DNA of 64,000 nt from assembly GCA_002731275.1 (NCBI GenBank), contig PCBK01000098.1, positions 1 to 64,000 on the forward strand, written 5' to 3'. The notes beneath the pieces are model-generated. The model saw nothing but the letters and a program-made list of their open reading frames with translations. It was not told the DNA's origin and ran no database searches. Source of the DNA: Deltaproteobacteria bacterium. GTDB lineage: Bacteria; Myxococcota_C; UBA6777. Below are positions 1 to 64,000 of the stretch, in pieces. The translations under genes were made by a program, and so were the position numbers. Each line of letters opens with the position of its first letter. Position 1 is the stretch's first letter.

Positions 1-2095
1 CGCGTTTACATTGCTCTGTACCGGTTCCACAGATGGTTGAACATGGGCGTGTAATGCCTTCGTCTACTTGTCCGTCACAATCGTCATCTGCATCGTTGCA
101 AGTCTCTGCTTTGGGCTGTTGTGCGTTACAAGCACTCCACTGACCATTTTGGCAACTTTGCTGTCCTTGACCGCATTTGGAGGAGCAGACTTTTCTCAAG
201 TTGTCGTCAACTTGTCCATTACAGTCATTGTCTTTGTTGTCACATACTTCTGCTGAAGGTGTACCAGCGACGACAGAGCAGACGACGTTTGTGTTTTTAC
301 AAACCCATTGGCCTTTTCTGTTACAGGCACCGACACCAACGCTACAGGATTGACCTTTTTTATCCCAATCTTCGTCGACCTGTCCGTCACAGTCGTTGTC
401 TTTGTTGTCACATACTTCTTTTTGTGGTGTCCCTGGCTTGGCGTCGCATACTGTTCCGTTTTTAGCGCTGTTACAGACTTTTTTGCCGTTGCGTTTACAG
501 ATCCCTTTCCCAAGTGAGCATGTATTTCCGAGGTCTGTGTATGTTTCGTCAACACTACCATCGCAGTTGTTGTCGATGCCATCACAGATCTCGGGGAAGT
601 GACCAAAGGTAAGGGTTGCGTCTGTGACAGTTGGAGATGTGCGGCTGTCTTGTGTTTCCATCAGGAACTCAAGCTCGATGAAGCGATTTGAAGCGACGCC
701 TAGAGCTTGGCCTTTGTTGACGTAACTTTTCCATGCAGCGGAGCTTAGGCCGGCCTTGGTCGAGGCGGAGCGTGCGCGGACAGTGACTTTTGTACCAGCA
801 GGCAGCGAGCCATTCCAATTGACCTTACTGAAGGAAGCTTTACATTGTGCGTCGTATGTCACACGCCATGTGGCTTTAGAGGGGGCGACGATGACTTGTA
901 GTTGGAATCCTGTCATATCAGAGTATGTGTAGGGGCTGGAGGCACCAGCAGAAGCGCACTTACAACCGGTGCACTTGACACCATTGTTACAGTAACAGGT
1001 CTTGGTTCCGGTCGTGTCACATACTGGATATTTGGCGACGTAAGCGCCTGTTGTGGAGTTGAGTTTGTATGCAAACCCTTCGGAGAGGGAGTTGGCCCAA
1101 ACAAAACCTTTTGAGTCGACAGCGATCCCAATGGTGTGGGTTCCTACGTTGTTAAACGTTTTGACTGTGCCTGTGAAGGGATCAACCCAGGCCACGTGTT
1201 TTGTGTTGGCACCAGCGCTTGTGTTGGAGCACGCAACCCAAACCTTGTTTTTTCCATCAACTGCGACACCACGTGCACGTGCACCGACGTTGAAGGTTTT
1301 GACGCGGTTTCCGTTTCGTGCGTCAAATTGGAAGACTTGTGAGTTTGCGTAACTCGCGGCCCAAACGTAACCTCGTCTATCGGCTGCGATACCGTAGACG
1401 TTGGGGGCGGAGTAGCGACCTACGATTTTACCTTGCGCGACATCGATCTTGACGACGTTGCCGAAGGGGCGGTTGGAGATCCAAATATTTCCGTAGGAGT
1501 CGGTTGTTGCACCGTATGAGCGGAGGTTGGCGTCTGTGATTGTGAGGATTGGTTTGTAGGTCGCGCCTGAGATCTTGACGACTTTCCCTGTTGCGTATGC
1601 ACCCGCCCAGATGTCACCATTTTTGTCAACTGTGACTGCGCGTGGTCCGCCGCCTACCGTGACAGAAGTGACGAACTTCCCATCTTGGGTGATCGCGACG
1701 ACGTCGTTTCCGTTGCGAAGACCAACCCAGACGTTCCCCCTCGTGTCGACGGTGGTACGGGAGGGGTTGCTACCTTTGCCGAGTGGGGTCAGGTTGTATA
1801 CCCAGAGGATTTGTCCTGTCTTTGTGTCCATCTTTGCGACGGTGTTAAGACCAGAGCTGGGGATGTAAATGAAGCGCGTTTCGTTGTACTGTTGTTTGGC
1901 AGGATCGTAGAAGATTTGAAGTGCGCCAGGTGTTTTTTTGGCGTCGAAGTTATTACCTGTTCCAGCGCTCCAGTCGGCTTGGGATGTCCATTGCTTGGTT
2001 TTCCCCATGACCGTTGAGGGAAGCAGCACAGATGCGACAAATAATGCGCATATGACGAGACTCCACGGGCTGGGCTGGCGACACTTGGTGTGCAT
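1..2095 (-). CDS. Secreted NHL/Vgb-like propeller with MopE-type metal-binding repeats, C-terminus cut by window edge
   Basis: The frame is open from an ATG at 2095 (AGGAG just upstream) to the window edge, about 698 codons, with no stop. I translated it by eye throughout. It starts with a signal peptide, followed by roughly 330 residues of propeller-like repeats with recurring blades of the type VDxxGNVWV, as in virginiamycin B lyase/NHL proteins. A short Cys-rich patch and a beta-rich domain follow. From about residue 497 there are repeats of the type EICDGIDNNCDGSVDE and EVCDNKDNDCDGQVDE, the putative metal-binding motif of MopE-like proteins. Each Asp-rich CDxxDxDCDGxxDE unit probably binds calcium or another cation. 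It is probably exported and surface-associated. Function beyond binding is unknown. The total repeat number and any C-terminal anchor lie outside the window. Confidence 0.85.
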   Translation of the reverse strand, partial: MHTKCRQPSPWSLVICALFVASVLLPSTVMGKTKQWTSQADWSAGTGNNFDAKKTPGALQIFYDPAKQQYNETRFIYIPSSGLNTVAKMDTKTGQILWVYNLTPLGKGSNPSRTTVDTRGNVWVGLRNGNDVVAITQDGKFVTSVTVGGGPRAVTVDKNGDIWAGAYATGKVVKISGATYKPILTITDANLRSYGATTDSYGNIWISNRPFGNVVKIDVAQGKIVGRYSAPNVYGIAADRRGYVWAASYANSQVFQFDARNGNRVKTFNVGARARGVAVDGKNKVWVACSNTSAGANTKHVAWVDPFTGTVKTFNNVGTHTIGIAVDSKGFVWANSLSEGFAYKLNSTTGAYVAKYPVCDTTGTKTCYCNNGVKCTGCKCASAGASSPYTYSDMTGFQLQVIVAPSKATWRVTYDAQCKASFSKVNWNGSLPAGTKVTVRARSASTKAGLSSAAWKSYVNKGQALGVASNRFIELEFLMETQDSRTSPTVTDATLTFGHFPEICDGIDNNCDGSVDETYTDLGNTCSLGKGICKRNGKKVCNSAKNGTVCDAKPGTPQKEVCDNKDNDCDGQVDEDWDKKGQSCSVGVGACNRKGQWVCKNTNVVCSVVAGTPSAEVCDNKDNDCNGQVDDNLRKVCSSKCGQGQQSCQNGQWSACNAQQPKAETCNDADDDCDGQVDEGITRPCSTICGTGTEQCKR

Positions 2096-2193
2096 GATGA
2101 GCTCCTGTGAGAAGTAGGGGGTGATGTATGTGTGTTTGATTTCCATTTCGGAAACAATTTGGTCTGTTTACTTACAAATTTCTCACTTTTTCG

Positions 2194-2221
2194 ATTATAT
2201 ACGTATTCAATAATGTTGCAA
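2194..2221 (-). promoter_or_regulatory. Candidate sigma70 promoter of the propeller/MopE gene
   Basis: On the minus strand TTGCAA (2221-2216) is followed after 16 nt by a perfect TATAAT (2199-2194). Transcription would start near 2187 and leave a leader of about 90 nt before the ATG at 2095. Confidence 0.5.
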
Positions 2222-2297
2222 GCGTCTGGTTCGCGTCGTTCGTGGCATTTTGAGCACGAATTGTGCGATGGGTAAGGCGGTAGGCGGTTGGCGGGTC

Positions 2298-2327
2298 TTG
2301 ACGCTTTGTCTTGCCCAAAACTATACT
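2298..2327 (+). promoter_or_regulatory. Candidate sigma70 promoter of the fumarase-like gene
   Basis: TTGACG (2298-2303), an 18-nt spacer and TATACT (2322-2327) match the housekeeping consensus well. The start codon is about 120 nt further on. Together with the minus-strand promoter at 2194-2221 this accounts for the 358-nt divergent gap 2096-2453, in which I see no further gene. Confidence 0.5.
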
Positions 2328-2453
2328 TCGCAACTGTTTCTTGTCCGGGTGTGGTAACCTTCTCCATTGTGAAAGGCTAAGCATTCAATTTTTCAGAATA
2401 TTTGAATGGATCTTCTCTGTCATGAGTGGGTCCAATGATGAAAGGCGATTTTG

Positions 2454-3335
2454 ATGATTGCATATGAAACCGTAGTCGATGCTGTGCGTCGTCTCTGCCT
2501 CGATACGTTGTTTTGCATGCGAGAAGATATTCGATTTGCGCTCGAGCAGGCACACGAAAAAGAGAGCCAGCCTGCAAAGCAATACATCTCTCTTTTGCTT
2601 GAAAATGAAGTCCTGGCCCAAAAAGAACGCATCCCACTCCACCACGATCCTGGTGTTCCCGGCTTTTTTGTCGAACTTGGAAAGGACACCAATGTCGACG
2701 CTTTTTTGCGCGCTGCGATCGATGAGGGGGTCAAGCAATCCGCACAGGAGCACCCTGTCCGTCCCCAAAACCTGCAAAATCCATTCGTTCCTGAGAGCGC
2801 AACTGCCGACACAACACCATCTGCTGTCCATGTCGATATCGTTGAAGGAGATGAACTCAAGATCACCTGCGTGCGCAACCTTGCGAGTGGTGAATTGAGC
2901 TCTCGTGTGACTTTTCTCGTGCCGCCTTACTCAGAAGAAGATGTCGAATCCTTTGTGATCGAGTCCGTACGCCAAGCCGGTGTGATCCCCGAACCTCCTG
3001 TTGTGATCGGTGTCGCTGTTGGTTCTAGCTTGCAAAATGTCGTAGGAATCGCCAAAAAAGCCTTGCTGCGACCTGTTGGAAAACCACACCACGTCCTCGA
3101 ACATGCTCAGTTTGAACAGGAGCTTCTGCAATCGATCAATGAATTGGGGATCGGTCCAGGCGGGCTTGGTGGTCTCCATACTGCGCTCGCTGTCCACGTA
3201 GAAGTCGCACCTTCTCACGAAGAGGCTGTGCCACTCGCCGTGGTGATACAAGGCGCAACGCTACGAGCAAGACAGATGATCATCCGAGCAAGTGTAGAAG
3301 AAGAAGAGGAGGAGTTAAACGAAGGTGTGGAGTGA
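2454..3335 (+). CDS. Fumarase/tartrate dehydratase alpha-type protein lacking all Fe-S cysteines
   Basis: The 293-residue protein aligns by eye over its whole length with the alpha subunit of two-subunit class I fumarases (Fumerase/TtdA family): IPLHHDPGVPGFFVELG near residue 60, VEGDELKIT near 131, EPPVVIGVAVG near 180, a KKALLR block near 201 and LGIGPGGLGGLHTAL near 231. Family members ligate a catalytic [4Fe-4S] cluster with three cysteines, in CQDTG, PCPP and IQC-type motifs. Here these positions are His63, Glu180 and Gly267. The only cysteines left (15, 21, 139) lie elsewhere. No beta subunit is adjacent. Hydratase activity is therefore unlikely; a regulatory, structural or altered-chemistry role is possible but unknown. 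ATG 2454 is chosen over the TTG at 2451 because AAAGG at 2441-2445 is better spaced. Confidence 0.8.
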   Translation: MIAYETVVDAVRRLCLDTLFCMREDIRFALEQAHEKESQPAKQYISLLLENEVLAQKERIPLHHDPGVPGFFVELGKDTNVDAFLRAAIDEGVKQSAQEHPVRPQNLQNPFVPESATADTTPSAVHVDIVEGDELKITCVRNLASGELSSRVTFLVPPYSEEDVESFVIESVRQAGVIPEPPVVIGVAVGSSLQNVVGIAKKALLRPVGKPHHVLEHAQFEQELLQSINELGIGPGGLGGLHTALAVHVEVAPSHEEAVPLAVVIQGATLRARQMIIRASVEEEEEELNEGVE

Positions 3336-3344
3336 CCACCTTCG
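3320..3344 (+). terminator. Hairpin over the fumarase-like stop codon
   Basis: CGAAGGTG (3320-3327) and CACCTTCG (3337-3344) form a perfect 8-bp stem with a 9-nt loop that contains the stop codon TGA. There is no clear T-run, so termination is uncertain. It sits between convergent genes and could serve either strand. Confidence 0.35.
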
Positions 3345-3390
3345 GTAACTGAGCGAGGAGAGGGGAGTTGTCGTTTTGTCGCGGGCTGTC

Positions 3391-4080
3391 TTACGCGCTC
3401 GCCGCGATCGCCTCTGAGGAACTCGTTTGGGGAAGAGGGTTAAGTGTTTCCCATGCCTGAAGGATTTGATCGAACTCAATCGCGCCTTCACGTCGAAGTG
3501 TTGGGGCTGCACCTCTTACATCCACAATGGTTGAGGGTTTCTGTGTTTTGACGTCACCTGCGCTGACGAGGATGTCCAACCACTGCGAGAAGTTTTTCCG
3601 GATCTGCGCCTCTGAATGTGCGCCTACCTTTTTGGCTTTGTTGGCGCTTGTGACGAGGAGAGGGCCTCCGAATGCTTCGACAAGCTGGCTCATGCAAGGA
3701 TCACGAGGGATGCGCACACCAATTTGAGAGAGGCTGAGGTTTTTACGCACCTTCTTGGGGATGTTGTTGTGTGCATCGAAGAGCAAGGTCAGATCGCCAG
3801 GCCAAAATTGTTGCATCAACATCTGGGCGTGGGGACTCACATCTGCGGCGACTTCGTTGACACTTTTTTGATCGGGCACAAACAAGAGAACTGGGGCTTT
3901 ACGCGTCCGACGCTTGATCTGGAGGATCTTCACAACAGCTTCGAGTGAAAAGATATTCGCAACCAGTCGATAGCCGTTGGATGCTGGCAAGCATACGATC
4001 CCGTCCTCGTGGAGAGTTTTTGCCATGTTTTTGTAGAGTTGTGGGTTTTGCTCTAGTTCATGGATTTGAATCGTTTGCAT
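3391..4080 (-). CDS. tsaC: L-threonylcarbamoyladenylate synthase, Sua5/YciO/YrdC family
   Basis: The 229-residue protein has the YrdC fold signature: GIVCLPASNGYRLVAN near the N-terminus, IKRRTRKAPVLLFV, FWPGDLTLLF, VGVRIPR-like QIGVRIPRDP, and PLLVTSANKA. These form the ATP, bicarbonate and threonine site of enzymes that make threonylcarbamoyl-AMP for the universal t6A37 modification of ANN-decoding tRNAs. It is a single-domain form without the C-terminal Sua5 domain. The ATG at 4080 is preferred over a longer frame to 4113 because GGAG lies 7 nt upstream. YciO-type paralogues of unknown role share this fold, so the exact subfamily is less certain than the fold. Confidence 0.85.
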   Translation of the reverse strand: MQTIQIHELEQNPQLYKNMAKTLHEDGIVCLPASNGYRLVANIFSLEAVVKILQIKRRTRKAPVLLFVPDQKSVNEVAADVSPHAQMLMQQFWPGDLTLLFDAHNNIPKKVRKNLSLSQIGVRIPRDPCMSQLVEAFGGPLLVTSANKAKKVGAHSEAQIRKNFSQWLDILVSAGDVKTQKPSTIVDVRGAAPTLRREGAIEFDQILQAWETLNPLPQTSSSEAIAASA

Positions 4081-4112
4081 TACGCATCTCCGTTCATCAT
4101 TTTGAGTTGACA

Positions 4113-4283
4113 TTATGAGGTCATGTGTACGTATCTTTTGCGCTCACCCTGGACGTGACTCTCCATGGGTCGTTGTGTTGAAGTGTGTTGGGTGATGGAT
4201 ACGAGGTTGGGTGTATGTTGAGCACACAACGAGGTTGTGTTTTGAAGTTGTTTGAAGGTAGGAAAGGTGAGGTATAAGACCAT
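4113..4283 (-). CDS. Possible small protein of 56 residues upstream of tsaC
   Basis: An ATG at 4283 has a good GAGGAG seven bases upstream and lies about 40 nt downstream of a strong promoter match. The frame runs to a TAA at 4113, 32 nt before the tsaC start. The peptide is polar, Thr/Gln-rich and resembles nothing I know. A competing 77-residue frame in another phase covers the same stretch. It may be a short leader peptide or simply untranslated leader. Confidence 0.25.
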   Translation of the reverse strand: MVLYLTFPTFKQLQNTTSLCAQHTPNLVSITQHTSTQRPMESHVQGERKRYVHMTS

Positions 4284-4325
4284 ATAGGTGCTCCTCGGTT
4301 AGAGAGTCGCTCAACATTCATAGGT

Positions 4326-4354
4326 AGTGTAGCTCTTTTGCGGGAGGGCGTCAA
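4326..4354 (-). promoter_or_regulatory. Candidate sigma70 promoter of tsaC
   Basis: On the minus strand TTGACG (4354-4349), a 17-nt spacer and TACACT (4331-4326). It lies in the 388-nt gap between cinA and tsaC, implying that tsaC is transcribed separately with a leader of about 240 nt. Apart from this and the small frame at 4113-4283 I see nothing in the gap. Confidence 0.5.
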
Positions 4355-4468
4355 GCAAGATTTTACGGAGTCCGAGTATGTAGGTGCCTCATGTTGGGAG
4401 AATTGGAAGGGTTCATGCGACTTACAAGAAGCATATGTGTTTGGAAACAGGGGAACAGCCAGGGATGT

Positions 4469-5731
4469 CTATGAGGTCTCGTAACGGAGCGTTTGTTCTT
4501 TGTTTTTTGCAATGATTTTGACAAACTGAAGCGCATTGTACGCTGTCCAGAGCTGAATACGCTTACGGTGACCGGCAAAATGGAATTGTTTATGGTATGT
4601 CTTTTCTGCTGTTGAAACGGCCATATGGACTGTTCCTACAGGTTTTTCTTCACTTCCACCACCTGGACCTGCGATACCTGTCACGGAGACTGCGTAATTC
4701 GTTTGTGTGATCGCTCTCGCGCCTTCTGCCATCTCAATGGCCACTGCCTGACTGACTGCGCCGTGTTGTTCGAGCGTCTCTGCACAGACGCCAAGCATGG
4801 CTTGTTTGGCTTGGTTGCTGTATGTCACCGCTGAGTACATGAAGACATCAGAGACTCCCGCAACCTCTGTGAGCAAGCTCGCGATCAGACCACCTGTGCA
4901 TGATTCTGCAAGTGATAACGTCGCTCCTTGTGCCCTCAACAGTGCGATCAGCGTGCTCAAATACGTCTCGTCATCCTCTCCGTAGATCACATCACCAAGT
5001 CGTGCCTTGATCGCATCGCACAGCTCTTCACTGCGTGCTTCTTTGTCCTCACCACTCGTCAAGATCTTGATGTGGACCTCTGGAAGTGTTGCGCGATAGC
5101 CGATCTCCACACCTTCAGGTAGAGGATACAAATCACGAAGGGTGTCGGCGAGTCCTGATTCTCCAACCCCAAAACACTTCAAAGTTTTGAGTAGAGGGCG
5201 TTGATGTTGTGTTCCCGCTCTCTCTTCGAGATCAGGAAGGACGATCTCTTGCAGCATATGGCGCATCTCTCTGGGAACACCTGGGAGTGCGTAAAAGCGG
5301 CAGCCTTCAACGTCGAGATAAAAACCAGGGGCTGTTCCCTGGTGATTGGGGATGGGGACTGCGCCTTCTGGTTGGTCTGCTTGCTTCTTGTTACTCTCCG
5401 CCATGGGACGCTGTAAACGCTTGAAAAATGCCTCAATCTGTTCGACCAATTGGGGGGAGCGGACGAGTGTGACGTCTGCGAGTCTGGCGAGCAGCTCAGC
5501 CGTGCGATCATCGTCCGTGGGTCCAAGGCCTCCTGTGATGATCACCGTCTCTGCTCGCGTCTTTGCGTCCGAAAATACGTCGAATAGACGTGTATGATCA
5601 TCGCCGACTGTGGTCGCACGATTGACCTGAAAACCACGCTCAAACAGGGCTTGTGAGATATCTCTCTCGTTGCTGTTAAGCACGCGCCCGTCGAGTAACT
5701 CTTCACCTGTCATGACCAATTCTATGTGCAT
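4469..5731 (-). CDS. cinA: CinA-family protein with nicotinamide-nucleotide amidase domain
   Basis: The 420-residue protein has both CinA halves. The N-terminal molybdopterin-binding-like (COG1058) domain shows TGEELLDGRVLNSNERDI and TGGLGPTDDDRTAE, and is linked in the family to ADP-ribose/nicotinamide-nucleotide pyrophosphatase activity. The C-terminal PncC domain shows LSLAESCTGGLIAS, with the family's catalytic Ser, and GIAGPGGGSEEKPVGTV, and deamidates NMN in pyridine nucleotide recycling. Cytosolic. The ATG at 5731 has GAGGAG 5 nt upstream and lies 13 nt after the stop of the HerA-like gene, so the two are probably cotranscribed. Confidence 0.9.
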   Translation of the reverse strand: MHIELVMTGEELLDGRVLNSNERDISQALFERGFQVNRATTVGDDHTRLFDVFSDAKTRAETVIITGGLGPTDDDRTAELLARLADVTLVRSPQLVEQIEAFFKRLQRPMAESNKKQADQPEGAVPIPNHQGTAPGFYLDVEGCRFYALPGVPREMRHMLQEIVLPDLEERAGTQHQRPLLKTLKCFGVGESGLADTLRDLYPLPEGVEIGYRATLPEVHIKILTSGEDKEARSEELCDAIKARLGDVIYGEDDETYLSTLIALLRAQGATLSLAESCTGGLIASLLTEVAGVSDVFMYSAVTYSNQAKQAMLGVCAETLEQHGAVSQAVAIEMAEGARAITQTNYAVSVTGIAGPGGGSEEKPVGTVHMAVSTAEKTYHKQFHFAGHRKRIQLWTAYNALQFVKIIAKNKEQTLRYETS

Positions 5732-5744
5732 TTCCTCTCCTCTT

Positions 5745-7970
5745 TTAGCGACGTGGCTCGTCAAAGGGAATCCCCATCAAACCGTCTACTTTGAATGGGC
5801 GTCGTTTGTTCTTGGAGCCGACTATATCGAAGTGCCAATAGGGAAAGGCCACGAGCCTTGTGTCTTGGATGGCACCCTCAAACAACTTCTTACAAGCGGA
5901 CTCGATGCCAGCAGGGGACTTGAGCGAGGTGAGTGTCTTTTGTTGAAGTGACAAGTCGGCCGGTGTTTTTGGGAAGAACTCGGCGAAGTGAGCGAGGTCT
6001 TCGAGTTTGTCTGGTCGTAGCTGTTGAAGTCGCTCTGACGGCTTTTTCCCTTCCGTTGAGATAAACTCGATTTGCTTGGATTGCAAAACCAGCAGGTGTC
6101 CCGTCTTTGCGTGAAAGTAAAGATGGAGCTCCTTTACTTCGGGGGAGGAGACGAGTTTAAGCAGCAAGTGACTGGGTTTTTGGAATGTCAACACAACACG
6201 CCACAACAGCAGATAACCTTCTTTGGGACCTTCAGCGGTCTCTGTCCTTAAAAAACCAAAGGAGAATGCACCGAGCAATCCATCACATTCACGTTCCGCG
6301 AGGCGAATGGCCTGGTTCCTATCGGCGCGCCAACCGGCAGTGAGGATGGGCCTGCGTAACCCAACCGTTGGTTCAAAGCGGTGTTTGCTCAGCCAGTAGT
6401 AATGACTACGACTGACCTTGGCGCTGCTCATGAGCTTCGCCACGTCATCTTGCTTTAAAGCCTTCCGGACGAGGTTTTCGGACATACTCAGCTCGTGTGT
6501 CAGTTCCTTCACAGTGTATGCGCCGGGGTGTGCATCGATATATTCGAGCAGCAACTCTCCGTTGCTTTTTGGGACCTCAGCTTCTGGGATGTCTTCTTCT
6601 GTGTCGTCGAGCTCTTCATCAGGCTCTTCTGTAGGTGCAACTTCTGCTTGTGTCGGTTGCACCTCGGGCTCTACTGGCGCAGGTCGTTTTGTGGCCAGAG
6701 GTTGGGAGAATCGTTCACGCAACGCATCGGGGATCAGATCTTCGATCTGTTCTTCTTCGAGGGTTTCGTGTTTTGTGTAGAGCCATCGAACTTTAAAGTC
6801 GACAACGCGCTCGTATGTGTCGGGGCTTACGAGCAAGAACTGGCCAGGGTCGAGGCTGGGCAGCGCTTCGATGATCTGTTCGACGTCAGCAGGGCTGAGT
6901 GAGCGCAGGATCTTTTCGATCTTTTTGATATCTTGCTTGAGCATCATGCGCCCAAGTGCCCAAGTGGAGAATTGTGAAAGAGCGGTGTAGTCTACATCAC
7001 CAGGGTTTTGGCTGGCGATTAAGCAGGTGATGCCGTACTTGCGCGCTTGTTTGAAGAGAAGTTTGAGCACATCTTTACAAGCAGGCTTACGGACTGGTGG
7101 GATGTAAGGGGCGATCTCATCGATGTAGAAGACCGCTTGTGGGGTACTTGAGGGGTGGTTGAGCATCCAGTCGTAAAGTGATTGGGCGAGTTGGCTTACA
7201 AAGAACTCTTTCTCTTCTTGGGAGTGCAATGTGTTGAGGTAGATCACGGACAATCGCGTCGTGTCATCATCACTGTCGCGTCCAAGCAGCACGTCGATAT
7301 CGAGAGGTGTACCCATCTGGAAGAGTAGGCGCTTGGCACCGATCCCGAGGACTTCGATTTTGCGGCTGACTTCCTGGCGTTTTTTGAGCTGGATGACGCG
7401 GTTTGTTCGCTCTGCGAGAGCTTCTGGGAGATCATCGAGAAAGGCCGCAAAGCCCGAAAGATCATCGACCTCGATGTTTTGTTCGACGATGTATTGCAGC
7501 ACGAGATCGAGGTAGGCGGTGATAAACTGTCCATCATTGCTGTCGAGCTGGTAGCCCAAGAGCGCGGTAAAGTTGGCGGCGAGCGCAGAGAGCAATCGCA
7601 CACGCGCCTCTTTGCGTTTGGGGAGTCGGTCGAGCTTGAGGGGATCGAGGCTCAGTGGGATACCCGCGCGGCTTGCGGGCGTCCAAATCACCACTTCAAC
7701 TTGCTCGTGAAATTGTGTTGCGGTCTCTTTCGAGAGGCCTTTTGAGGCGATCTCTTCGGGGTCCCCTGGTAAGATCATGCTCGCGATATCACCTTGAGGA
7801 TCGATCGCGATGATAGGGGTCTTTTTGAGCAAGAACTCCTCACACAAGACCTTACAGGCGACTGTCTTTCCGCTACCTGATGCGCCAAGACAGACGGCAT
7901 GCCGAAGAAAAACGTCTGGTTCAATTTCAACGCGTGTACTGTCCTGTTCTGTGCCAAAGAAGATCGACAT
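5745..7970 (-). CDS. HerA/VirB4-like P-loop ATPase with winged-helix and unique C-terminal region
   Basis: The 741-residue protein has Walker A GASGSGKT at residues 29-36, IDPQGD shortly after, a Walker B strand ending in FYIDEIAPYIPP, and a sensor-like IASQNPGDVDY segment. This is the layout of the HerA/FtsK superfamily, whose members form hexameric rings that move DNA or, in VirB4 relatives, drive secretion. An acidic Pro/Glu linker (about 430-480) follows, then a winged-helix-like segment (YTVKELTHELSMSENLVRKAL) and about 200 residues I do not recognise. No transmembrane segment is seen. No nurA gene is adjacent, so a role in end resection is not supported by context. The ATG at 7970 has AAGGAG six bases upstream; the longest frame begins at 8171. 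Confidence 0.75.
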   Translation of the reverse strand: MSIFFGTEQDSTRVEIEPDVFLRHAVCLGASGSGKTVACKVLCEEFLLKKTPIIAIDPQGDIASMILPGDPEEIASKGLSKETATQFHEQVEVVIWTPASRAGIPLSLDPLKLDRLPKRKEARVRLLSALAANFTALLGYQLDSNDGQFITAYLDLVLQYIVEQNIEVDDLSGFAAFLDDLPEALAERTNRVIQLKKRQEVSRKIEVLGIGAKRLLFQMGTPLDIDVLLGRDSDDDTTRLSVIYLNTLHSQEEKEFFVSQLAQSLYDWMLNHPSSTPQAVFYIDEIAPYIPPVRKPACKDVLKLLFKQARKYGITCLIASQNPGDVDYTALSQFSTWALGRMMLKQDIKKIEKILRSLSPADVEQIIEALPSLDPGQFLLVSPDTYERVVDFKVRWLYTKHETLEEEQIEDLIPDALRERFSQPLATKRPAPVEPEVQPTQAEVAPTEEPDEELDDTEEDIPEAEVPKSNGELLLEYIDAHPGAYTVKELTHELSMSENLVRKALKQDDVAKLMSSAKVSRSHYYWLSKHRFEPTVGLRRPILTAGWRADRNQAIRLAERECDGLLGAFSFGFLRTETAEGPKEGYLLLWRVVLTFQKPSHLLLKLVSSPEVKELHLYFHAKTGHLLVLQSKQIEFISTEGKKPSERLQQLRPDKLEDLAHFAEFFPKTPADLSLQQKTLTSLKSPAGIESACKKLFEGAIQDTRLVAFPYWHFDIVGSKNKRRPFKVDGLMGIPFDEPRR

Positions 7971-8173
7971 CCACTGCTCCTTGTGTGTTGAAGAGACGAT
8001 GCTACCCGTTTGCTCGGGCGAGGGTCGGGTGGGATGGTAACGGATCATTGGCTTCTGGACAAGTCTCTCGCTCGTGGTATCCTTGTGGTAGAAATGTGAT
8101 CGTTTATGCGTTTGATCATCATTGGATGATGAGTCGCAAATGGACGTCGTGATCAAAAGATGTGGAGGCATTC

Positions 8174-8755
8174 ATGAAACGGATGGGTATCACTTTGTCG
8201 TCCCTCGTGTGCATGTGTTTGCTCGTGCTACTGTGGAGTGGACAGGCGTGGGCCGAGGATGGAGATGACTTACTCGGTCCACCTGAGACGCCTAAGTCCA
8301 AAAAGAAGAAAAAGAAGCGGTGGGTTCCCAAATCAAAGCGACAAGAGCGCTGTTTGAAACGTTGTTACAGCAAAGGCTATCGTCGCTTTTATCGTTGCCG
8401 TCACAAAGGTCGTCTGTACTGCAACATGAAGGCTGGAATTTATTTTCGCGCGTGTATTCGAGGTTGTAGCGTTCCCAAATTTTGCACAGGCTACCAGATG
8501 ACAGCCCCCAAGTGTATTCCACTGTGTCTTCGACCTGAGCGACGTAAATGGCTTCGTCGAAAGCGTTGGGTGCGTCGCCGTGGAAAGCTCTTTCGACGGC
8601 GCATCTCCCGACGTGAGTATCGCAGATGGCGAAAACGCAGCCGCTATGCCTGTCATCGCATTTGTAAAGAACTTCACTATATCTGCGGCGTGCGCGTCGA
8701 TCGGCTCAAGTTACCCCCTCCCGTTCGGTTGCACGACTTAAAATTCCGCCCTTGA
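8174..8755 (+). CDS. Exported highly basic Cys-rich protein with Cx3C motifs
   Basis: The 193-residue protein starts with a signal peptide ending near AWA, then a Lys-run, then an Arg/Lys/Tyr-rich body with 12 cysteines. Several are spaced Cx3C (CLKRC, CIRGC, CIPLC, CHRIC), which suggests disulfide-stapled helices in the periplasm or outside the cell. The extreme positive charge may serve binding to nucleic acid, LPS or an acidic polymer, but that is inference. GGAGG at 8164-8168 selects the ATG at 8174. It heads a run of four same-strand exported proteins. I recognise no family. Confidence 0.7.
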   Translation: MKRMGITLSSLVCMCLLVLLWSGQAWAEDGDDLLGPPETPKSKKKKKKRWVPKSKRQERCLKRCYSKGYRRFYRCRHKGRLYCNMKAGIYFRACIRGCSVPKFCTGYQMTAPKCIPLCLRPERRKWLRRKRWVRRRGKLFRRRISRREYRRWRKRSRYACHRICKELHYICGVRVDRLKLPPPVRLHDLKFRP

Positions 8756-8914
8756 TCCCCTTTTCACGTGACCTTCATCAAAACTTCTTACGCGCACATA
8801 CGTATACGAAGTATATCTGTGCCAGCAAAGATTGGACGGATGTGTTCCGTTGTGGCACAAAGACCTGTATTGTAGAGGTCACCATTGTGTGGGATATCTA
8901 GAGGAGAATATGAG
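8756..8914 (+). other. Short intergenic stretch with nested inverted repeats
   Basis: GTGCCA at about 8820 and TGGCAC near 8855 pair across a loop that itself contains CGGA/TCCG. It could be a weak terminator or leader structure for the next gene. No convincing promoter was found. Confidence 0.2.
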
Positions 8915-9142
8915 ATGATACGTCAGTTTACCTGGTTGTGTGTTTGTTGTATGTGTTTGTCCTTCGGAGGCTACGCCCACGCCGCGCCACCTGTAAAACG
9001 AGCGGCGAAGAGCAAGAAGAAGGCAAAAGATGTTGAGAACTGGGTGCCTTCGTTTATTCCTGATGTACAGCCTCCTAAAAAAGGTGTGAAAAAAAACAAA
9101 CCAAAACGCGTCTATGGCAGCGATGACGCGCCTGCCTTGTGA
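8915..9142 (+). CDS. Small exported Lys-rich protein
   Basis: This 75-residue protein is a signal peptide (hydrophobic core with four cysteines, cleavage near AHA) followed by a short Lys/Pro-rich tail with no cysteine. GAGGAG at 8901-8906 lies 8 nt before the ATG. It sits between two larger basic exported proteins and may work with them. No family recognised. Confidence 0.55.
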   Translation: MIRQFTWLCVCCMCLSFGGYAHAAPPVKRAAKSKKKAKDVENWVPSFIPDVQPPKKGVKKNKPKRVYGSDDAPAL

Positions 9143-9265
9143 GCGCGTGAGCGAAAACTTTGTGTCTGAACGTTGCGTGGGCAGGTGAGGGAGACTATAT
9201 TGTTCGCGCACTTGCCCGTGTACCATCACATCAAAAAGAGAGTTGTCGAGAGCCAGGAGGTCTGC

Positions 9266-10213
9266 ATGCGAAAGTTTCTGTGGGTAAGGCACTGTTGTTG
9301 TTTCGTTGTGTTTAGTGTTTTTCTCGTGTTTTCGTCGATCGTGTCGGCCAAAACACAAGGTTTTGAAGAGTGTAAAGAGACTTGTTTTAGTAAAGAGTGT
9401 GGGGAAGCTGGGGAGCGATGTCCTACTGCGTCACAAAAGCGCCGCTTTCGCAGTCTATGTCATGGAAAATGTGTGGAGCAGATGAAGCGCCAGGATGAGC
9501 AGCGTATACAGAGAGCACACGAGCGAAAGCTCGCGCTGTTGCGGGCTCGCTCGCAAAAAACACGAGAGCTGCTCCTTTTGAAACACAAGCTCTGGGTGAA
9601 GAAGCGAGAGACAGTGGCACGTCTTCGCCTTCAATACGAACGCGCAAAGAAAGAACAATCACCCAAAACAGTTGCCCTCTTAAAGAAGATGCAGCGTGCA
9701 TACGCCGTGCAGATGAGAGCCATGCGACGTAAACTCGCCGCCAAAGAGTCCTTCTACAGACTACGCAAAGATATCCGTCAGACCGAGCGAAAAGAGTATG
9801 TGCGCCGGATCAAAAAACTCAAGCAACGTCTCGCGAAAGCCTCCACACAAAAGGATGAGCCGGTGATCAAGCGCTTTACATCGGAGCTTGCCAAAGAGAA
9901 AAAGCTCGCGTACGAAGCGACCAAGAAAGCCGCGCTGCTTCAAGTCAATCTACTCGACACACGTGTCCAACAAAAAAACCACGCGATCAAAGAGATCAAA
10001 GTCGAGCGCAAACAGATCAAGCAAGCCTCCCAAGAGGCCAAACAAAGTAAGAACAAGAAGAAGTTAATGGCGCTCGCCAAACGTCTTGGTGCGCTCGCAG
10101 GACAACAAGCTGCACTCTCCCGTCAGGCCGAGCTCGAAAAACTCAAGCTCAAGAAGGCCAAGGTGGTTCTGACCTCCGTCAAAAGCGCAAATCCTGATTC
10201 CCTCCAATATTAA
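9266..10213 (+). CDS. Exported coiled-coil protein with N-terminal six-Cys module
   Basis: The 315-residue protein has a signal peptide ending near VSA, then a compact module with six cysteines in which CKETC and CHGKC form a pair of Cx3C motifs. From about residue 70 to the end it is a long, charged Lys/Arg/Glu/Gln-rich helix with heptad character, predicted coiled coil. AGGAGG directly precedes the ATG at 9266. The Cx3C spacing is shared with the protein at 8174. A structural periplasmic or envelope role is plausible; no family recognised. Confidence 0.65.
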   Translation: MRKFLWVRHCCCFVVFSVFLVFSSIVSAKTQGFEECKETCFSKECGEAGERCPTASQKRRFRSLCHGKCVEQMKRQDEQRIQRAHERKLALLRARSQKTRELLLLKHKLWVKKRETVARLRLQYERAKKEQSPKTVALLKKMQRAYAVQMRAMRRKLAAKESFYRLRKDIRQTERKEYVRRIKKLKQRLAKASTQKDEPVIKRFTSELAKEKKLAYEATKKAALLQVNLLDTRVQQKNHAIKEIKVERKQIKQASQEAKQSKNKKKLMALAKRLGALAGQQAALSRQAELEKLKLKKAKVVLTSVKSANPDSLQY

Positions 10214-10236
10214 ACACCGGCAAAGGAGAAACGATC

Positions 10237-11466
10237 ATGAAACAACATATTCTTTTTGCTTTTGCCGTCTTGAGCCTTCCCTGGATCTCCATGTGTCGAC
10301 CAGGAAGCGGCAACGTCGTCCCTATCTCGAAGATCTGTCGTTATGATGGCGCTCACTCCGGGGATACTGTGAAGGTGATCTGTACAGGGATTGGGAGCAG
10401 TCAAGAGACCGCATTTATCGATGCGAAAAAAGCGGCGACTTGGTACGTCGCCTCCAAAATGCTCGACACTGAATACGAACGCAAACGCTTTGACCTGATC
10501 CACAAACAATTTTACGCTCGCTACAACACCTTTCTTTCAAAAGCCGATACGGACGGGACGTACAAGCAAGATGATAGTGGCCGTGCCCAAGTTGAGGCGC
10601 AGCTTCACGTCAATCGTTCGTTGATCTCCGCCTATCTCAAAGAGAACAGGGTGGTCGATCTGAAAAAAATCCGCGAACAGGTCGGGAATCCAACGGTCGC
10701 CGTCGTGACCAAGTGGAAGACTCGCGATCCTCGGTGGGAGTCCTTTGTCAAAGGTAGCGCGAGTGAATTCCTGACTGAGCGTCGTTACAACACCCTTGAC
10801 CTCACGTCCGGTATGAAAGGCCTCAACAAACTGACGAAGGCGCTGTTGAAGAGCGAACAGATCCCTGTGGATAAAAAGTTCCGCGCGGCGATGGCGATGG
10901 GAGCTGATGTGTATATTGAGGTCTCAGCCTGGGTGGAGAACGTCGGTGCGAGCACCAAAGGTGCCGCGCGCGTCAAAATCTACGAGACGACCACAGGGAA
11001 ACTGATCGGCGATAGTCCTGCCTTTGGTCGAAGCTACCCACGCACCGCACAGAGCGAGTTTCGGACTGTGAAGGAAGCCGTGCAGAACGCGACGGAAAAA
11101 TCACTCGGTCACGCCATGAAGTATTGGCGTGAAGACGCAGTCAAAGGGAACCGCTACTACATCGTGCTCGCAGGAAAACTCGACGCAGTCCAGGATATGA
11201 CGGATTTGTTGTCTTTGAAGCTGAAAAAAATGAAGGGTGTGCAAGGATTTCGCCGCAGCGTAGCGACCGCAAAGAGGATGATCGTGACCTTCCAGAGCAA
11301 GCTCGATCAGACCGAGATGAGCCTGACACTCAAGAAAACGTTACGTGGTGCTTCTGGCGTGAAGACGCTGAAAATCCCCCTGATGACTCGCAAGTTTTTT
11401 CTCTGCCTGCTCAACGTGGACAAACAAGTCTCTGTTGATTCTGATACCCTTCCCCCCGGACTATAA
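10237..11466 (+). CDS. Exported protein with FlgT/LPP20-like N-terminal region
   Basis: The 409-residue protein begins with a signal peptide and, near residues 45-75, a segment with GTGIGSSQETAFIDAKKAA character. This resembles the Gly-x-Gly plus alanine-rich helix of FlgT/LPP20-type periplasmic proteins. The middle contains a domain of the kind that builds DVYIEVSA and KIYETTTGK strands, as in CsgG/FlgT-like folds. The family call is tentative. AGGAG is well spaced to the ATG at 10237, 23 nt after the preceding stop, so it is probably the last gene of the exported-protein run. Confidence 0.6.
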   Translation: MKQHILFAFAVLSLPWISMCRPGSGNVVPISKICRYDGAHSGDTVKVICTGIGSSQETAFIDAKKAATWYVASKMLDTEYERKRFDLIHKQFYARYNTFLSKADTDGTYKQDDSGRAQVEAQLHVNRSLISAYLKENRVVDLKKIREQVGNPTVAVVTKWKTRDPRWESFVKGSASEFLTERRYNTLDLTSGMKGLNKLTKALLKSEQIPVDKKFRAAMAMGADVYIEVSAWVENVGASTKGAARVKIYETTTGKLIGDSPAFGRSYPRTAQSEFRTVKEAVQNATEKSLGHAMKYWREDAVKGNRYYIVLAGKLDAVQDMTDLLSLKLKKMKGVQGFRRSVATAKRMIVTFQSKLDQTEMSLTLKKTLRGASGVKTLKIPLMTRKFFLCLLNVDKQVSVDSDTLPPGL

Positions 11467-11476
11467 GTCTAACGCC

Positions 11477-12874
11477 TCACTCTCCACTCGTCCGTTTGTT
11501 GCGCAAACGCACCGCGAAAAAAGCGTCCATATCGTGGTCTTCTGGTGTCGTCCACAGGTAACCGTGTGCGTCGAAGAGGGAAGGCCAACGCTCTTGTTGT
11601 GTACCAGGTTCGACAACAAAGTGTGGGTGTCTCTCCAGAAAAGATTCGATGATGTCGGTCGTCTCGTCTTTTGTGTCCGTACATACGGAGTAGAGGAGGA
11701 CGCCATCGTCCTTGAGGTGGGCGGCGGCGTTGTCGAGGAGGCGACGTTGGAGTGAGGCCAACTCTTTGATCTGTTCTTTGTTTCGGTTGTAACGGATTTC
11801 TGGATGTCTTCTCAGGACGCCGAGACCAGAGCATGGTGCGTCGAGCAAGATCTTGTTGTAGAGTGTGTTGTGATCTTCTGCTTTGGTCTGGACGTGTGGG
11901 GGTAACGGCATCGTCGCGTCGTGGACTTGAAGCTTTACATTGTGTAGACCAAGACGTTCACAATTTTGGCGGATCAATTCGATTCGATGGGGGTGAAGAT
12001 CGAGGGCTGTCACGTGGGCTGCTGGGGCGAGTGAGGCGATGTGTGTCGTCTTTCCACCTGGCGCTGCGCAGATGTCGAGGATATGTTCCCCTTCTTGCGG
12101 CGCGAGCCAGTGAGCGAGTAGTTGTGCAGCTTCGTCCTGGACGATGAAAGCCTTTGGGTACTTTTTGAGCCACTTACCGATCGAGAGAGAGGAAGAGACG
12201 CGTAAGCCATCTGGGGAGAAGACTGTGGGCTGACTTTCGATATCTTTCTTGTTGAGCAAAGCCTGTAGATCTTGAACGCTTCCCCAGGCCGACTGGACAC
12301 GTAAAGTGAGTGGAGGTTGTTGGTTGTTGATGAGCAGTCGTTTGTGTGCTCGTTCTTCACCCATTTGTTTGATATATCGTTTGATCAGCCAGTGTGGGTG
12401 GCTCGTTTGGACCTGCAATCGTTTGAGAGGGTCTTTGATGTTTTCGTGCTGACAAAGGCTCTCTTTTTCGCGTTGGATACGCCGCAAGATGGCGTTGACG
12501 AGATTGGCAACTTTGGGGCCTTTTTGTTTTTTGACGATCTTGACGGCCTCGGAGACGCTCGCTCTTTCAGGGATCCGGTCCAGATACAGCATCTCAAAGA
12601 TCGCGATCCGCAACGGCGCGAGGATCGAAGGATCGAGTGAGCGAAGCCCTTTGCGAGCTGTCTGTTCGAGAAGGTTGTCGAGCTCGTAGAGGTGGCGTAA
12701 GACACCGTAGATGAGCTGTGTGATCAGACCGATGTCTTCTTTTTTCCAGCCTTGTTGTTGGTGGAGTGTGTCGAGCAGCCGATTGGTAAAGGCCTCATCT
12801 TTGAGGACACGTTGAAGGAGTTGGCTGGCTTTGCGTCGGGGATTGGGTGGGGGAGGGGTTGAACGTTTGCTCAC
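11477..12874 (-). CDS. rsmB: 16S rRNA (cytosine-967-C5)-methyltransferase
   Basis: The 465-residue protein has the NusB-like N-terminal RNA-binding domain (about 12-150, including RIAIFEMLYLDRIPERASVSEAV) followed by a Rossmann methyltransferase domain. SAM-binding LDICAAPGGKTTHIA lies near residue 270, LDAPCSGLGVLRRHPEIR carries one conserved Cys, and LYSVCTDTKDE carries the other Cys of the RsmB/NOL1 family. It methylates C967 of 16S rRNA. Its start codon overlaps the fmt stop by 4 nt, indicating translational coupling. Its 3' end lies 10 nt from a convergent gene. Confidence 0.93.
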   Translation of the reverse strand: MSKRSTPPPPNPRRKASQLLQRVLKDEAFTNRLLDTLHQQQGWKKEDIGLITQLIYGVLRHLYELDNLLEQTARKGLRSLDPSILAPLRIAIFEMLYLDRIPERASVSEAVKIVKKQKGPKVANLVNAILRRIQREKESLCQHENIKDPLKRLQVQTSHPHWLIKRYIKQMGEERAHKRLLINNQQPPLTLRVQSAWGSVQDLQALLNKKDIESQPTVFSPDGLRVSSSLSIGKWLKKYPKAFIVQDEAAQLLAHWLAPQEGEHILDICAAPGGKTTHIASLAPAAHVTALDLHPHRIELIRQNCERLGLHNVKLQVHDATMPLPPHVQTKAEDHNTLYNKILLDAPCSGLGVLRRHPEIRYNRNKEQIKELASLQRRLLDNAAAHLKDDGVLLYSVCTDTKDETTDIIESFLERHPHFVVEPGTQQERWPSLFDAHGYLWTTPEDHDMDAFFAVRLRNKRTSGE

Positions 12875-13875
12875 GAAGAGGTCTCCTCGTCATTGGGACT
12901 GCCGAAGGTATAGCCTTCAGGGAAGCTGTTGCCTGCGAGGTATTGCTTGACCTCAACGCGTTTTTTTCCGGCAAATTGGATCGATTTGACACGAACAGCG
13001 CCTTCTTTGCAGGCGATCACAAGACCATCTGCGTCCGCGTGGAGCAGCTGCCCTGGAAGTCCGTTTTGTTCTACGACACCGACGGATTCGTAGAGTTTGA
13101 CGGTCTTTTGTTCTGGCGTCAGGCTACGTGCGCCGGGGCGTGGGGCCATCGCTCGGATCCAGTTATGGACGTCAAGCGCGGGTTGATCAAAGTTGACCCA
13201 GAATTGTGATTTGTCGAGCATTGGTGCGTGTGTCGCGGCGTCGTGCTCTTGTGTGGTTTGTGTCAACGTCCCCGCCTCTATGGCATCGAGGGTGTCGAGC
13301 AATACTTGTGCACTCAGCGCTGCGAGTCGATCGTGCAGCTCACCAACCGTCTCATTCGGCAAAATTGGGATGCTCAGGCCTTTGAGAACGTCACCTGTGT
13401 CCATCCCGGCGTCCATGAGCATGGTCTGCACGCCTGTCTCGGCTTCGCCGTCTGCAACGGCCCAAAAGATCGGGTTGGCGCCTCTGTATTTAGGGAGAAT
13501 AGAGGCGTGGCAGTTGATACAACCCATGGGGGGGACGTCGAGGATCCTCTGGCGCAAAATTTTTCCGTACGCGACGACAACGGCGAGGTCTGGTTTGTCC
13601 TCTTGAAAGCGCGCGAGGGACTCTTTTTTGGTCATTCTGTCTGGCTGAAAGACGGGAATGCCAGCCTCGACTGCGAGCTTTTTGACTGGGGGAGGTTGGA
13701 TCTTGCGCCCTCTCCCTTGTGGTTTATCGGGCTGTGTGTACACACCGACAACTTCGTGCTTACTGTCGATAAGTGCTTGTAGGCTGGGGACGGAAAATCC
13801 AGGAGTTCCCATAAAAACGATACGCCAGGGACGATCTTTGGGGACTTCTCTTGTGTAGGGGCTGGTCTTTGTCAA
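12871..13875 (-). CDS. fmt: Methionyl-tRNA formyltransferase
   Basis: The 334-residue protein has the formyltransferase domain with RIVFMGTPGFSVPSLQAL, GVYTQPDKPQGRGRK, the catalytic Asn/His segment INCHASILPKYRGANPI and the Asp-containing LMDAGMDTGDVL, followed by the C-terminal Fmt barrel. It formylates initiator Met-tRNA. The start is a TTG at 13875 preceded by GGGAG with a 6-nt spacer. It precedes rsmB in a two-gene operon, the usual fmt-rsmB arrangement. Confidence 0.93.
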   Translation of the reverse strand: MTKTSPYTREVPKDRPWRIVFMGTPGFSVPSLQALIDSKHEVVGVYTQPDKPQGRGRKIQPPPVKKLAVEAGIPVFQPDRMTKKESLARFQEDKPDLAVVVAYGKILRQRILDVPPMGCINCHASILPKYRGANPIFWAVADGEAETGVQTMLMDAGMDTGDVLKGLSIPILPNETVGELHDRLAALSAQVLLDTLDAIEAGTLTQTTQEHDAATHAPMLDKSQFWVNFDQPALDVHNWIRAMAPRPGARSLTPEQKTVKLYESVGVVEQNGLPGQLLHADADGLVIACKEGAVRVKSIQFAGKKRVEVKQYLAGNSFPEGYTFGSPNDEETSS

Positions 13876-13946
13876 TGTGCGCTCCCATATTGGTAACGTC
13901 GTGTTGAAACGTGAGGCGAAACGGTCGCTCTCTGGCGATCTCGCAA

Positions 13947-13975
13947 GGTATAGGCAACAACCTCGGTAAAGTCAA
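13947..13975 (-). promoter_or_regulatory. Candidate sigma70 promoter of fmt-rsmB
   Basis: On the minus strand TTGACT (13975-13970), a 17-nt spacer and TATACC (13952-13947), about 70 nt upstream of the fmt start. Confidence 0.5.
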
Positions 13976-14057
13976 GAACGACGGGTTATGTGCATCTCTG
14001 TTGTGTTGTTTGTGTCTTGCCTTTTGGCGTCCGTGTATACATTTTGGACGCGTTCTC

Positions 14058-14086
14058 TTGTCGAAAGTTCGTGTTTTGCGTATTAT
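14058..14086 (+). promoter_or_regulatory. Candidate sigma70 promoter of the ArsA-type ATPase pair
   Basis: TTGTCG (14058-14063), a 17-nt spacer and TATTAT (14081-14086) lie about 75 nt upstream of the first ATPase start, in the 289-nt gap divergent to fmt. Confidence 0.45.
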
Positions 14087-14164
14087 CACGAATCCGGAAG
14101 TACAAAGCAGCATCCTATCAAAGCGATTGGATGAAGTTCATGATGGTGAGTTTGGGAGGTTCTA

Positions 14165-15124
14165 TTGCTTTCGTCTTGTCTCGAAAAGCGATTAATTGTC
14201 AACATTGGCAAGGGAGGTGTCGGCAAAAGTATGCTGACAGCGGCGCTCGCGCGCTATGCGGCTTCCCAAGGTAAACGCGTTCTGATCTGCGAGGTCAACG
14301 CCAAAGATCGGATGGCCTCCTTGTTTGCCAAAGAGATCCCTTCCTCCATCGATACACTCGACCAGGTCTGGCAACTCGAAGACAACATCTGGACCGTCAA
14401 TATCCACCCCAATGAGAGCATGAAGGAGTATGTTGTTCAGGTCCTCAGGCTCAAGATTCTCTACAAAGTTGTCTTTGAAAATCAGCTCATGCAACAATTC
14501 TTGCGAGCGGTTCCTGGTCTTCAGGAGCTCGTGTACATCGGAAAGGTGTGGTTTCACACGACAGAGCTACGCAAGGACAACACGCCCCGCTTTGATATGG
14601 TCATCGTCGACTCTCCTGCCACAGGACACGGTCTCGCGATGCTGCGAATCCCCGATGTGATCGTTCGTACTGTTCCTGTTGGCCCGATGCACACGGCCGC
14701 GCAAAAGATCAAGGATGTCCTCGAAGATCCCACACAAACACAGCTCAATCTCGTCACATTGCCTGAGGAGATGCCGATCAATGAGACTGTTGAGTTGTAC
14801 CACTCACTCGCGAATGATCTGAACATGCACGCCGAACAGATCTTCATCAACCAGTGGCCCCATTCACCTTTCCAAGATTCACATCGTGAACAGTTTTCGA
14901 CTTTGTACGACCGAGCGATCGAACATCCGACGCTCGCGCCTTGGTTTGCGGTGGCCAAAGACGCACAAAAGAAGCACGAAAAAGCCAGTCGTTATTGCGA
15001 AAAGATCAAGGCCGACCTTGGACTCTCTCTTTTGACACTGCCCCACGTGTACGCACCTCCTTCCGAAGGAGATATTGTTTCCTCCCTCTCCCAAGAGCTG
15101 CTGGCTCGTCACACCGCACAATAG
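14165..15124 (+). CDS. ArsA/Get3-family ATPase, subunit A of a pair
   Basis: The 319-residue protein has the deviant Walker A GKGGVGKS at residues 15-22, including the signature lysine that in SIMIBI ATPases reaches across the dimer. The switch-II-like VDSPATGHGLAML corresponds to DTAPTGHTLRLL of Get3. There are no arsenite-binding cysteines or tail-anchor-binding features that I can identify. The start is a TTG with GGGAGG 4 nt upstream. The stop lies 9 nt before the second ATPase, so the two are cotranscribed and probably form a heteromer, as described for the paired ArsA-like ATPases of actinobacteria. The substrate is unknown. Confidence 0.82.
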   Translation: MLSSCLEKRLIVNIGKGGVGKSMLTAALARYAASQGKRVLICEVNAKDRMASLFAKEIPSSIDTLDQVWQLEDNIWTVNIHPNESMKEYVVQVLRLKILYKVVFENQLMQQFLRAVPGLQELVYIGKVWFHTTELRKDNTPRFDMVIVDSPATGHGLAMLRIPDVIVRTVPVGPMHTAAQKIKDVLEDPTQTQLNLVTLPEEMPINETVELYHSLANDLNMHAEQIFINQWPHSPFQDSHREQFSTLYDRAIEHPTLAPWFAVAKDAQKKHEKASRYCEKIKADLGLSLLTLPHVYAPPSEGDIVSSLSQELLARHTAQ

Positions 15125-15133
15125 GAGCGAGCA

Positions 15134-16339
15134 GTGTTACAAGAGTTGATGTCCGAGAAGCGATTGATCGTTTGCGCAGGCTCTGGAGGCGTTGGAAAGA
15201 CGACTGTGAGTGCGGCGCTCGCGCTCTCGGCTGCGTTGCAAGGTAAGAAAGCCTTGGTCGTCACCATCGACCCTGCAAGACGTCTCGCGAATGCGCTCGG
15301 CTTCGAAGAGTTTGGCAACGAAGAGTTTGAGGTGGATCTGAGCACGCTGACTTGTAAGGGGGAGCCTGTCACTGGCCAACTCTTTGCGATGATGTTGGAT
15401 CAAAAACTCACCTTTGACACTCTGGTCGAGCGATACGCTCCTGACGCTGGAAGCGCGCAGAGGTTGATGGAGAATCGCTGGTACCAACAAATGAGCTCCG
15501 CACTCGCAGGGGCACAAGATTATATGGCCGTTGAGAAGCTCTACGAGATGGCTCAAGAACGGGACTACGATCTGATCGTCCTCGATACACCTCCTACGAC
15601 CAACGCGCTGGATTTTCTCGAAGCACCACAGAGACTGATGGATATGTTGCAGTTACAGCCGATCCAATGGTTTCGCAAGGGTGTGGGAGGAGGAGGGACC
15701 GCGAGTCGATGGTTGCGTTGGGGAGGGTCTTCACTGATCAAAGCGCTGGGTCGAGTTGTCGGTGGAGAAGTCGTAGAGGAGCTCTCCACACTGCTTCAAG
15801 ACATGAGCATTCTTTACGATGGATTTAAAGAGCGCGCAGGGGAGATGTGGGGACTCTTGCGTTCTGATGAATGTGGTTTCTTTCTCGTCTCTGCACCCAA
15901 TCGTTCAGCGCTCAAGGAGGCCTTGTTTTTCCACCACAAACTGCTGGAGTCTGGGATGCCATTTTCTGGGATCTGGCTCAATCGTGTGAGAGGGTTTTAT
16001 CAGGACAAGCACACCTGGAGCGCGCTCCCCCAACAATTTTCTCGGCCTGACGAAGAGGCACTAGAAGTGCTGGCAAAAGAGATTTGTCAAGATGGTGAAT
16101 CGCTCGAAGATACGGTGGTTTTGTTGCGAGATATGTCCAGGCATTTTGGGCTGGAGTTTCAAGAGGTGGAACAAGCGCGAAAAGAAGTTGTCTTTTTGAG
16201 GGAGCAACTTGGGGAGGAGCCTTTTATTGGGTTGCTTCCTTTGATTCAAGAAGAGCTCCACGAGTTGGCTGGACTTGCTCACGTTGGACAGCTCCTGCTC
16301 GACGACGGCGTTGGCCCCTTGCTTGATGAGGCCATGTAA
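15134..16339 (+). CDS. ArsA/Get3-family ATPase, subunit B of a pair
   Basis: The 401-residue protein carries GSGGVGKT near residues 16-23. The signature lysine of the KGGVGKT motif is replaced by Ser. IDPARRLANALGF follows, a typical ArsA A-loop, and LDTPPTTNALDFL sits at switch II. A Gly-rich GVGGGGTASRW insert lies near residue 180. Starts at GTG with GGAG six bases upstream. Compared with its partner it is longer and lacks the intermonomer lysine, so the two sites of a heterodimer would be unequal. Cytosolic; role unknown. Confidence 0.82.
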   Translation: MLQELMSEKRLIVCAGSGGVGKTTVSAALALSAALQGKKALVVTIDPARRLANALGFEEFGNEEFEVDLSTLTCKGEPVTGQLFAMMLDQKLTFDTLVERYAPDAGSAQRLMENRWYQQMSSALAGAQDYMAVEKLYEMAQERDYDLIVLDTPPTTNALDFLEAPQRLMDMLQLQPIQWFRKGVGGGGTASRWLRWGGSSLIKALGRVVGGEVVEELSTLLQDMSILYDGFKERAGEMWGLLRSDECGFFLVSAPNRSALKEALFFHHKLLESGMPFSGIWLNRVRGFYQDKHTWSALPQQFSRPDEEALEVLAKEICQDGESLEDTVVLLRDMSRHFGLEFQEVEQARKEVVFLREQLGEEPFIGLLPLIQEELHELAGLAHVGQLLLDDGVGPLLDEAM

Positions 16340-16437
16340 CACGCACACGTCAAAGAGCTGTAGGCAGTCTGCGAAGTGACGTCTCTTCTTGATGAGGCGA
16401 TGGTTTTCACCCCCAGATTGATAGGAGAGAGGACTCT

Positions 16438-17631
16438 ATGGACTCCAAAGCACTCTTTGTCTGTCTTTTTTGTTTCGCGTGGTTATCGCAAGGATGTACA
16501 CATCAGGTCCGCAGCAAAAAGCCTGTTCAGGTGGTCAAACTCGCCCCCATGGTGTTTTACAGCAAAGGGGGGAAAGTTGTTCGCATCGAGCAATACAACG
16601 ACAAAGAGCTGTTTGAAAAAGGTGCCGTCGCGTTTCGAGGGGAGAAATACGCAGAGGCCGCCAAATACTACGAACGTATCCTCAAAGCCTTTCCCAAATC
16701 GAGCTACACACAACTTGCGACCTACAATCTCGCGCTCTCCTCTGAGCGACTCAAACGCCACGATCGGGCGATCTCTTTATATGAGAAGGTTTTGTCGGGA
16801 AATATTGACGATGAAACCCGCCAACACGCTCAATTTCGTATCGGCGCAAATCTCGTCGAGCTGAAGAAGTGGTCGCGTGCAGAGAAGGTCTACGCAGCCC
16901 TCGCCTTAAAGAAAAACATGGATGTCTCCGATCGCCTCGAAGCGATGGCCAGTCTCGGACTCTCTCAACAACAGCTCGGGAAGCCCTACCTCGCGGAATC
17001 CACATACCGCAAGACCTTACGCTTGTTTCGCAAAGAGTCGCGCAAGGAATACCTCGGCAACGATTACTTTGCGTCTATGGCGCAATTTCAGATTGGGAAA
17101 ATTTACGAAGATCGCTTTCGCAACCGAAAATTCCGCACCGAGCTCGACAAAATGAAAGAGGATCTAGAGGCGAAGGCTTCTGATCTGTTACGTGCGCAAG
17201 CCCACTACATTCGGACCATTCGTTTGCGCAACCCCCACTGGATTGTGGCTTCGCTTTACCACATTGGTCAGCTCTATCGCCACATGTATCACGACATGAT
17301 GCGCGCACCTGTTCCCAAAAAACTCAGCCAAGAAGAGCGTCAGATCTACCGGAATATGTTGAAAAAGCGCATTCGGGTGTTGCTGAACAAGGCGATCGCT
17401 GCTTTTGAGCGCAACCTTCGGGCAGCGGAGACACTCGGTCTTGGAAAAGACAAGTTTATCGTGAAGACCCGCGAAGAGCTCAAGCGTTTGCGTCAATTCA
17501 TCATGAAGGAATATCTCGCAGAGCCATCCTTTAAGGAGAAAGAGAAGGGCAAGGAGGAGAAGAAGTCGGCACCTGATGTGTCTGAGAAGAACCCGCCTTC
17601 AAAGCCATCTTTTGCGCCGCCTCAGCGGTAG
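16438..17631 (+). CDS. TPR-repeat lipoprotein
   Basis: The 397-residue protein has a short hydrophobic leader ending in LSQGC, a lipobox-like site. From about residue 65 it has tetratricopeptide-type helical pairs (for example AFRGEKYAEAAKYYERILKA, then SERLKRHDRAISLYEKVL). The C-terminal 40 residues are Lys/Glu/Pro-rich. It is probably a scaffold in the outer membrane or periplasm. AGGAG precedes the ATG. It lies about 100 nt after the ATPase pair and may share its transcript. Convergent with pheT, only 10 nt away. Confidence 0.75.
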   Translation: MDSKALFVCLFCFAWLSQGCTHQVRSKKPVQVVKLAPMVFYSKGGKVVRIEQYNDKELFEKGAVAFRGEKYAEAAKYYERILKAFPKSSYTQLATYNLALSSERLKRHDRAISLYEKVLSGNIDDETRQHAQFRIGANLVELKKWSRAEKVYAALALKKNMDVSDRLEAMASLGLSQQQLGKPYLAESTYRKTLRLFRKESRKEYLGNDYFASMAQFQIGKIYEDRFRNRKFRTELDKMKEDLEAKASDLLRAQAHYIRTIRLRNPHWIVASLYHIGQLYRHMYHDMMRAPVPKKLSQEERQIYRNMLKKRIRVLLNKAIAAFERNLRAAETLGLGKDKFIVKTREELKRLRQFIMKEYLAEPSFKEKEKGKEEKKSAPDVSEKNPPSKPSFAPPQR

Positions 17632-17641
17632 GGGGAATGTT

Positions 17642-19471
17642 TTAGTGAGTGGGGAGGAGGGGACCACAGAGAGGCGTGAGATCGATCTCTAGCGCGACGA
17701 TGGGGTGAGTCAGGCGCAGCTTCTCCAGCACCGAAGGATGAATTTCACCCATTACACCCAATTTATGTTCGTTCCAGTGGATCTCTGCGACACGTCCAGG
17801 GAGCATTCCCGGATGTTGACTGACCTTAAAGGTGAAGTGCATACCCATCTCATGTCCGAGCGCTTCGCAGAGAGCTTTGATGTCCGCAAAGCCCACCTCA
17901 GAGTCGATGATCCCCGCGGAGAGATGAACTTCTTCGATTGGCAACTCTTGTCCTTCGACACGTCGAACAACATCGTCGACCTCGAAGAGCCTTTGGGGTA
18001 GGCCTTGTCCGCGGTTGAGCGCGAACAACTTGAGGAGTTGAGGCATCAGCGAGGTGCGCAAGAGCGTCTGCTCAACAGAAGCGGGGTGTTTGATCAGGAC
18101 AGCTTCATCTGGATCGTCGAGGTTGAGCAGGTCATATTGCTCCTCGGCGTTACTCAGGATGAGGCTCATCACCTCGAAGAAGCCAAGTCCTGTCATCGTG
18201 TTGCGTGCTCTGTTTGCGATGACGCGCTCGGGACGTTCTTGCGCGACAGTCATCGTTGGGACGAGCACTGGGACGATGTTTTGGTAGCCGTAAGCGATCG
18301 CGAGATCTTCCATGAGATCGACTTCGTGCATGAGGTCGTTGCGGTAAGAGGCGACAGTGACTTCGAGGAAGCCTTCGCCATCTTTGTGTGGTCCAACTTG
18401 GTGTCTCATTTGGCGCAGGAGACCCATCGCTTTTTCGTCGTCGAGAGGGATACCGATCAAGCGAGAGCAGGCAGCGACGTCAAAGCGAAAGACCTCTTTT
18501 TCGAGGCTAGGGGTTTGCACTTTCTCTTTGGGCAACTGGACCTCGACGCGTTCGGCTTTTGCACCTGGAAACAGCTCAAGCATGGAGGTGACGATGGTGT
18601 GAAGTGTCTTGGTGACAGCCTTCTGTGTGATCCCTGTTACATCGATGAAGACGTCTTTTGTGTCGATGGTCACGCGCGTCTCATGTGAGTTGATGATCGG
18701 AGGCATCGACAAGACTTGTTCGTTTGCGTCGATAAGCATGGGGACGTGGGTGTAACCATCGAGTAGGTTGGCGAATGCGACCCCTTTGGGGTGCGTTTCG
18801 AGGACCTCTTGGGGCGTCTGCTGTTGGTCGGGGACAAACAAGGGTGTAAAGCGGAGACCTTCTCGCTCAACAGCCGTATATTTTAGGGGGCCGTTGATCG
18901 TCGAGAGGTCATAGACGCCGATAGAGGCGAGTTTTCTGTTTCGACCAAGCGCCCAGTGTAAGTTCTCTTGGAGCTTCATCACGAGGCGGAGGCTGAAGTC
19001 GTCAAAGGAGAGCCCTCTGATGACTGCGCAGCCGATGTATGGGCGGTAGGAAGACTCTTCTTGTACGATTGGATCGACGGTCAGTGAGAGCTGCGCGTCT
19101 CCAATTTGGTAGTCTGGGAGTCCCGTTTTCAAGTCGAGGAGACCGCGAAGCGCGCGGCTCAAGCCGCCTGGGTCGAAGATGTCAGGGCGGACGGGGAGCA
19201 GGTCCATACGGACGACATCTTCGTTGCCAAGATCGCTCCAAAAGTCGGCTTTGTCATCTGTATGACCGCACTCTGTGCAGCGGTTGGGCATCTCTTCGTT
19301 GAGTGTGAGCTCGCGCAAGTTGTTGCAAACGTTACATTGAATACGTCTGATCTGCGTGAACTCCTCGATATCACAGCCGAGCTGTTCGAGGCGTAGCTCC
19401 ATCTCTTCGTTAGAGAGCTGTGTATTGAGGCGACGATTGAGGTCTTCGATAGGGATAGCGACTACTGGCAT
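17642..19471 (-). CDS. pheT: Phenylalanyl-tRNA synthetase beta subunit, archaeal/eukaryotic type, with zinc-ribbon insert
   Basis: The 609-residue protein is far shorter than the roughly 800-residue bacterial PheT and lacks the N-terminal EMAP-like and C-terminal anticodon-binding (FDX-ACB) domains. It matches the archaeal form: N-terminal MPVVAIPIEDLNRRL, LLPVRPDIFDPGGLSRALRG, the B3/B4-like region, a B5 domain, and a catalytic-like end at LGVMGEIHPSVLEKL. Unusual is CNVC at 46-49 and CTEC at 65-68, a CxxC-x15-CxxC zinc-ribbon candidate inserted early in the protein. The ATG at 19471 overlaps the pheS stop by 10 nt and has AAGGAG 8 nt upstream, so translation is coupled. Confidence 0.9.
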   Translation of the reverse strand: MPVVAIPIEDLNRRLNTQLSNEEMELRLEQLGCDIEEFTQIRRIQCNVCNNLRELTLNEEMPNRCTECGHTDDKADFWSDLGNEDVVRMDLLPVRPDIFDPGGLSRALRGLLDLKTGLPDYQIGDAQLSLTVDPIVQEESSYRPYIGCAVIRGLSFDDFSLRLVMKLQENLHWALGRNRKLASIGVYDLSTINGPLKYTAVEREGLRFTPLFVPDQQQTPQEVLETHPKGVAFANLLDGYTHVPMLIDANEQVLSMPPIINSHETRVTIDTKDVFIDVTGITQKAVTKTLHTIVTSMLELFPGAKAERVEVQLPKEKVQTPSLEKEVFRFDVAACSRLIGIPLDDEKAMGLLRQMRHQVGPHKDGEGFLEVTVASYRNDLMHEVDLMEDLAIAYGYQNIVPVLVPTMTVAQERPERVIANRARNTMTGLGFFEVMSLILSNAEEQYDLLNLDDPDEAVLIKHPASVEQTLLRTSLMPQLLKLFALNRGQGLPQRLFEVDDVVRRVEGQELPIEEVHLSAGIIDSEVGFADIKALCEALGHEMGMHFTFKVSQHPGMLPGRVAEIHWNEHKLGVMGEIHPSVLEKLRLTHPIVALEIDLTPLCGPLLPTH

Positions 19472-20997
19472 AACGCAAGCTCCTTCAACCAGTCGAGTTG
19501 GCTCAGATAGAGGTGGCGGATATCTTCTACGCGGTAACGGATCATGGCGAGACGTTCGAGTCCAAGACCCCACGCGAGGACAGGGACATTGACGCCTGCT
19601 GGGCGGATGACTTCTGGGCGGAAGACGCCTGCACCACCAAGCTCAAACCACTCTTTGCGTCCGGGCATACGGACGAAGACCTCAACGGAAGGCTCTGTGT
19701 AGGGGAAGAAGGCTGGACGGAATTTGATCTCTTCAAAGCCCATCTGTCTGTAGAACTCTGTCAGTGTCCCGAGCAAGTGGGCGAAGCTCGCGTGCTCATC
19801 GACGATAATACCGTCAACTTGGTGGAATTCGGGCAAGTGCTTGTAGTCGATCGTCTCACGACGGAAGACGCGCCCAACACAGAACACCTTTTGGGGTGGG
19901 TTGGGGTTTTTGTGACAAGCTTCGACGGTGACGGCTGTGGTGTGGGTCCGAAGGACGACCTGCTTGGCTTTCTCTTCGTCCCAGTCGTAACGCCAACCTG
20001 TCGAACCTGTTTCACCACCATCTTCGTGGATTTGTCGAATGGTCTCGACCAGTTCTTTGTCTGGAAGGCTGAATGTGCCGGGATTGGCGCAGTAAAATGT
20101 GTCTTGCATTTCGCGCGCAGGGTGATCTTGGGGTTGGAATAACGCGTCGAAGTCCCAGAAGGCGCTCTCGACGTAGGGGCCACGGATCTCTGTGAAGCCC
20201 ATGTTAAGGAACGCGCGGCGTGTCTCTTCGAGGACACGTCGGAGAGGGTGTGCCTTTCCTGCGTACACAGGAGCGGTGTCGAGCTGAATGTCGTACTCGC
20301 GGAAGGTGACGTTTTTCCACTCACCAGAGAGCATCATCTCTTCAGTCAGCTGGTTGACGAGTTTGATCTCTTCCACGCCATCTTTGAGCAGCTGTCGACC
20401 TGTCTCTGTCAGGCGGACGGAGCGTTGTTTACGTGTACGAGTCTTGGCATATCCACGTGAACGAAGGCCTTTGAGTACGTTCTTGTTGGCTTTGCTGTTG
20501 GCTTCTTCGCTGTTGAGCAAGATGGTCCCGTTGGACTCTCCGAGTCGCCGCAGGAGGGCTTCGTCAGCTTGCTCCGCGTCGATGTCTGCGTCTTGTGGTG
20601 CGAGGGCTTTGCCTTCTTTGCGGGCGTATCCTTTGGAGAGGACGAAGCGCAGCGTTTTACCAACTTCTTGTGGACCAACGCCCAGGGCACCAGCGATGTC
20701 TGGTGTACCCATCGCCTCGCCTTTCTCTTGGAGTAGCTTGGCGATGCGTTTTTCAAGGAGGGGTTCATTCGAAGCGAGCAAAGCTTGTCCAGCTTCTTCG
20801 AGGGTCAACTCTTCGAATTCGTCTTCTTGTATGTCGATCAGTGATTCTTCTGAAAATCCGGTGCAAACGGCGCTCACTTTTGATTGATCAAGATCGAGTG
20901 TGGTCGCTAGCTCGGTCATTTTGTGCCAGGTCTCTGCGTCGGCCTTGCCCAAGTGGGTCAGGAGCTTGTACGCATGACTTTGCAATTGGCGCTTCAT
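19462..20997 (-). CDS. pheS: Phenylalanyl-tRNA synthetase alpha subunit, archaeal/eukaryotic type
   Basis: The 511-residue protein has an N-terminal region of about 230 residues with winged-helix character and a class II catalytic core of the archaeal type. It shows HPLRRVLEETRRAFLNMGF, then GPYVESAFWDFDALFQPQD, motif 2 as VFRRETIDYKHLPEFHQVDG, and motif 3 as VLAWGLGLERLAMIRY. Bacterial PheS proteins are about 330-350 residues with a coiled-coil N-terminus, which is absent here. With PheT it charges tRNA-Phe. AAAGGA at suitable distance supports the ATG at 20997; an upstream in-frame start at 21087 also exists. Confidence 0.9.
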   Translation of the reverse strand: MKRQLQSHAYKLLTHLGKADAETWHKMTELATTLDLDQSKVSAVCTGFSEESLIDIQEDEFEELTLEEAGQALLASNEPLLEKRIAKLLQEKGEAMGTPDIAGALGVGPQEVGKTLRFVLSKGYARKEGKALAPQDADIDAEQADEALLRRLGESNGTILLNSEEANSKANKNVLKGLRSRGYAKTRTRKQRSVRLTETGRQLLKDGVEEIKLVNQLTEEMMLSGEWKNVTFREYDIQLDTAPVYAGKAHPLRRVLEETRRAFLNMGFTEIRGPYVESAFWDFDALFQPQDHPAREMQDTFYCANPGTFSLPDKELVETIRQIHEDGGETGSTGWRYDWDEEKAKQVVLRTHTTAVTVEACHKNPNPPQKVFCVGRVFRRETIDYKHLPEFHQVDGIIVDEHASFAHLLGTLTEFYRQMGFEEIKFRPAFFPYTEPSVEVFVRMPGRKEWFELGGAGVFRPEVIRPAGVNVPVLAWGLGLERLAMIRYRVEDIRHLYLSQLDWLKELALCQ

Positions 20998-21494
20998 TCC
21001 TTCGTTCCTTTCATCTCTGTGCAGTCGACCGGGATATTGTGCGGTGAGATTGCGCAGAGCTTCTAGAAGTTCTCTCACAAATCCCATATGTTCAGCACGG
21101 CTGTATGGGATGTATCGTTTTATTGTAGATGATATATATTTGGTTGAGTTCGTATGTCTCGACGAAAGCCAGTTCTATTGGCTACTCAAATGGATAGAAT
21201 TCGTCAAGCTCGTGGGCGCCACCCACGCGAGAAAGAACACGCCAAAATGCCCCCATTGTCGCTGTGTTCTTTGATTGTTTGCTTGACTCCCGTCCATACC
21301 TATCGTCCTGACCACTTTTTTCTTGGAGTGTCCCTGTAGGGCAGATACGCAACAGTGTATCCATTCTGTAGGAGGATGCAACCGATCTTTTTGATGTTTG
21401 TCAGCGAAGAGCAGGGTGCTGGTTTTGAAGTCGGAGATTTTGTCGTTTGAGGAGGAGCTCTCTTTGGTGAGGCCGGAATCTTGGGGGAAGAGAG
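20998..21494. other. 497-nt gap upstream of pheS with one hairpin
   Basis: A hairpin at 21209-21231 (CTCGTGGG paired with CCCACGCGAG with one bulged base) is the clearest structure. On the minus strand a TACAAT hexamer near 21127 could be the -10 of the pheS promoter, without a good -35. A 61-residue plus-strand frame (21154-21339) has no ribosome binding site and no recognisable content. I found no T-box features. Confidence 0.3.
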
Positions 21495-22229
21495 TTATTG
21501 GTTTTGTCCGGCTTTACAGGTCTCATCGCCGTAGCATCGTTTACAAAATTGGCTTGTCACGGCATCTGAGCCAAGGGGTTCTACAGGACGTCCTGTGAAG
21601 TCGAGTGTGGTAGAGGCTTGTACTTTGGGGTCCGTGTCACGCAGGATGAGTTTTCCCTTGAGGGTGTCACCCACGCCGTCGTTATCTGTGTCGAGTACCT
21701 GACCAGAGAAGGTCGTTTTGACAGTGTCCTGGTCATTGTCATAACTCCAGGTAAACTGTGTGGCGTCGCCGATCTTTTCGATCTTGATGCTCTCTGGAGG
21801 CAGGTAACTCTGCCATTGTGTGAGATTGAGGATGGTGTTGCTTTGGGTGCTTTTGAGTTGGAAGTTAAATTGGATGCATCGGATGTATTGGAATCCTGTT
21901 TTGGAGTCCGTGCGGATCTCGATGTGCCAAGTGGACTTGGGTTGGGCTGGCGTGGTCAACTGCCAATGTCCAAGTTTTGCGGTTACTTCGTCTTTTTGCC
22001 CATTGCAGTTTTCATCAACGCCGTTGCCAATGGTTTCATTGGCGAGTTGGTTGATCTTGGGATCATTATCATTACAGTCACGTCCTCCGTGACGAGGAGA
22101 TGGAAATCCATCTCCATCTGCGTCTGCGAGGGGACGAGGTGTTTCAGGAGGGGGAGCTTGTCCACATCCTACCTGAAAGATAAACAAAACAGATGTAATC
22201 AGAGCAATACGCCAACACAAAGCCTTCAT
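21495..22229 (-). CDS. Lipoprotein with MopE-type metal-binding motif
   Basis: The 244-residue protein has a lipobox ending FQVGC, then a Pro-rich spacer and one DADGDGFPSPRHGGRDCND unit followed by DENCNGQKDE, the calcium-binding-like motif also seen in the gene at 1-2095. The rest is beta-rich with a second acidic loop DTDNDGVGD of thrombospondin type 3 character and a CKRCYGDETC cluster near the C-terminus. Probably outer-membrane-anchored. GGGAGG lies 10 nt before the ATG. Function unknown. Confidence 0.75.
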   Translation of the reverse strand: MKALCWRIALITSVLFIFQVGCGQAPPPETPRPLADADGDGFPSPRHGGRDCNDNDPKINQLANETIGNGVDENCNGQKDEVTAKLGHWQLTTPAQPKSTWHIEIRTDSKTGFQYIRCIQFNFQLKSTQSNTILNLTQWQSYLPPESIKIEKIGDATQFTWSYDNDQDTVKTTFSGQVLDTDNDGVGDTLKGKLILRDTDPKVQASTTLDFTGRPVEPLGSDAVTSQFCKRCYGDETCKAGQNQ

Positions 22230-22289
22230 AAAAGATATCCTCCCAGATCAATTGGATCCTGTACACAAGCATATGTGTAATGTCTGTTT

Positions 22290-22319
22290 TCTATAGCACT
22301 CTTTCGATGAAAACGACAA
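22290..22319 (-). promoter_or_regulatory. Candidate promoter of the MopE-type lipoprotein
   Basis: On the minus strand TTGTCG (22319-22314), an 18-nt spacer and TATAGA (22295-22290). The -35 hexamer is the same as in the ATPase-pair promoter. Confidence 0.4.
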
Positions 22320-22495
22320 GAACCCTCAAAAAAGGAGGGCGATCGTGACACAGAGAGAATGCCAAGGGATCCATTGATGTGTGTTCTTCTCGGTTGTCCT
22401 TGCATCTATCCTAGGACGATTGGGGAGAAACTTCAAGATCTGTTTCGTGGGAAATTGAAAAGGTAGGGAGGGGATGAGGAGGGGATGAGGAGGTG

Positions 22496-24952
22496 TTATC
22501 CGCGTTGATGTTTTTTGCGAAGTCCCAACCACAAGAGCGCAAACAAACCGAGGAGGAAGAATCCTTGCGCAGGTTCTTGGTGGCTGGTTTGGCAACCACA
22601 TGCGGTGTTGGCCTCTGGGGGAAGTTGTGTGGCGTCTTTTTGCCAGTCGACTTGTTGTGTCGTCACATTACCTTGGGGGTCAATTGTGCGGACTTCGACT
22701 TTTTTGCCCTTGGAGAGCTCGTTGTAGGAGATGGTGTCATTGTCGCGAAGAACTTTCCACTCACCTTTGTCGAGGCGGTACATGGTCTCGATGTCGGTCT
22801 GTGCTGCGACGTTGTCATCCGTGCGGACAGTCAAGCCACGGCTGGACACACTCGTCGTGACTTTCGGTGCTGTGTAGTCGACATACAGTGCTGTCCATCC
22901 ATCGGTATGTGCGGACGCTGCAGGGTAGTCTTTGAGTCTAGAGCGGACGCTGATTACGTGACGTCCTTGCAGGACAAACTGAGGACTTTCGATACGATGT
23001 GTGCGCCCTGCGCGGAAGTATCCCCACATACCTTTGTTGATCTTAAAGGAGTACTCTCGTTTGGGATCGTAGTTGTGGATGGTGACTTGTGTGGAGGGGA
23101 ACTCCGTTACGTGCTGACGATCTTTGATCTGTGTGCGGAAGTTTGTTGGGTAGTGGATTTTGCTCGCGGTCATGTCGACCGAGAGTGATGGAAGTTGTGG
23201 TGTTCCTTTGGGGGCTACTGAGAGATCCGCATACAACGCGAGGAATTTGTACAGCTTGGGATTGTCTGTGCGTGCGACCTGTCCGGTGATCGATTGGAGA
23301 CTGATGCGGAAGCCTGAGACGTCTGGGAGATCAAACTCCTGGCCACCAAGTGAGCCTGCGAGAGCGGGGAGGGCCGACTTCAGGAGTGTCTCAAGACCTG
23401 ACGCCATTTTGGTAGGATCTTCTTTGAGAATGTGTGAGTTTTCGACTGTGGGGTTGGTCATAGAGGAGCCGAGATCACCCATGACGAGACCGACTTTGTT
23501 ACCTGGGCGAACCTCCAGACCGATGGGGAGGGAGAGATCCACGCGATAGGTGAAGAGTCGGATCCATCGATCGTGGAGCATCAAGAAAAAGTCAAAGCCG
23601 AGGCGTGGGACGGCCAACTCCAAGAGAGGCTGATCGATCACTTTTTCCCCTTTGGCGTTGGTCTTGAATGTCCCTTTCCCGATTTTGAACTCGGGTGGTT
23701 GAGACGGACGCAAGGCGATGTACATGGGGGAGTCTTTGGTCAACTTGAGGAGTGATGGACTGATCAGGGCACCGAGACCTTGCGCGTTGAGCACACCTGC
23801 GATCTGTGGGCTGAGGGACTCATCAATGTTTACACAAAGCAGGCCACCTTTGTATATGTCCCTACTGGCAGCGTCAAAAAAGACCTGTGAGAGAACGAGA
23901 CCCATCATGTAGTTTTTGCCGTCTGGTGTTTTGGCTGGGAAGGAGTAGGCTGGTGGCTTGGGAAGCGCGGGGAAGGTCTTTTTGGGTACACATGAATGCC
24001 ATTTTGAGTCTGTACCACCGAGCGCACCCAAGAAAATACCTTCTGCGTTGGCGCTGGCTGTCGAACCCATAAAGACAGAGAAGAGCATCTTGTTGCTGCT
24101 CTTGTTCCCAAATGAACCGAGGAGACTGGAGACGTCTGTTTGGCCTTCTGTCCCGATGGGCATGGGAAGGCAGCTTCCACCTTGATTACACGTTCCGCCT
24201 TTACAGGTCGAGCCTGTTGGGCAATCGGCCTGGGCCTGACAAGACATACAACTCAAGCCACTGAGCGCGTCTTTGAGCGCTTTGTCGATCTGTTTTTGGA
24301 TGGTGCTTTTAAACAAACCTTTGAGCAGGTTGGCGGCTTTACAAGCGAGGTTTCCGCTGATCTTGAAGTCGCTGCTGTTGATCGTGATATCTGGTTGGCC
24401 GATATTGAGCTTGAGGTGCTTGTTGCGGTTGTCGATCCCAAATCCAATGGCGACTTTGATGTCCCGATTTTTAATCGAGGCTGTGACATCGCACTTGACA
24501 GTCACAAGGAGAACCTTTTGCTTGATCTGGATTTTACTGGAGCTGATATTGACATTCAACTTGACATTTAGCTTGTTGGGAGCTGCGGGAGTCAGTTGAA
24601 GTTTGTTGATCTTACCTGTGACTTTACAAGGATTTGACTTGGAGCCATTGGTGCAGATTTTGCCGTTATTTTGGATGTCAAAAGACAGGCCGTTTGGCAA
24701 AAATTGTTTGATCAGGAGTTGGTTGTTGTTCTCGATGAATTGCAGGGCTCGCCTCGTGAGCGCGACCTGTCCAACGCCTCCTATCTTTTTGGCTTGTGGA
24801 AAGCCTCCAGGGATAGGTTCAGCGCAGCTACAGCCGCCCGATGACGAGCCTTGTGAGCAGCCAATGGCCGTCATCATAAGGAGCAAAAGCCAAAAGGATG
24901 ATAACCGTCTCTTTCGAGCGTCTCCGACAGCATTCCGGTGTCCAAACATCAT
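22496..24952 (-). CDS. Large exported protein with N-terminal lipobox and MYXO-CTERM-like C-terminal anchor
   Basis: The 818-residue protein has a leader ending MMTAIGC, a likely lipidation site, then a Ser/Gly/Cys-rich linker. The body contains beta-rich regions with alternating hydrophobic residues (about 80-230), a CMSCQAQADCPTGSTC cluster near 245, and Ig-like strands towards the C-terminus. The end, ACGCQTSHQEPAQGFF, a hydrophobic segment, then RKKHQRG, matches the tripartite MYXO-CTERM sorting signal: Cys motif, membrane segment, basic tail. Such signals are processed by myxosortase-type proteases in Myxococcota. GAGGA before the ATG at 24952 sets the start; the longest frame begins at 25027. 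Function unknown. Confidence 0.75.
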   Translation of the reverse strand: MMFGHRNAVGDARKRRLSSFWLLLLMMTAIGCSQGSSSGGCSCAEPIPGGFPQAKKIGGVGQVALTRRALQFIENNNQLLIKQFLPNGLSFDIQNNGKICTNGSKSNPCKVTGKINKLQLTPAAPNKLNVKLNVNISSSKIQIKQKVLLVTVKCDVTASIKNRDIKVAIGFGIDNRNKHLKLNIGQPDITINSSDFKISGNLACKAANLLKGLFKSTIQKQIDKALKDALSGLSCMSCQAQADCPTGSTCKGGTCNQGGSCLPMPIGTEGQTDVSSLLGSFGNKSSNKMLFSVFMGSTASANAEGIFLGALGGTDSKWHSCVPKKTFPALPKPPAYSFPAKTPDGKNYMMGLVLSQVFFDAASRDIYKGGLLCVNIDESLSPQIAGVLNAQGLGALISPSLLKLTKDSPMYIALRPSQPPEFKIGKGTFKTNAKGEKVIDQPLLELAVPRLGFDFFLMLHDRWIRLFTYRVDLSLPIGLEVRPGNKVGLVMGDLGSSMTNPTVENSHILKEDPTKMASGLETLLKSALPALAGSLGGQEFDLPDVSGFRISLQSITGQVARTDNPKLYKFLALYADLSVAPKGTPQLPSLSVDMTASKIHYPTNFRTQIKDRQHVTEFPSTQVTIHNYDPKREYSFKINKGMWGYFRAGRTHRIESPQFVLQGRHVISVRSRLKDYPAASAHTDGWTALYVDYTAPKVTTSVSSRGLTVRTDDNVAAQTDIETMYRLDKGEWKVLRDNDTISYNELSKGKKVEVRTIDPQGNVTTQQVDWQKDATQLPPEANTACGCQTSHQEPAQGFFLLGLFALLWLGLRKKHQRG

Positions 24953-25128
24953 GTTCTTCCTCAAAGTAAAAGCAAAATCCTGTAAACGCGTTTGATACAG
25001 TATGGAAGAAATTGAAAGGAAGATCAACGGTCTTCTTCCTTAAAAAGAAGTATGGTGTGTGTAGTGCACTTTGTTTCTCGCAAAAAATGCAGTAGGGTGT
25101 GTACTTTTTTTGGGATTTTGTTGAAAGA

Positions 25129-25147
25129 ATGGATGGGCATCATCCAT
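25129..25147 (+). other. Hairpin in the UbiA-gene leader
   Basis: ATGGATG (25129-25135) and CATCCAT (25141-25147) form a perfect 7-bp stem with a 5-nt loop, 53 nt upstream of the prenyltransferase start, within the 248-nt divergent gap 24953-25200. It may be an operator or leader structure. A weak minus-strand promoter (TTGATC, CATACT) serving the large protein lies near 25010. Confidence 0.25.
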
Positions 25148-25200
25148 CGATGCTTCGTGATTGATAGAACAAAGATAGACGCTCAATTTCTGGAGAGAAT

Positions 25201-26112
25201 ATGCTCATTGCACTGATTCGTACAATGCGTCCACACCAGTGGGCAAAAAATACGTTGATTTTTGGACCGTTGTTGTTTGGTCAAAAGCTGCTCGATGTGT
25301 CAGCCGTGACACGAAGCAGCCTGGGATTTGTGTTGTTTTGTTTCTTGGCGTCGAGCATTTACATTCTCAACGATGTCGTGGACGTCGAGAAGGACAAACT
25401 CCATCCGAAAAAGAAGCATCGCCCGATCCCTAGTGGCAAGTTACCGCTCTCTTTTGCTAGAAAGATATGGCCTTTCTTTGCGATCGGTGCGGTCGTTGGT
25501 GGATTCTTTCTCTCCCCTTACTTTGCGTTGATTTGTCTGTGTTATCTGGTGATGAACATTGGTTATTCTTTTCGTCTGAAGCGCGTGCCTTACCTGGATA
25601 TCATGATCATCGCGAGTGGATTTTTGCTGCGCGCGTTGGCCGGGATTTTGATCCTAGATGTCGCTATCTCCCGCTGGATTCTCCCGTGTACTTTCTTGCT
25701 CGCCCTCTATCTCGCGCTTGGAAAACGTCGCCATGAACTCTCCGCCCACGGCGAGCGAGCGACAAAGCAGCGCGATGTGTTGGCGTATTACGATATCGAA
25801 AAGACCGACCTGTTCTTGGGAATCATCGCGTCACTTACCGTGCTCGCGTATTGTGGATATACGCTCGATCCTGAGACGCTACGAAAATTTAAGACGCCTT
25901 TTCTGATCTACACGATTCCATTTATCGTCTTTGCGATCCTACGGTTTTTACAGCTGATTCAACGAGGCGTGAAGACCGAAAGTCCGACACAAGAATTGCT
26001 AAGGGATATCCCTTCGCTGTTAAATGTGGTATTGTGGGTTGTTGCGGTTATTTACATCATTTATTTCCAACCCGGTCACGAGTTGCTCAAAGCCTCAGGG
26101 TTGGGTGGGTAG
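25201..26112 (+). CDS. UbiA-family prenyltransferase, decaprenyl-phosphate phosphoribosyltransferase-like
   Basis: The 303-residue integral membrane protein has about nine hydrophobic segments. Its first Asp motif reads NDVVDVEKDKLHP, followed by KKKHRPIPSG, which is typical of the branch that transfers phosphoribose to a polyprenyl phosphate (DPPR synthase; Rv3806c-like). The second polar loop contains GKRRHELSAHGERATKQRDVL. It begins with RTMRPHQWAKN, also typical of that branch. The product would feed arabinose- or ribose-containing surface glycans. GGAG 5 nt before the ATG. No DprE-like epimerase is in the window. Confidence 0.8.
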   Translation: MLIALIRTMRPHQWAKNTLIFGPLLFGQKLLDVSAVTRSSLGFVLFCFLASSIYILNDVVDVEKDKLHPKKKHRPIPSGKLPLSFARKIWPFFAIGAVVGGFFLSPYFALICLCYLVMNIGYSFRLKRVPYLDIMIIASGFLLRALAGILILDVAISRWILPCTFLLALYLALGKRRHELSAHGERATKQRDVLAYYDIEKTDLFLGIIASLTVLAYCGYTLDPETLRKFKTPFLIYTIPFIVFAILRFLQLIQRGVKTESPTQELLRDIPSLLNVVLWVVAVIYIIYFQPGHELLKASGLGG

Positions 26113-26154
26113 TGACGCGTTTATCGTGCGATTTATCGAAGGAGTCGGGCAGAT

Positions 26155-28722
26155 ATGGAGCAAAAGATGGACCCTCTCGTCGGAAGGCAATTGGGGAATT
26201 ACCGTCTTGAGAAGAAACTAGGGCAAGGATCTTGTGGGGTTGTTTACCAGGCACTACACAGCAAACTCGGAACCCCTTTTGCTGTGAAGATCTTGCACCC
26301 TGTCCTCGCAAATAACGAAGAGTCCGCCGAGCGATTCCTCCGCGAAGCCCAAACTGCTGCACGTATTGGGCACGAAAATGTCGTCTTTATCGCAGACTTT
26401 GATGTCGAAGTCGAGATCGGTCCGTACTTTGTGATGGAATACCTCGAAGGGCAAAGTCTCCGCGATCTCCTCGCACGTGAAGCGCCTCTCGGTGTTCAGC
26501 GCCTCGCCTCCATCTCCGAACAAATGTGTCACGCGCTTGCTGCTGCACACCGAGCCGGCGTTGTACACCGTGATCTCAAACCTGCAAACATCTCCATCGT
26601 CCCTCGCTCCGGTCGAGAGCTCGTGAAAATCCTGGACTTTGGGATCGCCAAGATCACCTCCTCTGCATCACTACAAGTCAAAGAGTTGACACGAATGGGG
26701 CGTGTCTTAGGGACTCCCCGTTACTTCTCTCCTGAACAGGCGCAAGGGCTGGAGATCGATCACCGCTCGGATATTTATTCGTTTGGGATCATCCTCTACG
26801 AGATGCTCACAGGACATCCTCCCTTCGATGGCTCTACACCTGAAGAGATGATCCTCTTGCACATGAGCAGCGAGGCTCCTCCACTCGATGAGGATAAATT
26901 TCCTTCAGAGCTCCAAGATCTCATGGACTGGATGCTCGCTAAGAAGCCCGAAGATCGACCCGATGACATGGAAGAAGTCTGGTCACTTCTCAAAGAGGCA
27001 TTACCGCTCGTTCGACGTGTGCAACTTCCCGTCGAAGAGTTGAGAGAGACACAACGAGTCCCCGGCTTTACTGGTAAAATGGGGAAACTCGAAGATGCTA
27101 AGTCCGCTGTCCAACGAACCACCGGATATGTTGAATCGGCGGCTGTTGCTGATCTCCCTGTGAGCGAGCGGACCATCCCTTTGGGGACAGACGTCGAAGA
27201 CCTGAGACTCGCACCCGCTCATGTCCACGCCAAACCACACCGTTTGGACGATGATAGTCAAGGATTTGCGGACGCATTTGCTGAGATCGATGCCCGGCCG
27301 ACCGGTAAGGAGATGGCCTGGGAGTCCGAGCTGCTCTCCATTGAGGAAGCGGCCGACGACGACACCAAAAAGCAAGTCATTTCCGTCCCTGAGGGAGAGC
27401 AAAACCTGCTCGGGCAAGAACGACTCCCAACGCATCCCGCTCCTACAGAATCTGTCGAGCAGTACGATATGGACACAGCTGTTCATCGTGTCTCGGATAT
27501 GGATACGGCAGAACATCATGTGACCTCTGCCGAAGATCTCGCGCAGTACAGCCAAGATGCACTCCCTGCTGTGGGAGTGAGCCAAGATGCGCTCCCCGCT
27601 GTTCCGCCCTCTGTGTACAGCCAGAGTCAGTCTTCGCTTCCGGCTGCATATGGTGATGATTCCGGGCTGATGGACATTAGCATGATGCCTGATGAGGTGC
27701 CGACAACTGTCGGACGACCCATCCTCGATGTCAGCGCTTATCAAGCCCCTCAAAACCAATCCCTCGGTCCTGCACGCGTGCAAAGGGAGCCTGAGCCTCC
27801 ATCACATACCCTTTCGTCGAACGTGAAGAGCATCCCAGGTGGAGATATCCTCCTCGAAGAATACGACACTGAGCAGTATCCCGATAAGCATCGAGCGTCA
27901 GTAAACGAAGTCCAACAAAGCGCCTCTCTTACGCCGCAAGTGTCTTTCGGTGAGACAGAGGCCGAACGCCGCTCGCCGGCTGCGTCTGTCCGGACCGCTC
28001 CGGCTGAAGAACGGAGCATACCAAAGACCACCCCTGAACCTTTGTCTGTCGGGCATGACAAGAGTGATGAACTCGACATGTTCGCGAAAAAGGGAGGGCT
28101 ACAAGAGATCTCTTTGGGCGTGAAACTCGGTGTGGGAGGTGGGCTGGTTGCCTTGCTCCTACTCATCATGTGGTTTATCTTCTCTGGACCTGCAAAAGAT
28201 CCGGAGCTTACGCTCAAGAAGAAGGGGCTTGAGACGCCTTTTCGGTGCACGGTTCGCTTTCGTTCCAAGCCTGCAGGTGCGACTGTTTGGCTGGGTTCTG
28301 AGTTTGTCGGAAACTCTCCCACAGCGTATATCCACAGAGGTGATTGTTCCCAAGAGTTGATGTTTACGTTCCGACGCAAAGGCTTCGCGAATAAAACACA
28401 AACGATCAAGATGCAAGAGGGAACCCAATATATCACGGTGCCTTTGCACGCCGTGAAGCCGAAAGTGGTCAAGAGACCTGTCGTGAGAGCGACACCCAAA
28501 AAGAAGATCCATATCCGGATTTACTCTCGTCCACGTCGTGTGCTGATCTACTACAAAAGAAAATTCGTATGTCGGACGCCCTGTACGCTCTCTGCGCCAA
28601 GCGGTGAACGTCGCAAATACAGATTTCGCAAGCGACGTTACCGAAGTCGACGTTTGAGCTTACTCTTTGTACACCGACGAAAGAACAGGATCACCGTTCG
28701 ATTACGCCGAAGAAGACGATAA
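26155..28722 (+). CDS. Membrane Ser/Thr protein kinase with PEGA-type C-terminal repeats
   Basis: The 855-residue protein has a complete kinase domain (about 15-288): Gly loop LGQGSCGVV, Lys45 in FAVKIL, catalytic VHRDLKPANI around 138-146, DFG at 161-163 and GTPRYFSPEQ. A long acidic, Pro/Ser-rich linker follows, with duplicated peptides (SQDALPAV twice, SDMDTAEHHV resembling MDTAVHRV). One transmembrane helix lies at about 656-678. Outside are two PEGA-like units (about 695-768, SKPAGATVWLGSEFVGNSP; and about 785-855, Arg-rich). The kinase is inside and the PEGA part in the periplasm, suiting an envelope sensor. AAGGAG precedes the ATG. It is followed after 40 nt by a second kinase. Confidence 0.88.
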   Translation: MEQKMDPLVGRQLGNYRLEKKLGQGSCGVVYQALHSKLGTPFAVKILHPVLANNEESAERFLREAQTAARIGHENVVFIADFDVEVEIGPYFVMEYLEGQSLRDLLAREAPLGVQRLASISEQMCHALAAAHRAGVVHRDLKPANISIVPRSGRELVKILDFGIAKITSSASLQVKELTRMGRVLGTPRYFSPEQAQGLEIDHRSDIYSFGIILYEMLTGHPPFDGSTPEEMILLHMSSEAPPLDEDKFPSELQDLMDWMLAKKPEDRPDDMEEVWSLLKEALPLVRRVQLPVEELRETQRVPGFTGKMGKLEDAKSAVQRTTGYVESAAVADLPVSERTIPLGTDVEDLRLAPAHVHAKPHRLDDDSQGFADAFAEIDARPTGKEMAWESELLSIEEAADDDTKKQVISVPEGEQNLLGQERLPTHPAPTESVEQYDMDTAVHRVSDMDTAEHHVTSAEDLAQYSQDALPAVGVSQDALPAVPPSVYSQSQSSLPAAYGDDSGLMDISMMPDEVPTTVGRPILDVSAYQAPQNQSLGPARVQREPEPPSHTLSSNVKSIPGGDILLEEYDTEQYPDKHRASVNEVQQSASLTPQVSFGETEAERRSPAASVRTAPAEERSIPKTTPEPLSVGHDKSDELDMFAKKGGLQEISLGVKLGVGGGLVALLLLIMWFIFSGPAKDPELTLKKKGLETPFRCTVRFRSKPAGATVWLGSEFVGNSPTAYIHRGDCSQELMFTFRRKGFANKTQTIKMQEGTQYITVPLHAVKPKVVKRPVVRATPKKKIHIRIYSRPRRVLIYYKRKFVCRTPCTLSAPSGERRKYRFRKRRYRSRRLSLLFVHRRKNRITVRLRRRRR

Positions 28723-28762
28723 TGATGAATTGTTCCCCTCATTCTTCACATGAGACTCTGCG

Positions 28763-30934
28763 ATGAAGCTGCACCCCGGCATGGTCCTCTCCGATGGAAA
28801 ATATGTCCTCCTCAACAAACTAGGCGCAGGTGCGACGTCGGTTGTATGGACCGCTGTACGTTACTCCCAAAATAAAACTGATGAGGTTGTGCTCAAGTTC
28901 CTGCACGAGAAGGAAGAGCAACAAGACGAATTTCGGCAGGCCTTCTTTGAAGAAGCCCAACTCGCAAGAGAGCTTTATCACCCTTATATCGTGCGTATTC
29001 ACGATATTGAGACGTGGGATGGTAAGCACTTTCTCGTGATGGAGAAGTTGTGGGGGAAGGATCTGCAAGCCCTCATCCAACACACTCTCGAACAACACCG
29101 CGCGATCCCTTGGTACATCGCTGTGCGTCTTGTCTCGATGGCGGCGCAGGCGCTTCACTACGCGAACACCCAAACAGACGCAGAAGGTGTTCCTCTTCGC
29201 TTGATTCACCGTGATATCAAACCTGCAAACCTGATCTTTACGGCGGGTGGGCAGCTCAAGATCATCGACTTTGGAATCGCCAAGACCTCCATCAGCCAAC
29301 TCAACACCGAGACGGGCGTGGTGAAGGGAACCATCGCCTACATGTCCCCTGAACAGCTTCACGCCGAGGCGCTTGATGTTCGCTCTGACTTATTCTCCCT
29401 TGGTGGCGTGTTGTACGAGCTTTGCACGGGGCAGCGCCCCTTCTCAGGTCACAACTTTACATCTTTGATGATGGCGATTCTGACGAAGCCTTCAGCGCCT
29501 CCTTCTAGTTTGCGTAAGGATATGCCTGAAGGACTCAACAAACTGATCTTGCAAGTCCTGGAAAAAGATCGTGAGAAGAGGCCGAAAACTGCGCTGGCTT
29601 TCACACAAGCCCTCGAATATTTGATCCGCGATCACTCCGATGATGTGTCGACACATGCGCTGCAAGCGTACTTTTCAAGCATCTTCCCAAATGTCGCGGA
29701 TGACTGGTCTCGCCATCAAGTTGTCTTGCATGGTTTTTCCGGAATGAGCGCGCAGTACGACCGTAGCAAGACGATCACTGAGGATGAAGCACGTGGCGGT
29801 TTACCAACAGGCGAGATCAAAAGCACTGAAGTGCAGATGACGCCGTTCCAAATGCCAGCCCCTTCGACGCCACCACCTGCTACGACGCCTTCTACACCAC
29901 CTCCTGTAACGACGCCAACACCCACACCTTCTTCCCCTGTGAACACTCCAACACCAGATACAATGGGGCGTCACGTTGTGCAGGCAACTTCCGACGAAAT
30001 ACAGGACACGGAAGCGATCATCCCTGATTCGATAAAGCGACCCGCCCAAGCCATACAATCTTTTGACGATGAAGCGCCCCTCGAAAAGGATGGACCTTCG
30101 CTCCTTGTCGGTCTCACGGCGTTGTTGTTCGGGATCGCTGCAGCCGGTGGGATGATCTGGTTTGCGCTACAGATTGTCGCAAAGAAAAAAACCCCAACCG
30201 CTGCTGTGACTCGGCAAGGGACACCTCGACGACGTCCTCCGGCAAAGCCGATCGAACAACACAAAGAACAGGTCGCTGACGCTGGTACACCTGAGCTGAG
30301 GTCTACACCCCCTGAAGCCAAAGCCAGGACTCCTGAAGCCAAGCGACCTGTCCCTGTGCGTCGAAGGAAGGTCGTGAGGCGACGATATAGACGTCGTCGT
30401 CGGTATATTCGGAGAACTTCTCCTCGTGTTCGTATCACAAAGCCAACGATCAGAAGAGTCGCTCTTGTACGACGACCTCCACCTCGACGACGTGTGGAGG
30501 AGAAGGGTATTGGAGAGGTGAGGCTCGATATCTTGCCCTCTTGCCGCGCGAGTTGGAGAGGCAAGCCACTAGGAATGACCCCTATGGCCAAACTTTTTGC
30601 CCCCATCGGTAAGCACAGCGTTTCTTGTGTGAGCGCAAGTGATTCGTTTGTCCGTCACTTTCGCGTCCCTGTGCGTAAAACCTCAGCAGACACCTTTCGT
30701 CGACGTTATCGGACTGGGAAGCTGTTTATGTATGCGCTGCCATTTGGTACGATCTACGCGTATGATAAAGGATTCGCTGGAGGGAGACGAAAACTTGGGA
30801 CGACACAACAGCTGATCACGCTTTACGAAGGGACGTATCACTTGCGGGTATTCCATTCAAAAGAGCACCAAGTGAAGCGTTTTACTGTGAAGATACGACC
30901 TGGGAAAAAGACGAAAAAGAAGTTTCGTTGGTAA
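28763..30934 (+). CDS. Membrane Ser/Thr protein kinase with Pro/Thr linker and PEGA-type tail
   Basis: The 723-residue protein has all kinase landmarks: LGAGATSVVW, Lys45 in VVLKFL, IHRDIKPANL around 148-157, DFG at 169-171, GTIAYMSPEQ, and RSDLFSLGGVLYEL. A linker rich in Thr-Pro (about 365-400) and one membrane helix at about 444-472 follow. Then come a strongly basic segment (VRRRYRRRRRY) and a PEGA-like unit (ILPSCRASWRGKPLGMTPMAKL). Tandem arrangement and shared layout with the preceding kinase suggest duplication or a shared pathway, but the two kinase domains differ clearly. Targets unknown; the FHA protein at 45243 is one possible reader. Confidence 0.88.
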   Translation: MKLHPGMVLSDGKYVLLNKLGAGATSVVWTAVRYSQNKTDEVVLKFLHEKEEQQDEFRQAFFEEAQLARELYHPYIVRIHDIETWDGKHFLVMEKLWGKDLQALIQHTLEQHRAIPWYIAVRLVSMAAQALHYANTQTDAEGVPLRLIHRDIKPANLIFTAGGQLKIIDFGIAKTSISQLNTETGVVKGTIAYMSPEQLHAEALDVRSDLFSLGGVLYELCTGQRPFSGHNFTSLMMAILTKPSAPPSSLRKDMPEGLNKLILQVLEKDREKRPKTALAFTQALEYLIRDHSDDVSTHALQAYFSSIFPNVADDWSRHQVVLHGFSGMSAQYDRSKTITEDEARGGLPTGEIKSTEVQMTPFQMPAPSTPPPATTPSTPPPVTTPTPTPSSPVNTPTPDTMGRHVVQATSDEIQDTEAIIPDSIKRPAQAIQSFDDEAPLEKDGPSLLVGLTALLFGIAAAGGMIWFALQIVAKKKTPTAAVTRQGTPRRRPPAKPIEQHKEQVADAGTPELRSTPPEAKARTPEAKRPVPVRRRKVVRRRYRRRRRYIRRTSPRVRITKPTIRRVALVRRPPPRRRVEEKGIGEVRLDILPSCRASWRGKPLGMTPMAKLFAPIGKHSVSCVSASDSFVRHFRVPVRKTSADTFRRRYRTGKLFMYALPFGTIYAYDKGFAGGRRKLGTTQQLITLYEGTYHLRVFHSKEHQVKRFTVKIRPGKKTKKKFRW

Positions 30935-30943
30935 GGTTTGATC

Positions 30944-32353
30944 TTAAAAGGTTGTCTCGTTAGGAGCTATGCGGGGTGGGGGTTGTGCCTTTCGATCCCA
31001 ACGCTGTTCTCTCCAGCGTCGTAGCCACGGTCGAAGGAAGAAGGGGACAGCCTGTACGACGATCATCAAGAAGATGGGGATGTACTCAATACACACCAAA
31101 AATCCCGGAAGCAACCATACCCCATTGATACTGCTAAAGTAATGGACTGTGTGGACGAGGCTGATCGTTCCCGCAAACCAAAACAACCACGGTGTCGGTG
31201 TCATCGCGAGGAAGGGGGCGAGCCAGACAAAATACCAAGGGTAGACTGTCGGTGTGAGCATGAGGTAGCCCGCAAGAGGCACGAGCAAACGCCGTTCGAG
31301 GGATAGACGTAGGAAGGGGGCGATGAGGGCGACACCTATTGTGACGAGCCCGAGGACCATTCGGATATCACCGCTGACATACCATTGGCTGAAGAACTTG
31401 AAGAAAGGCCCATTGATATGCCAGTGGCGAGAGTACCGAATGATCGATACAAACATCGAGGGACCTGCTTGTAAGTACGGAAGATATCCCAAAAATCCGA
31501 CGATCGCCATTGCGAGGAGGCATTGGAAAGCTCTCCTCCAACGAAAGTGCCACAACAAGACAGGCACGAGAAAGATGGGGAGTGGCTTGACCATGATCGC
31601 GAGAGCCATCATCGCACCTGTTAGGTACGGTCTTCTCCGCTGCGCGAGCAATAAGGCTGCGATCAGGAAGGGAGGGGCGAGCGCGTCGATGTGGGCGTCC
31701 AACATCGTCTCGATGATCGGGATGGGGCACCACAGGTAAAACAGCAGGTATCCGGGAGGCCTGCAACGCCTTTTGAGAAACAGTGCGAGCAGAAAGATCG
31801 TGAAGAGATCGGCCAAAAAGAGCCAGGCTTTAAGCCCCATCGCGCTTTGTGAGCTCGACAAGTACCCCAGCAAAAACACCCACTGTGAGGTGGGAGGGTA
31901 GATGCTGTGGAGGTAAGGGTGGTTGATGGAGTTGTGATAAAGCGGGTCTTTGAGATGGATGAGGACATCTGATTCGGGTGGATAAATGTACGGGTTGTAA
32001 CCATGTGCCTGGACCTTTCCATCCCATATGTACCGATGGTAATCGTCTGACATGGACGGTTCGATGGGAAACAGCAACAACCTGTACAGTAGACCAAACC
32101 CTACGAGGACCGCAAAGGCTTTCCCATGTTGTATGTTTCGAGCGGCATAGGCGCCTGTGACATATAACAAAAAGATGCCTGTGGTGAGCGCGACGTGTCC
32201 AAGCGCGTTGTGTGGATCGAGAACGGGTAAGACATAGAAGCCCACATAACCAAGGGTCATCAAGGAGGCGGTGAGAAAAGGCCAGATGAGTGTGGGAGAT
32301 GTGGGTGAAGGAGAGGATGAAGGTTTCGGTTCTTTTTTCAATGTTACGGGCAC
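30944..32353 (-). CDS. GT-C fold polyprenyl-phosphate-sugar-dependent glycosyltransferase
   Basis: The 469-residue polytopic membrane protein has about ten to twelve hydrophobic segments. SDDYHRYIWDGKVQAHGYNPY, in the first large loop, is the acidic motif of GT-C mannosyltransferases (MptA/B- and GT87-like families), which use lipid-linked sugars on the outer face of the inner membrane. The C-terminus is cytoplasmic and Arg-rich. The GTG start at 32353 overlaps the stop of the upstream lipoprotein by 10 nt, suggesting coupled translation; no clear ribosome binding site is seen. Donor and acceptor cannot be told from sequence. Confidence 0.72.
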   Translation of the reverse strand: MPVTLKKEPKPSSSPSPTSPTLIWPFLTASLMTLGYVGFYVLPVLDPHNALGHVALTTGIFLLYVTGAYAARNIQHGKAFAVLVGFGLLYRLLLFPIEPSMSDDYHRYIWDGKVQAHGYNPYIYPPESDVLIHLKDPLYHNSINHPYLHSIYPPTSQWVFLLGYLSSSQSAMGLKAWLFLADLFTIFLLALFLKRRCRPPGYLLFYLWCPIPIIETMLDAHIDALAPPFLIAALLLAQRRRPYLTGAMMALAIMVKPLPIFLVPVLLWHFRWRRAFQCLLAMAIVGFLGYLPYLQAGPSMFVSIIRYSRHWHINGPFFKFFSQWYVSGDIRMVLGLVTIGVALIAPFLRLSLERRLLVPLAGYLMLTPTVYPWYFVWLAPFLAMTPTPWLFWFAGTISLVHTVHYFSSINGVWLLPGFLVCIEYIPIFLMIVVQAVPFFLRPWLRRWREQRWDRKAQPPPRIAPNETTF

Positions 32354-33537
32354 TTCGCAGAGTTGGCAGCGCCTGGGGTTCCGCCTGTTGTGGAGGTGGA
32401 TTCAGCCCAGTTTGAGCTTTGGTTGGCGCCGTTGGGGTCGCATTTTTCGAGAGATACACTTGAAGGCCAAGTGCCACTCGCAGAGACGATGATAGGGCTT
32501 ACACTTACGACATCTTCGGTCCCTTGAGAGATGGTAACACTTTGAGTTGCGGAGAGGCCGCCTGAGACAAGTGTGCTGCCACTGCTGCTACGTGTCGTGT
32601 ACATCGGCACGCCAGAGGGGATCTTGTACACATTTGCGGTCATGTCGTAATCTGGTTCCATGATCACACCGTATCCACCGGGTTTGATCGTTGGACATTT
32701 GGTGACACCTTTCGCAAAGGCGATGATCTCGCGGGGTGTATTTTCCGCGTTGCGAATGAATAAACCACACATGTCGAGGTCTCCGGATTTATCAGCGTTG
32801 TAGATCTCGACGTATTCGCCCTTCGAGCTGATTGCCGAAGGAGGAGATGCCATCACTTCGTTGATGCGGGGGATACCTGTACGTGGTGGCTCAGGCTCTG
32901 TCTGGAAAATGATGACTTGGCTCTCGCCTCTTTTGTAGTTCTCGACTTCACCGGGCCAGTTGCCATTTGCGTCGGGGCATACGTTGAGGGGGCGTGAACC
33001 TGTACGTTTGTTTTCGCCGAGCTCCTGGAGCTTATCACGGACGTTGAGTGTGAAGACCAGGGTGTAGGTGCTGCTACCACGAAGTGAGTCGATCGGGGTG
33101 ATCTCCAACTCTGTCGGGGTACCTGGTGCGCTGACCGTTTTGATCGTGATGGGCGTCAGAAAAGGCAATCTCGTCGAAGTGATACTACTGGGTGTCTCCA
33201 GATCGCGCAAAAATGAGTAGTCCACGTCACCTTGTACGAGGTAGATAAACTCAGTGGTGGTGGTTTTCGGTTCGAGCTCTTTGGAGAACTTGACCTTGAT
33301 CGTGGGGATCTGTGTGACTGTGAGGGTTGCGCCTCCCTGTGGCGTTGAGCTTTCAAGGCAGGGAGGGTTTTCTGGCGTTGGGTGCTCTGGTGGAGGCAAG
33401 ATGAGTTGACACCCCGCGAGGATGGCCAACGCAAAAAGAAGCAAGCCAGACCGAACAGCGGCTCGCAAAGAGACCCCGTTGGGGGCGTGATGTGGCGTTT
33501 TAGGTGCCGGGCGGTTGCCTGGGCGTGTAAGGGACAT
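32344..33537 (-). CDS. Lipoprotein with Ig-like and lamin-tail domains
   Basis: The 397-residue protein has a 30-residue basic leader, hydrophobic core and LAGC lipobox. A SbsA-type Ig-like domain follows (about 65-190; SSTPQGGATL, IKVKFSKELEP, SSTYTLVFT). From about 225 a lamin-tail domain begins with RINEVMASPP, EYVEIYNADKSGDLDMCG, and closes with GTPGAANS. Lamin-tail domains occur in secreted bacterial proteins and are thought to mediate surface binding. AGGAG precedes the ATG at 33537. It is cotranscribed with the following GT-C gene. Confidence 0.8.
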   Translation of the reverse strand: MSLTRPGNRPAPKTPHHAPNGVSLRAAVRSGLLLFALAILAGCQLILPPPEHPTPENPPCLESSTPQGGATLTVTQIPTIKVKFSKELEPKTTTTEFIYLVQGDVDYSFLRDLETPSSITSTRLPFLTPITIKTVSAPGTPTELEITPIDSLRGSSTYTLVFTLNVRDKLQELGENKRTGSRPLNVCPDANGNWPGEVENYKRGESQVIIFQTEPEPPRTGIPRINEVMASPPSAISSKGEYVEIYNADKSGDLDMCGLFIRNAENTPREIIAFAKGVTKCPTIKPGGYGVIMEPDYDMTANVYKIPSGVPMYTTRSSSGSTLVSGGLSATQSVTISQGTEDVVSVSPIIVSASGTWPSSVSLEKCDPNGANQSSNWAESTSTTGGTPGAANSAKCP

Positions 33538-33598
33538 ACCTTCTATCTCCTGCTACCTGTGAAGAGTCCTCGTGACGCAATCTCTTGCATAACTGGGC

Positions 33599-34231
33599 TT
33601 ATTTGTATGGGTCATGCCCGGCAGATTTGAGGCGTCGAGAGAAGTGTCCTCCTGTCAAACCGTCGAGGTCAGCGGTCAACTCTTGAAGCCGAAGAATTCG
33701 GCGGATACGGTTGAGCAAGCTGCGGGGAGGTGCGAGGATCAAGTCGACTTGCAGGCGACGTCGTTCGAAGTAGAGTTTTGTGATCTCTTTGAGGATATCC
33801 GTTCTCAGCTCGACCAGCTTTTTGAGCTCTTTGTAAACGCTGAGTTCGTTTCTGTTAAAGATCAAGTCGCTGAGGTTCCACTCAAGACGAAATTCGAGTC
33901 TGTGGTCGAGGTCAGTGTCTTGGTCTGTGAGGATCGCGCTGGTGGGGGTGGGGAAGCTGGTGCTGCGATCATCTTCGGAGTTGTACTGGTAACGAGCGCG
34001 AAAGCGTGGGAGCCAACCGGAGACGCTCGCTCTCGCAAACAGGCCACGGATACGGTTTTGGTTGACGAGCGCGTAGGAGAGGGCTTTTTTTTGCATCTCT
34101 CTGATGTTTGGCTCGTGTTTGAAGCGTTTGAGCACGCGCATCGCTTCGGCGTTACTTTGTGCGCGCGGTGAGGACTCGATCAAAGTACAAACCATGAACA
34201 AAAACAGAACGGGGATCATCAAGTGTTTCAT
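33599..34231 (-). CDS. Exported helical domain protein, paralogue of the BNR protein C-terminus
   Basis: The 210-residue protein has a signal peptide ending near RAQS, then a domain that aligns by eye with the last 170 residues of the upstream protein: RLEWNLSDLIFNRNE against NLVWNFSELAYVRSE, and LQELTADLDGLTGGHFSRRLK against LQELTAHLDALSGGYLSKRLK. Strand-plus-long-helix character recalls one repeat of TolC-type outer-membrane proteins, but length is too short for a full TolC. The start overlaps the upstream stop region; GAGG six bases before the ATG at 34231 sets it. Confidence 0.65.
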   Translation of the reverse strand: MKHLMIPVLFLFMVCTLIESSPRAQSNAEAMRVLKRFKHEPNIREMQKKALSYALVNQNRIRGLFARASVSGWLPRFRARYQYNSEDDRSTSFPTPTSAILTDQDTDLDHRLEFRLEWNLSDLIFNRNELSVYKELKKLVELRTDILKEITKLYFERRRLQVDLILAPPRSLLNRIRRILRLQELTADLDGLTGGHFSRRLKSAGHDPYK

Positions 34232-34245
34232 CGGAAACCTCATCA

Positions 34246-36057
34246 TCATCGAAAACGTTTGAGTCGTTTACTGAGGTAGCCACCGCTCAAAGCATCGAGA
34301 TGAGCGGTGAGTTCCTGTAGTTTGATATATCTACGAAGATATCTTCTTGGATCTTTGGGGGGGCGTGAAAACAAGAGCAGTTGGATACGTCTTCTTGCAT
34401 TGATCAAGCGGACGACCTGTGTGATCACTTTATCTCTGAGTCTACGGAGATTGATCATCTGCCCATAGACAGATGATTCGCTCCGGACATAGGCAAGTTC
34501 GCTAAAGTTCCAGACGAGGTTGGCGCGCACTATAAATTGTCGGCCTTCGTTGACTCGTACAGGGAGGATGGTTGGAAGGATCAGGTTGCGTTGATCTCGG
34601 TCGAGATTGATGTAGCCTTGGACTTGGAGGTTAGGCATCAGGCCACGCAATTTATAGCGAGAAAAGAGCCCCCCAAGGCGACGATTGAGCCGCATATACT
34701 TGAGCGCGGCATAGCTGAGTCGCCATGCATTGGGTTCTCTTCGGAGTTTTTTCTGAAAGCGCTTCCATTTGGCTTTGGTGATGCGTCCTCCGATCACTTT
34801 GGTCCATCGCAAGAGACCGTAATCTGTTGCGGCCCAGATCCTGAGAGGATCTCGCTTCTCGACTGTGATGTAGCGGATATTTTGTGTCGTCATTGCGGTA
34901 CGTAGTTGCCGAAAACGACGGCCTTGGTTTGTCGAGATGAATACGCCTTGTGGGGTGATCGCGTAGAGGTTGTTGGGAACGCTTGGGCTGTTTGTAAGGT
35001 ATTTGATGGTCCGTACACCGATACCGAGGGAGCGAGCGGGCTTGAATCGTCTCGCATCAGGTGTCACTGAACGATAGATACCGTTACCTGTCCCCATCAT
35101 GATCGTGATCTTAGGTGTCGTCTTGAGGATGGCGAGGGCTGTGATGCGCTGCGGGCCCGAGGAGGTGAGGGTAAAGTGCTCACGAAAACTCTTACCACCA
35201 TCTTTGCTCACGAAGATGGCGCGTGGTGTCGCGACGTAGATGCGCTTGGGATTACTTGGGTCCCTACGGATCTCTCGAATCGCGAGTGTGCGCAGTTTCC
35301 CAAAGATTTTGTTCCAGTTTTTGCCACCATCGTTTGTGTACCAGAGTCCACGTTGACTGCCGAGTAGCATGCGTTTGGAGTTGGTGGGATGGATGAGCGC
35401 GCGGGTCATATGTCCTTCTGGACCACCACCGCGACCACGTAGTGTCGAGTTAAATGTTTTTCCACCATCTGTAGAGAGGAAGCCCCCACCGTCTGTCGCG
35501 AGCAAGATGAGTTTTGGGTTTTGGGGGGATATCGCGATGCGGTAGATAAAGCGTCGAAAGCGGTTTTTGAGTGAGCCGATCTGGTTGCTGCGGACAGATC
35601 CTCGCAGTCGGTCTCTTGCCTCTTCTTCGGCTTCTCTTTCGAGCTGTGGACGTGCTTCACGTGCGAGCTCTTCTCCGATCTCTGTTGAGAGATCTTCGAT
35701 CTTTTCTTCGAGGATGGATTCTTTTAACTCGTCGAGTTTCTTTTGGAGATTGACGCTGGTGTGATTGACGCTGCCCCTCGTCGAACCACTGAATCGAGCG
35801 AGCGGGTCCCATGTAAAACCTTCGTCTTGGGAGACGTAAAGAATACCGTTTGAAGCGGCGTAGATGCGTTTGGGATTGGTTGGATCGATCGCGACGCTGG
35901 TGACGTTGAGGGAGTATATGCCGTCGGTGTAATCATCCCAGAGATATTGAACCTTTTTTTTCTTGGCATAGGCACTTGGTGCCCAGAGAAAGGGCAGAAA
36001 AACCAAAAACAGCCCTTTGACAAGAAGGCTTGGGACTCGCTGCAATGTAAAAACCAC
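34246..36057 (-). CDS. Exported BNR/sortilin-like propeller protein with TolC-like C-terminal domain
   Basis: The 603-residue protein has a signal peptide ending near AYA. Propeller blades of the photosystem II stability/BNR type then follow (IDPTNPKRIYAASNGILYVS, LATDGGGFLSTDGGKTF, LGSQRGLWYTNDGGKNW). An Glu/Arg-rich helical insert of about 70 residues (KKLDELKESILEEKIED onward) interrupts the first blades. From about residue 435 the C-terminal domain is homologous to the next gene. GGAG six bases before the GTG at 36057 supports that start; a TTG at 36087 opens the longest frame. Probably periplasmic or surface-located. No family name fits the whole. Confidence 0.7.
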   Translation of the reverse strand: MVFTLQRVPSLLVKGLFLVFLPFLWAPSAYAKKKKVQYLWDDYTDGIYSLNVTSVAIDPTNPKRIYAASNGILYVSQDEGFTWDPLARFSGSTRGSVNHTSVNLQKKLDELKESILEEKIEDLSTEIGEELAREARPQLEREAEEEARDRLRGSVRSNQIGSLKNRFRRFIYRIAISPQNPKLILLATDGGGFLSTDGGKTFNSTLRGRGGGPEGHMTRALIHPTNSKRMLLGSQRGLWYTNDGGKNWNKIFGKLRTLAIREIRRDPSNPKRIYVATPRAIFVSKDGGKSFREHFTLTSSGPQRITALAILKTTPKITIMMGTGNGIYRSVTPDARRFKPARSLGIGVRTIKYLTNSPSVPNNLYAITPQGVFISTNQGRRFRQLRTAMTTQNIRYITVEKRDPLRIWAATDYGLLRWTKVIGGRITKAKWKRFQKKLRREPNAWRLSYAALKYMRLNRRLGGLFSRYKLRGLMPNLQVQGYINLDRDQRNLILPTILPVRVNEGRQFIVRANLVWNFSELAYVRSESSVYGQMINLRRLRDKVITQVVRLINARRRIQLLLFSRPPKDPRRYLRRYIKLQELTAHLDALSGGYLSKRLKRFR

Positions 36058-36162
36058 CGCTGTGCTCTCCAACTTGTTAATCCACAAATGAACGACTGGA
36101 ACACTCGAATATAAGGGGCGTTTTGCTCTGGACGTCAGTCTCTTTGGGCGACAATTGCGCTT

Positions 36163-36191
36163 ATCCTAACGGGAGTACGCCGCTGTGTCAA
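36163..36191 (-). promoter_or_regulatory. Candidate sigma70 promoter of the BNR protein operon
   Basis: On the minus strand a perfect TTGACA (36191-36186), a 17-nt spacer and TAGGAT (36168-36163), about 105 nt upstream of the GTG start. Confidence 0.5.
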
Positions 36192-36203
36192 TGTCGTCGC
36201 TTG

Positions 36204-36689
36204 TCAGTCTTTTTCTTGTTTTCGAGCTGGTTCTTTCGGCAGATCCTGTGTGGTGGGGGTGTCGTGATGTGTTGATGCCGAGCTTACCTGGCGGAGTCGA
36301 TGTAGCAAGACCTGGATCACTCCACGCGCGATTTCGATGTGATCGCTAAGAAGTTCGTTAAAGGCCTCTCGTTCAATTTTGAGCAGCCGTGTATCTTGCT
36401 CAGCGGTCACAGAGGCGGAGCGTGGTGCGCTGTCGAGTATCCCCATCTCCCCGATAGGTTCACGTGCACCCATCATCACAATGGTCACATCTCCTTTGTG
36501 GATACGCATCTTGCCATCGATCACGATGTAGAGCGCGTCACCGATATCACCTTCGGTGATCAGGATCTCGTGCTTCTCTGTCATGATCTCTGTTGCGATT
36601 TGGGCGATGTGTGTCAACTGCTCACTCGACATCTCTTGGAAGAGTTGTACGCCTTTGAGGAAGATGATTTTTTCGATCGTAGACAACAT
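36204..36689 (-). CDS. Cyclic nucleotide-binding domain protein
   Basis: This 161-residue protein is a stand-alone cNMP-binding domain: LFQEMSSEQLTHIAQIA, a jelly-roll with EGDIGDALYIVIDGKMRI, and the phosphate-binding cassette GEMGILDSAPRSASVTA. The cassette keeps the Glu and Arg that contact the cyclic phosphate. There is no DNA-binding domain; the C-terminus is a short polar tail. It starts 9 nt after the stop of the transporter/HEAT gene with GAGG upstream, so it is the second gene of that operon and probably a regulatory partner. Confidence 0.85.
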   Translation of the reverse strand: MLSTIEKIIFLKGVQLFQEMSSEQLTHIAQIATEIMTEKHEILITEGDIGDALYIVIDGKMRIHKGDVTIVMMGAREPIGEMGILDSAPRSASVTAEQDTRLLKIEREAFNELLSDHIEIARGVIQVLLHRLRQVSSASTHHDTPTTQDLPKEPARKQEKD

Positions 36690-36698
36690 GGCAATACC

Positions 36699-39695
36699 TC
36701 AATCTGCGGGGAGGGTGGATGGTGGAGCGAGTTGGGAGAGCTTCTCTTGCGCGAAGAGCACGATGGAATCATCTGGATCGTGGCACATCTCTTCGAGCTG
36801 TTTTTGAAATTCCTGCGGTGTGATGAGTGATTCGAGCGCCCACAGCGCAGACTCTCGAACGAGCGCATCTGGGTGACTGAGGGCGTCCCAGACGATCGGT
36901 AGCTTTGAGAGCGCATCGTTCTTGGAGATGGTCCACAGTAAGTAGGACAGCAGCCACGGACTTGCGCTGCGAATGATCTCCTGCAATGCTTCCTCAGGGG
37001 ACGGAGTGGTGAGGCCGAAACGCTCCGAGGCTGTCCGCGCAAGTTCTCTTTGCTCAAGCAACGGAAGCAGGCAACGTTTTGTCTCGTTGCTGAGTAAGTT
37101 ATCGAGGAGCTCGATGGCGTTGCTGCGCATCCGGGAGTCACCATGTTTGAATTGGTGATAAATCAACTGGATCTGTCGTGGTGGGTAAAGCAGTCCTAAC
37201 ACCCCAAAACATCGCTCAATACTTTGTTCCATACACTCGTCGAGTGCGTCGCTGAGGACCTCAGCGTTCGAAAACTCTTGCTTGAGTGTGTCTTGGATCT
37301 GCCACCACTGATAAAACTGCTTCATCTCGACGTAGAGGAGTTTTTGGTGAAGCTCTCTGTTTTGCTTGAGATTGGGGTGTTGTGAGAGCAGTTTTTGTAG
37401 GGCGTGAAGGATTTTGCCTTTCATCACCTCAGGGGCTTGTTGAAGATAGTCTTCCAACGCGTATATCGCCTCTTGGTTTCCGTAGCTTCCAAGCAAGCGT
37501 ATGTAGTAATGACATATTTCGACTTCATCTTCTGCGTTGAGGAGCTGCGTGATCGTGGGGAGGAGCGCTTCTCCGTAAGCCATCAAGGACAACAGCGCGT
37601 ACTTCGCAGTTTGTCGCTCCTTGAGCTGTGTAAAGAGTCCCGGAAGCAATTTGTGATTGCGAATCTTCCCGGCGGCTTCGATCGCGGTGATACGAACCTT
37701 TAACTCGGGGTCTTCAAATAGCGAAAGGATCGGAAGATAGAAGTTCTTTGCGCCGATTCGGCCCAGGATATGCGCTCCATATTGCCGCAACTCTGGAGAG
37801 TCGTTGTTGAGCAAGGCTTTGAGTGGTTCAGCGGCTTGCAGAATACCATCAAGACCACCGTGTTGGATCAAGCCGATGATCGTCGATGCTCGGACCTTGA
37901 TGGATTCATCATCGAGATATTGACTGACCTCGTGGATCGCGTCATCACCGAGCAGCGCACATCTCGTCTCGATCGCTTGAGAGCGGATCTCAGGAGCTTC
38001 GTGGTGCATGAGCTTGAGCAGCCTGTCATCGAGTCCTTTGTCTTTGATGTGTGCTTGGGGGAGTTCGAGCAACTCTTTGTAAACATCCAACTCCTGGGGG
38101 CGACTGAGTGAAGCCATCACCTGAAGTGTCTTCACCCTGATCTCGTCGAGTGGATGCTCCAAAAGGTTGAGAAGTACGTCTTGCCAGGGATGATGGGGGA
38201 TGTGAGGGAGCAGCTCAAGTGCGTGCAGAATGTGAGCCGTGTCGTTCCCCCGCAAAACCTCACGAAGCGCTTTGATCGCGGTCTCGTCTTTGAGAGAGAA
38301 GTTGCTTTTGTCGAGCTGGAGACGATTTTTTTGCATGGAACGCAAGAGCGTTGAGATATATTCTCTGTGCGCCCGTCCCAAGGCCACAAGCCAAAGAGCG
38401 ACGAGCACGAGCACGAACCAAGAGAGCTGCTGAGGTTGCCACCCAAACCATCGAAAGATCAGAATACTGCCCGCAGAGATGCCGATCGCTGCTGGCTTGA
38501 GCATTCCAGAGATAAACGCCTTTGCTTTTGCGCGGAGGTCTGAGCTGACCGGGACGTAGAGCAAGTTGACGGAGACATCGTTGATCGTGTAGCGCAGGAC
38601 ATTCTCGCTCCCCTTGGCGACGGTGAAGGCGAACACGACAGGCATAAACATCGGCGCGACTGCGAGCATTGTGGAGCTGAACAGTAGCGCGATCGGAAGC
38701 AACATCAACCCAAACTGGATGCCTCTGTACTCCAATATGCGGTTGGCCAGACCAAATTGCACGACACACGCGAGCACACCTGTCAAGCCGTAAAACATAC
38801 TGAAGTATTGGCTCAAGCTTACTGCGTCGCGGTAGTGATTGGCAGCAAGAGCTTTAAACTGGTAGTCGATGATCGTCGTGGTTAAAAACGTGATGAAGAT
38901 AACTGCAGCGATCGCAAACAGATGGGGATTGTTCCACAGGCGATCTGTTTGGGCGTTTAGGTGGTGTATCGGTCGAGAGCGGATACGCTCGTTTTTTTGT
39001 TCGAGTTGTTTGCTCACAAATTGCTGTGTGAGCGCGTTGTCGTTTTGTTTTCCGATGATATAGACGACGACGATACACAACAACAACATCAGGGAGAGTA
39101 GGGGAAGCAAGTGTAGCGCGCCTGAGAGCAATTTGACCATCGGTCGTACCCCAAACGCGAGGAGGTTCGCGAGGACAGCGCCCCCACCGATGATGGCAAA
39201 GCTTCTTTTGGCAGAGCGTGGATCAAAGAGCTCCGACGCCAAGGTCCAAAACTGAATCACTTGCATCGCGCCCATGATCTCGACGTACACGTAGTTGATC
39301 TGCAGCATCTCAGGAAGGAGGCTCTTTGGGAGCAGCAAGGTCAATACGTAAATCCCCATCAAGGCTGCGAAAAAGATGGTGTTGATGAGGATGATCATCT
39401 TGTCTCGACGTAGTCGATTGGCAAATCGCGTGTACAAATACGAGGACGCAGAGACGGCGACGGCAGAGAGCGCAATCAAGATGGGAAGTCGACCCACTCC
39501 CTGTGCTTTTGGCAGAGTGAGCAGCAGTGTATCGCGGATGATACGACCCAAAATAAACGCCCCTATGGCCAGCAAGCTGTAGAGGAACATCAACGTGACG
39601 CGACTGACTTCTTCTTCACGGAGGTGAAAGAGACTCATCACGACGCGGTGATAGAGGTTGGGTCCTTTGCGAGATTTTGAACGCTTTGATGGCAT
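36699..39695 (-). CDS. NTT/MFS-like transporter fused to HEAT repeats
   Basis: The 998-residue protein has an N-terminal membrane part of about 430 residues with roughly twelve hydrophobic segments, in the pattern of TLC-type ATP/ADP exchangers (FILGRIIRDTLLLTLPKAQG, FWTLASELFDPRSAKRSFAIIGGGAVLANLL). From about residue 450 it is a long array of HEAT-like helical pairs (HPLDEIRVKTLQVMASLSRP, PELKVRITAIEAAGKI). Fusions of nucleotide-transporter-like domains with HEAT repeats are known in free-living bacteria, often next to cNMP domains, as here. Whether it moves nucleotides is unknown. AGGA 9 nt before the ATG at 39695 decides the start. Confidence 0.78.
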   Translation of the reverse strand: MPSKRSKSRKGPNLYHRVVMSLFHLREEEVSRVTLMFLYSLLAIGAFILGRIIRDTLLLTLPKAQGVGRLPILIALSAVAVSASSYLYTRFANRLRRDKMIILINTIFFAALMGIYVLTLLLPKSLLPEMLQINYVYVEIMGAMQVIQFWTLASELFDPRSAKRSFAIIGGGAVLANLLAFGVRPMVKLLSGALHLLPLLSLMLLLCIVVVYIIGKQNDNALTQQFVSKQLEQKNERIRSRPIHHLNAQTDRLWNNPHLFAIAAVIFITFLTTTIIDYQFKALAANHYRDAVSLSQYFSMFYGLTGVLACVVQFGLANRILEYRGIQFGLMLLPIALLFSSTMLAVAPMFMPVVFAFTVAKGSENVLRYTINDVSVNLLYVPVSSDLRAKAKAFISGMLKPAAIGISAGSILIFRWFGWQPQQLSWFVLVLVALWLVALGRAHREYISTLLRSMQKNRLQLDKSNFSLKDETAIKALREVLRGNDTAHILHALELLPHIPHHPWQDVLLNLLEHPLDEIRVKTLQVMASLSRPQELDVYKELLELPQAHIKDKGLDDRLLKLMHHEAPEIRSQAIETRCALLGDDAIHEVSQYLDDESIKVRASTIIGLIQHGGLDGILQAAEPLKALLNNDSPELRQYGAHILGRIGAKNFYLPILSLFEDPELKVRITAIEAAGKIRNHKLLPGLFTQLKERQTAKYALLSLMAYGEALLPTITQLLNAEDEVEICHYYIRLLGSYGNQEAIYALEDYLQQAPEVMKGKILHALQKLLSQHPNLKQNRELHQKLLYVEMKQFYQWWQIQDTLKQEFSNAEVLSDALDECMEQSIERCFGVLGLLYPPRQIQLIYHQFKHGDSRMRSNAIELLDNLLSNETKRCLLPLLEQRELARTASERFGLTTPSPEEALQEIIRSASPWLLSYLLWTISKNDALSKLPIVWDALSHPDALVRESALWALESLITPQEFQKQLEEMCHDPDDSIVLFAQEKLSQLAPPSTLPAD

Positions 39696-40059
39696 CAACA
39701 TCAATCCTGGATGGGAGGCGGGGCTTTTTTCTTTGCTATTGGTTGTACATGACAGCCGTGTGATCCTCAACCCTTCATTCTCAGCTTGACTTTTTGGCTT
39801 TGGGTTCAGTAGATTGTCATACCCAATAATGGGGGAGCGAGACGTTCATCGTTTCTTTTGCGTAACATTTCGTGATGATCTTGGTTACCATATGAAATGA
39901 TCTTGTGAAGCTTTCTGCTTTTTTGCGGATTCAGCTTTAAAGCCCTATGCTACAATTTGACGTAGATGTATGTTGGCGATGGAAGGTTGATCTCAACTTC
40001 ACCTTCTCGATCGTTGAATGACTTGATTGATTGAATGAATGAATGTTTGGAGAAAAACA
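39696..40059. other. 364-nt divergent gap with candidate promoter and inverted repeat
   Basis: On the plus strand TTGACT and TAGATT, 18 nt apart near 39788-39817, form a moderate promoter for the Cys-rich lipoprotein with a long leader. GAAGGTTGA and TCAACTTC around 39982-40000 form an imperfect hairpin. A short tetranucleotide run (TTGA/TGAA units) lies at 40022-40044. No gene seen. Confidence 0.3.
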
Positions 40060-41271
40060 ATGCATGTGTTGGTACGATCTTTTTTGTTGATCACTTCACT
40101 TTGCTTCCTGGTAGCCTGTCCTGCGCCTCCTAATGGTGTCTGCAAAACCGATGCTGATTGCACCGAAGAAGGGAAAGGCACCTGCTGTATCGCAGATGGA
40201 AAAGAGGAAGGCGAGTGTAAAGCCAAGAGCGAATGTACGACGACCAAAGAGTGCGATGCTGGTGTGACCTCATGCCTGGTGAAATCTGATTGTAAAAACA
40301 ACCAGGTCTGTACTGACGGCTGTTGCCAAGAAGAAGCCCAAGGGAAAGTCTGTGAAAAAGATGCAGACTGTGACAGCGGAAAAGAGTGTGGTCTCTCTGG
40401 TGGCGAAAAACGCTGCCGCACATGTGCAAAGTCCTGTTCTTCAACGACTGATTGTTCTGGCGATGATACCTGTGATAATGGTTGTTGTCGTCTTCCACCT
40501 TGCTCAACAGACGATGACTGTAAAGATCGCGGTGACACCAAGTACTGCGACACCACCACACAAAAATGTGTCGTGTGTACAAAGAGCGAACAATGTCAGG
40601 CTGATAGTCCCAAGTCTGTGTGTCAAGATAACATCTGTGAAGATGTCGAATGTGTCGATGATTCACACTGCCAAGATCCCCGCCCCGAGTGCAACACAAC
40701 CACATACAAGTGTGAAGAGCCGGTCATCTGCCGGAAAGATGAGGACTGTGTTGATGCGGCTGGACAACTGATCCGCTGTGATCCGAGCGCAAACAACGGC
40801 AAAGGTCAGTGCAAGAAAGGCCTCTGTGTGAAGTGTTCTGGAGATGACGAGTGTGGTGGTTCTGGTGACTTCTGTATCGGCACAAGCCAGAACTTGAAGG
40901 ACGGAAACAAATGCCTCACCAAATGTGAGACCAACAGCGATTGTCAGGCCGGTTTCTCCTGTACGGACACTATCGTCAGTGGCTTCAAGATCTGCTTCCC
41001 TGTTACCGGATACTGTGAAGATCCTTGTAAAAACAAACAATGTCAGCCCAACGAGCGTTGTGAACTTGGCGTCTGTATCAAGATCCCCGAGCCCTGTGAC
41101 AAGTGCACAAAAGACGAAGATTGCGGTGCTGGAAACTCATGTCTCTCCTACGGAGCAAATATGTTCTGTGGTCGCAAATGTACGGGAGATTCCGATTGTC
41201 CTGCTGAGGGCAATGGTCGAAAATTCGTGTGTTTGTCAGGTCAATGTACCGACGAAAACCAGTGCCAGTAA
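40060..41271 (+). CDS. Cys-rich repeat lipoprotein
   Basis: The 403-residue protein has a short leader ending FLVAC, then many repeats of about 35-45 residues built on CxxDxDCxxG-type motifs (VCEKDADCDSGKEC, PCSTDDDCKDRGDTKYC, CKRDEDC-like CRKDEDCVDAAG). These resemble the Dickkopf/TIL-like Cys-rich repeats common in secreted proteins of Myxococcota. All cysteines are likely in disulfides. GGAG 7 nt before the ATG at 40060 favours it over an ATG at 40039. Surface-exposed lipoprotein; binding partner unknown. Confidence 0.75.
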   Translation: MHVLVRSFLLITSLCFLVACPAPPNGVCKTDADCTEEGKGTCCIADGKEEGECKAKSECTTTKECDAGVTSCLVKSDCKNNQVCTDGCCQEEAQGKVCEKDADCDSGKECGLSGGEKRCRTCAKSCSSTTDCSGDDTCDNGCCRLPPCSTDDDCKDRGDTKYCDTTTQKCVVCTKSEQCQADSPKSVCQDNICEDVECVDDSHCQDPRPECNTTTYKCEEPVICRKDEDCVDAAGQLIRCDPSANNGKGQCKKGLCVKCSGDDECGGSGDFCIGTSQNLKDGNKCLTKCETNSDCQAGFSCTDTIVSGFKICFPVTGYCEDPCKNKQCQPNERCELGVCIKIPEPCDKCTKDEDCGAGNSCLSYGANMFCGRKCTGDSDCPAEGNGRKFVCLSGQCTDENQCQ

Positions 41272-41368
41272 CACGCACAACTTTATCTTCTTCCAACACT
41301 CTCCACATCGCCTGTCTGAGCCAACGCTTTGACGTCCACTCTCGCACCCACTCTCTGTAAGAAACACC

Positions 41369-42067
41369 ATGACAAGATCCTATACCATTGAAGATGTAGA
41401 GATCCTTCCTTACTCCGAAGACGCGACGATGGAACGCGCACTCCGCGAGCAAGGGGATTCTTTTTTATGCCGTGTTTGGGAGCAGCCCGAATTTTGTATC
41501 GTGATGGGAAAAAGCGGTCAGCTTCCGAAAGAGATCCACATCCCAAACGTTGTCAAAGACAATGTCTCTGTCTACCGTCGAGAAGGTGGAGGGGGGACCG
41601 TTGTGCTTGCGCCTGGAATGTTGATCATCTCAGTTGCAGCACACATGCGTGATCCTTTTTCCAACATGCGTTATTTTAAGTTGATCCAACAACCCATCGC
41701 CGAGTGTCTCCAAGAGCGCGGTATCGCAAATGTCTCCCAAAAGGGGATCTCTGATCTCGCGGTGGATGGCAGGAAAATATTGGGTTCATCGATGAGGCGG
41801 CGTGGTACATTTTTGCTCTACCAAGCTGTGTTGCTCGTACGTGCTGAGCGCGAGCTTTTTGCGACTTATCTGCCTCATCCGCCCAAAGAACCCGATTATC
41901 GTGAGGGACGCGGACACGGTGATTTTACCGTATCTCTCGAAGAATTGGGGCTACGAGATACACCTGCAGAGTTAGCTGAACACCTGCAAGCTTCGATTCC
42001 ATCGCGGATGTCTGGTTTGCTAGAGGATGATCTTTGTGGACCTGAGCAGATCAAGTGGTTGAAGTGA
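41369..42067 (+). CDS. Lipoate-protein ligase A family protein
   Basis: The 232-residue protein has the LplA/BPL fold signature: VWEQPEFCIVMGKSGQLPKE, the Gly-rich YRREGGGGTVVLAPGMLIIS in place of RRxSGGGxVxHD, and GISDLAVDGRKILGSSMRRR with the conserved catalytic lysine. It lacks the accessory C-terminal domain of E. coli LplA. The HD of the usual motif is replaced by VL, so it may be an octanoyl- or lipoyl-transferase variant rather than a true ATP-dependent ligase. No clear Shine-Dalgarno is visible. It stands alone between unrelated genes. Confidence 0.75.
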   Translation: MTRSYTIEDVEILPYSEDATMERALREQGDSFLCRVWEQPEFCIVMGKSGQLPKEIHIPNVVKDNVSVYRREGGGGTVVLAPGMLIISVAAHMRDPFSNMRYFKLIQQPIAECLQERGIANVSQKGISDLAVDGRKILGSSMRRRGTFLLYQAVLLVRAERELFATYLPHPPKEPDYREGRGHGDFTVSLEELGLRDTPAELAEHLQASIPSRMSGLLEDDLCGPEQIKWLK

Positions 42068-42098
42068 GGAGAGAAGGGGGATGTTGGAAGGGGTGATT

Positions 42099-42602
42099 TT
42101 ACTCTGCGGAGGCTTGTGACTTGCGTTTACGGCCGCTTGTCTTTCCCACACCATTTTCTTTTTCGGTTTTGGTGTTGTTGTCCTCTGTGTCTTCGGTGTT
42201 TTTGGTTTTCTTGGTTTTCTTGGTTTTGCCAGCGGGGACGAGGCGGATTTGCACTTCCATTTCGCGGCCTAGTTCGAAGATTTCGTCGAACATGACGCCA
42301 TCGAGGAGGTGTTGGGTGATCTCTTCTTCGTCCAGAATTTTGATCTCGTCATCACGACTACAAACGTATCTTTTCACGACTTTCTCCCTGGTCTTTTTGG
42401 AAGCAATGGGGTTGAGAAGCAATTCATAGGCATTGTTTGGATGCTTGCGTAGGTAGTCCATGATGCGATTCCACATCTGGACTTTGTTATCACCTTCTTC
42501 TTGCCACTTTTGGAATTGCTTGCATCTTTGAGTGTAAGGACAAGACATTGAACAAATCAGGATGTCTTTCCAGTGGCCGAATGTATTGCAGTGTAAACGC
42601 AT
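42099..42602 (-). CDS. Hypothetical protein with N-terminal Cys cluster and Lys/Thr-rich tail
   Basis: The 167-residue protein starts MRLHCNTFGHWKDILICSM and contains CSMSCPYTQRC within the first 30 residues, a possible metal site. The middle is mixed alpha/beta with DDEIKILDEEEITQHLLDG. The last 40 residues are low-complexity Lys/Thr/Asp/Asn. No signal peptide. GAGGA 4-5 nt before the ATG at 42602 supports that start. No family recognised. Confidence 0.5.
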   Translation of the reverse strand: MRLHCNTFGHWKDILICSMSCPYTQRCKQFQKWQEEGDNKVQMWNRIMDYLRKHPNNAYELLLNPIASKKTREKVVKRYVCSRDDEIKILDEEEITQHLLDGVMFDEIFELGREMEVQIRLVPAGKTKKTKKTKNTEDTEDNNTKTEKENGVGKTSGRKRKSQASAE

Positions 42603-42719
42603 TCTATCCTCATTGATGTTTGCGTATGTATAGGATGGATTATGCGTGAGAGACGTGTCACTTCTTGTCACACGTTGGCAAGGATAGCAGTCGGTGCCAT
42701 AAACTTCAAACGATTTTTG

Positions 42720-43664
42720 TCAATCTGTGGGGTGTGTGGGGGCTTTTTGTGCAGCCTCTGTTGAAGGAGGTTGTTCGAGTGGTCTTTGTTCCCAGAGGAT
42801 GGTGAGCGCGAGCCATGCGCTCCATAGCATCACCGCGCTAAAGAGTCCGATCGGGAACGCCGAAGAGTGCTGCAAAGAAAAGAGCGATGTGAGCGTTGCG
42901 CCACCTAACACGACGATCCCGACAAACCATCCCCAGAGGTTGGTTTGTGTGGGGGTTGTCTTTGGGAGGTAGAGGCCTTTGGCGAGAAGACGTGCGGTGT
43001 TGATAAAGGGGACAAAGAGGAGGATCGCGTTGTGTGCTTCTCCGAAAAAGGGGAGCAGAAGAAGCCCTATGAAGCTCAATGAAAGCATTGCGATAGAGGG
43101 GTTGTACTTTGGGCGGATGGAGGCTTGTGGGGGAGTGCTTGAGGTTGGGGCGGGGGTGTCGTCGATCCATTCGATGTTTCTGCGTAAAAATTCTTCTCCA
43201 AGCATCGTCTCAATGTCAGCTTGCTGCAGACCTCTACGTCTGGCAAAGCGGACGATGAGATGCTGTCTTTGGTGATCACAGGTGCCGTCTTCGAGGAGCA
43301 GGTCGACGAGATCCCGAATGGGTTGCCACCGCAGCTCTCTGTAGGAGCGCCGAAATGCTTGCAGTGTACGGTCGTATTCTTGCCGACGGATGGGGTCGAA
43401 TAAGATCTCTCGTGCTTCTGTCAGACGGGCGAGCGCGTCAGGGGCTTGTCTTCTGTATTTGGGATTGGCTTGTTGACCGTTCCACCAGCGCTGCGCTTGT
43501 TTGAGCGCGTCCTCCAGCGCTGGTAAGGATGCGCGAGGGTGGAGGTGAAGAGCTTCGTACAGATCGACTTGTTTGTCTGCGAGTGCGCCGTAGCCGCGTC
43601 GAGCATGAAGTGGGGAAGGAGTTGGAGGAGCGGAGCCTGGAGGTGTCGGAGGGGTGTCTTGCAT
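42720..43664 (-). CDS. J-domain-like membrane protein without HPD motif
   Basis: The 314-residue protein has a Pro-rich N-terminus, then a segment with J-domain layout (VDLYEALHLHPRASLPALEDAL, later LTEAREILFDPIRRQEYD). The HPD tripeptide needed to stimulate DnaK is missing; the equivalent loop reads WWNGQQANPKYRR. A second small domain with RQHLIVRFARRRGL follows, and then three to four membrane segments (about 190-295). It is therefore probably a non-canonical J-like protein that does not activate Hsp70. Start ATG 43664 with only a weak ribosome binding site. Confidence 0.65.
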   Translation of the reverse strand: MQDTPPTPPGSAPPTPSPLHARRGYGALADKQVDLYEALHLHPRASLPALEDALKQAQRWWNGQQANPKYRRQAPDALARLTEAREILFDPIRRQEYDRTLQAFRRSYRELRWQPIRDLVDLLLEDGTCDHQRQHLIVRFARRRGLQQADIETMLGEEFLRRNIEWIDDTPAPTSSTPPQASIRPKYNPSIAMLSLSFIGLLLLPFFGEAHNAILLFVPFINTARLLAKGLYLPKTTPTQTNLWGWFVGIVVLGGATLTSLFSLQHSSAFPIGLFSAVMLWSAWLALTILWEQRPLEQPPSTEAAQKAPTHPTD

Positions 43665-43703
43665 GTTTGTGCCTGGTGTTTATCACGCCAAGAGTGAATG
43701 TCT

Positions 43704-44198
43704 CTACAAACTGGTGTCTGCTTTGGGGCAGTGGGAGCGATGGCGTTTTTTGTACTTGCTGATATGACGGCACGCAAAGCGGCGGATCATGGTCTCGTAA
43801 CGCTTCTTCTTTTTCTCCAAAAAGGTCATAATCTCTGCATAATTGGCTTTTCGCTTGCGTTTTTTGATCCTGCGGAATTTGCGGTATACTTTTTTGACTT
43901 TGTGACTACGCTTGTCGATGATCTCTAGACGGCGCATAATCCGCCTTGTAAACATCAACTCTCTACGCTCATTTGGGAAAATGTATCCATCACCAGCGAA
44001 GTTATGGTAAATCGATTTGTACTGGCGGGCGAGGACCTTCCAGACCTTGCGTAGACGCCAATCCCGAAAGCGAACTTTGGGTAACTTGGCGAGGTTTTTG
44101 TCTTCTTTGGTGTACGACTCTTTGGCGTCTGCCACGTGGAAGGGCGTTGATGAAAAAATGACCAGTGCAAGTAACAAGCTGAGTGGCCGCTGAAGCAT
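43704..44198 (-). CDS. Small exported basic protein
   Basis: The 164-residue protein has a signal peptide (LLLALVIFSS, cleavage near VADA) and a helical, very Arg/Lys/Tyr-rich body (RRLEIIDKRSHKVKKVYRKF). Two cysteines near the C-terminus. Composition resembles the basic exported proteins at 8174-10213. AAAGGA nine bases before the ATG at 44198 is the basis for this start; the longest frame begins at 44321. No family recognised. Confidence 0.55.
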   Translation of the reverse strand: MLQRPLSLLLALVIFSSTPFHVADAKESYTKEDKNLAKLPKVRFRDWRLRKVWKVLARQYKSIYHNFAGDGYIFPNERRELMFTRRIMRRLEIIDKRSHKVKKVYRKFRRIKKRKRKANYAEIMTFLEKKKKRYETMIRRFACRHISKYKKRHRSHCPKADTSL

Positions 44199-44233
44199 AG
44201 AGGACGTTCCTTTTGTGATGGGTTGATCTGTGT

Positions 44234-44325
44234 TTGAGTTTGTGAACTCAACGGAGGATGACTTCGTTGACATTGTGTCGCAGATGAGTTGGGACAACGC
44301 AACGACTTCGCTACGTGTCATTATA
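44234..44325 (-). promoter_or_regulatory. TATAAT box and leader hairpin upstream of the small basic protein
   Basis: On the minus strand a perfect TATAAT lies at 44325-44320, without a clear -35. In the resulting leader TTGAGTT (44234-44240) and AACTCAA (44245-44251) form a perfect 7-bp stem with TGTG loop, a possible operator or RNA structure. Confidence 0.35.
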
Positions 44326-44446
44326 GCGGGTGCGTTAAGGAAGAAAAAGATGGTACACCAAGTGTATGTCTGCTCAAGAGCGCATTTGTACGGTCATTTC
44401 GTGCTCATGTTCTCCGTAGAAACTTTTTGGGAAGGAGGAGCATCCC

Positions 44447-45223
44447 GTGACAGAAGGGAGGCATGATGAGGTTTGTTGGGAGCGTACGCTTGATGGGATG
44501 TTTGGTAAACGGGTGCAGTGTTACCAGCATCGCAAGGGGTATCGTTTTTCGCTTGACGCTGTGTTGTTGAGTTACTTCGCTGCGGAGGGAGGCGCACCTG
44601 TCGAGACGTTGGATTTCGGTTGTGGATGTGGGGTTGTTTTGTTGTTACTTGCGGATTTGTGGAGAGAACAGGGCGCACATCCGAGAATGATCGGTGTGGA
44701 GTTGCAGGACTCTCTAGCCTCACTTGCACGTGAGAACATCGCACTCAACGGATTCCAAGAGCAGCTCAGTGTGCTCCAACACAACTTACGTTACCGTTTG
44801 CGCAAGGGACGTTGGTCTCTCATCACCTTCAATCCTCCGTACTACGACGCAAAGAGAGGCCACGTCAGCGCTCACCCTGAGCGCGCTGCGGCCAGACATG
44901 AACTCCACGCAACGCTCGAACAGATGCTTGAGACCGCTGTTTCATCGATGCACGCAGATGGTCGTCTTGCCTTGGTCTATCCTGCCGAAGGAGCGCACCG
45001 TCTGCTTTGTGCACTTGAGCATCTGTCTTTGTCTTTGTCGCGGGTGCGTTTTGTACACCCATTTCCCGGTGAAGATGCCAAGCTGGTGTTGATCGAAGCC
45101 AAACGACGGAAAGTCGCGACGCGATGGCTCTCACCATGGAATGTTCATGTACAGCCGGGAGAATACACTGAGATTTTGGAGCATATGCTCCAGGGTCTAC
45201 CTGTGTGGGAGGATGGACGGTAG
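44447..45223 (+). CDS. tRNA1(Val) adenine-N6-methyltransferase-like (TrmN6/YfiC family)
   Basis: The 258-residue protein has the small-molecule/RNA methyltransferase fold: QHRKGYRFSLDAVLLSYFA, SAM-binding LDFGCGCGVVLLLLA, and the N6-adenine signature FNPPYYDAKRGH. This arrangement matches COG4123, whose E. coli member methylates A37 of tRNA-Val. The call to family is firm; the exact substrate is inferred. The start is GTG with AAGGAGG eight bases upstream. It is convergent with the FHA gene. Confidence 0.82.
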   Translation: MTEGRHDEVCWERTLDGMFGKRVQCYQHRKGYRFSLDAVLLSYFAAEGGAPVETLDFGCGCGVVLLLLADLWREQGAHPRMIGVELQDSLASLARENIALNGFQEQLSVLQHNLRYRLRKGRWSLITFNPPYYDAKRGHVSAHPERAAARHELHATLEQMLETAVSSMHADGRLALVYPAEGAHRLLCALEHLSLSLSRVRFVHPFPGEDAKLVLIEAKRRKVATRWLSPWNVHVQPGEYTEILEHMLQGLPVWEDGR

Positions 45224-45242
45224 GTGGCTTTTGCGACCTTGT

Positions 45243-45731
45243 CTACCAGAGGGGTTCGAGGAAGAGTTGGTAGTCACCAACTGTGATCTGATCGTTGGGA
45301 TGGACGACTTGTGGTGAGCCCACAAGATTACCGTTGAGGTAGGTACCATTCTCGCTCTTGAGATCGAGCAGGATAAATCGGTCGTCACGAAGCAGAATAC
45401 GGGCATGTCGGCGGCTGATGTCATTTCTGCGCAAGACGAGATCACTCTCAGAGGAGCGGCCAATTGTCAGCTCTCTTTGCATAAATTCGAATCGTTGCTG
45501 CCCTTCTGGACCGTGCAGCGAGATCGCGAACAAAACACTGACAGCTTCTGGCTCACTCGGCGCGAGGGGGACAGTCTCAATGACCTCTGCTCGCGACGGA
45601 AAGTTACGCGATGAACGAAACTCTACGAGCAATTCCTCCAAGCGACCGACAAACTCTTCATCAGAGAGCAGATCAGAGCTTTTCAGCTCTGTGAGCTGTT
45701 TCATATTTTCCACTATCTCGTCGCGAAACAA
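45243..45731 (-). CDS. FHA-domain protein
   Basis: The 162-residue protein has an acidic N-terminal helix region (1-75) and a C-terminal FHA domain: LTIGRSSESDLVLRRNDISRRHARIL and DLKSENGTYLNGNLV, with the Arg, Ser and Asn residues that bind phosphothreonine all present. It is cytosolic and could read phosphorylation by the kinases at 26155 and 28763. The start is TTG with AAGGAG 5 nt upstream. Confidence 0.85.
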   Translation of the reverse strand: MFRDEIVENMKQLTELKSSDLLSDEEFVGRLEELLVEFRSSRNFPSRAEVIETVPLAPSEPEAVSVLFAISLHGPEGQQRFEFMQRELTIGRSSESDLVLRRNDISRRHARILLRDDRFILLDLKSENGTYLNGNLVGSPQVVHPNDQITVGDYQLFLEPLW

Positions 45732-45801
45732 GGGGACTCCTTCCGGTCTTGTGATCTTATCGTCAATGTGTGTCTTTCTCAGACATCAACACGAAGACAC
45801 T

Positions 45802-45829
45802 ATTTTATCAATTTCTTGCCAATTGTGAA
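45802..45829 (-). promoter_or_regulatory. Candidate promoter of the FHA gene
   Basis: On the minus strand TTCACA (45829-45824), a 16-nt spacer and TAAAAT (45807-45802), about 70 nt before the TTG start. Confidence 0.4.
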
Positions 45830-45863
45830 GAGGGAGGTGGCGATTGTTTTTTTGGGAAATTTC

Positions 45864-45893
45864 TTGAACGACCCATATTGTAGAGTGTATACC
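45864..45893 (+). promoter_or_regulatory. Candidate promoter of ruvC
   Basis: TTGAAC (45864-45869), an 18-nt spacer and TATACC (45888-45893), 65 nt before the GTG start of ruvC. Confidence 0.4.
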
Positions 45894-45957
45894 GAAAGAA
45901 AGGGTGAACGAAGTTTCAGATGTATTTTGCATCATGCGTGAAGAAAAGGAGTCATCT

Positions 45958-46542
45958 GTGGAGCGGATATTAGGGATCGATCCAGGTTCGTTGATCACCG
46001 GTTGGGGGATCATTGATTATGACAACAACCGCATCTCACATGTGGACAATGGTGGGATTTTTACGAGGCAAAAAGCCTTTCACCAGCGCCTGAGAGAGAT
46101 CCACGAAGGATTGAAAGAGGTGCTTGAGGAGTACAAACCTACGATTGTGTCGATGGAACAAGTGTTTGTGTCCAAAAACGCACAGTCTGCCTTAAAGCTC
46201 GGTCAGGCTCGTGGTGTCGCGTTGATCACTGTGCTTAACAAAGATTTGACTGTGCATGAATACGCGCCGACGAAGATCAAGCAGATCGTGACAGGCAAGG
46301 GGCGGGCTGACAAGGAGCAAGTGGCTCGCATGGTGCAGACACTGCTCGGCTTGCCAGAGCCTGCTCAAGTGGATGCTTCTGATGCGCTCGCGGCGGCGAT
46401 CACATATGCACTTCAGCCTGATGTCTCAGAGCAAACCAACGAGTTGCTTGCGCTCGCGTCCAAGTCGAAGAGAAAGCGCAGCTCTCGGCGAAAATCGCGG
46501 GCGAAGGACGCAGCTGCGCTTGTCGCAAAGTGTTCTTCTTGA
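45958..46542 (+). CDS. ruvC: Holliday junction endonuclease RuvC
   Basis: The 194-residue protein keeps the four catalytic acidic residues at nearly the E. coli spacing: Asp8 in GIDPGS, Glu67 in SMEQVF, and Asp139 and Asp142 in VDASDALA. It cleaves four-way junctions delivered by RuvAB. A Lys/Arg/Ser-rich C-terminal tail of about 30 residues extends beyond the usual end. AAGGAG six bases before the GTG at 45958 picks this start over ATGs upstream. No ruvA or ruvB nearby. Confidence 0.93.
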   Translation: MERILGIDPGSLITGWGIIDYDNNRISHVDNGGIFTRQKAFHQRLREIHEGLKEVLEEYKPTIVSMEQVFVSKNAQSALKLGQARGVALITVLNKDLTVHEYAPTKIKQIVTGKGRADKEQVARMVQTLLGLPEPAQVDASDALAAAITYALQPDVSEQTNELLALASKSKRKRSSRRKSRAKDAAALVAKCSS

Positions 46543-46555
46543 TCGAGATACTCTA

Positions 46556-46945
46556 CTAAAAGGGGAAGAGGGCACCTTTGAGCAGCTGACATTCGATGTC
46601 GTGCTCTGTGCGAAAAGACACACCAAGAACATCAAAACGTATCTCTGGATCGAGCAGATTGTCTGCCTGGAAGGCGAGATAGTGTTGTGCGGCTTTTTGT
46701 AGGCGTTGTTGTTTTTTGTGATGGATACTCGAGAGGGCTTCCTCTGTTGGGCGTCTTGAAAGGCTCCTTACCTCGATAAAGACGAGGACATCACCATCCA
46801 TCGCCACGATGTCGATCTCACCTGTACGGCAACGATAGTTGTGTGTGAGGAGCTCGTAACCTTGTGATTGAAGCCAAACACTCGCGAGGGCTTCGGCTTG
46901 TTGCCCTCGTCGATTGTGCTTTTGCTTGGGAGGTTTAGGTACCAT
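46556..46945 (-). CDS. YraN/UPF0102-family endonuclease-like protein
   Basis: The 129-residue protein matches the UPF0102 family: RRGQQAEALASVWLQSQGYELL, THNYRCRTGEIDIVAMDGDVLVFIEVR with the PD-(D/E)xK-like D-ExR core, and HHKKQQRLQKAAQHYL. The ATG at 46945 lies inside the 3' end of rnhB, so translation is coupled; in-frame ATGs at 46975 and further up are possible but lie deep in rnhB. rnhB-yraN adjacency is common. Molecular role in vivo is not settled. Confidence 0.82.
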   Translation of the reverse strand: MVPKPPKQKHNRRGQQAEALASVWLQSQGYELLTHNYRCRTGEIDIVAMDGDVLVFIEVRSLSRRPTEEALSSIHHKKQQRLQKAAQHYLAFQADNLLDPEIRFDVLGVSFRTEHDIECQLLKGALFPF

Positions 46946-47663
46946 CTGAGGTGGAGTCTGTGAGGAGGGACTCATCGTTTTCTGTGGGAGGTTCTTCTTT
47001 TTCTTCGGGCAGGACGCCTTTAAACGAGAAGCGGTGAATGGGACAGGGGCCATGATCGAGGATCGCCTGTCTGTGTTTGGCTGAAGCATAACCCTTGTGA
47101 GAGGCGAAGTCGTAGATCGGGTAGAGATCGTGGTATGCAGCCATGATACGGTCGCGTGTTACCTTGGCGAGGATCGACGCGGCGGCGATATTGTGGCTGA
47201 GATGATCTCCCTTTACAACTGTTTTCAGGGGGCCATCAAAGGGGAATTTTTGGTTTCCGTCGATCAGGATCAGTTGTGGCTCTTCGGGGAGCTGTCGCAA
47301 CAATTGGACGAGCGCGAGTCTCATCGCTTTGAGCGTGGATTGAAGGATGTTAATCTCGTCGATCTCGGCGGCGGAAATCACAGCAACACCCACCGCATCA
47401 GCTTTGTCGAGCACTTGGTCAAACAGCTTGTCTCTTTGGGCCTCAGACAGGCGCTTTGAGTCATCGAGCTGAGGGATCCACGTGTCAGGAGGGAGAGTCG
47501 CCGCAGCCGCGACAACAGGACCCGCAAGTGGACCTCGACCGGCTTCATCGATGCCGATGATACGGTGGATCTTTTGTTGGGCATATTCTTGTTCGAGCCA
47601 GCGATGGCTCTCGAAGAGAGTGCTTTGTTGGGGGGAGGTTTTGGAGGATTTGGCGCGTGCCAT
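46935..47663 (-). CDS. rnhB: Ribonuclease HII
   Basis: The 242-residue protein has RIIGIDEAGRGPLAGPVVAA with the catalytic Asp39 and Glu40, LDDSKRLSEAQRD, LILIDGNQ with a third Asp and the SHNIAAASILAKVTRD segment of type 2 RNases H. It removes ribonucleotides from DNA and RNA primers. The last 30 residues are an acidic Glu/Thr tail. The start lies 9 nt after the rplS stop, without its own ribosome binding site. Confidence 0.93.
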   Translation of the reverse strand: MARAKSSKTSPQQSTLFESHRWLEQEYAQQKIHRIIGIDEAGRGPLAGPVVAAAATLPPDTWIPQLDDSKRLSEAQRDKLFDQVLDKADAVGVAVISAAEIDEINILQSTLKAMRLALVQLLRQLPEEPQLILIDGNQKFPFDGPLKTVVKGDHLSHNIAAASILAKVTRDRIMAAYHDLYPIYDFASHKGYASAKHRQAILDHGPCPIHRFSFKGVLPEEKEEPPTENDESLLTDSTSDGT

Positions 47664-47672
47664 AGGTGAGAC

Positions 47673-48023
47673 TTAGCGGTTGGTACGTCGTTCGCGGATA
47701 CGTGCAGCTTTTCCGCGGAGGTTGCGGAGGTAGTAGAGTTTTGCACGACGGACGCGTCCACGTTGCAGAACTTCAACGCGATCGAGCATTGGGGAGTGGA
47801 TGGGGAATGTTCTCTCGACACCTACACCGTAGGAGATCTTGCGAACTTTAAAGGAAGCGCGGACGCCACCTCGTTTGAAGGAGATGCAGACGCCTTCGAA
47901 GGCCTGCAGACGTTCTTTTTCACCTTCGCGGATACGTACGTAAACGCGGACGGTGTCGCCAGCCTGAAACTCTGGGATATCCATACGCGAATAACGGCGT
48001 TCAATACTATCGATTACGTTCAT
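47673..48023 (-). CDS. rplS: 50S ribosomal protein L19
   Basis: The 116-residue protein has the full L19 pattern: [55 protein letters not shown], and [23 protein letters not shown] eight bases before the ATG at 48023. It heads rplS-rnhB-yraN and has its own promoter, while trmD lies upstream on the other side of a 195-residue SPOUT gene. Confidence 0.95.
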
Positions 48024-48172
48024 TTGAAAACTCTCCCATTCTATCTTCAATGACTTGATATTAACTCAAGTAAAATGACATTAACAGTGTGATTTTATTG
48101 GTGAGTGATGCATGACAGGCGGGAATTTTTTGCTTTATGTATCATCACTGACAATCACAGATTCGGCGCATA

Positions 48173-48201
48173 AATGTACATAAGTGGGACCAGAAAGTCA
48201 A
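48173..48201 (-). promoter_or_regulatory. Candidate sigma70 promoter of rplS-rnhB-yraN
   Basis: On the minus strand TTGACT (48201-48196), a 17-nt spacer and TACATT (48178-48173). The leader of about 140 nt contains the palindrome ACTTGA/TCAAGT at 48053-48071, 30 nt before the start codon, which could take part in ribosomal-protein feedback. Confidence 0.5.
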
Positions 48202-48306
48202 GCCTAATTTGGCAATTTTTGCGCACATTTTAACGATTCTGTGTTGTGATGACATACAAACGAGCTCAAATTCAAGGGCCGGCCATAAGGGAATTGTATA
48301 AGTACG

Positions 48307-48894
48307 TCAGATCACCTCATGGACACCGAGGAGTCTGTCAATGGTGATGGCCATCGCAGCGCGCACGGAGAGATGGTTGTATGGTGTGGGGCCAATAATA
48401 GGCGGCAGAAACGCGTGAATCGATGGTTTCAATTCCTGTTCAGCGAGTCCCCAGCCTGTACCAAAGACGACGAGGAAGGGTGTGTCTTCTGTCTCAAAGC
48501 GCGCTCGAAGATCTTCGTAAGAGGTCATCTCCTCTTCTGTTTTGCGTGCGCTTGTGCCGATGAGGTACGGAGCTTTTCCGTGTGCATCTTCGATCACTTT
48601 GCAGGCGGCTTCAAGGGACTCTGCGCCTTCCAGATGCTCAAGGGCCATACGTCTCGTTGGGGTCTTTTTGGCGCCAGGACCATCGACCCAGTGGGCGCGC
48701 ACACGGTGGACGAGGGACAATTGCTCGTGAAGTGGGGTGACGATAAAGAACTTCTTGAGTCCATATGTGGCGCTGAGTCGACTGCCATCATGTGCGTCGA
48801 GGTTGGTGACAGCCGTGGTGATAATGTCTCCTTGCCTGTCGAGGATTGGGTAGTGGACAAGGGCCATATACACGGGGGCTCTGTTGGTGCTCAT
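48307..48894 (-). CDS. SPOUT-type RNA methyltransferase of the TrmD-adjacent family
   Basis: The 195-residue protein matches the family often found next to trmD (SAM-dependent RNA methyltransferase, PF09936-like): VYMALVHYPILDRQGDIITTAVTNLDAHD, KKFFIVTPL, FLVVFGTGWGLAEQ and PPIIGPTPYNHLSVRAAMAI, a knotted SAM site. The RNA target is not known to me. AAAGGA before the ATG at 48894, which follows the trmD stop by 41 nt; the longest frame reaches into trmD. Confidence 0.82.
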   Translation of the reverse strand: MSTNRAPVYMALVHYPILDRQGDIITTAVTNLDAHDGSRLSATYGLKKFFIVTPLHEQLSLVHRVRAHWVDGPGAKKTPTRRMALEHLEGAESLEAACKVIEDAHGKAPYLIGTSARKTEEEMTSYEDLRARFETEDTPFLVVFGTGWGLAEQELKPSIHAFLPPIIGPTPYNHLSVRAAMAITIDRLLGVHEVI

Positions 48895-48935
48895 GGGCGC
48901 TTCCTTTGTGAAACTGTCTGCGATTGGTTCGGTTT

Positions 48936-49691
48936 CTATGTCGTTTTGTTTTCTTTTCGTTCGCGCTTGATCTCTTTGAGTAGTTTGCTCTCTTCTTTGG
49001 TGAGAGGGCGTTTCTGAAGTAACTCCGGACGTCGATCGAGGGTGCGCTCCAGTGACTGCTTCAGACGCCATTGGCGGATCTTTGCGTGGTTGCCTGACAT
49101 CAAGACGGAGGGGACATCATGTTCCTCGAACTTAGCGGGACGGGTGTATTGAGGATATTCGAGGAGCGTTTGTTGAAACGACTCTTCTTGGATCGACTCA
49201 GGATTTCCTAACACCTCAGGGATCAAACGGGCGACTGCGTCGAACATCGACATGGCAGGAAGTTCCCCTCCTGAGACGACATAATCGCCAAGTGAGATCT
49301 CTCTGTCAATGTGATGTTGTCTGATGCGTTCGTCGAACCCTTCATAGCGACCACATACGGCGATCAACCCTGGAGCTTCCGAGAGTTCTTCAGCGATCTT
49401 TTGTGTGAAGGGTTCACCTTGTGGGCTCATCAAGATCACCGGAGAGTTTGGGGGGGCTGCTTCGCGCGCTGCGGCGATGGCCTTCGAGAGCGGTTCGGGC
49501 TTCATCACCATGCCACCCCCTCCTCCATAGGGCGTATCATCGACAGTACGGTGTTTATCTGTCGTGAAGTCGCGGATGTCGATCGCTTCGACGCTGAGGC
49601 GTCCACGTTCTATCGCACGACCTACGACACCGACCCCGAGGGGGCCGGGTACAATCTCAGGGAAGAGGGTGAGCATGATAAATCGTTTCAT
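48936..49691 (-). CDS. trmD: tRNA (guanine-37-N1)-methyltransferase
   Basis: The 251-residue protein shows the TrmD signature: LTLFPEIVPGPLGVGVVGRA, DDTPYGGGGGMVMKPEPL, CGRYEGFDERI and ISLGDYVVSGGELPA, the trefoil-knot SAM site. It makes m1G37, preventing +1 frameshifts. CGGAG lies 9 nt before the ATG. Part of the classical rpsP-rimM-trmD cluster, here with a 180-nt spacer to rimM containing a strong hairpin. Confidence 0.95.
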   Translation of the reverse strand: MKRFIMLTLFPEIVPGPLGVGVVGRAIERGRLSVEAIDIRDFTTDKHRTVDDTPYGGGGGMVMKPEPLSKAIAAAREAAPPNSPVILMSPQGEPFTQKIAEELSEAPGLIAVCGRYEGFDERIRQHHIDREISLGDYVVSGGELPAMSMFDAVARLIPEVLGNPESIQEESFQQTLLEYPQYTRPAKFEEHDVPSVLMSGNHAKIRQWRLKQSLERTLDRRPELLQKRPLTKEESKLLKEIKRERKENKTT

Positions 49692-49755
49692 GATGGGCAG
49701 CTCCGAATGATGGGGTGAAGGCCGGCCTAAGCGTTTGTCCGCGAGTCGTTGGACA

Positions 49756-49790
49756 GCGGATGCTTTGGCATTGGAGACCAGAGCATCCGC
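49756..49790 (-). other. Strong hairpin between rimM and trmD
   Basis: GCGGATGCT (49756-49764) pairs with AGCATCCGC (49782-49790), and the stem continues inward with TTGG against CCAG including one G-U pair, about 13 bp with a 9-nt loop. No U-run follows on the minus strand. It may be a processing site, an attenuator or a translational control element in the operon. Confidence 0.5.
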
Positions 49791-49871
49791 AAGGTATTCG
49801 ATTTGAAGAGGATGTGCAACACGAATTTGTGTAGATCTGCGCGGTGTATATGAGGTGTTGTTCGAGTTGAT

Positions 49872-50438
49872 TTACTCTTCGTCGTCAAATAGACCCGGTA
49901 GCATCTCGACTTCGATACGTTTTTGTTCGACATCAATTGTGGGGACGATGCTCTCGACGACGGGGACAAATACTTCTCTTTTTTTGTACGCGACGACGAG
50001 GATTGGGTAGGAAGGTCCAGGGAGGACGCGTTTCACGTGTCCGATCTCTTCGCCTGTGGTGGAGAAGACAGGAAGCTCTGCGAGTTGATAAAAGTAAAAC
50101 TCGTCCTCATCAAGCTCTGGGAAATCAGAAGTTGGGACAAAGAGCTCACATCGCTTGAGTGCTTCTGCGTCGTTGCGGTTGTTGGCCTCTTTGAATTTGA
50201 CCAGATAACCTTTGTTGTGATCGCGGACGTATTGGATGTGGAGTGTTTGTCTGGGGTGTTGGGGCGATTGGACGGTGACGGTCTCGATATCGAGGATCGT
50301 CTCGCCGTTTGGGTTGTGTAAGTGGATACGGACTTCACCACGCAGACCGTGTGCTTGTGTGATGTATCCGAGTGAACACATCCCTTCGGGCGCAGTTTGT
50401 TTGCGTTGTTTTGCAGGGTTTTGTTTTTTTTCTTGCAT
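49872..50438 (-). CDS. rimM: 16S rRNA processing protein RimM
   Basis: The 188-residue protein has GYITQAHGLRGEVRIHLHNP at the start of the first barrel and LDEDEFYFYQLAELPVFST and FVPVVESIVPTIDVEQKRIEV in the PRC barrel. It matures the 30S head by binding S19. About 20 residues of polar N-terminal extension precede the fold. Three starts are possible (50576, 50438, 50381); 50438 leaves a modest extension and does not run through the upstream hairpin. It ends with FDDEE, usual for the family. Confidence 0.88.
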   Translation of the reverse strand: MQEKKQNPAKQRKQTAPEGMCSLGYITQAHGLRGEVRIHLHNPNGETILDIETVTVQSPQHPRQTLHIQYVRDHNKGYLVKFKEANNRNDAEALKRCELFVPTSDFPELDEDEFYFYQLAELPVFSTTGEEIGHVKRVLPGPSYPILVVAYKKREVFVPVVESIVPTIDVEQKRIEVEMLPGLFDDEE

Positions 50439-50578
50439 CTTTGGAAGTGATTTGGATCGTCTGACTACCAGGACACACCGACAAGATATGTCAGGTGGTG
50501 GCAGGACGGGGTGGATGAATGTGACATGGCGGAGGACAGGTGTATGCCATACACAAGAGGTGTGGATGACATGCACGA

Positions 50579-50610
50579 TACAAAGACCGCTCGTTAGAGC
50601 GGTCTTTGTA
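50579..50610 (-). other. Perfect 14-bp hairpin between khpA and rimM
   Basis: TACAAAGACCGCTC (50579-50592), loop GTTA, GAGCGGTCTTTGTA (50597-50610). Outer bases ATGCAC and GTGCAT flank it symmetrically and could extend the fold. On the minus strand no U-run follows, so it is not a standard terminator; on the plus strand none either. It separates rpsP-khpA from rimM-trmD and may set their relative output. Confidence 0.6.
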
Positions 50611-50659
50611 CGTATATATCATGTAGTGCATTGCGTTGGCGAGTGACTCACCGGTGCAA

Positions 50660-50893
50660 TTATTCGATAATCTCGAGGACACAGCGCTTGCGAAGTTTTG
50701 TCGACGCAGCGCTGAGGATGATACGGATGGCGCGGGCGGTTCGTCCTTGCTTTCCGATCACTTTTCCGAGATCTTCTTTTGCGACTTTGAGCTCGATGAC
50801 GGATGTTTGTTCGCCTTCGATCTCGATCACTGAAACTTGTTCTGGGTGATCAACGAGTGCTTTCGCGATTAACTCGACTAATTCCTTGAGCAT
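50660..50893 (-). CDS. khpA: KH-domain RNA-binding protein
   Basis: The 77-residue protein matches the YlqC/KhpA family: [21 protein letters not shown], a short beta pair, then the GxxG loop [20 protein letters not shown]. It binds RNA, in some bacteria with KhpB. AGGAGG lies directly upstream of the ATG. Position between rpsP and rimM is the conserved location for this gene. Confidence 0.92.
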
Positions 50894-51031
50894 CTTCCAC
50901 CTCCTGTAGGGCGATTCAACGTGTTAGCTCACTATCCACATGTTTCACGATAGGACTTCTTTGTGCGGTTTTCAATAGCAACAGCAGCAGATATCTTGGA
51001 GATGTGCGATTTTGGGATGCGCAGGGTCGTG

Positions 51032-51292
51032 TTATGCGGCAGCTTGTGCGCTGGCTTTTTGAGCACGTTTGATGAGTCCAGCGACTTTTTCGCTGGGTTG
51101 TGCACCATTGTCGACCCAGTAGCTGATGCGCTCGAGGTTCATTTTCAGGCCTTCAGCGCTTTTGTCGTGTGGGTTAAACCAACCAACGCGCTCGATGAAG
51201 CGACCATCACGTTTGTTGCGGATGTCACTGACAACAACGCGGTAGATGGGTTTTCTTTTGGAACCGAAACGAGCGAGGCGAATTTTAACCAT
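51032..51292 (-). CDS. rpsP: 30S ribosomal protein S16
   Basis: The 86-residue protein is a typical S16: MVKIRLARFGSKRKPIYRVVV, DGRFIERVGWFNP, and ISYWVDNGAQPSEKVAGLIKRA. AGGAG precedes the ATG. Second gene after ffh (124-nt spacer) in the ffh-rpsP-khpA-rimM-trmD order common in bacteria. Confidence 0.96.
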   Translation of the reverse strand: MVKIRLARFGSKRKPIYRVVVSDIRNKRDGRFIERVGWFNPHDKSAEGLKMNLERISYWVDNGAQPSEKVAGLIKRAQKASAQAAA

Positions 51293-51415
51293 GGATATAG
51301 TCTCCTATCAATCTATTCAGGACGTACTTGTTTGTGTCAAATAAAAGCGAAGATCACAAATGAATCTTCTGCGGAGTATCTCTTTACCAAAGATTGCTCC
51401 GTTTGTGTATACAAA

Positions 51416-52924
51416 TTAACGTTTTTTCTTTTTCTTTTTTTTCTTTGGCTTGGGTTTTGGGCGACTGGTGGTCTTTTTAGGTGTCTTTTTCCCAAATAAA
51501 CCGCCTAGTCCACCGCCTCCACCTTGTGGGGCGCCACCACCACCAAAGGGGTTGAGTCCACCACCACCACCAAAGGGATTAAAGCCACCACCGCCGCCAA
51601 ATGGATTGAATCCTGCTTTGGCAAGAGGTCCGAGCTTTTTCATCATCTTCTTCATCTGCACAAACTCTTTGAGCAGTTGGTTGACGTCGTTGATCTTGGT
51701 CCCACTACCTGCGGCGATTCGTTTGCGTCTGGATGTATTGATGATGCGGTGGTTTTGTCTCTCTGCGGGTGTCATCGAGAGGATGATCGCTTCGACCCGT
51801 TTGAGCTGTTGCTCTGGGTCTTCTTTCATCGCCAACTCTTTCATTTGACCACTAAAGCCTGGAAGTTTTTCCAGCATATCGGTGATCGAACCCATCTTTT
51901 TGATCTGTCTCATTTGGTTGAGAAAGTCTTCGAGGGTGAATTTATCTTTGGCGATTTTCTTTTGGAGGGCTTCGGCTTGTTCGAGATCGTAGGTCTCTTG
52001 CGCTTGCTCGATCAGAGAGAGCACATCTCCCATCCCGAGGATACGTGAGGCGATCCGATCTGGATAGAATCGCTCAAGGCGATCCATCTTTTCACCGACA
52101 CCGATAAATTTGATCGGTTTGTCGATCACGTAACGGATGGAGAGGGCAGCTCCACCACGTGCGTCACCGTCCATCTTGGTCAGGACAACACCTGTAATGG
52201 CGAGCTTGTCATTAAAGGCTTTCGCGACCTGGACTGCGTCTTGACCTGTCATCGCGTCTGCGACAAACAAGATCTCGTGAGGTTGTGCGAGATCGCGAAT
52301 GTCTTCGACCTCGTCCATCATCTCGTCGTCAATGTGAAGACGACCTGCAGTATCGATGATCACTGTGTCGTATCCATTGCGCTCTGCGTATGCGAGAGCG
52401 TTGTCGACGACATCGATGGGATCATCATCGGGCTGTGTGTCCCACACGGGGACTTTGATCTGCTCAGCGACAGTCTTCAACTGTTGGATCGCCGCTGGGC
52501 GATAGACGTCAGCAGGGACGAGCAGGGGTTGGCGCTTCTCTTTCTTCTTGAGATAGAGTGCCATCTTACCACAACTTGTCGTTTTTCCCGCACCTTGCAG
52601 ACCGACAACCATGATCACGACGGGGGGCTTGACCGAGAGGTTGATCTGGGTCTCATCTTCCGAACCGAGCAACTCGATCATCTCTTCGTGGATGATCTTG
52701 ACGAATTGATCTGTTGGAGAGAGTGACTTCATCACCTCTGCGCCCACTGCGCGCTCTTTGACAGCTTTGACAAACTGCTTGACAACACGGAAGTTGACGT
52801 CCGCTTCGAGCAAGCTCAGGCGGACCTTTTGCAGGGCATCTTCAATGTTGCCTTCGCTCAGGCGGCCGTGACCCCTGATCTTCTTAAAAGCTTCCTGAAG
52901 TTTGTCTGTTAAATTGTCAAACAT
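51416..52924 (-). CDS. ffh: Signal recognition particle protein Ffh with Gly/Asn-Pro-Phe-rich C-terminal extension
   Basis: The 502-residue protein has the N domain (MFDNLTDKLQEAFKKIRGHG), the G domain (VVGLQGAGKTTSCGKMA near 110, VIIDTAGRL, LTKMDGDARGGAAL) and the Met-rich M domain (DFLNQMRQIKKMG, RRKRIAAGSGT). It delivers nascent membrane proteins to FtsY with 4.5S RNA. After the M domain there are three NPFGGGGG-type units and a run of eight Lys, roughly 55 residues beyond the core. No 4.5S RNA gene was recognised in the window. Confidence 0.95.
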   Translation of the reverse strand: MFDNLTDKLQEAFKKIRGHGRLSEGNIEDALQKVRLSLLEADVNFRVVKQFVKAVKERAVGAEVMKSLSPTDQFVKIIHEEMIELLGSEDETQINLSVKPPVVIMVVGLQGAGKTTSCGKMALYLKKKEKRQPLLVPADVYRPAAIQQLKTVAEQIKVPVWDTQPDDDPIDVVDNALAYAERNGYDTVIIDTAGRLHIDDEMMDEVEDIRDLAQPHEILFVADAMTGQDAVQVAKAFNDKLAITGVVLTKMDGDARGGAALSIRYVIDKPIKFIGVGEKMDRLERFYPDRIASRILGMGDVLSLIEQAQETYDLEQAEALQKKIAKDKFTLEDFLNQMRQIKKMGSITDMLEKLPGFSGQMKELAMKEDPEQQLKRVEAIILSMTPAERQNHRIINTSRRKRIAAGSGTKINDVNQLLKEFVQMKKMMKKLGPLAKAGFNPFGGGGGFNPFGGGGGLNPFGGGGAPQGGGGGLGGLFGKKTPKKTTSRPKPKPKKKKKKKKR

Positions 52925-53097
52925 ATGGTTTCTCTTTGTTTCCTGGTTGGCAAATCACTCCCACAGCTTCATCCCTTCACACAATGATATGGAGGAATCG
53001 CTTCTGTGGTAATTCTCTTCTACTTTTTTGATTTTATTAACTTTTTGCTTGCTTCTGTCGAGGCGAGTAAGCGAAAAGCAGGGTCGTAGAGGGTGGA

Positions 53098-53126
53098 ATT
53101 TTGCAGAAAAGTAGTGGATTTGTCAA
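53098..53126 (-). promoter_or_regulatory. Candidate sigma70 promoter of the ffh operon
   Basis: On the minus strand a perfect TTGACA (53126-53121), a 17-nt spacer and CAAAAT (53103-53098). The leader to the ffh ATG is about 165 nt. It would drive ffh-rpsP-khpA-rimM-trmD-SPOUT. Confidence 0.5.
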
Positions 53127-53139
53127 CCGAAAAATCTAG

Positions 53140-53637
53140 CTAGGATGGTTCAGACGAGAGATCTTCGAGTAGCTCTCCCCAACTCTCTCCATCATCGATC
53201 GCAAGGGCTGAAGCGATTTTGGCGATCGCGACCTCTTCTTCTGGAGCGACGGACCACAACTTTCCCCACAAGCCACCTGCTGACTTCGCGACGTCCATGC
53301 ACATGTCGAGTAACTCTTTGAGATTTTTGGGGGTGATGTCTTCGCCGATCGCGTCTTCAGAGCGAGCAAGCTCGACAAGTGCGCGAAAACCTTTCTCGTA
53401 GTAAGAAGGAGTTGGTTCTTCGTTGAGCCAATGTGCCAGTAGCTTCTCGCCACCCTTGTGCAAATAATGTCGCTCCTTGGCGATCTTCATGATCTCGACG
53501 TATTCGCCTTTTTGGATCTTTCCGTCTGCCCAGGCGACAAAGACCAGCGGGAGCAGCGACAACACCTGGTAGTTCTTGGCGTTGATACCGATGTCTTTGA
53601 GATCTTTGAGCAAAAGTTTGTGTTTCTCTTCGTTCAT
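53140..53637 (-). CDS. TerB-like helical protein
   Basis: The 165-residue protein is all-helical and matches the tellurite resistance TerB/DjlA-N type fold: LPLVFVAWADGKIQKGEYVEIMKIA, with the acidic DG loop, and a second half with IAKIASALAIDDGESWGELL. No signal peptide. Metal binding by the acidic loops is suspected for the family. GAGGAG 4 nt before the ATG at 53637. Confidence 0.7.
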   Translation of the reverse strand: MNEEKHKLLLKDLKDIGINAKNYQVLSLLPLVFVAWADGKIQKGEYVEIMKIAKERHYLHKGGEKLLAHWLNEEPTPSYYEKGFRALVELARSEDAIGEDITPKNLKELLDMCMDVAKSAGGLWGKLWSVAPEEEVAIAKIASALAIDDGESWGELLEDLSSEPS

Positions 53638-53740
53638 GAGACTCCTCTCCATTTTGCCGAGGCGTATTCCATCACTTTGACAACAACGTTCACACAGACC
53701 AACCTATTCCGTCGTGCATGGAGGAGGGGAGCGAGAGAGG

Positions 53741-54079
53741 CTACTTTTTTAGCCAAAGTGAGAAGCCCGGAATCGCCCATTGGCGTCCCAGCAGTCCAAA
53801 AATTGCTGCGAGCAAGTTGAGCACGATGTACAGAAAGAAAAGACCACCATACCCTGCCACCACGATGCGTTCTGACCATCCTTGTGTGAGCGCGAGCAGC
53901 CGGACCAATCCCCACAAGACCATACTCGCGAGAAAGGTCAACGTCAGGAAGATCCCTTGTTTCGCATGGAATCGTGCGTAAGGGCTCTTCGCAAAAAAGA
54001 AGTACGCGAGGTAGGGAGGGACGATACCTACGAACCCAAGATAGCTCAAAAACACTGATATGCGATCTTGATCGAGCAT
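53741..54079 (-). CDS. Small membrane protein, DUF4870-like
   Basis: The 112-residue protein has three hydrophobic segments (FLSYLGFVGIVPPYLAYFF, then LTLTFLASMVLWGLVRLLAL and GGLFFLYIVLNLLAAIFGLL) and the central SPYARFHAKQGIFL motif of DUF4870-type proteins. AAGGAG 8 nt upstream of the ATG at 54079. Upstream of the TerB-like gene by about 100 nt, perhaps one transcript. Function unknown. Confidence 0.72.
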   Translation of the reverse strand: MLDQDRISVFLSYLGFVGIVPPYLAYFFFAKSPYARFHAKQGIFLTLTFLASMVLWGLVRLLALTQGWSERIVVAGYGGLFFLYIVLNLLAAIFGLLGRQWAIPGFSLWLKK

Positions 54080-54192
54080 ATCACAAGCTCCTTCCGTTGT
54101 TTTGGATGGACACACACATCCATCCTGCAATCATAAGGCCTCCTGTTCGGCCTGTCTGCTCGCAGAGCAGCTCACTCTCAAACATTTTCGTT

Positions 54193-54221
54193 AGCGTAGA
54201 GGATCCGAAATGTTGTGTCAA
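54193..54221 (-). promoter_or_regulatory. Candidate promoter of the small membrane protein gene
   Basis: On the minus strand a perfect TTGACA (54221-54216), a 17-nt spacer and a poorer TACGCT (54198-54193). Confidence 0.4.
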
Positions 54222-54242
54222 TTGCTCGCCCACGTAGGCTTC

Positions 54243-54271
54243 TTGACGATGATTGTTGATCCTATTATAAA
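54243..54271 (+). promoter_or_regulatory. Candidate sigma70 promoter of the PEGA protein gene
   Basis: TTGACG (54243-54248), a 17-nt spacer and TATAAA (54266-54271), with a leader of about 160 nt. Back to back with the minus-strand promoter at 54193-54221 in the 361-nt divergent gap, where I see no gene. Confidence 0.5.
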
Positions 54272-54440
54272 GTAGCTTGGTTTTTTTCAAACCCTAAAAC
54301 GAATCCGAATCTCGCACGTTCTTTTGTTTGTGTGTTTTTCTTCTTGCTCTCCGCCTGATGTTCCTGCCATCTCACGACGATGTCAGAATGTTTCCCCTTG
54401 TGGAGGGCTTCATCTCGCGAGATCCGAGGAGCTATCAAAT

Positions 54441-56732
54441 ATGTTGCATTTTCTTCGACAATCAACCGTGTGTTGCGGTGTGTTTGTGTGTTTGTTGGTG
54501 TGGGGAGCAGATCTCCAGTGGCAAGGGACGACACCGGTCTTCTCTGTAAAACGAGCACATGCCAAAGAGAAGGTTGCCATTGTCCCCTTTGTTTCGACAA
54601 CTTCTTCTGGTGATTCCTTTGCAGACGTCTCCAAAAAATTGGCTCGTCAGCTCAAACAAAAAGGAATGGATGTGCGTCCGCTCTCTGGTGGCGGCGGGGC
54701 TGTTGTGCTCCCTTTTGTCAAAGAGTACAAGGCTGGTTACGCGCTGTTCCAGAAAGGCAAGGCGCTCTCTCGTAAAAAACAATACGAGAAAGCCAAAGCG
54801 ACTCTCCTCGCGGCCAAAGAGAAGATCGAAAAGGGTCTCATCCACGTAAAGGACTACGAGCTCGTTCTTGATCTTTACAGACTGCTCGCGCTCAACCACT
54901 TTCGTCTTGGAGAAAATGAAAAGGGAGAGAAAGCCGTACAGAGGATGGGATATCTCGCCCCCAAACGCCAATACGCACAAAGCAAGCTGTTTCCGATGTT
55001 GCGACGCATTCTCAAGCGTGCGCAAAAGCGTGCGACTTCTGGGGGCGGAAAGCTCGCGATCTCTGGCCCCGAAGGGGCGACCGTTGTTGTCGATGAATCC
55101 ACACTCAAAGGCAGCGGTCCTAAGTGGTCGATGAAGAAGCTTCAGCCGGGACGCCACTACGTGTGGGTGAGAAAAAAAGGGTACGTCTCTTTTGGTCAGG
55201 CCATCGAGGTCAAAGAGTCTGGATGGACTGTGATCACGGCCGAACTTGAGAAAGAAACAAAGGGAGCCTCAGGACCCAACTTTGTCGCTGAATCAAAACA
55301 AATCCAAGCCCGCTTGCGTAGCAAAAAGCTCGACGGAGAAGTCCGCCGACTCGCTGACAAGATCGTAAAAGGTGTGGGGGCTGATTACCTCCTCATGGGG
55401 TATGCCACCAAACAAGAGACGAGTTATCCGCTCTCACTCTTCATCTACAGAGCTTCCGATGGTGCGTTGAAAAAACACCCTGAGGTGGCGTTCGATCTTG
55501 AGCTGCTCGAAGTCGAGATCAAACTCGTTCAAGTCGTTGTCAATTTACCCAAGAAACTAAAGGGTTTTGATTCATTGCCTACCGAATCTTGGCAGGCAAC
55601 GACCGCCATCGCGGCGAAACCTGAAGCGCGTCCTGCTGCCCGTGAAACAACACCGGCAGCGCCTGAACGCCGAACCCCTCCTGAAACACGTACCGCGGCC
55701 AAGCCAAAAGCCCGTGTCGCGCTCGGTCCAGAAGACGATCCTGATATGGATGATTTTGACCCTGATCGCTACGCAAAAAAACGCGGGCTCAAAAACGTCG
55801 TAAAACCATCGGCACCCGAAGCTCGCAAGCCCGTTGAGAGAAGAGTCACACCACCTGTCGAGAGAAGAGTCGCGCCACCTGTCGAGAGAAAAGTTGTCTC
55901 GAAGAGCCGAGAGCGCCGCGCGCCACCACGCGCAACTGTGCCCCTTGGCTCCACACCAGAGACACCCGAGACGCCAGATGGAACGGAGACACCAGAGACG
56001 CCCGAGACGCCTGAGACGCCTGAGACGCCGAAAAGCGCACCTGAGAGAAGGCAGCCTCCTGTCCGCAAAGTGACACGTGTTCCCGAGCCTCCAAAAGTAG
56101 ATGTCGGTGCAGGTTCCAAACGTGTCGCCTCTATCCCAACTCGGACTGTTCGACGCACAACACGTCCTCGACGTCGAAGAGTCATCCGACGTCGTGTTGT
56201 GATCAAGAGAGGCCAAAAAGTAGCTCTTGCCGATGTCAATTACTCCATGGTAAGACGTCGCAACTTCGATCCAGACAAGCAGGTCGACTGGTCCAATCCG
56301 ATCCCTGCGGAGGCCCGCCAAGTGAACGCTCGACGCTATATCCCAGATGACGCAGACACAGGTTCTCGACGTGTCGCACGTGCGCCTGTTCGTCGCGATC
56401 CAGTGGAGCGTCCTCGGACGCCAGAGCGTGTGATCACGCCTGTTCGACGCGAACCCCCAGTGCGACGTGAACCTGTTTTTCGTCGCGAGCCCCCTCGCCG
56501 ACGAAGTGGTGATGCGTGGGATGAAGATCCTTCTGACAGACGTATCCCTCCACCCGATCGACGCCCTGTTGCTGCTGGAAAACCCATCACCCAACGTTGG
56601 TGGTTTTGGACTGCGATTGGAGCAGGGGTTGTGGTTGTTGGGACCGCAACAACCGTTGCGATCGTTGCAGCGCAGCCCGCAACTTCCTATGATGTCTTTA
56701 TCAAAGCCAACCCTCCTTCTGGTAATAACTAA
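54441..56732 (+). CDS. Exported PEGA-domain protein with long Pro/Arg-rich region and C-terminal membrane helix
   Basis: The 763-residue protein has a signal sequence, a VAIVPF strand and a TPR-like pair (AGYALFQKGKALSRKKQYEKAKATLL). A PEGA domain lies at about 200-260 (GPEGATVVVDESTLKGSGPKW, RKKGYVSFGQAIEV). From about 385 to 720 it is low complexity: Pro/Glu/Thr/Arg with repeated PPVERRV and ETP units. It ends with a WWFWTAIGAGVVVVGTATTV membrane helix. This layout is typical of myxobacterial envelope proteins of unknown function. GAGGAG nine bases before the ATG at 54441; longer frames lack a site. Confidence 0.72.
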   Translation: MLHFLRQSTVCCGVFVCLLVWGADLQWQGTTPVFSVKRAHAKEKVAIVPFVSTTSSGDSFADVSKKLARQLKQKGMDVRPLSGGGGAVVLPFVKEYKAGYALFQKGKALSRKKQYEKAKATLLAAKEKIEKGLIHVKDYELVLDLYRLLALNHFRLGENEKGEKAVQRMGYLAPKRQYAQSKLFPMLRRILKRAQKRATSGGGKLAISGPEGATVVVDESTLKGSGPKWSMKKLQPGRHYVWVRKKGYVSFGQAIEVKESGWTVITAELEKETKGASGPNFVAESKQIQARLRSKKLDGEVRRLADKIVKGVGADYLLMGYATKQETSYPLSLFIYRASDGALKKHPEVAFDLELLEVEIKLVQVVVNLPKKLKGFDSLPTESWQATTAIAAKPEARPAARETTPAAPERRTPPETRTAAKPKARVALGPEDDPDMDDFDPDRYAKKRGLKNVVKPSAPEARKPVERRVTPPVERRVAPPVERKVVSKSRERRAPPRATVPLGSTPETPETPDGTETPETPETPETPETPKSAPERRQPPVRKVTRVPEPPKVDVGAGSKRVASIPTRTVRRTTRPRRRRVIRRRVVIKRGQKVALADVNYSMVRRRNFDPDKQVDWSNPIPAEARQVNARRYIPDDADTGSRRVARAPVRRDPVERPRTPERVITPVRREPPVRREPVFRREPPRRRSGDAWDEDPSDRRIPPPDRRPVAAGKPITQRWWFWTAIGAGVVVVGTATTVAIVAAQPATSYDVFIKANPPSGNN
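55953..56029 (+). repeat. ETP tandem repeat inside the PEGA protein gene
   Basis: Nine-base units coding Glu-Thr-Pro (GAGACGCC[T/C/A]-like) repeat several times with synonymous variation; just upstream the protein shows PPVERRV-type repeats. It is a coding repeat, length probably variable between strains. Confidence 0.7.
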
Positions 56733-56827
56733 AGTCACCACAAGGAAAAAGACAGCTTGAATCTTTACATGTGTGATAAGGAGACTCGCGCGGTGCATAG
56801 ATGGATTGCGCCGGCTTGTTTGAAAAT

Positions 56828-58447
56828 ATGAATGTTTCTCGATGGCTTATCTGTTTATGTTTGCTCGGTGCGCTTGGGTTGTCCTCATGTGTTGCTGGAG
56901 ATCTCTCCATTGAGCTCGTACCTTCTGTTGGACAGACCCTCACCAATGTTGACTTATTGACGTTTAAAGTGACAGGACCTGGCCTGCAAGAAGAGCCTGG
57001 AACGTTTGATGTCAACTTCTCCAGTGGGACAGCGACATTGCCCCAACTGATCCTCGACAAAAACGCAACCGACAAACGCATCTCTGTACGTGCATTTGCG
57101 TACCGCAACAGCGAAAGAATCGTCGCCATTGGCGCGACGGATTATACCATCCGTCCCGAAGCGGGGCAGGTTCTGCGGGTCTTGATTAGCCAAACCGAAA
57201 AATTTGGCTGGCTGACGGATCTGGATTCGAGCAAGAAAAGTGAACTCCCCTACGAGCTTGTCGGACACCAGGCCGTTCCACTTAACGATGGTCGTGTGTT
57301 GCTTGTTGGGGGGACGATTTACTTTCGTGAAGACAAAGGTATTTTCACTCTCCGCTCTGTTGATGACTTGCTTCGGCAGATCTTGATCTACGATCCGCAG
57401 ACAGGACGCATCAACGTCGACTCCAATGCACAACTCTCAACACCAAGGGTCTTTCATACTGCGACCGTGCTCGATGATGGACGTGTACTGATCGCCGGTG
57501 GGATCGGTTATTTTAATAAGACACCTGCTCCCATCGGGACCGTTGAAATTTACGATCCAAAAACAGGCACCATCGAGTCACAAAACACACCATTGCAAAA
57601 ACCTCGTGCATTTCACACCGCGACGAAAATGCCTGATGGTTCAGTCGTCTTTGTGGGTGGCCTTGGTAATGTCCTCAATCCCAACGACAGTAAGAGTTGG
57701 ACAGGTCAACTCGTCCTGACCATCGAGCAGTACAACACCGAGTCCAACCAAAGCATCAAAGTCACCGACCTGAAAAGTGAGAATGGCCGCTTTTTGCACC
57801 GCGCGACTGCGTTTAGTAACAACACCATCTTGATCACAGGTGGGATGCAATTTGTCGGCGACAACAACAGCGCGAAACGCGAGCTCACCCAAAAGTCATT
57901 GCTCATTCAAAAAGGTTCACAGGGATGGCGCATCACGACGACTCTTGAGGGGAATACGAGCAGCACACCACGCTATGATCATACCTCTACGTTGATCAAA
58001 GACGGAGACAACGAGTGGGTTGTCGTGACAGGTGGACGTGATACAGACGATCAACCTGTCGATGTGGTTGAGGCGTGGTCGAGAGATGGAAAACTCGTTT
58101 CATTTTCGAAAAAGCTCAACACTCCACGATATGGTCATACAGCCGTTTTGTTGCCGAACAATCAATTGCTGATCGCGGGCGGGATGACGAAGGACCGCAA
58201 CACACGGATCAAGCCCAGTGAGTTGATTCCTTTTACGATCAGTGGAAGTACATTGACCCTCAAGACTCCCGTGACCAATAATGATATCCTGGAAGAAAAT
58301 GGACGCTACCGCACGCAAGTTGTGCTGCATCCTCACAGCAAGAGATTGATGTACTTTGGTGGAGGCTATTTTCTCGAAAAATCTGGTGCGTTTGTCGGGC
58401 TCCGTTCCGTTGAGTTTTTTACTCCCGCAATGACTGAAGAACCTTAA
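56828..58447 (+). CDS. Kelch-repeat lipoprotein
   Basis: The 539-residue protein has a leader ending GLSSC, an Ig-like N-terminal domain (about 20-125), and then Kelch blades with the double-Gly signature: DGRVLLVGG, STPRVFHTATVLDDGRVLIAGG, KPRAFHTATKMPDGSVVFVGG, TPRYGHTAVLLPNNQLLIAGG. About six blades form a propeller likely exposed at the surface. The ATG at 56828 gives a compact leader but lacks a clear ribosome binding site; an ATG at 56801 is in frame. Confidence 0.78.
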   Translation: MNVSRWLICLCLLGALGLSSCVAGDLSIELVPSVGQTLTNVDLLTFKVTGPGLQEEPGTFDVNFSSGTATLPQLILDKNATDKRISVRAFAYRNSERIVAIGATDYTIRPEAGQVLRVLISQTEKFGWLTDLDSSKKSELPYELVGHQAVPLNDGRVLLVGGTIYFREDKGIFTLRSVDDLLRQILIYDPQTGRINVDSNAQLSTPRVFHTATVLDDGRVLIAGGIGYFNKTPAPIGTVEIYDPKTGTIESQNTPLQKPRAFHTATKMPDGSVVFVGGLGNVLNPNDSKSWTGQLVLTIEQYNTESNQSIKVTDLKSENGRFLHRATAFSNNTILITGGMQFVGDNNSAKRELTQKSLLIQKGSQGWRITTTLEGNTSSTPRYDHTSTLIKDGDNEWVVVTGGRDTDDQPVDVVEAWSRDGKLVSFSKKLNTPRYGHTAVLLPNNQLLIAGGMTKDRNTRIKPSELIPFTISGSTLTLKTPVTNNDILEENGRYRTQVVLHPHSKRLMYFGGGYFLEKSGAFVGLRSVEFFTPAMTEEP

Positions 58448-58463
58448 GGAGTGATATCCCCTC

Positions 58464-60680
58464 GTGGGGAGTGGCTCCTCTACCTCGAGGTGTGGTTTGC
58501 CATTTATCAAACTCCACAAGCTTTGCTCCTACCTTGTCGCTGTCACCGGCGTGCTTATCCTCTTGTTACCCAACATTTTGCTCCCAATCACTTGGCCTAT
58601 CGTCCTGATCGCAGTCATCGTGAGCTGGTTTTACGAAGGTGAACGGCTCCACGAAGAGCGCTACAGACGTCGTTGGACCTCTTTTACTGCTGTTGTCTTC
58701 TTCGGCTCGTTGTTTTTGCTGTTGTTGCGCATCATCCAAAACCCCATTCAACTCGCCTGTTATCTGCTGCTCTTTTTGCTGGTGAACAAACTCTTCAATC
58801 GGCGAACAAATCGAGATTATTTGCACATCTACTTGCTCAGTTTTTTGATGTTGACCTTGAGCACCATCTTGAACTCAGAGTTGTCGTACGCTGTGTGCTT
58901 TGTGATGTACGTTGTGTTTCTTACCTGGACGTTGACGCTGTTCCACTTGCGACGTGAGATCGAGGAGACGTACTTGATGAGGCATGCGGAGAATAGCCGC
59001 GAAGGGGAGAAGGTGGATGTCGAGCAGATCTTGCAATCAAGGCGACTTGTACGTGGCTCGTTCTTGTTCTCCACGAGTCTCATCGCGTTGGCGATTTTTG
59101 CTTCGAGTGGTTTGTTGTTTGTGTTGTTTCCGCGTGTGGGCTTTGGGCTTTTCTTCCATCGCCAACGTCGTGGTCCTCAGATGGCTGGATTCTCCAATCA
59201 AGTTGATCTCGGCAGCTTTGGCTCCATTCGTCAAAATCGTCAGGTCGTGTTGCGGGTGGAGCTGCCTGAGCAGTCCATCAAGAAGCGCCTCACCTATTAT
59301 TGGCGTGGGATGTCCTTCGATAAGTACGATGGGAAGAGGTGGACGCGTTCCGAGAAGAAATTGAAGCTCGCGCGCTGGGTCATGCCTTGGCACGTGTTAC
59401 TTCAACATCCGTTTAAGATGGACAAGGATTCTTCTGTTCGGCAGATCATCTACCGCGAGCCTTTGAGTACAGACGTTCTGTTTGCGATCGATCAAGTCAG
59501 CGCGTTCCGCCTACCACACCGCATTCAAGAGAAGGTTCGTTTCCAGATCCCACGTGTTCACTACGATCGGTGGAGTGGAGTGACTTCGTACAAGGGGTTG
59601 GGGAGAACGGGGAGTGCGTTTCGTTACGAGGCGTACTCTTTTCCAACGAAACGCCGCAGAGCGATGACATTTCGAGCGTTGCGAGGTGAGCGTGCAGAGT
59701 TGGAGGCTACTCTGCGTCGTCTTTACACACAACGTCCTAGCGGGATCGATGAGCGGATTCTTGCATTGGCTCAGAGGGTGACAAGGAATGTACAGGGCCA
59801 ACACGAGAGGGCGATGGCGATCTTGCGCTACTTGCGTAAAAATTACACGTATTCGCTACAGCGGGCGCCCTTTAAAGGGCGCCCGCTGCCCAACTTTTTA
59901 TTTGTTCAAAAACGCGGTCACTGCGAGTTCTTTTCGACGAGTATGATCATGCTGTTGAGGAGCCTTGGTGTACCTGCACGGCAGGTGACGGGGTTTCATG
60001 GTGGGGAGTGGAATCAATACGGGCAATACTACGCAGTGCGCCAAAGTCATGCACACTCTTGGGTCGAAGTGTACGATCAAAAAGGTGGTTGGCGGAGGTA
60101 TGATCCCACACCTTCGGGGCGTCCCCAGCAGCGTTGGGCGATTTGGAGCCAGATCGAGCAGCGGATCGATGCGTTGAAGCTGCGTTGGCAAAAGTGGGTG
60201 ATTGAGTACGATCTTTCCTACCAAATCAGCGCGTTGCTCTACCTTCGAAAGGTCTGGCGTGCAGGGGGGAGTGAGCCTGTCGAACGTACCGCTTCTTCAA
60301 AGCCATCTGTTCCATATACACGTGTGTTGTTGATCTGTCTCGGCGCAGCGGTGTTGTTTTTTCTGATCTTTATGGTGAGAAGGCGCCGGGCTGCAGGGTT
60401 GATGTCGTCTTTTATCTCTCCCGCGACGTTGCTGTATGTACGAGCTTTAGAGCTACTACAGGGAGAGGGATTGCGGCGTTGTGAGAGCGAAACACCTTCC
60501 GAGTTTTTCGAGCGTGTGGCTGGAGAGCGACCGGAGCTACGAGAGGCATTCTCTCACGTGACACAACACTACCTAGAGTTTCGGTATGCTGCGAGGTCGG
60601 AGCCAGAGAGTTTTCGTTCTGCGTTGCTCGATGGGATCGTCGAGTTGGAGCGCTGTGTGAGGGAAGATGCGCCGACCTAA
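58464..60680 (+). CDS. TgpA-like membrane transglutaminase
   Basis: The 738-residue protein has an N-terminal membrane part with about six helices (DUF3488-like), then a periplasmic transglutaminase-like domain with Cys487 in KRGHCEFFSTSM, His531 in SHAHSWVEV and the Asp of RRYDPTPSG. A further membrane helix near 620 and a DUF4129-like cytoplasmic tail (ESETPSEFFERV) follow. This is the TgpA architecture; P. aeruginosa TgpA is essential but its substrate is unsettled. The start is uncertain: GTG 58464 has AAGGAG twelve bases upstream, TTG 58497 has GAGG five bases upstream. Confidence 0.85.
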   Translation: MGSGSSTSRCGLPFIKLHKLCSYLVAVTGVLILLLPNILLPITWPIVLIAVIVSWFYEGERLHEERYRRRWTSFTAVVFFGSLFLLLLRIIQNPIQLACYLLLFLLVNKLFNRRTNRDYLHIYLLSFLMLTLSTILNSELSYAVCFVMYVVFLTWTLTLFHLRREIEETYLMRHAENSREGEKVDVEQILQSRRLVRGSFLFSTSLIALAIFASSGLLFVLFPRVGFGLFFHRQRRGPQMAGFSNQVDLGSFGSIRQNRQVVLRVELPEQSIKKRLTYYWRGMSFDKYDGKRWTRSEKKLKLARWVMPWHVLLQHPFKMDKDSSVRQIIYREPLSTDVLFAIDQVSAFRLPHRIQEKVRFQIPRVHYDRWSGVTSYKGLGRTGSAFRYEAYSFPTKRRRAMTFRALRGERAELEATLRRLYTQRPSGIDERILALAQRVTRNVQGQHERAMAILRYLRKNYTYSLQRAPFKGRPLPNFLFVQKRGHCEFFSTSMIMLLRSLGVPARQVTGFHGGEWNQYGQYYAVRQSHAHSWVEVYDQKGGWRRYDPTPSGRPQQRWAIWSQIEQRIDALKLRWQKWVIEYDLSYQISALLYLRKVWRAGGSEPVERTASSKPSVPYTRVLLICLGAAVLFFLIFMVRRRRAAGLMSSFISPATLLYVRALELLQGEGLRRCESETPSEFFERVAGERPELREAFSHVTQHYLEFRYAARSEPESFRSALLDGIVELERCVREDAPT

Positions 60681-62056
60681 GGTCGGGTCGTCGGGGCTGA
60701 GGTTGGGCGTGATGTTGCTGGCTGTTGGGGGGCTTTTGTGGGGGAGGTTGTCTTGCCTTCCTTTTGTTTTCCAAGCTTGTCTTTCTTTTCCTTCTTGAGC
60801 CAGTCGACAAATTCTTCGGGGGATTGGGAACGTTTTTGTTTGTTCATCTCCTGATGTAGGTTGTCGTTAAGCTGTTGTACGATCTCGTTGATTTGCTTGT
60901 TGAGTCTGGCTTTTTGGCGCATCAACGTGTCCATCTGTGGTTTTGGCGTGGCTCGGCCGTACATGATAGTCAACAAGGAGATGTATTGTCTTCGCAACCC
61001 CACATATTTTTTGAAGGCTTTGATGCGAAAGCGCAATCGCTCTGGTGGATCTGAGGCGGGGAGTTGTTTGGCCATCTTTTCGAGCTTTTGCCAGCGTGGG
61101 AGAACTTTTTGTTTGAGCATTTTGACATACGTGCGTGTGTCTTTGAGGAATTCTAGTGGTTGTGTCGAGATCGCACGTTCGGCTTTCCCCATCACTTTGG
61201 ACATCTCCTGATCTGTGATCTCAACTTGTCTCATAAAGGCGTAACTCTTGACGCCTTTTTTGGGCGCGATCTTGTACCCTATGATGAGAATGGAGGAGCC
61301 GAGCAAGCCGAGGATGAGGTTGCGTGTCCAGCGTTTATGGACGATGTCGGGAGTGAGTGGCTGAGAGAGCACAACGCCACAAAAAACGCCGGCGATCAGC
61401 CCTCCGATATGAGCGGCCATATCGATCATTGGAAAGGAGAAACCTAAAAAGAGGTTGATACCGACAAAGAAGATGCCGTTGTTTTTGAGATTTTGTAAGA
61501 TTTCGGGGGGGATGGTGTCCCGGCGGAGAAATGCGAAGCCCATCAACGCACCAAAGACGCCAAAAATGGCCCCCGAAGCACCTGCGCTGAGGACGTCGAT
61601 CTTCCAGGAGACGCTGATGAGGGAGCCTAGTAGACCGGAGACAAGATAAAGCACGAGGAACCCGAAGTTACCGACAAGGCGCTCGACGAAGCGACCAATG
61701 GCCCAAAGCGCGTACATGTTGATCGCGAGGTGGATGACACCGACGTGGATAAACATCGATGTAAAGAGTCGCCAAGGCTCCTGTTGGAAAGTGGAAGGAC
61801 CGTGATTGGCTCCCCAGCGCAAAAGATCGCCCGCGCTTGGTTGGAGGATATGTGTGCCAGAGACAATCATCACAATGAAGATCAACACGTTGAGCGCGAT
61901 CAGCGTGGGAGTCATCCAGACCCAAGGAGTGATCGAGAAGATGAGCTGCCGGAAGTCACGTAGCTTCTGCATGGAGAGCCGAATGTCATCGGACATTGCT
62001 TCTTCTGAGATGATGAATCTCCTCTTTCTTGGGCGTTGAGGGGTCTCTTCAGTCAT
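60677..62056 (-). CDS. Rhomboid-family intramembrane serine protease
   Basis: The 459-residue protein has six or seven membrane helices (about 45-280) with HVGVIHLAINMYALW, the catalytic serine in SAGASGAIFGVFGAL and the His in MAAHIGGLIAGVFCG. It cleaves membrane helices near the periplasmic face. The C-terminal 190 residues are a Lys/Gln-rich helical cytoplasmic domain and a Pro/Thr tail, longer than in typical bacterial rhomboids. The ATG at 62056 has AAAGG about 11 nt upstream. Its 3' end overlaps the TgpA-like gene by 4 nt. Confidence 0.88.
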   Translation of the reverse strand: MTEETPQRPRKRRFIISEEAMSDDIRLSMQKLRDFRQLIFSITPWVWMTPTLIALNVLIFIVMIVSGTHILQPSAGDLLRWGANHGPSTFQQEPWRLFTSMFIHVGVIHLAINMYALWAIGRFVERLVGNFGFLVLYLVSGLLGSLISVSWKIDVLSAGASGAIFGVFGALMGFAFLRRDTIPPEILQNLKNNGIFFVGINLFLGFSFPMIDMAAHIGGLIAGVFCGVVLSQPLTPDIVHKRWTRNLILGLLGSSILIIGYKIAPKKGVKSYAFMRQVEITDQEMSKVMGKAERAISTQPLEFLKDTRTYVKMLKQKVLPRWQKLEKMAKQLPASDPPERLRFRIKAFKKYVGLRRQYISLLTIMYGRATPKPQMDTLMRQKARLNKQINEIVQQLNDNLHQEMNKQKRSQSPEEFVDWLKKEKKDKLGKQKEGKTTSPTKAPQQPATSRPTSAPTTRP

Positions 62057-62207
62057 ACGTTGTAAGCCTTTCTTGCTATTGGGTAGTATATGCCCCATGA
62101 GTATACCGATAATGTAGGAACTTCGCGAAAAAGTGCAAATAGAAGGTTGACGATGTCAGGGGGGTATGCGATCTTTGCCTCACTCATATCGTTCACCGAG
62201 ATACTGT

Positions 62208-62227
62208 CATGGTTTGTATAGACCATG
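62208..62227 (+). promoter_or_regulatory. Inverted repeat upstream of the pilin gene
   Basis: CATGGT (62208-62213) and ACCATG (62222-62227) flank TTGTATAG. A TATAGA box (62217-62222) with TTCACC 19 nt upstream lies over it, so a regulator bound here would cover a possible promoter. Confidence 0.3.
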
Positions 62228-62274
62228 CCGACATATTGTGCGCAGTGATTTCGAAACTGATGAAGGTATACAAC

Positions 62275-62796
62275 ATGCGAAAAAAGCAACGAGGGTTTAC
62301 GTTGATCGAGCTGATGATCGTTGTGGCGATTCTTGGAATCCTGGCCGCGACTGCGATCCAAGGATACCGACGGTTTCTTTGGAAGAGCAAGACGACCGAA
62401 GCGATCATCAATCTCAAGCAGATCGCCCAGTCATCTGTTGTATATTACCAGTCCGAACGAAGCAAAAACGGTGTGGCACAACCCAATACATTCCCTTCCA
62501 TCGTCTTTACGCCTGCAAAACCTCCATGTTTTGGCGGAGTGGCTCTTTATAAGCCCGATTACAGTGAGTGGAAGAAAGCGGGATGGGAGGAGTTAAATTT
62601 TGGGCTGACCAAAGCGCATTATTACCGTTATCGGATTGTTTCAACTGGAGTTGGAAAGAACGCTGTGTTTCGCGCTGAGGCGCAAGGTGATCTCGATTGC
62701 GATGGGGGGTTTTCGTCTTACATCGTGATAGGCGAGGTTGATTCGGAGATCGGACCGACTGTTTCGGGAATGATCGTTGTTCAGGGTTTGGAGTGA
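62275..62796 (+). CDS. Type IV pilin-like protein
   Basis: The 173-residue protein begins [17 protein letters not shown]: a short basic leader, prepilin peptidase site between Gly and Phe, Glu at mature position 5 and the hydrophobic alpha1 helix. The globular part has a Cys near 75 and an LDCDGGFS loop near the C-terminus; these two Cys could form the D-loop. It may be a major or minor pilin or a pseudopilin; no pilus assembly genes are in the window. AAGG about nine bases before the ATG at 62275. Confidence 0.85.
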
Positions 62797-62809
62797 TTGA
62801 GGAGATACT

Positions 62810-64000
62810 ATGAGGAAGACAAGTCATCTGAGGCGACTGTCATACGGCGCAATATGTTGTCTGGTGTGGATGGGAGCATCGTTTGCCTACGGGCAAGGAA
62901 CGACTGAGACATCTATGGTGCAGACGCTACGCCAGCGACTGCAGACCAACCAGGATGTGTTTCAAAAAATCGAGACCATCCGAGCGATCGGACGTCTTGG
63001 CGCAAAAGGCGCGGACGCTGTCAACGATCTGCACCTGTTGTTTTCATCCAAAGACGAGCTCGTACGTGCCGCTGTTGCCTGGTCTCTTGGTCAAATTGGA
63101 GCAAAAGCGTCTCTCCCACTGTTGCAAAAAGGTGCGTTCAAAGATCCTAAAAAGATCGTGCGCGCGAGCTGCATGGAGGCTCTTGTTGGTTACGGTACCA
63201 AGGCTGTCTCAATGCTTCCTGCGTTTTGCAAGGCGTTGTCCGATCGTGACAAGTGGGTGCAGCTCGAAGCAGCTCGGGCCATTCGTGCTTTTGGTGCTGC
63301 TGGTGCGCCGTGTGTCCGTGCGCTCGGGGCTGCCTACTCCTCGACTTACAGCAACATGGTCAAAAAAAGCTTTGCCTGGACGCTTGGAAAACTTGGGCCA
63401 GAGGCCAAAAGTACGGCAACCACGCTCGCTGTCGGCCTCGACAGGCTGGATAACCAGACCAAGTTCACTGTTGCTTGGGCACTCGGTCAAATTGGCGTCA
63501 AAAATAGAAACGTCGTGTACAATCTACGACGTCTGTTGTCCAATGAGGCCATTCTGGTCCGTCAGATGGCGCGCCAGGCTCTTCGGCAGTTGGGCCTTCC
63601 CAACGCCAAACCCCTCGAACAAAAGAAACCCATCAACACCGCTCTCACTGCGACAGAGACCATTCTCGGTGTCCAACAACCTCACGACGTCAAGCTCCCT
63701 CCAGTTCCAGACAAGCCCGCGCTGGATGCAAAGAGTGAGCTCGAAGTCCAAGAGAAGCTCGCGTCGATCGATGCGTTTAAAGCGAAGAGTTGGCGCGTGA
63801 AGTTTGCCCCCGATGCGATGTGGAAACCCGTCGCGAAGATAGGTCCTGGTGCAGCAGGTCTTGTTGTCGCGTCCATCGAAAATGAACGCAAGGGCAACAA
63901 GCGTCGTGTGCAGCTTCGGACGTACATCAAAATCCTCGCGAACATGCACCCGAAACCTCACTCCGCGATCCCCACATTGGCTTCATTGCTCTCCATTGGA
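62810..64000 (+). CDS. Exported HEAT-repeat protein, C-terminus cut by window edge
   Basis: The frame is open from an ATG at 62810 (GAGGAG upstream, 13 nt after the pilin stop) to the window end, 397 codons. A signal peptide (SYGAICCLVWMGASFAYGQ) is followed by five or six HEAT/PBS-lyase-like helical pairs: DELVRAAVAWSLGQIGAKA, KKIVRASCMEALVGYG, KWVQLEAARAIRAFGAAG, TKFTVAWALGQIG. From about residue 280 the sequence is not HEAT-like. Same-strand and close to the pilin gene, so probably cotranscribed; role unknown. Confidence 0.8.
   Translation, partial: MRKTSHLRRLSYGAICCLVWMGASFAYGQGTTETSMVQTLRQRLQTNQDVFQKIETIRAIGRLGAKGADAVNDLHLLFSSKDELVRAAVAWSLGQIGAKASLPLLQKGAFKDPKKIVRASCMEALVGYGTKAVSMLPAFCKALSDRDKWVQLEAARAIRAFGAAGAPCVRALGAAYSSTYSNMVKKSFAWTLGKLGPEAKSTATTLAVGLDRLDNQTKFTVAWALGQIGVKNRNVVYNLRRLLSNEAILVRQMARQALRQLGLPNAKPLEQKKPINTALTATETILGVQQPHDVKLPPVPDKPALDAKSELEVQEKLASIDAFKAKSWRVKFAPDAMWKPVAKIGPGAAGLVVASIENERKGNKRRVQLRTYIKILANMHPKPHSAIPTLASLLSIG

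Follow-up and report, generated by a model that had tools for sequence, protein, structure and literature searches.

Archaeal-type phenylalanyl-tRNA synthetases (PheRS) are known from one branch of bacteria, the spirochaetes (Borrelia, Treponema, Spirochaeta), which carry them in place of the bacterial enzyme after both subunits were transferred together (Andam and Gogarten 2011; PMC3191353). Cross-domain replacement of a core translation enzyme is rare, and the spirochaete branch is the textbook case for PheRS (PMC3191353). Here we describe a second case, which extends over several bacterial phyla and comes with a clean molecular marker.

Architecture and type of the enzyme

The window, which is the whole 64,000-nt stretch of DNA that was analysed, carries a pheS-pheT pair on its reverse strand. 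The subunit lengths and the PheS core string HPLRRVLEETRRAF agree with an earlier note on this DNA. The genes overlap by 10 nt, since the pheT start codon (ATG) lies that far upstream of where the pheS stop codon (TAG) ends. The features of the pair are as follows.

20997-19462 (-), pheS, archaeal-type PheRS alpha subunit, 511 aa (NF003210, 564.5 bits; TIGR00468, 401.6 bits)
20356..20997 (-), PheS N-terminal region, residues 1-214, expected to hold tRNA-binding winged-helix-like modules (within the NF003210 match, residues 4-508)
19480..20295 (-), PheS class II catalytic core, residues 235-506, with motifs FRRETIDYKHLPEFHQVDG and GLGLERLAMIRY (PF01409, 5.3e-93; alignment columns conserved)
19471-17642 (-), pheT, archaeal-type beta subunit, 609 aa (TIGR00471, 452.6 bits; AlphaFold2 model, pLDDT 92.7)
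19220..19351 (-), PheT zinc-ribbon-like insertion in the N-terminal domain, about residues 41-84 (Cys46, Cys49, Cys65, Cys68)
18599..18925 (-), PheT B3/B4 editing domain, residues 183-291 matched (PF03483, 2.4e-08)
18284..18487 (-), PheT B5 domain, residues 329-396 (PF03484, 3.8e-22)
17678..18262 (-), PheT catalytic-like module (CLM), residues 404-598 (PF17759, 1e-46)

The window's PheRS is archaeal-type, a classification supported by family models, domain content, fold and the trees of both subunits, and the earlier note had called it correctly. PheS exceeds the 350-bit cut-off of NF003210, the NCBIfam model of archaeal/eukaryotic-length PheS, and PheT exceeds the 282.65-bit cut-off of TIGR00471 (pheT_arch). 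The bacterial PheST of E. coli and Thermus (TIGR00472) has the reaction and the class II core in common with the window's enzyme. However, window PheT reaches 148.8 bits against TIGR00472 (pheT_bact), below the cut-off of 402.65, and a Pfam search finds in it only the B3_4, B5 and CLM domains. Neither tRNA_bind (EMAP-like) nor FDX-ACB is found, in line with the note's reading, and the protein ends shortly past the catalytic-like module.

Archaeal PheRS (TIGR00471, NF003210; Pyrococcus horikoshii 2cxi) agrees in length, domain order, and catalytic and editing modules, and window PheT is 31-40% identical to archaeal rows; in contrast, the Cys4 insertion of window PheT is absent from the archaeal rows. 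Eukaryotic cytosolic PheRS (human 3l4g, 8s8b) has the same architecture without FDX-ACB and supplies the best PDB sequence matches; its PheT is about 27-28% identical and falls outside the window's clade. The closest solved structures are eukaryotic cytosolic and Pyrococcus PheRS chains. The AlphaFold2 model of PheT (mean pLDDT 92.7) has cytosolic eukaryotic PheT chains as its top matches, and it superimposes on the Pyrococcus PheT fragment 2cxi with a TM of 0.95 over that fragment.

The active-site motifs and the B3/B4 domain are recognizable in the sequence of the window's PheRS. By homology, the enzyme would be an (alpha-beta)2 assembly in which the PheS core carries out both the formation of Phe-adenylate and the charging of tRNA-Phe, while the B3/B4 domain of PheT would edit mischarged Tyr-tRNA-Phe. 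The N-terminal modules of PheS may substitute for the bacterial tRNA-binding domains that PheT is missing.

Two bacterial lineages of archaeal-type PheRS

We surveyed 386 bacterial genomes, spread widely over families, and found archaeal-type PheT in 24 of them, in two separate clades. The window's clade contains 14 genomes from seven families and the other clade contains 10 genomes from seven other families, so that the second lineage is about as frequent in the sample as the other one. The window's clade includes Planctomycetota (among them the isolate Thalassoglobus neptunius), Eisenbacteria, Fermentibacteria, Gemmatimonadota, Acidobacteriota, WOR-3 and Myxococcota/Deltaproteobacteria, where the names of single metagenome-assembled genomes (MAGs) may be wrong. 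The other clade probably holds the known spirochaete enzyme (PMC3191353); it differs from the window's clade in its archaeal neighbours in the tree and in having no insertion. The earlier statement that the archaeal form is otherwise known mainly from spirochaetes fits the literature found (PMC3191353), but it understates the spread, as the window is part of a distinct bacterial lineage that spans several phyla. The literature searched, which took in a minority of subscription journals, yielded no published description of this second lineage; a paper about archaeal tRNA identities among CPR bacteria concerns TyrRS and TrpRS, not archaeal-type PheRS. As far as could be found, the type of event was known already, and what is apparently new is the independent lineage, together with its reach and the zinc-ribbon marker.

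The phylogeny of both subunits, which the earlier note had proposed as a check, places the window's clade among archaea and not within bacterial PheST. Of the careful trees, that of PheT has 83 rows, 47 of them archaeal, and that of PheS has 79, 40 of them archaeal. In both trees the window's clade and the other bacterial clade each receive 100/100 support and lie among archaea, and the rows of standard bacterial PheST split off from the archaeal-type rows with 100/100 support. Quick trees of both subunits give the same two bacterial clades. The long eukaryotic PheS row changes position between the quick and careful trees and was not used. AU tests on PheT gave p-values that are only moderately small, from trees with some long branches and varying letter composition: forcing both bacterial clades together was rejected (39.5 log units worse, p-AU 0.0189), and so was archaeal monophyly without the bacteria (p-AU 0.0251). 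Neither the PheT nor the PheS tree picks out a single archaeal group as the donor.

We hold with high confidence that the pair is the only, working PheRS of its host, that it is archaeal-type and was gained from an archaeon separately from the form in the other bacterial clade, and that the ribbon was gained and the pair then spread. An ancestor of the bacterial lineage would have taken both subunits together from an archaeon, in an event separate from the one behind the other clade. During the transfer or shortly afterwards, a zinc-ribbon module would have been added to the N-terminal domain of the beta subunit, after which the pair would have spread over several bacterial phyla.

Two other histories deserve weighing. 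One old transfer may lie behind all archaeal-type bacterial PheRS, with the zinc ribbon lost in the other branch or never having reached it. Both clades are indeed bacterial and archaeal-type, and support for the deep branches among archaea in the PheS tree is weak. We nevertheless judge a single transfer improbable, because the joint PheT clade is the topology rejected above, the other clade joins a different archaeal set in the PheT tree (90/77), and the two clades are separate in the quick and the careful PheS tree as well. The very wide and scattered spread over bacterial phyla also invites a reading as old bacterial inheritance, in which an ancestral duplication or a very early form was kept in scattered phyla. 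This history is very unlikely, as the clade nests within archaeal sequences whose monophyly without bacteria is rejected, and the branching inside the clade ignores phylum names, with Planctomycetota appearing in two places, one of them together with Myxococcota-named MAGs.

The synthetase gene complement and its context in related genomes

The window's genome is a 10.75-Mb MAG (94.65% complete, 5.5% contaminated), and the phylum comparison covers five genomes, this MAG and four relatives (G001-G004). In a profile search of the MAG, the window's pheS and pheT are the only PheS and PheT above the family cut-offs. The archaeal-type pair is present in three of the four relatives (G002, G003 and G004), with gene order partly kept, and the profile search finds no bacterial pheST in the window's assembly or in any of these three. 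Consequently, the archaeal-type pair stands in for the standard enzyme, which is what the earlier note had expected of a genome without bacterial pheST. A bacterial pheST could have been missed in an incomplete MAG, though its absence from three relatives makes such an omission unlikely.

One further, weak PheT-like match in the genome (C3:244117) is not pheT: by its sequence, it falls in the OB domain of an RNA-ligase-like ORF. This ORF of about 500 aa carries its OB domain, which resembles the bacterial PheT tRNA-binding domain, at the N-terminus (G000:C3:244117-244353); similar matches, also of about 500 aa, occur in G002, G003 and G004.

The surroundings of the pair are conserved on different sides in different relatives. 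G003 has BPI-like and MopE-like genes in common with the window on the pheS side, whereas G004 has the other side in common, with formyltransferase, RsmB, ArsA-like and TPR genes. Because the pair recurs in three relatives, with neighbours that partly match in G003 and G004, misassembly is not a reasonable explanation; and that the pair is any kind of contamination or assembly artefact is scarcely credible even in a MAG with this level of contamination, given its place on a 156-kb contig, its GC content of 54.7% against 51.6% for the window, and orthologues with common neighbours in MAGs that come from different projects.

Two minor observations concern these neighbourhoods. Two adjoining ArsA/GET3-like ATPase genes lie near pheT in the window (14165-16336, +) and are near pheT in G004 too. 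In G003, the gene that follows pheT contains a region of about 100 bases (L157, ~15109-15224) that resembles many G003 contigs at 70-90% identity and is perhaps a repeated low-complexity coding segment.

The remaining relative, G001, belongs to the same genus as G003 and is without the archaeal-type pair. The genes on either side of pheST in G003 are direct neighbours on G001 contig C326, separated by an N-free gap of about 326 nt. A bacterial pheST is found instead on the 6-kb contig C266, next to a gene whose G003 orthologue is 59% identical over 382 aa; no bacterial pheST lies beside the corresponding orthologue in G003. Contamination as the source of the G001 bacterial pheST is disfavoured by this neighbour's orthologue and by the loss of the archaeal pair from its ancestral site, which together favour a real swap. 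In this one fragmented MAG, the archaeal form thus appears to have been replaced by bacterial pheST. The evidence is consistent with the archaeal and bacterial PheRS being interchangeable, and the swap suggests that, in nearly the same host, either form can take the other's place.

The PheT insertion and the tRNA-Phe substrate

The feature that sets the window's clade apart lies in the N-terminal domain of PheT, as an insertion of about 44 aa found in 35 of 35 clade rows (these contain a few duplicates, some genomes having been reached by two routes) and absent from all 57 rows outside the clade (47 archaeal and 10 from the other bacterial clade). The linker between the N-terminal anchors is 53-60 aa long in every clade row, compared with 13-22 aa in the 47 archaea and 15-17 aa in the 10 rows of the other bacterial clade. 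In a wider set of 100 archaeal genomes, PheT mostly matches its profile from the first positions and over an ordinary span, with no sign of the insertion. To judge from these alignments, the insertion is diagnostic for the window's clade. We found no description of it in the literature searched, again with a minority of subscription journals covered.

A CxxC...CxxC pattern is present in 30 of the 35 clade rows and in none of the 57 outside rows. Window PheT keeps all four cysteines (Cys46, 49, 65 and 68) within an insertion that AlphaFold2 models at a pLDDT of about 80-90. The cysteines have decayed in G002, G004 and family f17, which speaks against a strict need for metal. As a guess, the predicted zinc ribbon may help to hold the bacterial tRNA; a purely structural role is equally plausible.

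We now turn to the substrate. Two tRNA-Phe(GAA) genes were found in the window's genome, with the features U20, G10-C25, A26, G27-C43, G44, U45, U59, U60 and A73. These are identity features of bacterial tRNA-Phe, while in archaea and eukaryotes tRNA-Phe tends to carry G20. The tRNA-Phe of this cell is of the bacterial type, and the cell's sole PheRS is archaeal-type; the archaeal-type enzyme therefore appears to charge a bacterial-type tRNA. The finding turns the reading of a bacterial tRNA by an archaeal synthetase into a testable question.

A bolder account joins the insertion and the substrate, and we offer it only tentatively, as a possibility that we would not at present favour. According to it, the second lineage arose independently of the spirochaete transfer and was founded with a new zinc ribbon, which would allow the archaeal enzyme to recognize bacterial tRNA-Phe, with its U20 and its bacterial anticodon-stem features, even though the tRNA-binding domains of the bacterial enzyme are missing. 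The pair would then have moved between at least seven bacterial phyla and been swapped back for the bacterial enzyme in one relative.

The window's genome has some other tRNA genes of note. About 10 short tRNA-Met(CAT)-like genes stand in tandem within 1 kb (G000:C121:35550-36700). Dense clusters of 13 and 8 tRNA genes (G000:C65:1-1500 and G000:C200:28200-29020) perhaps mark phage contigs in the bin. Finally, a tRNA-like gene on a 59-kb contig (G000:C5:45742-45815) has TTA as its anticodon and would decode the stop codon TAA.
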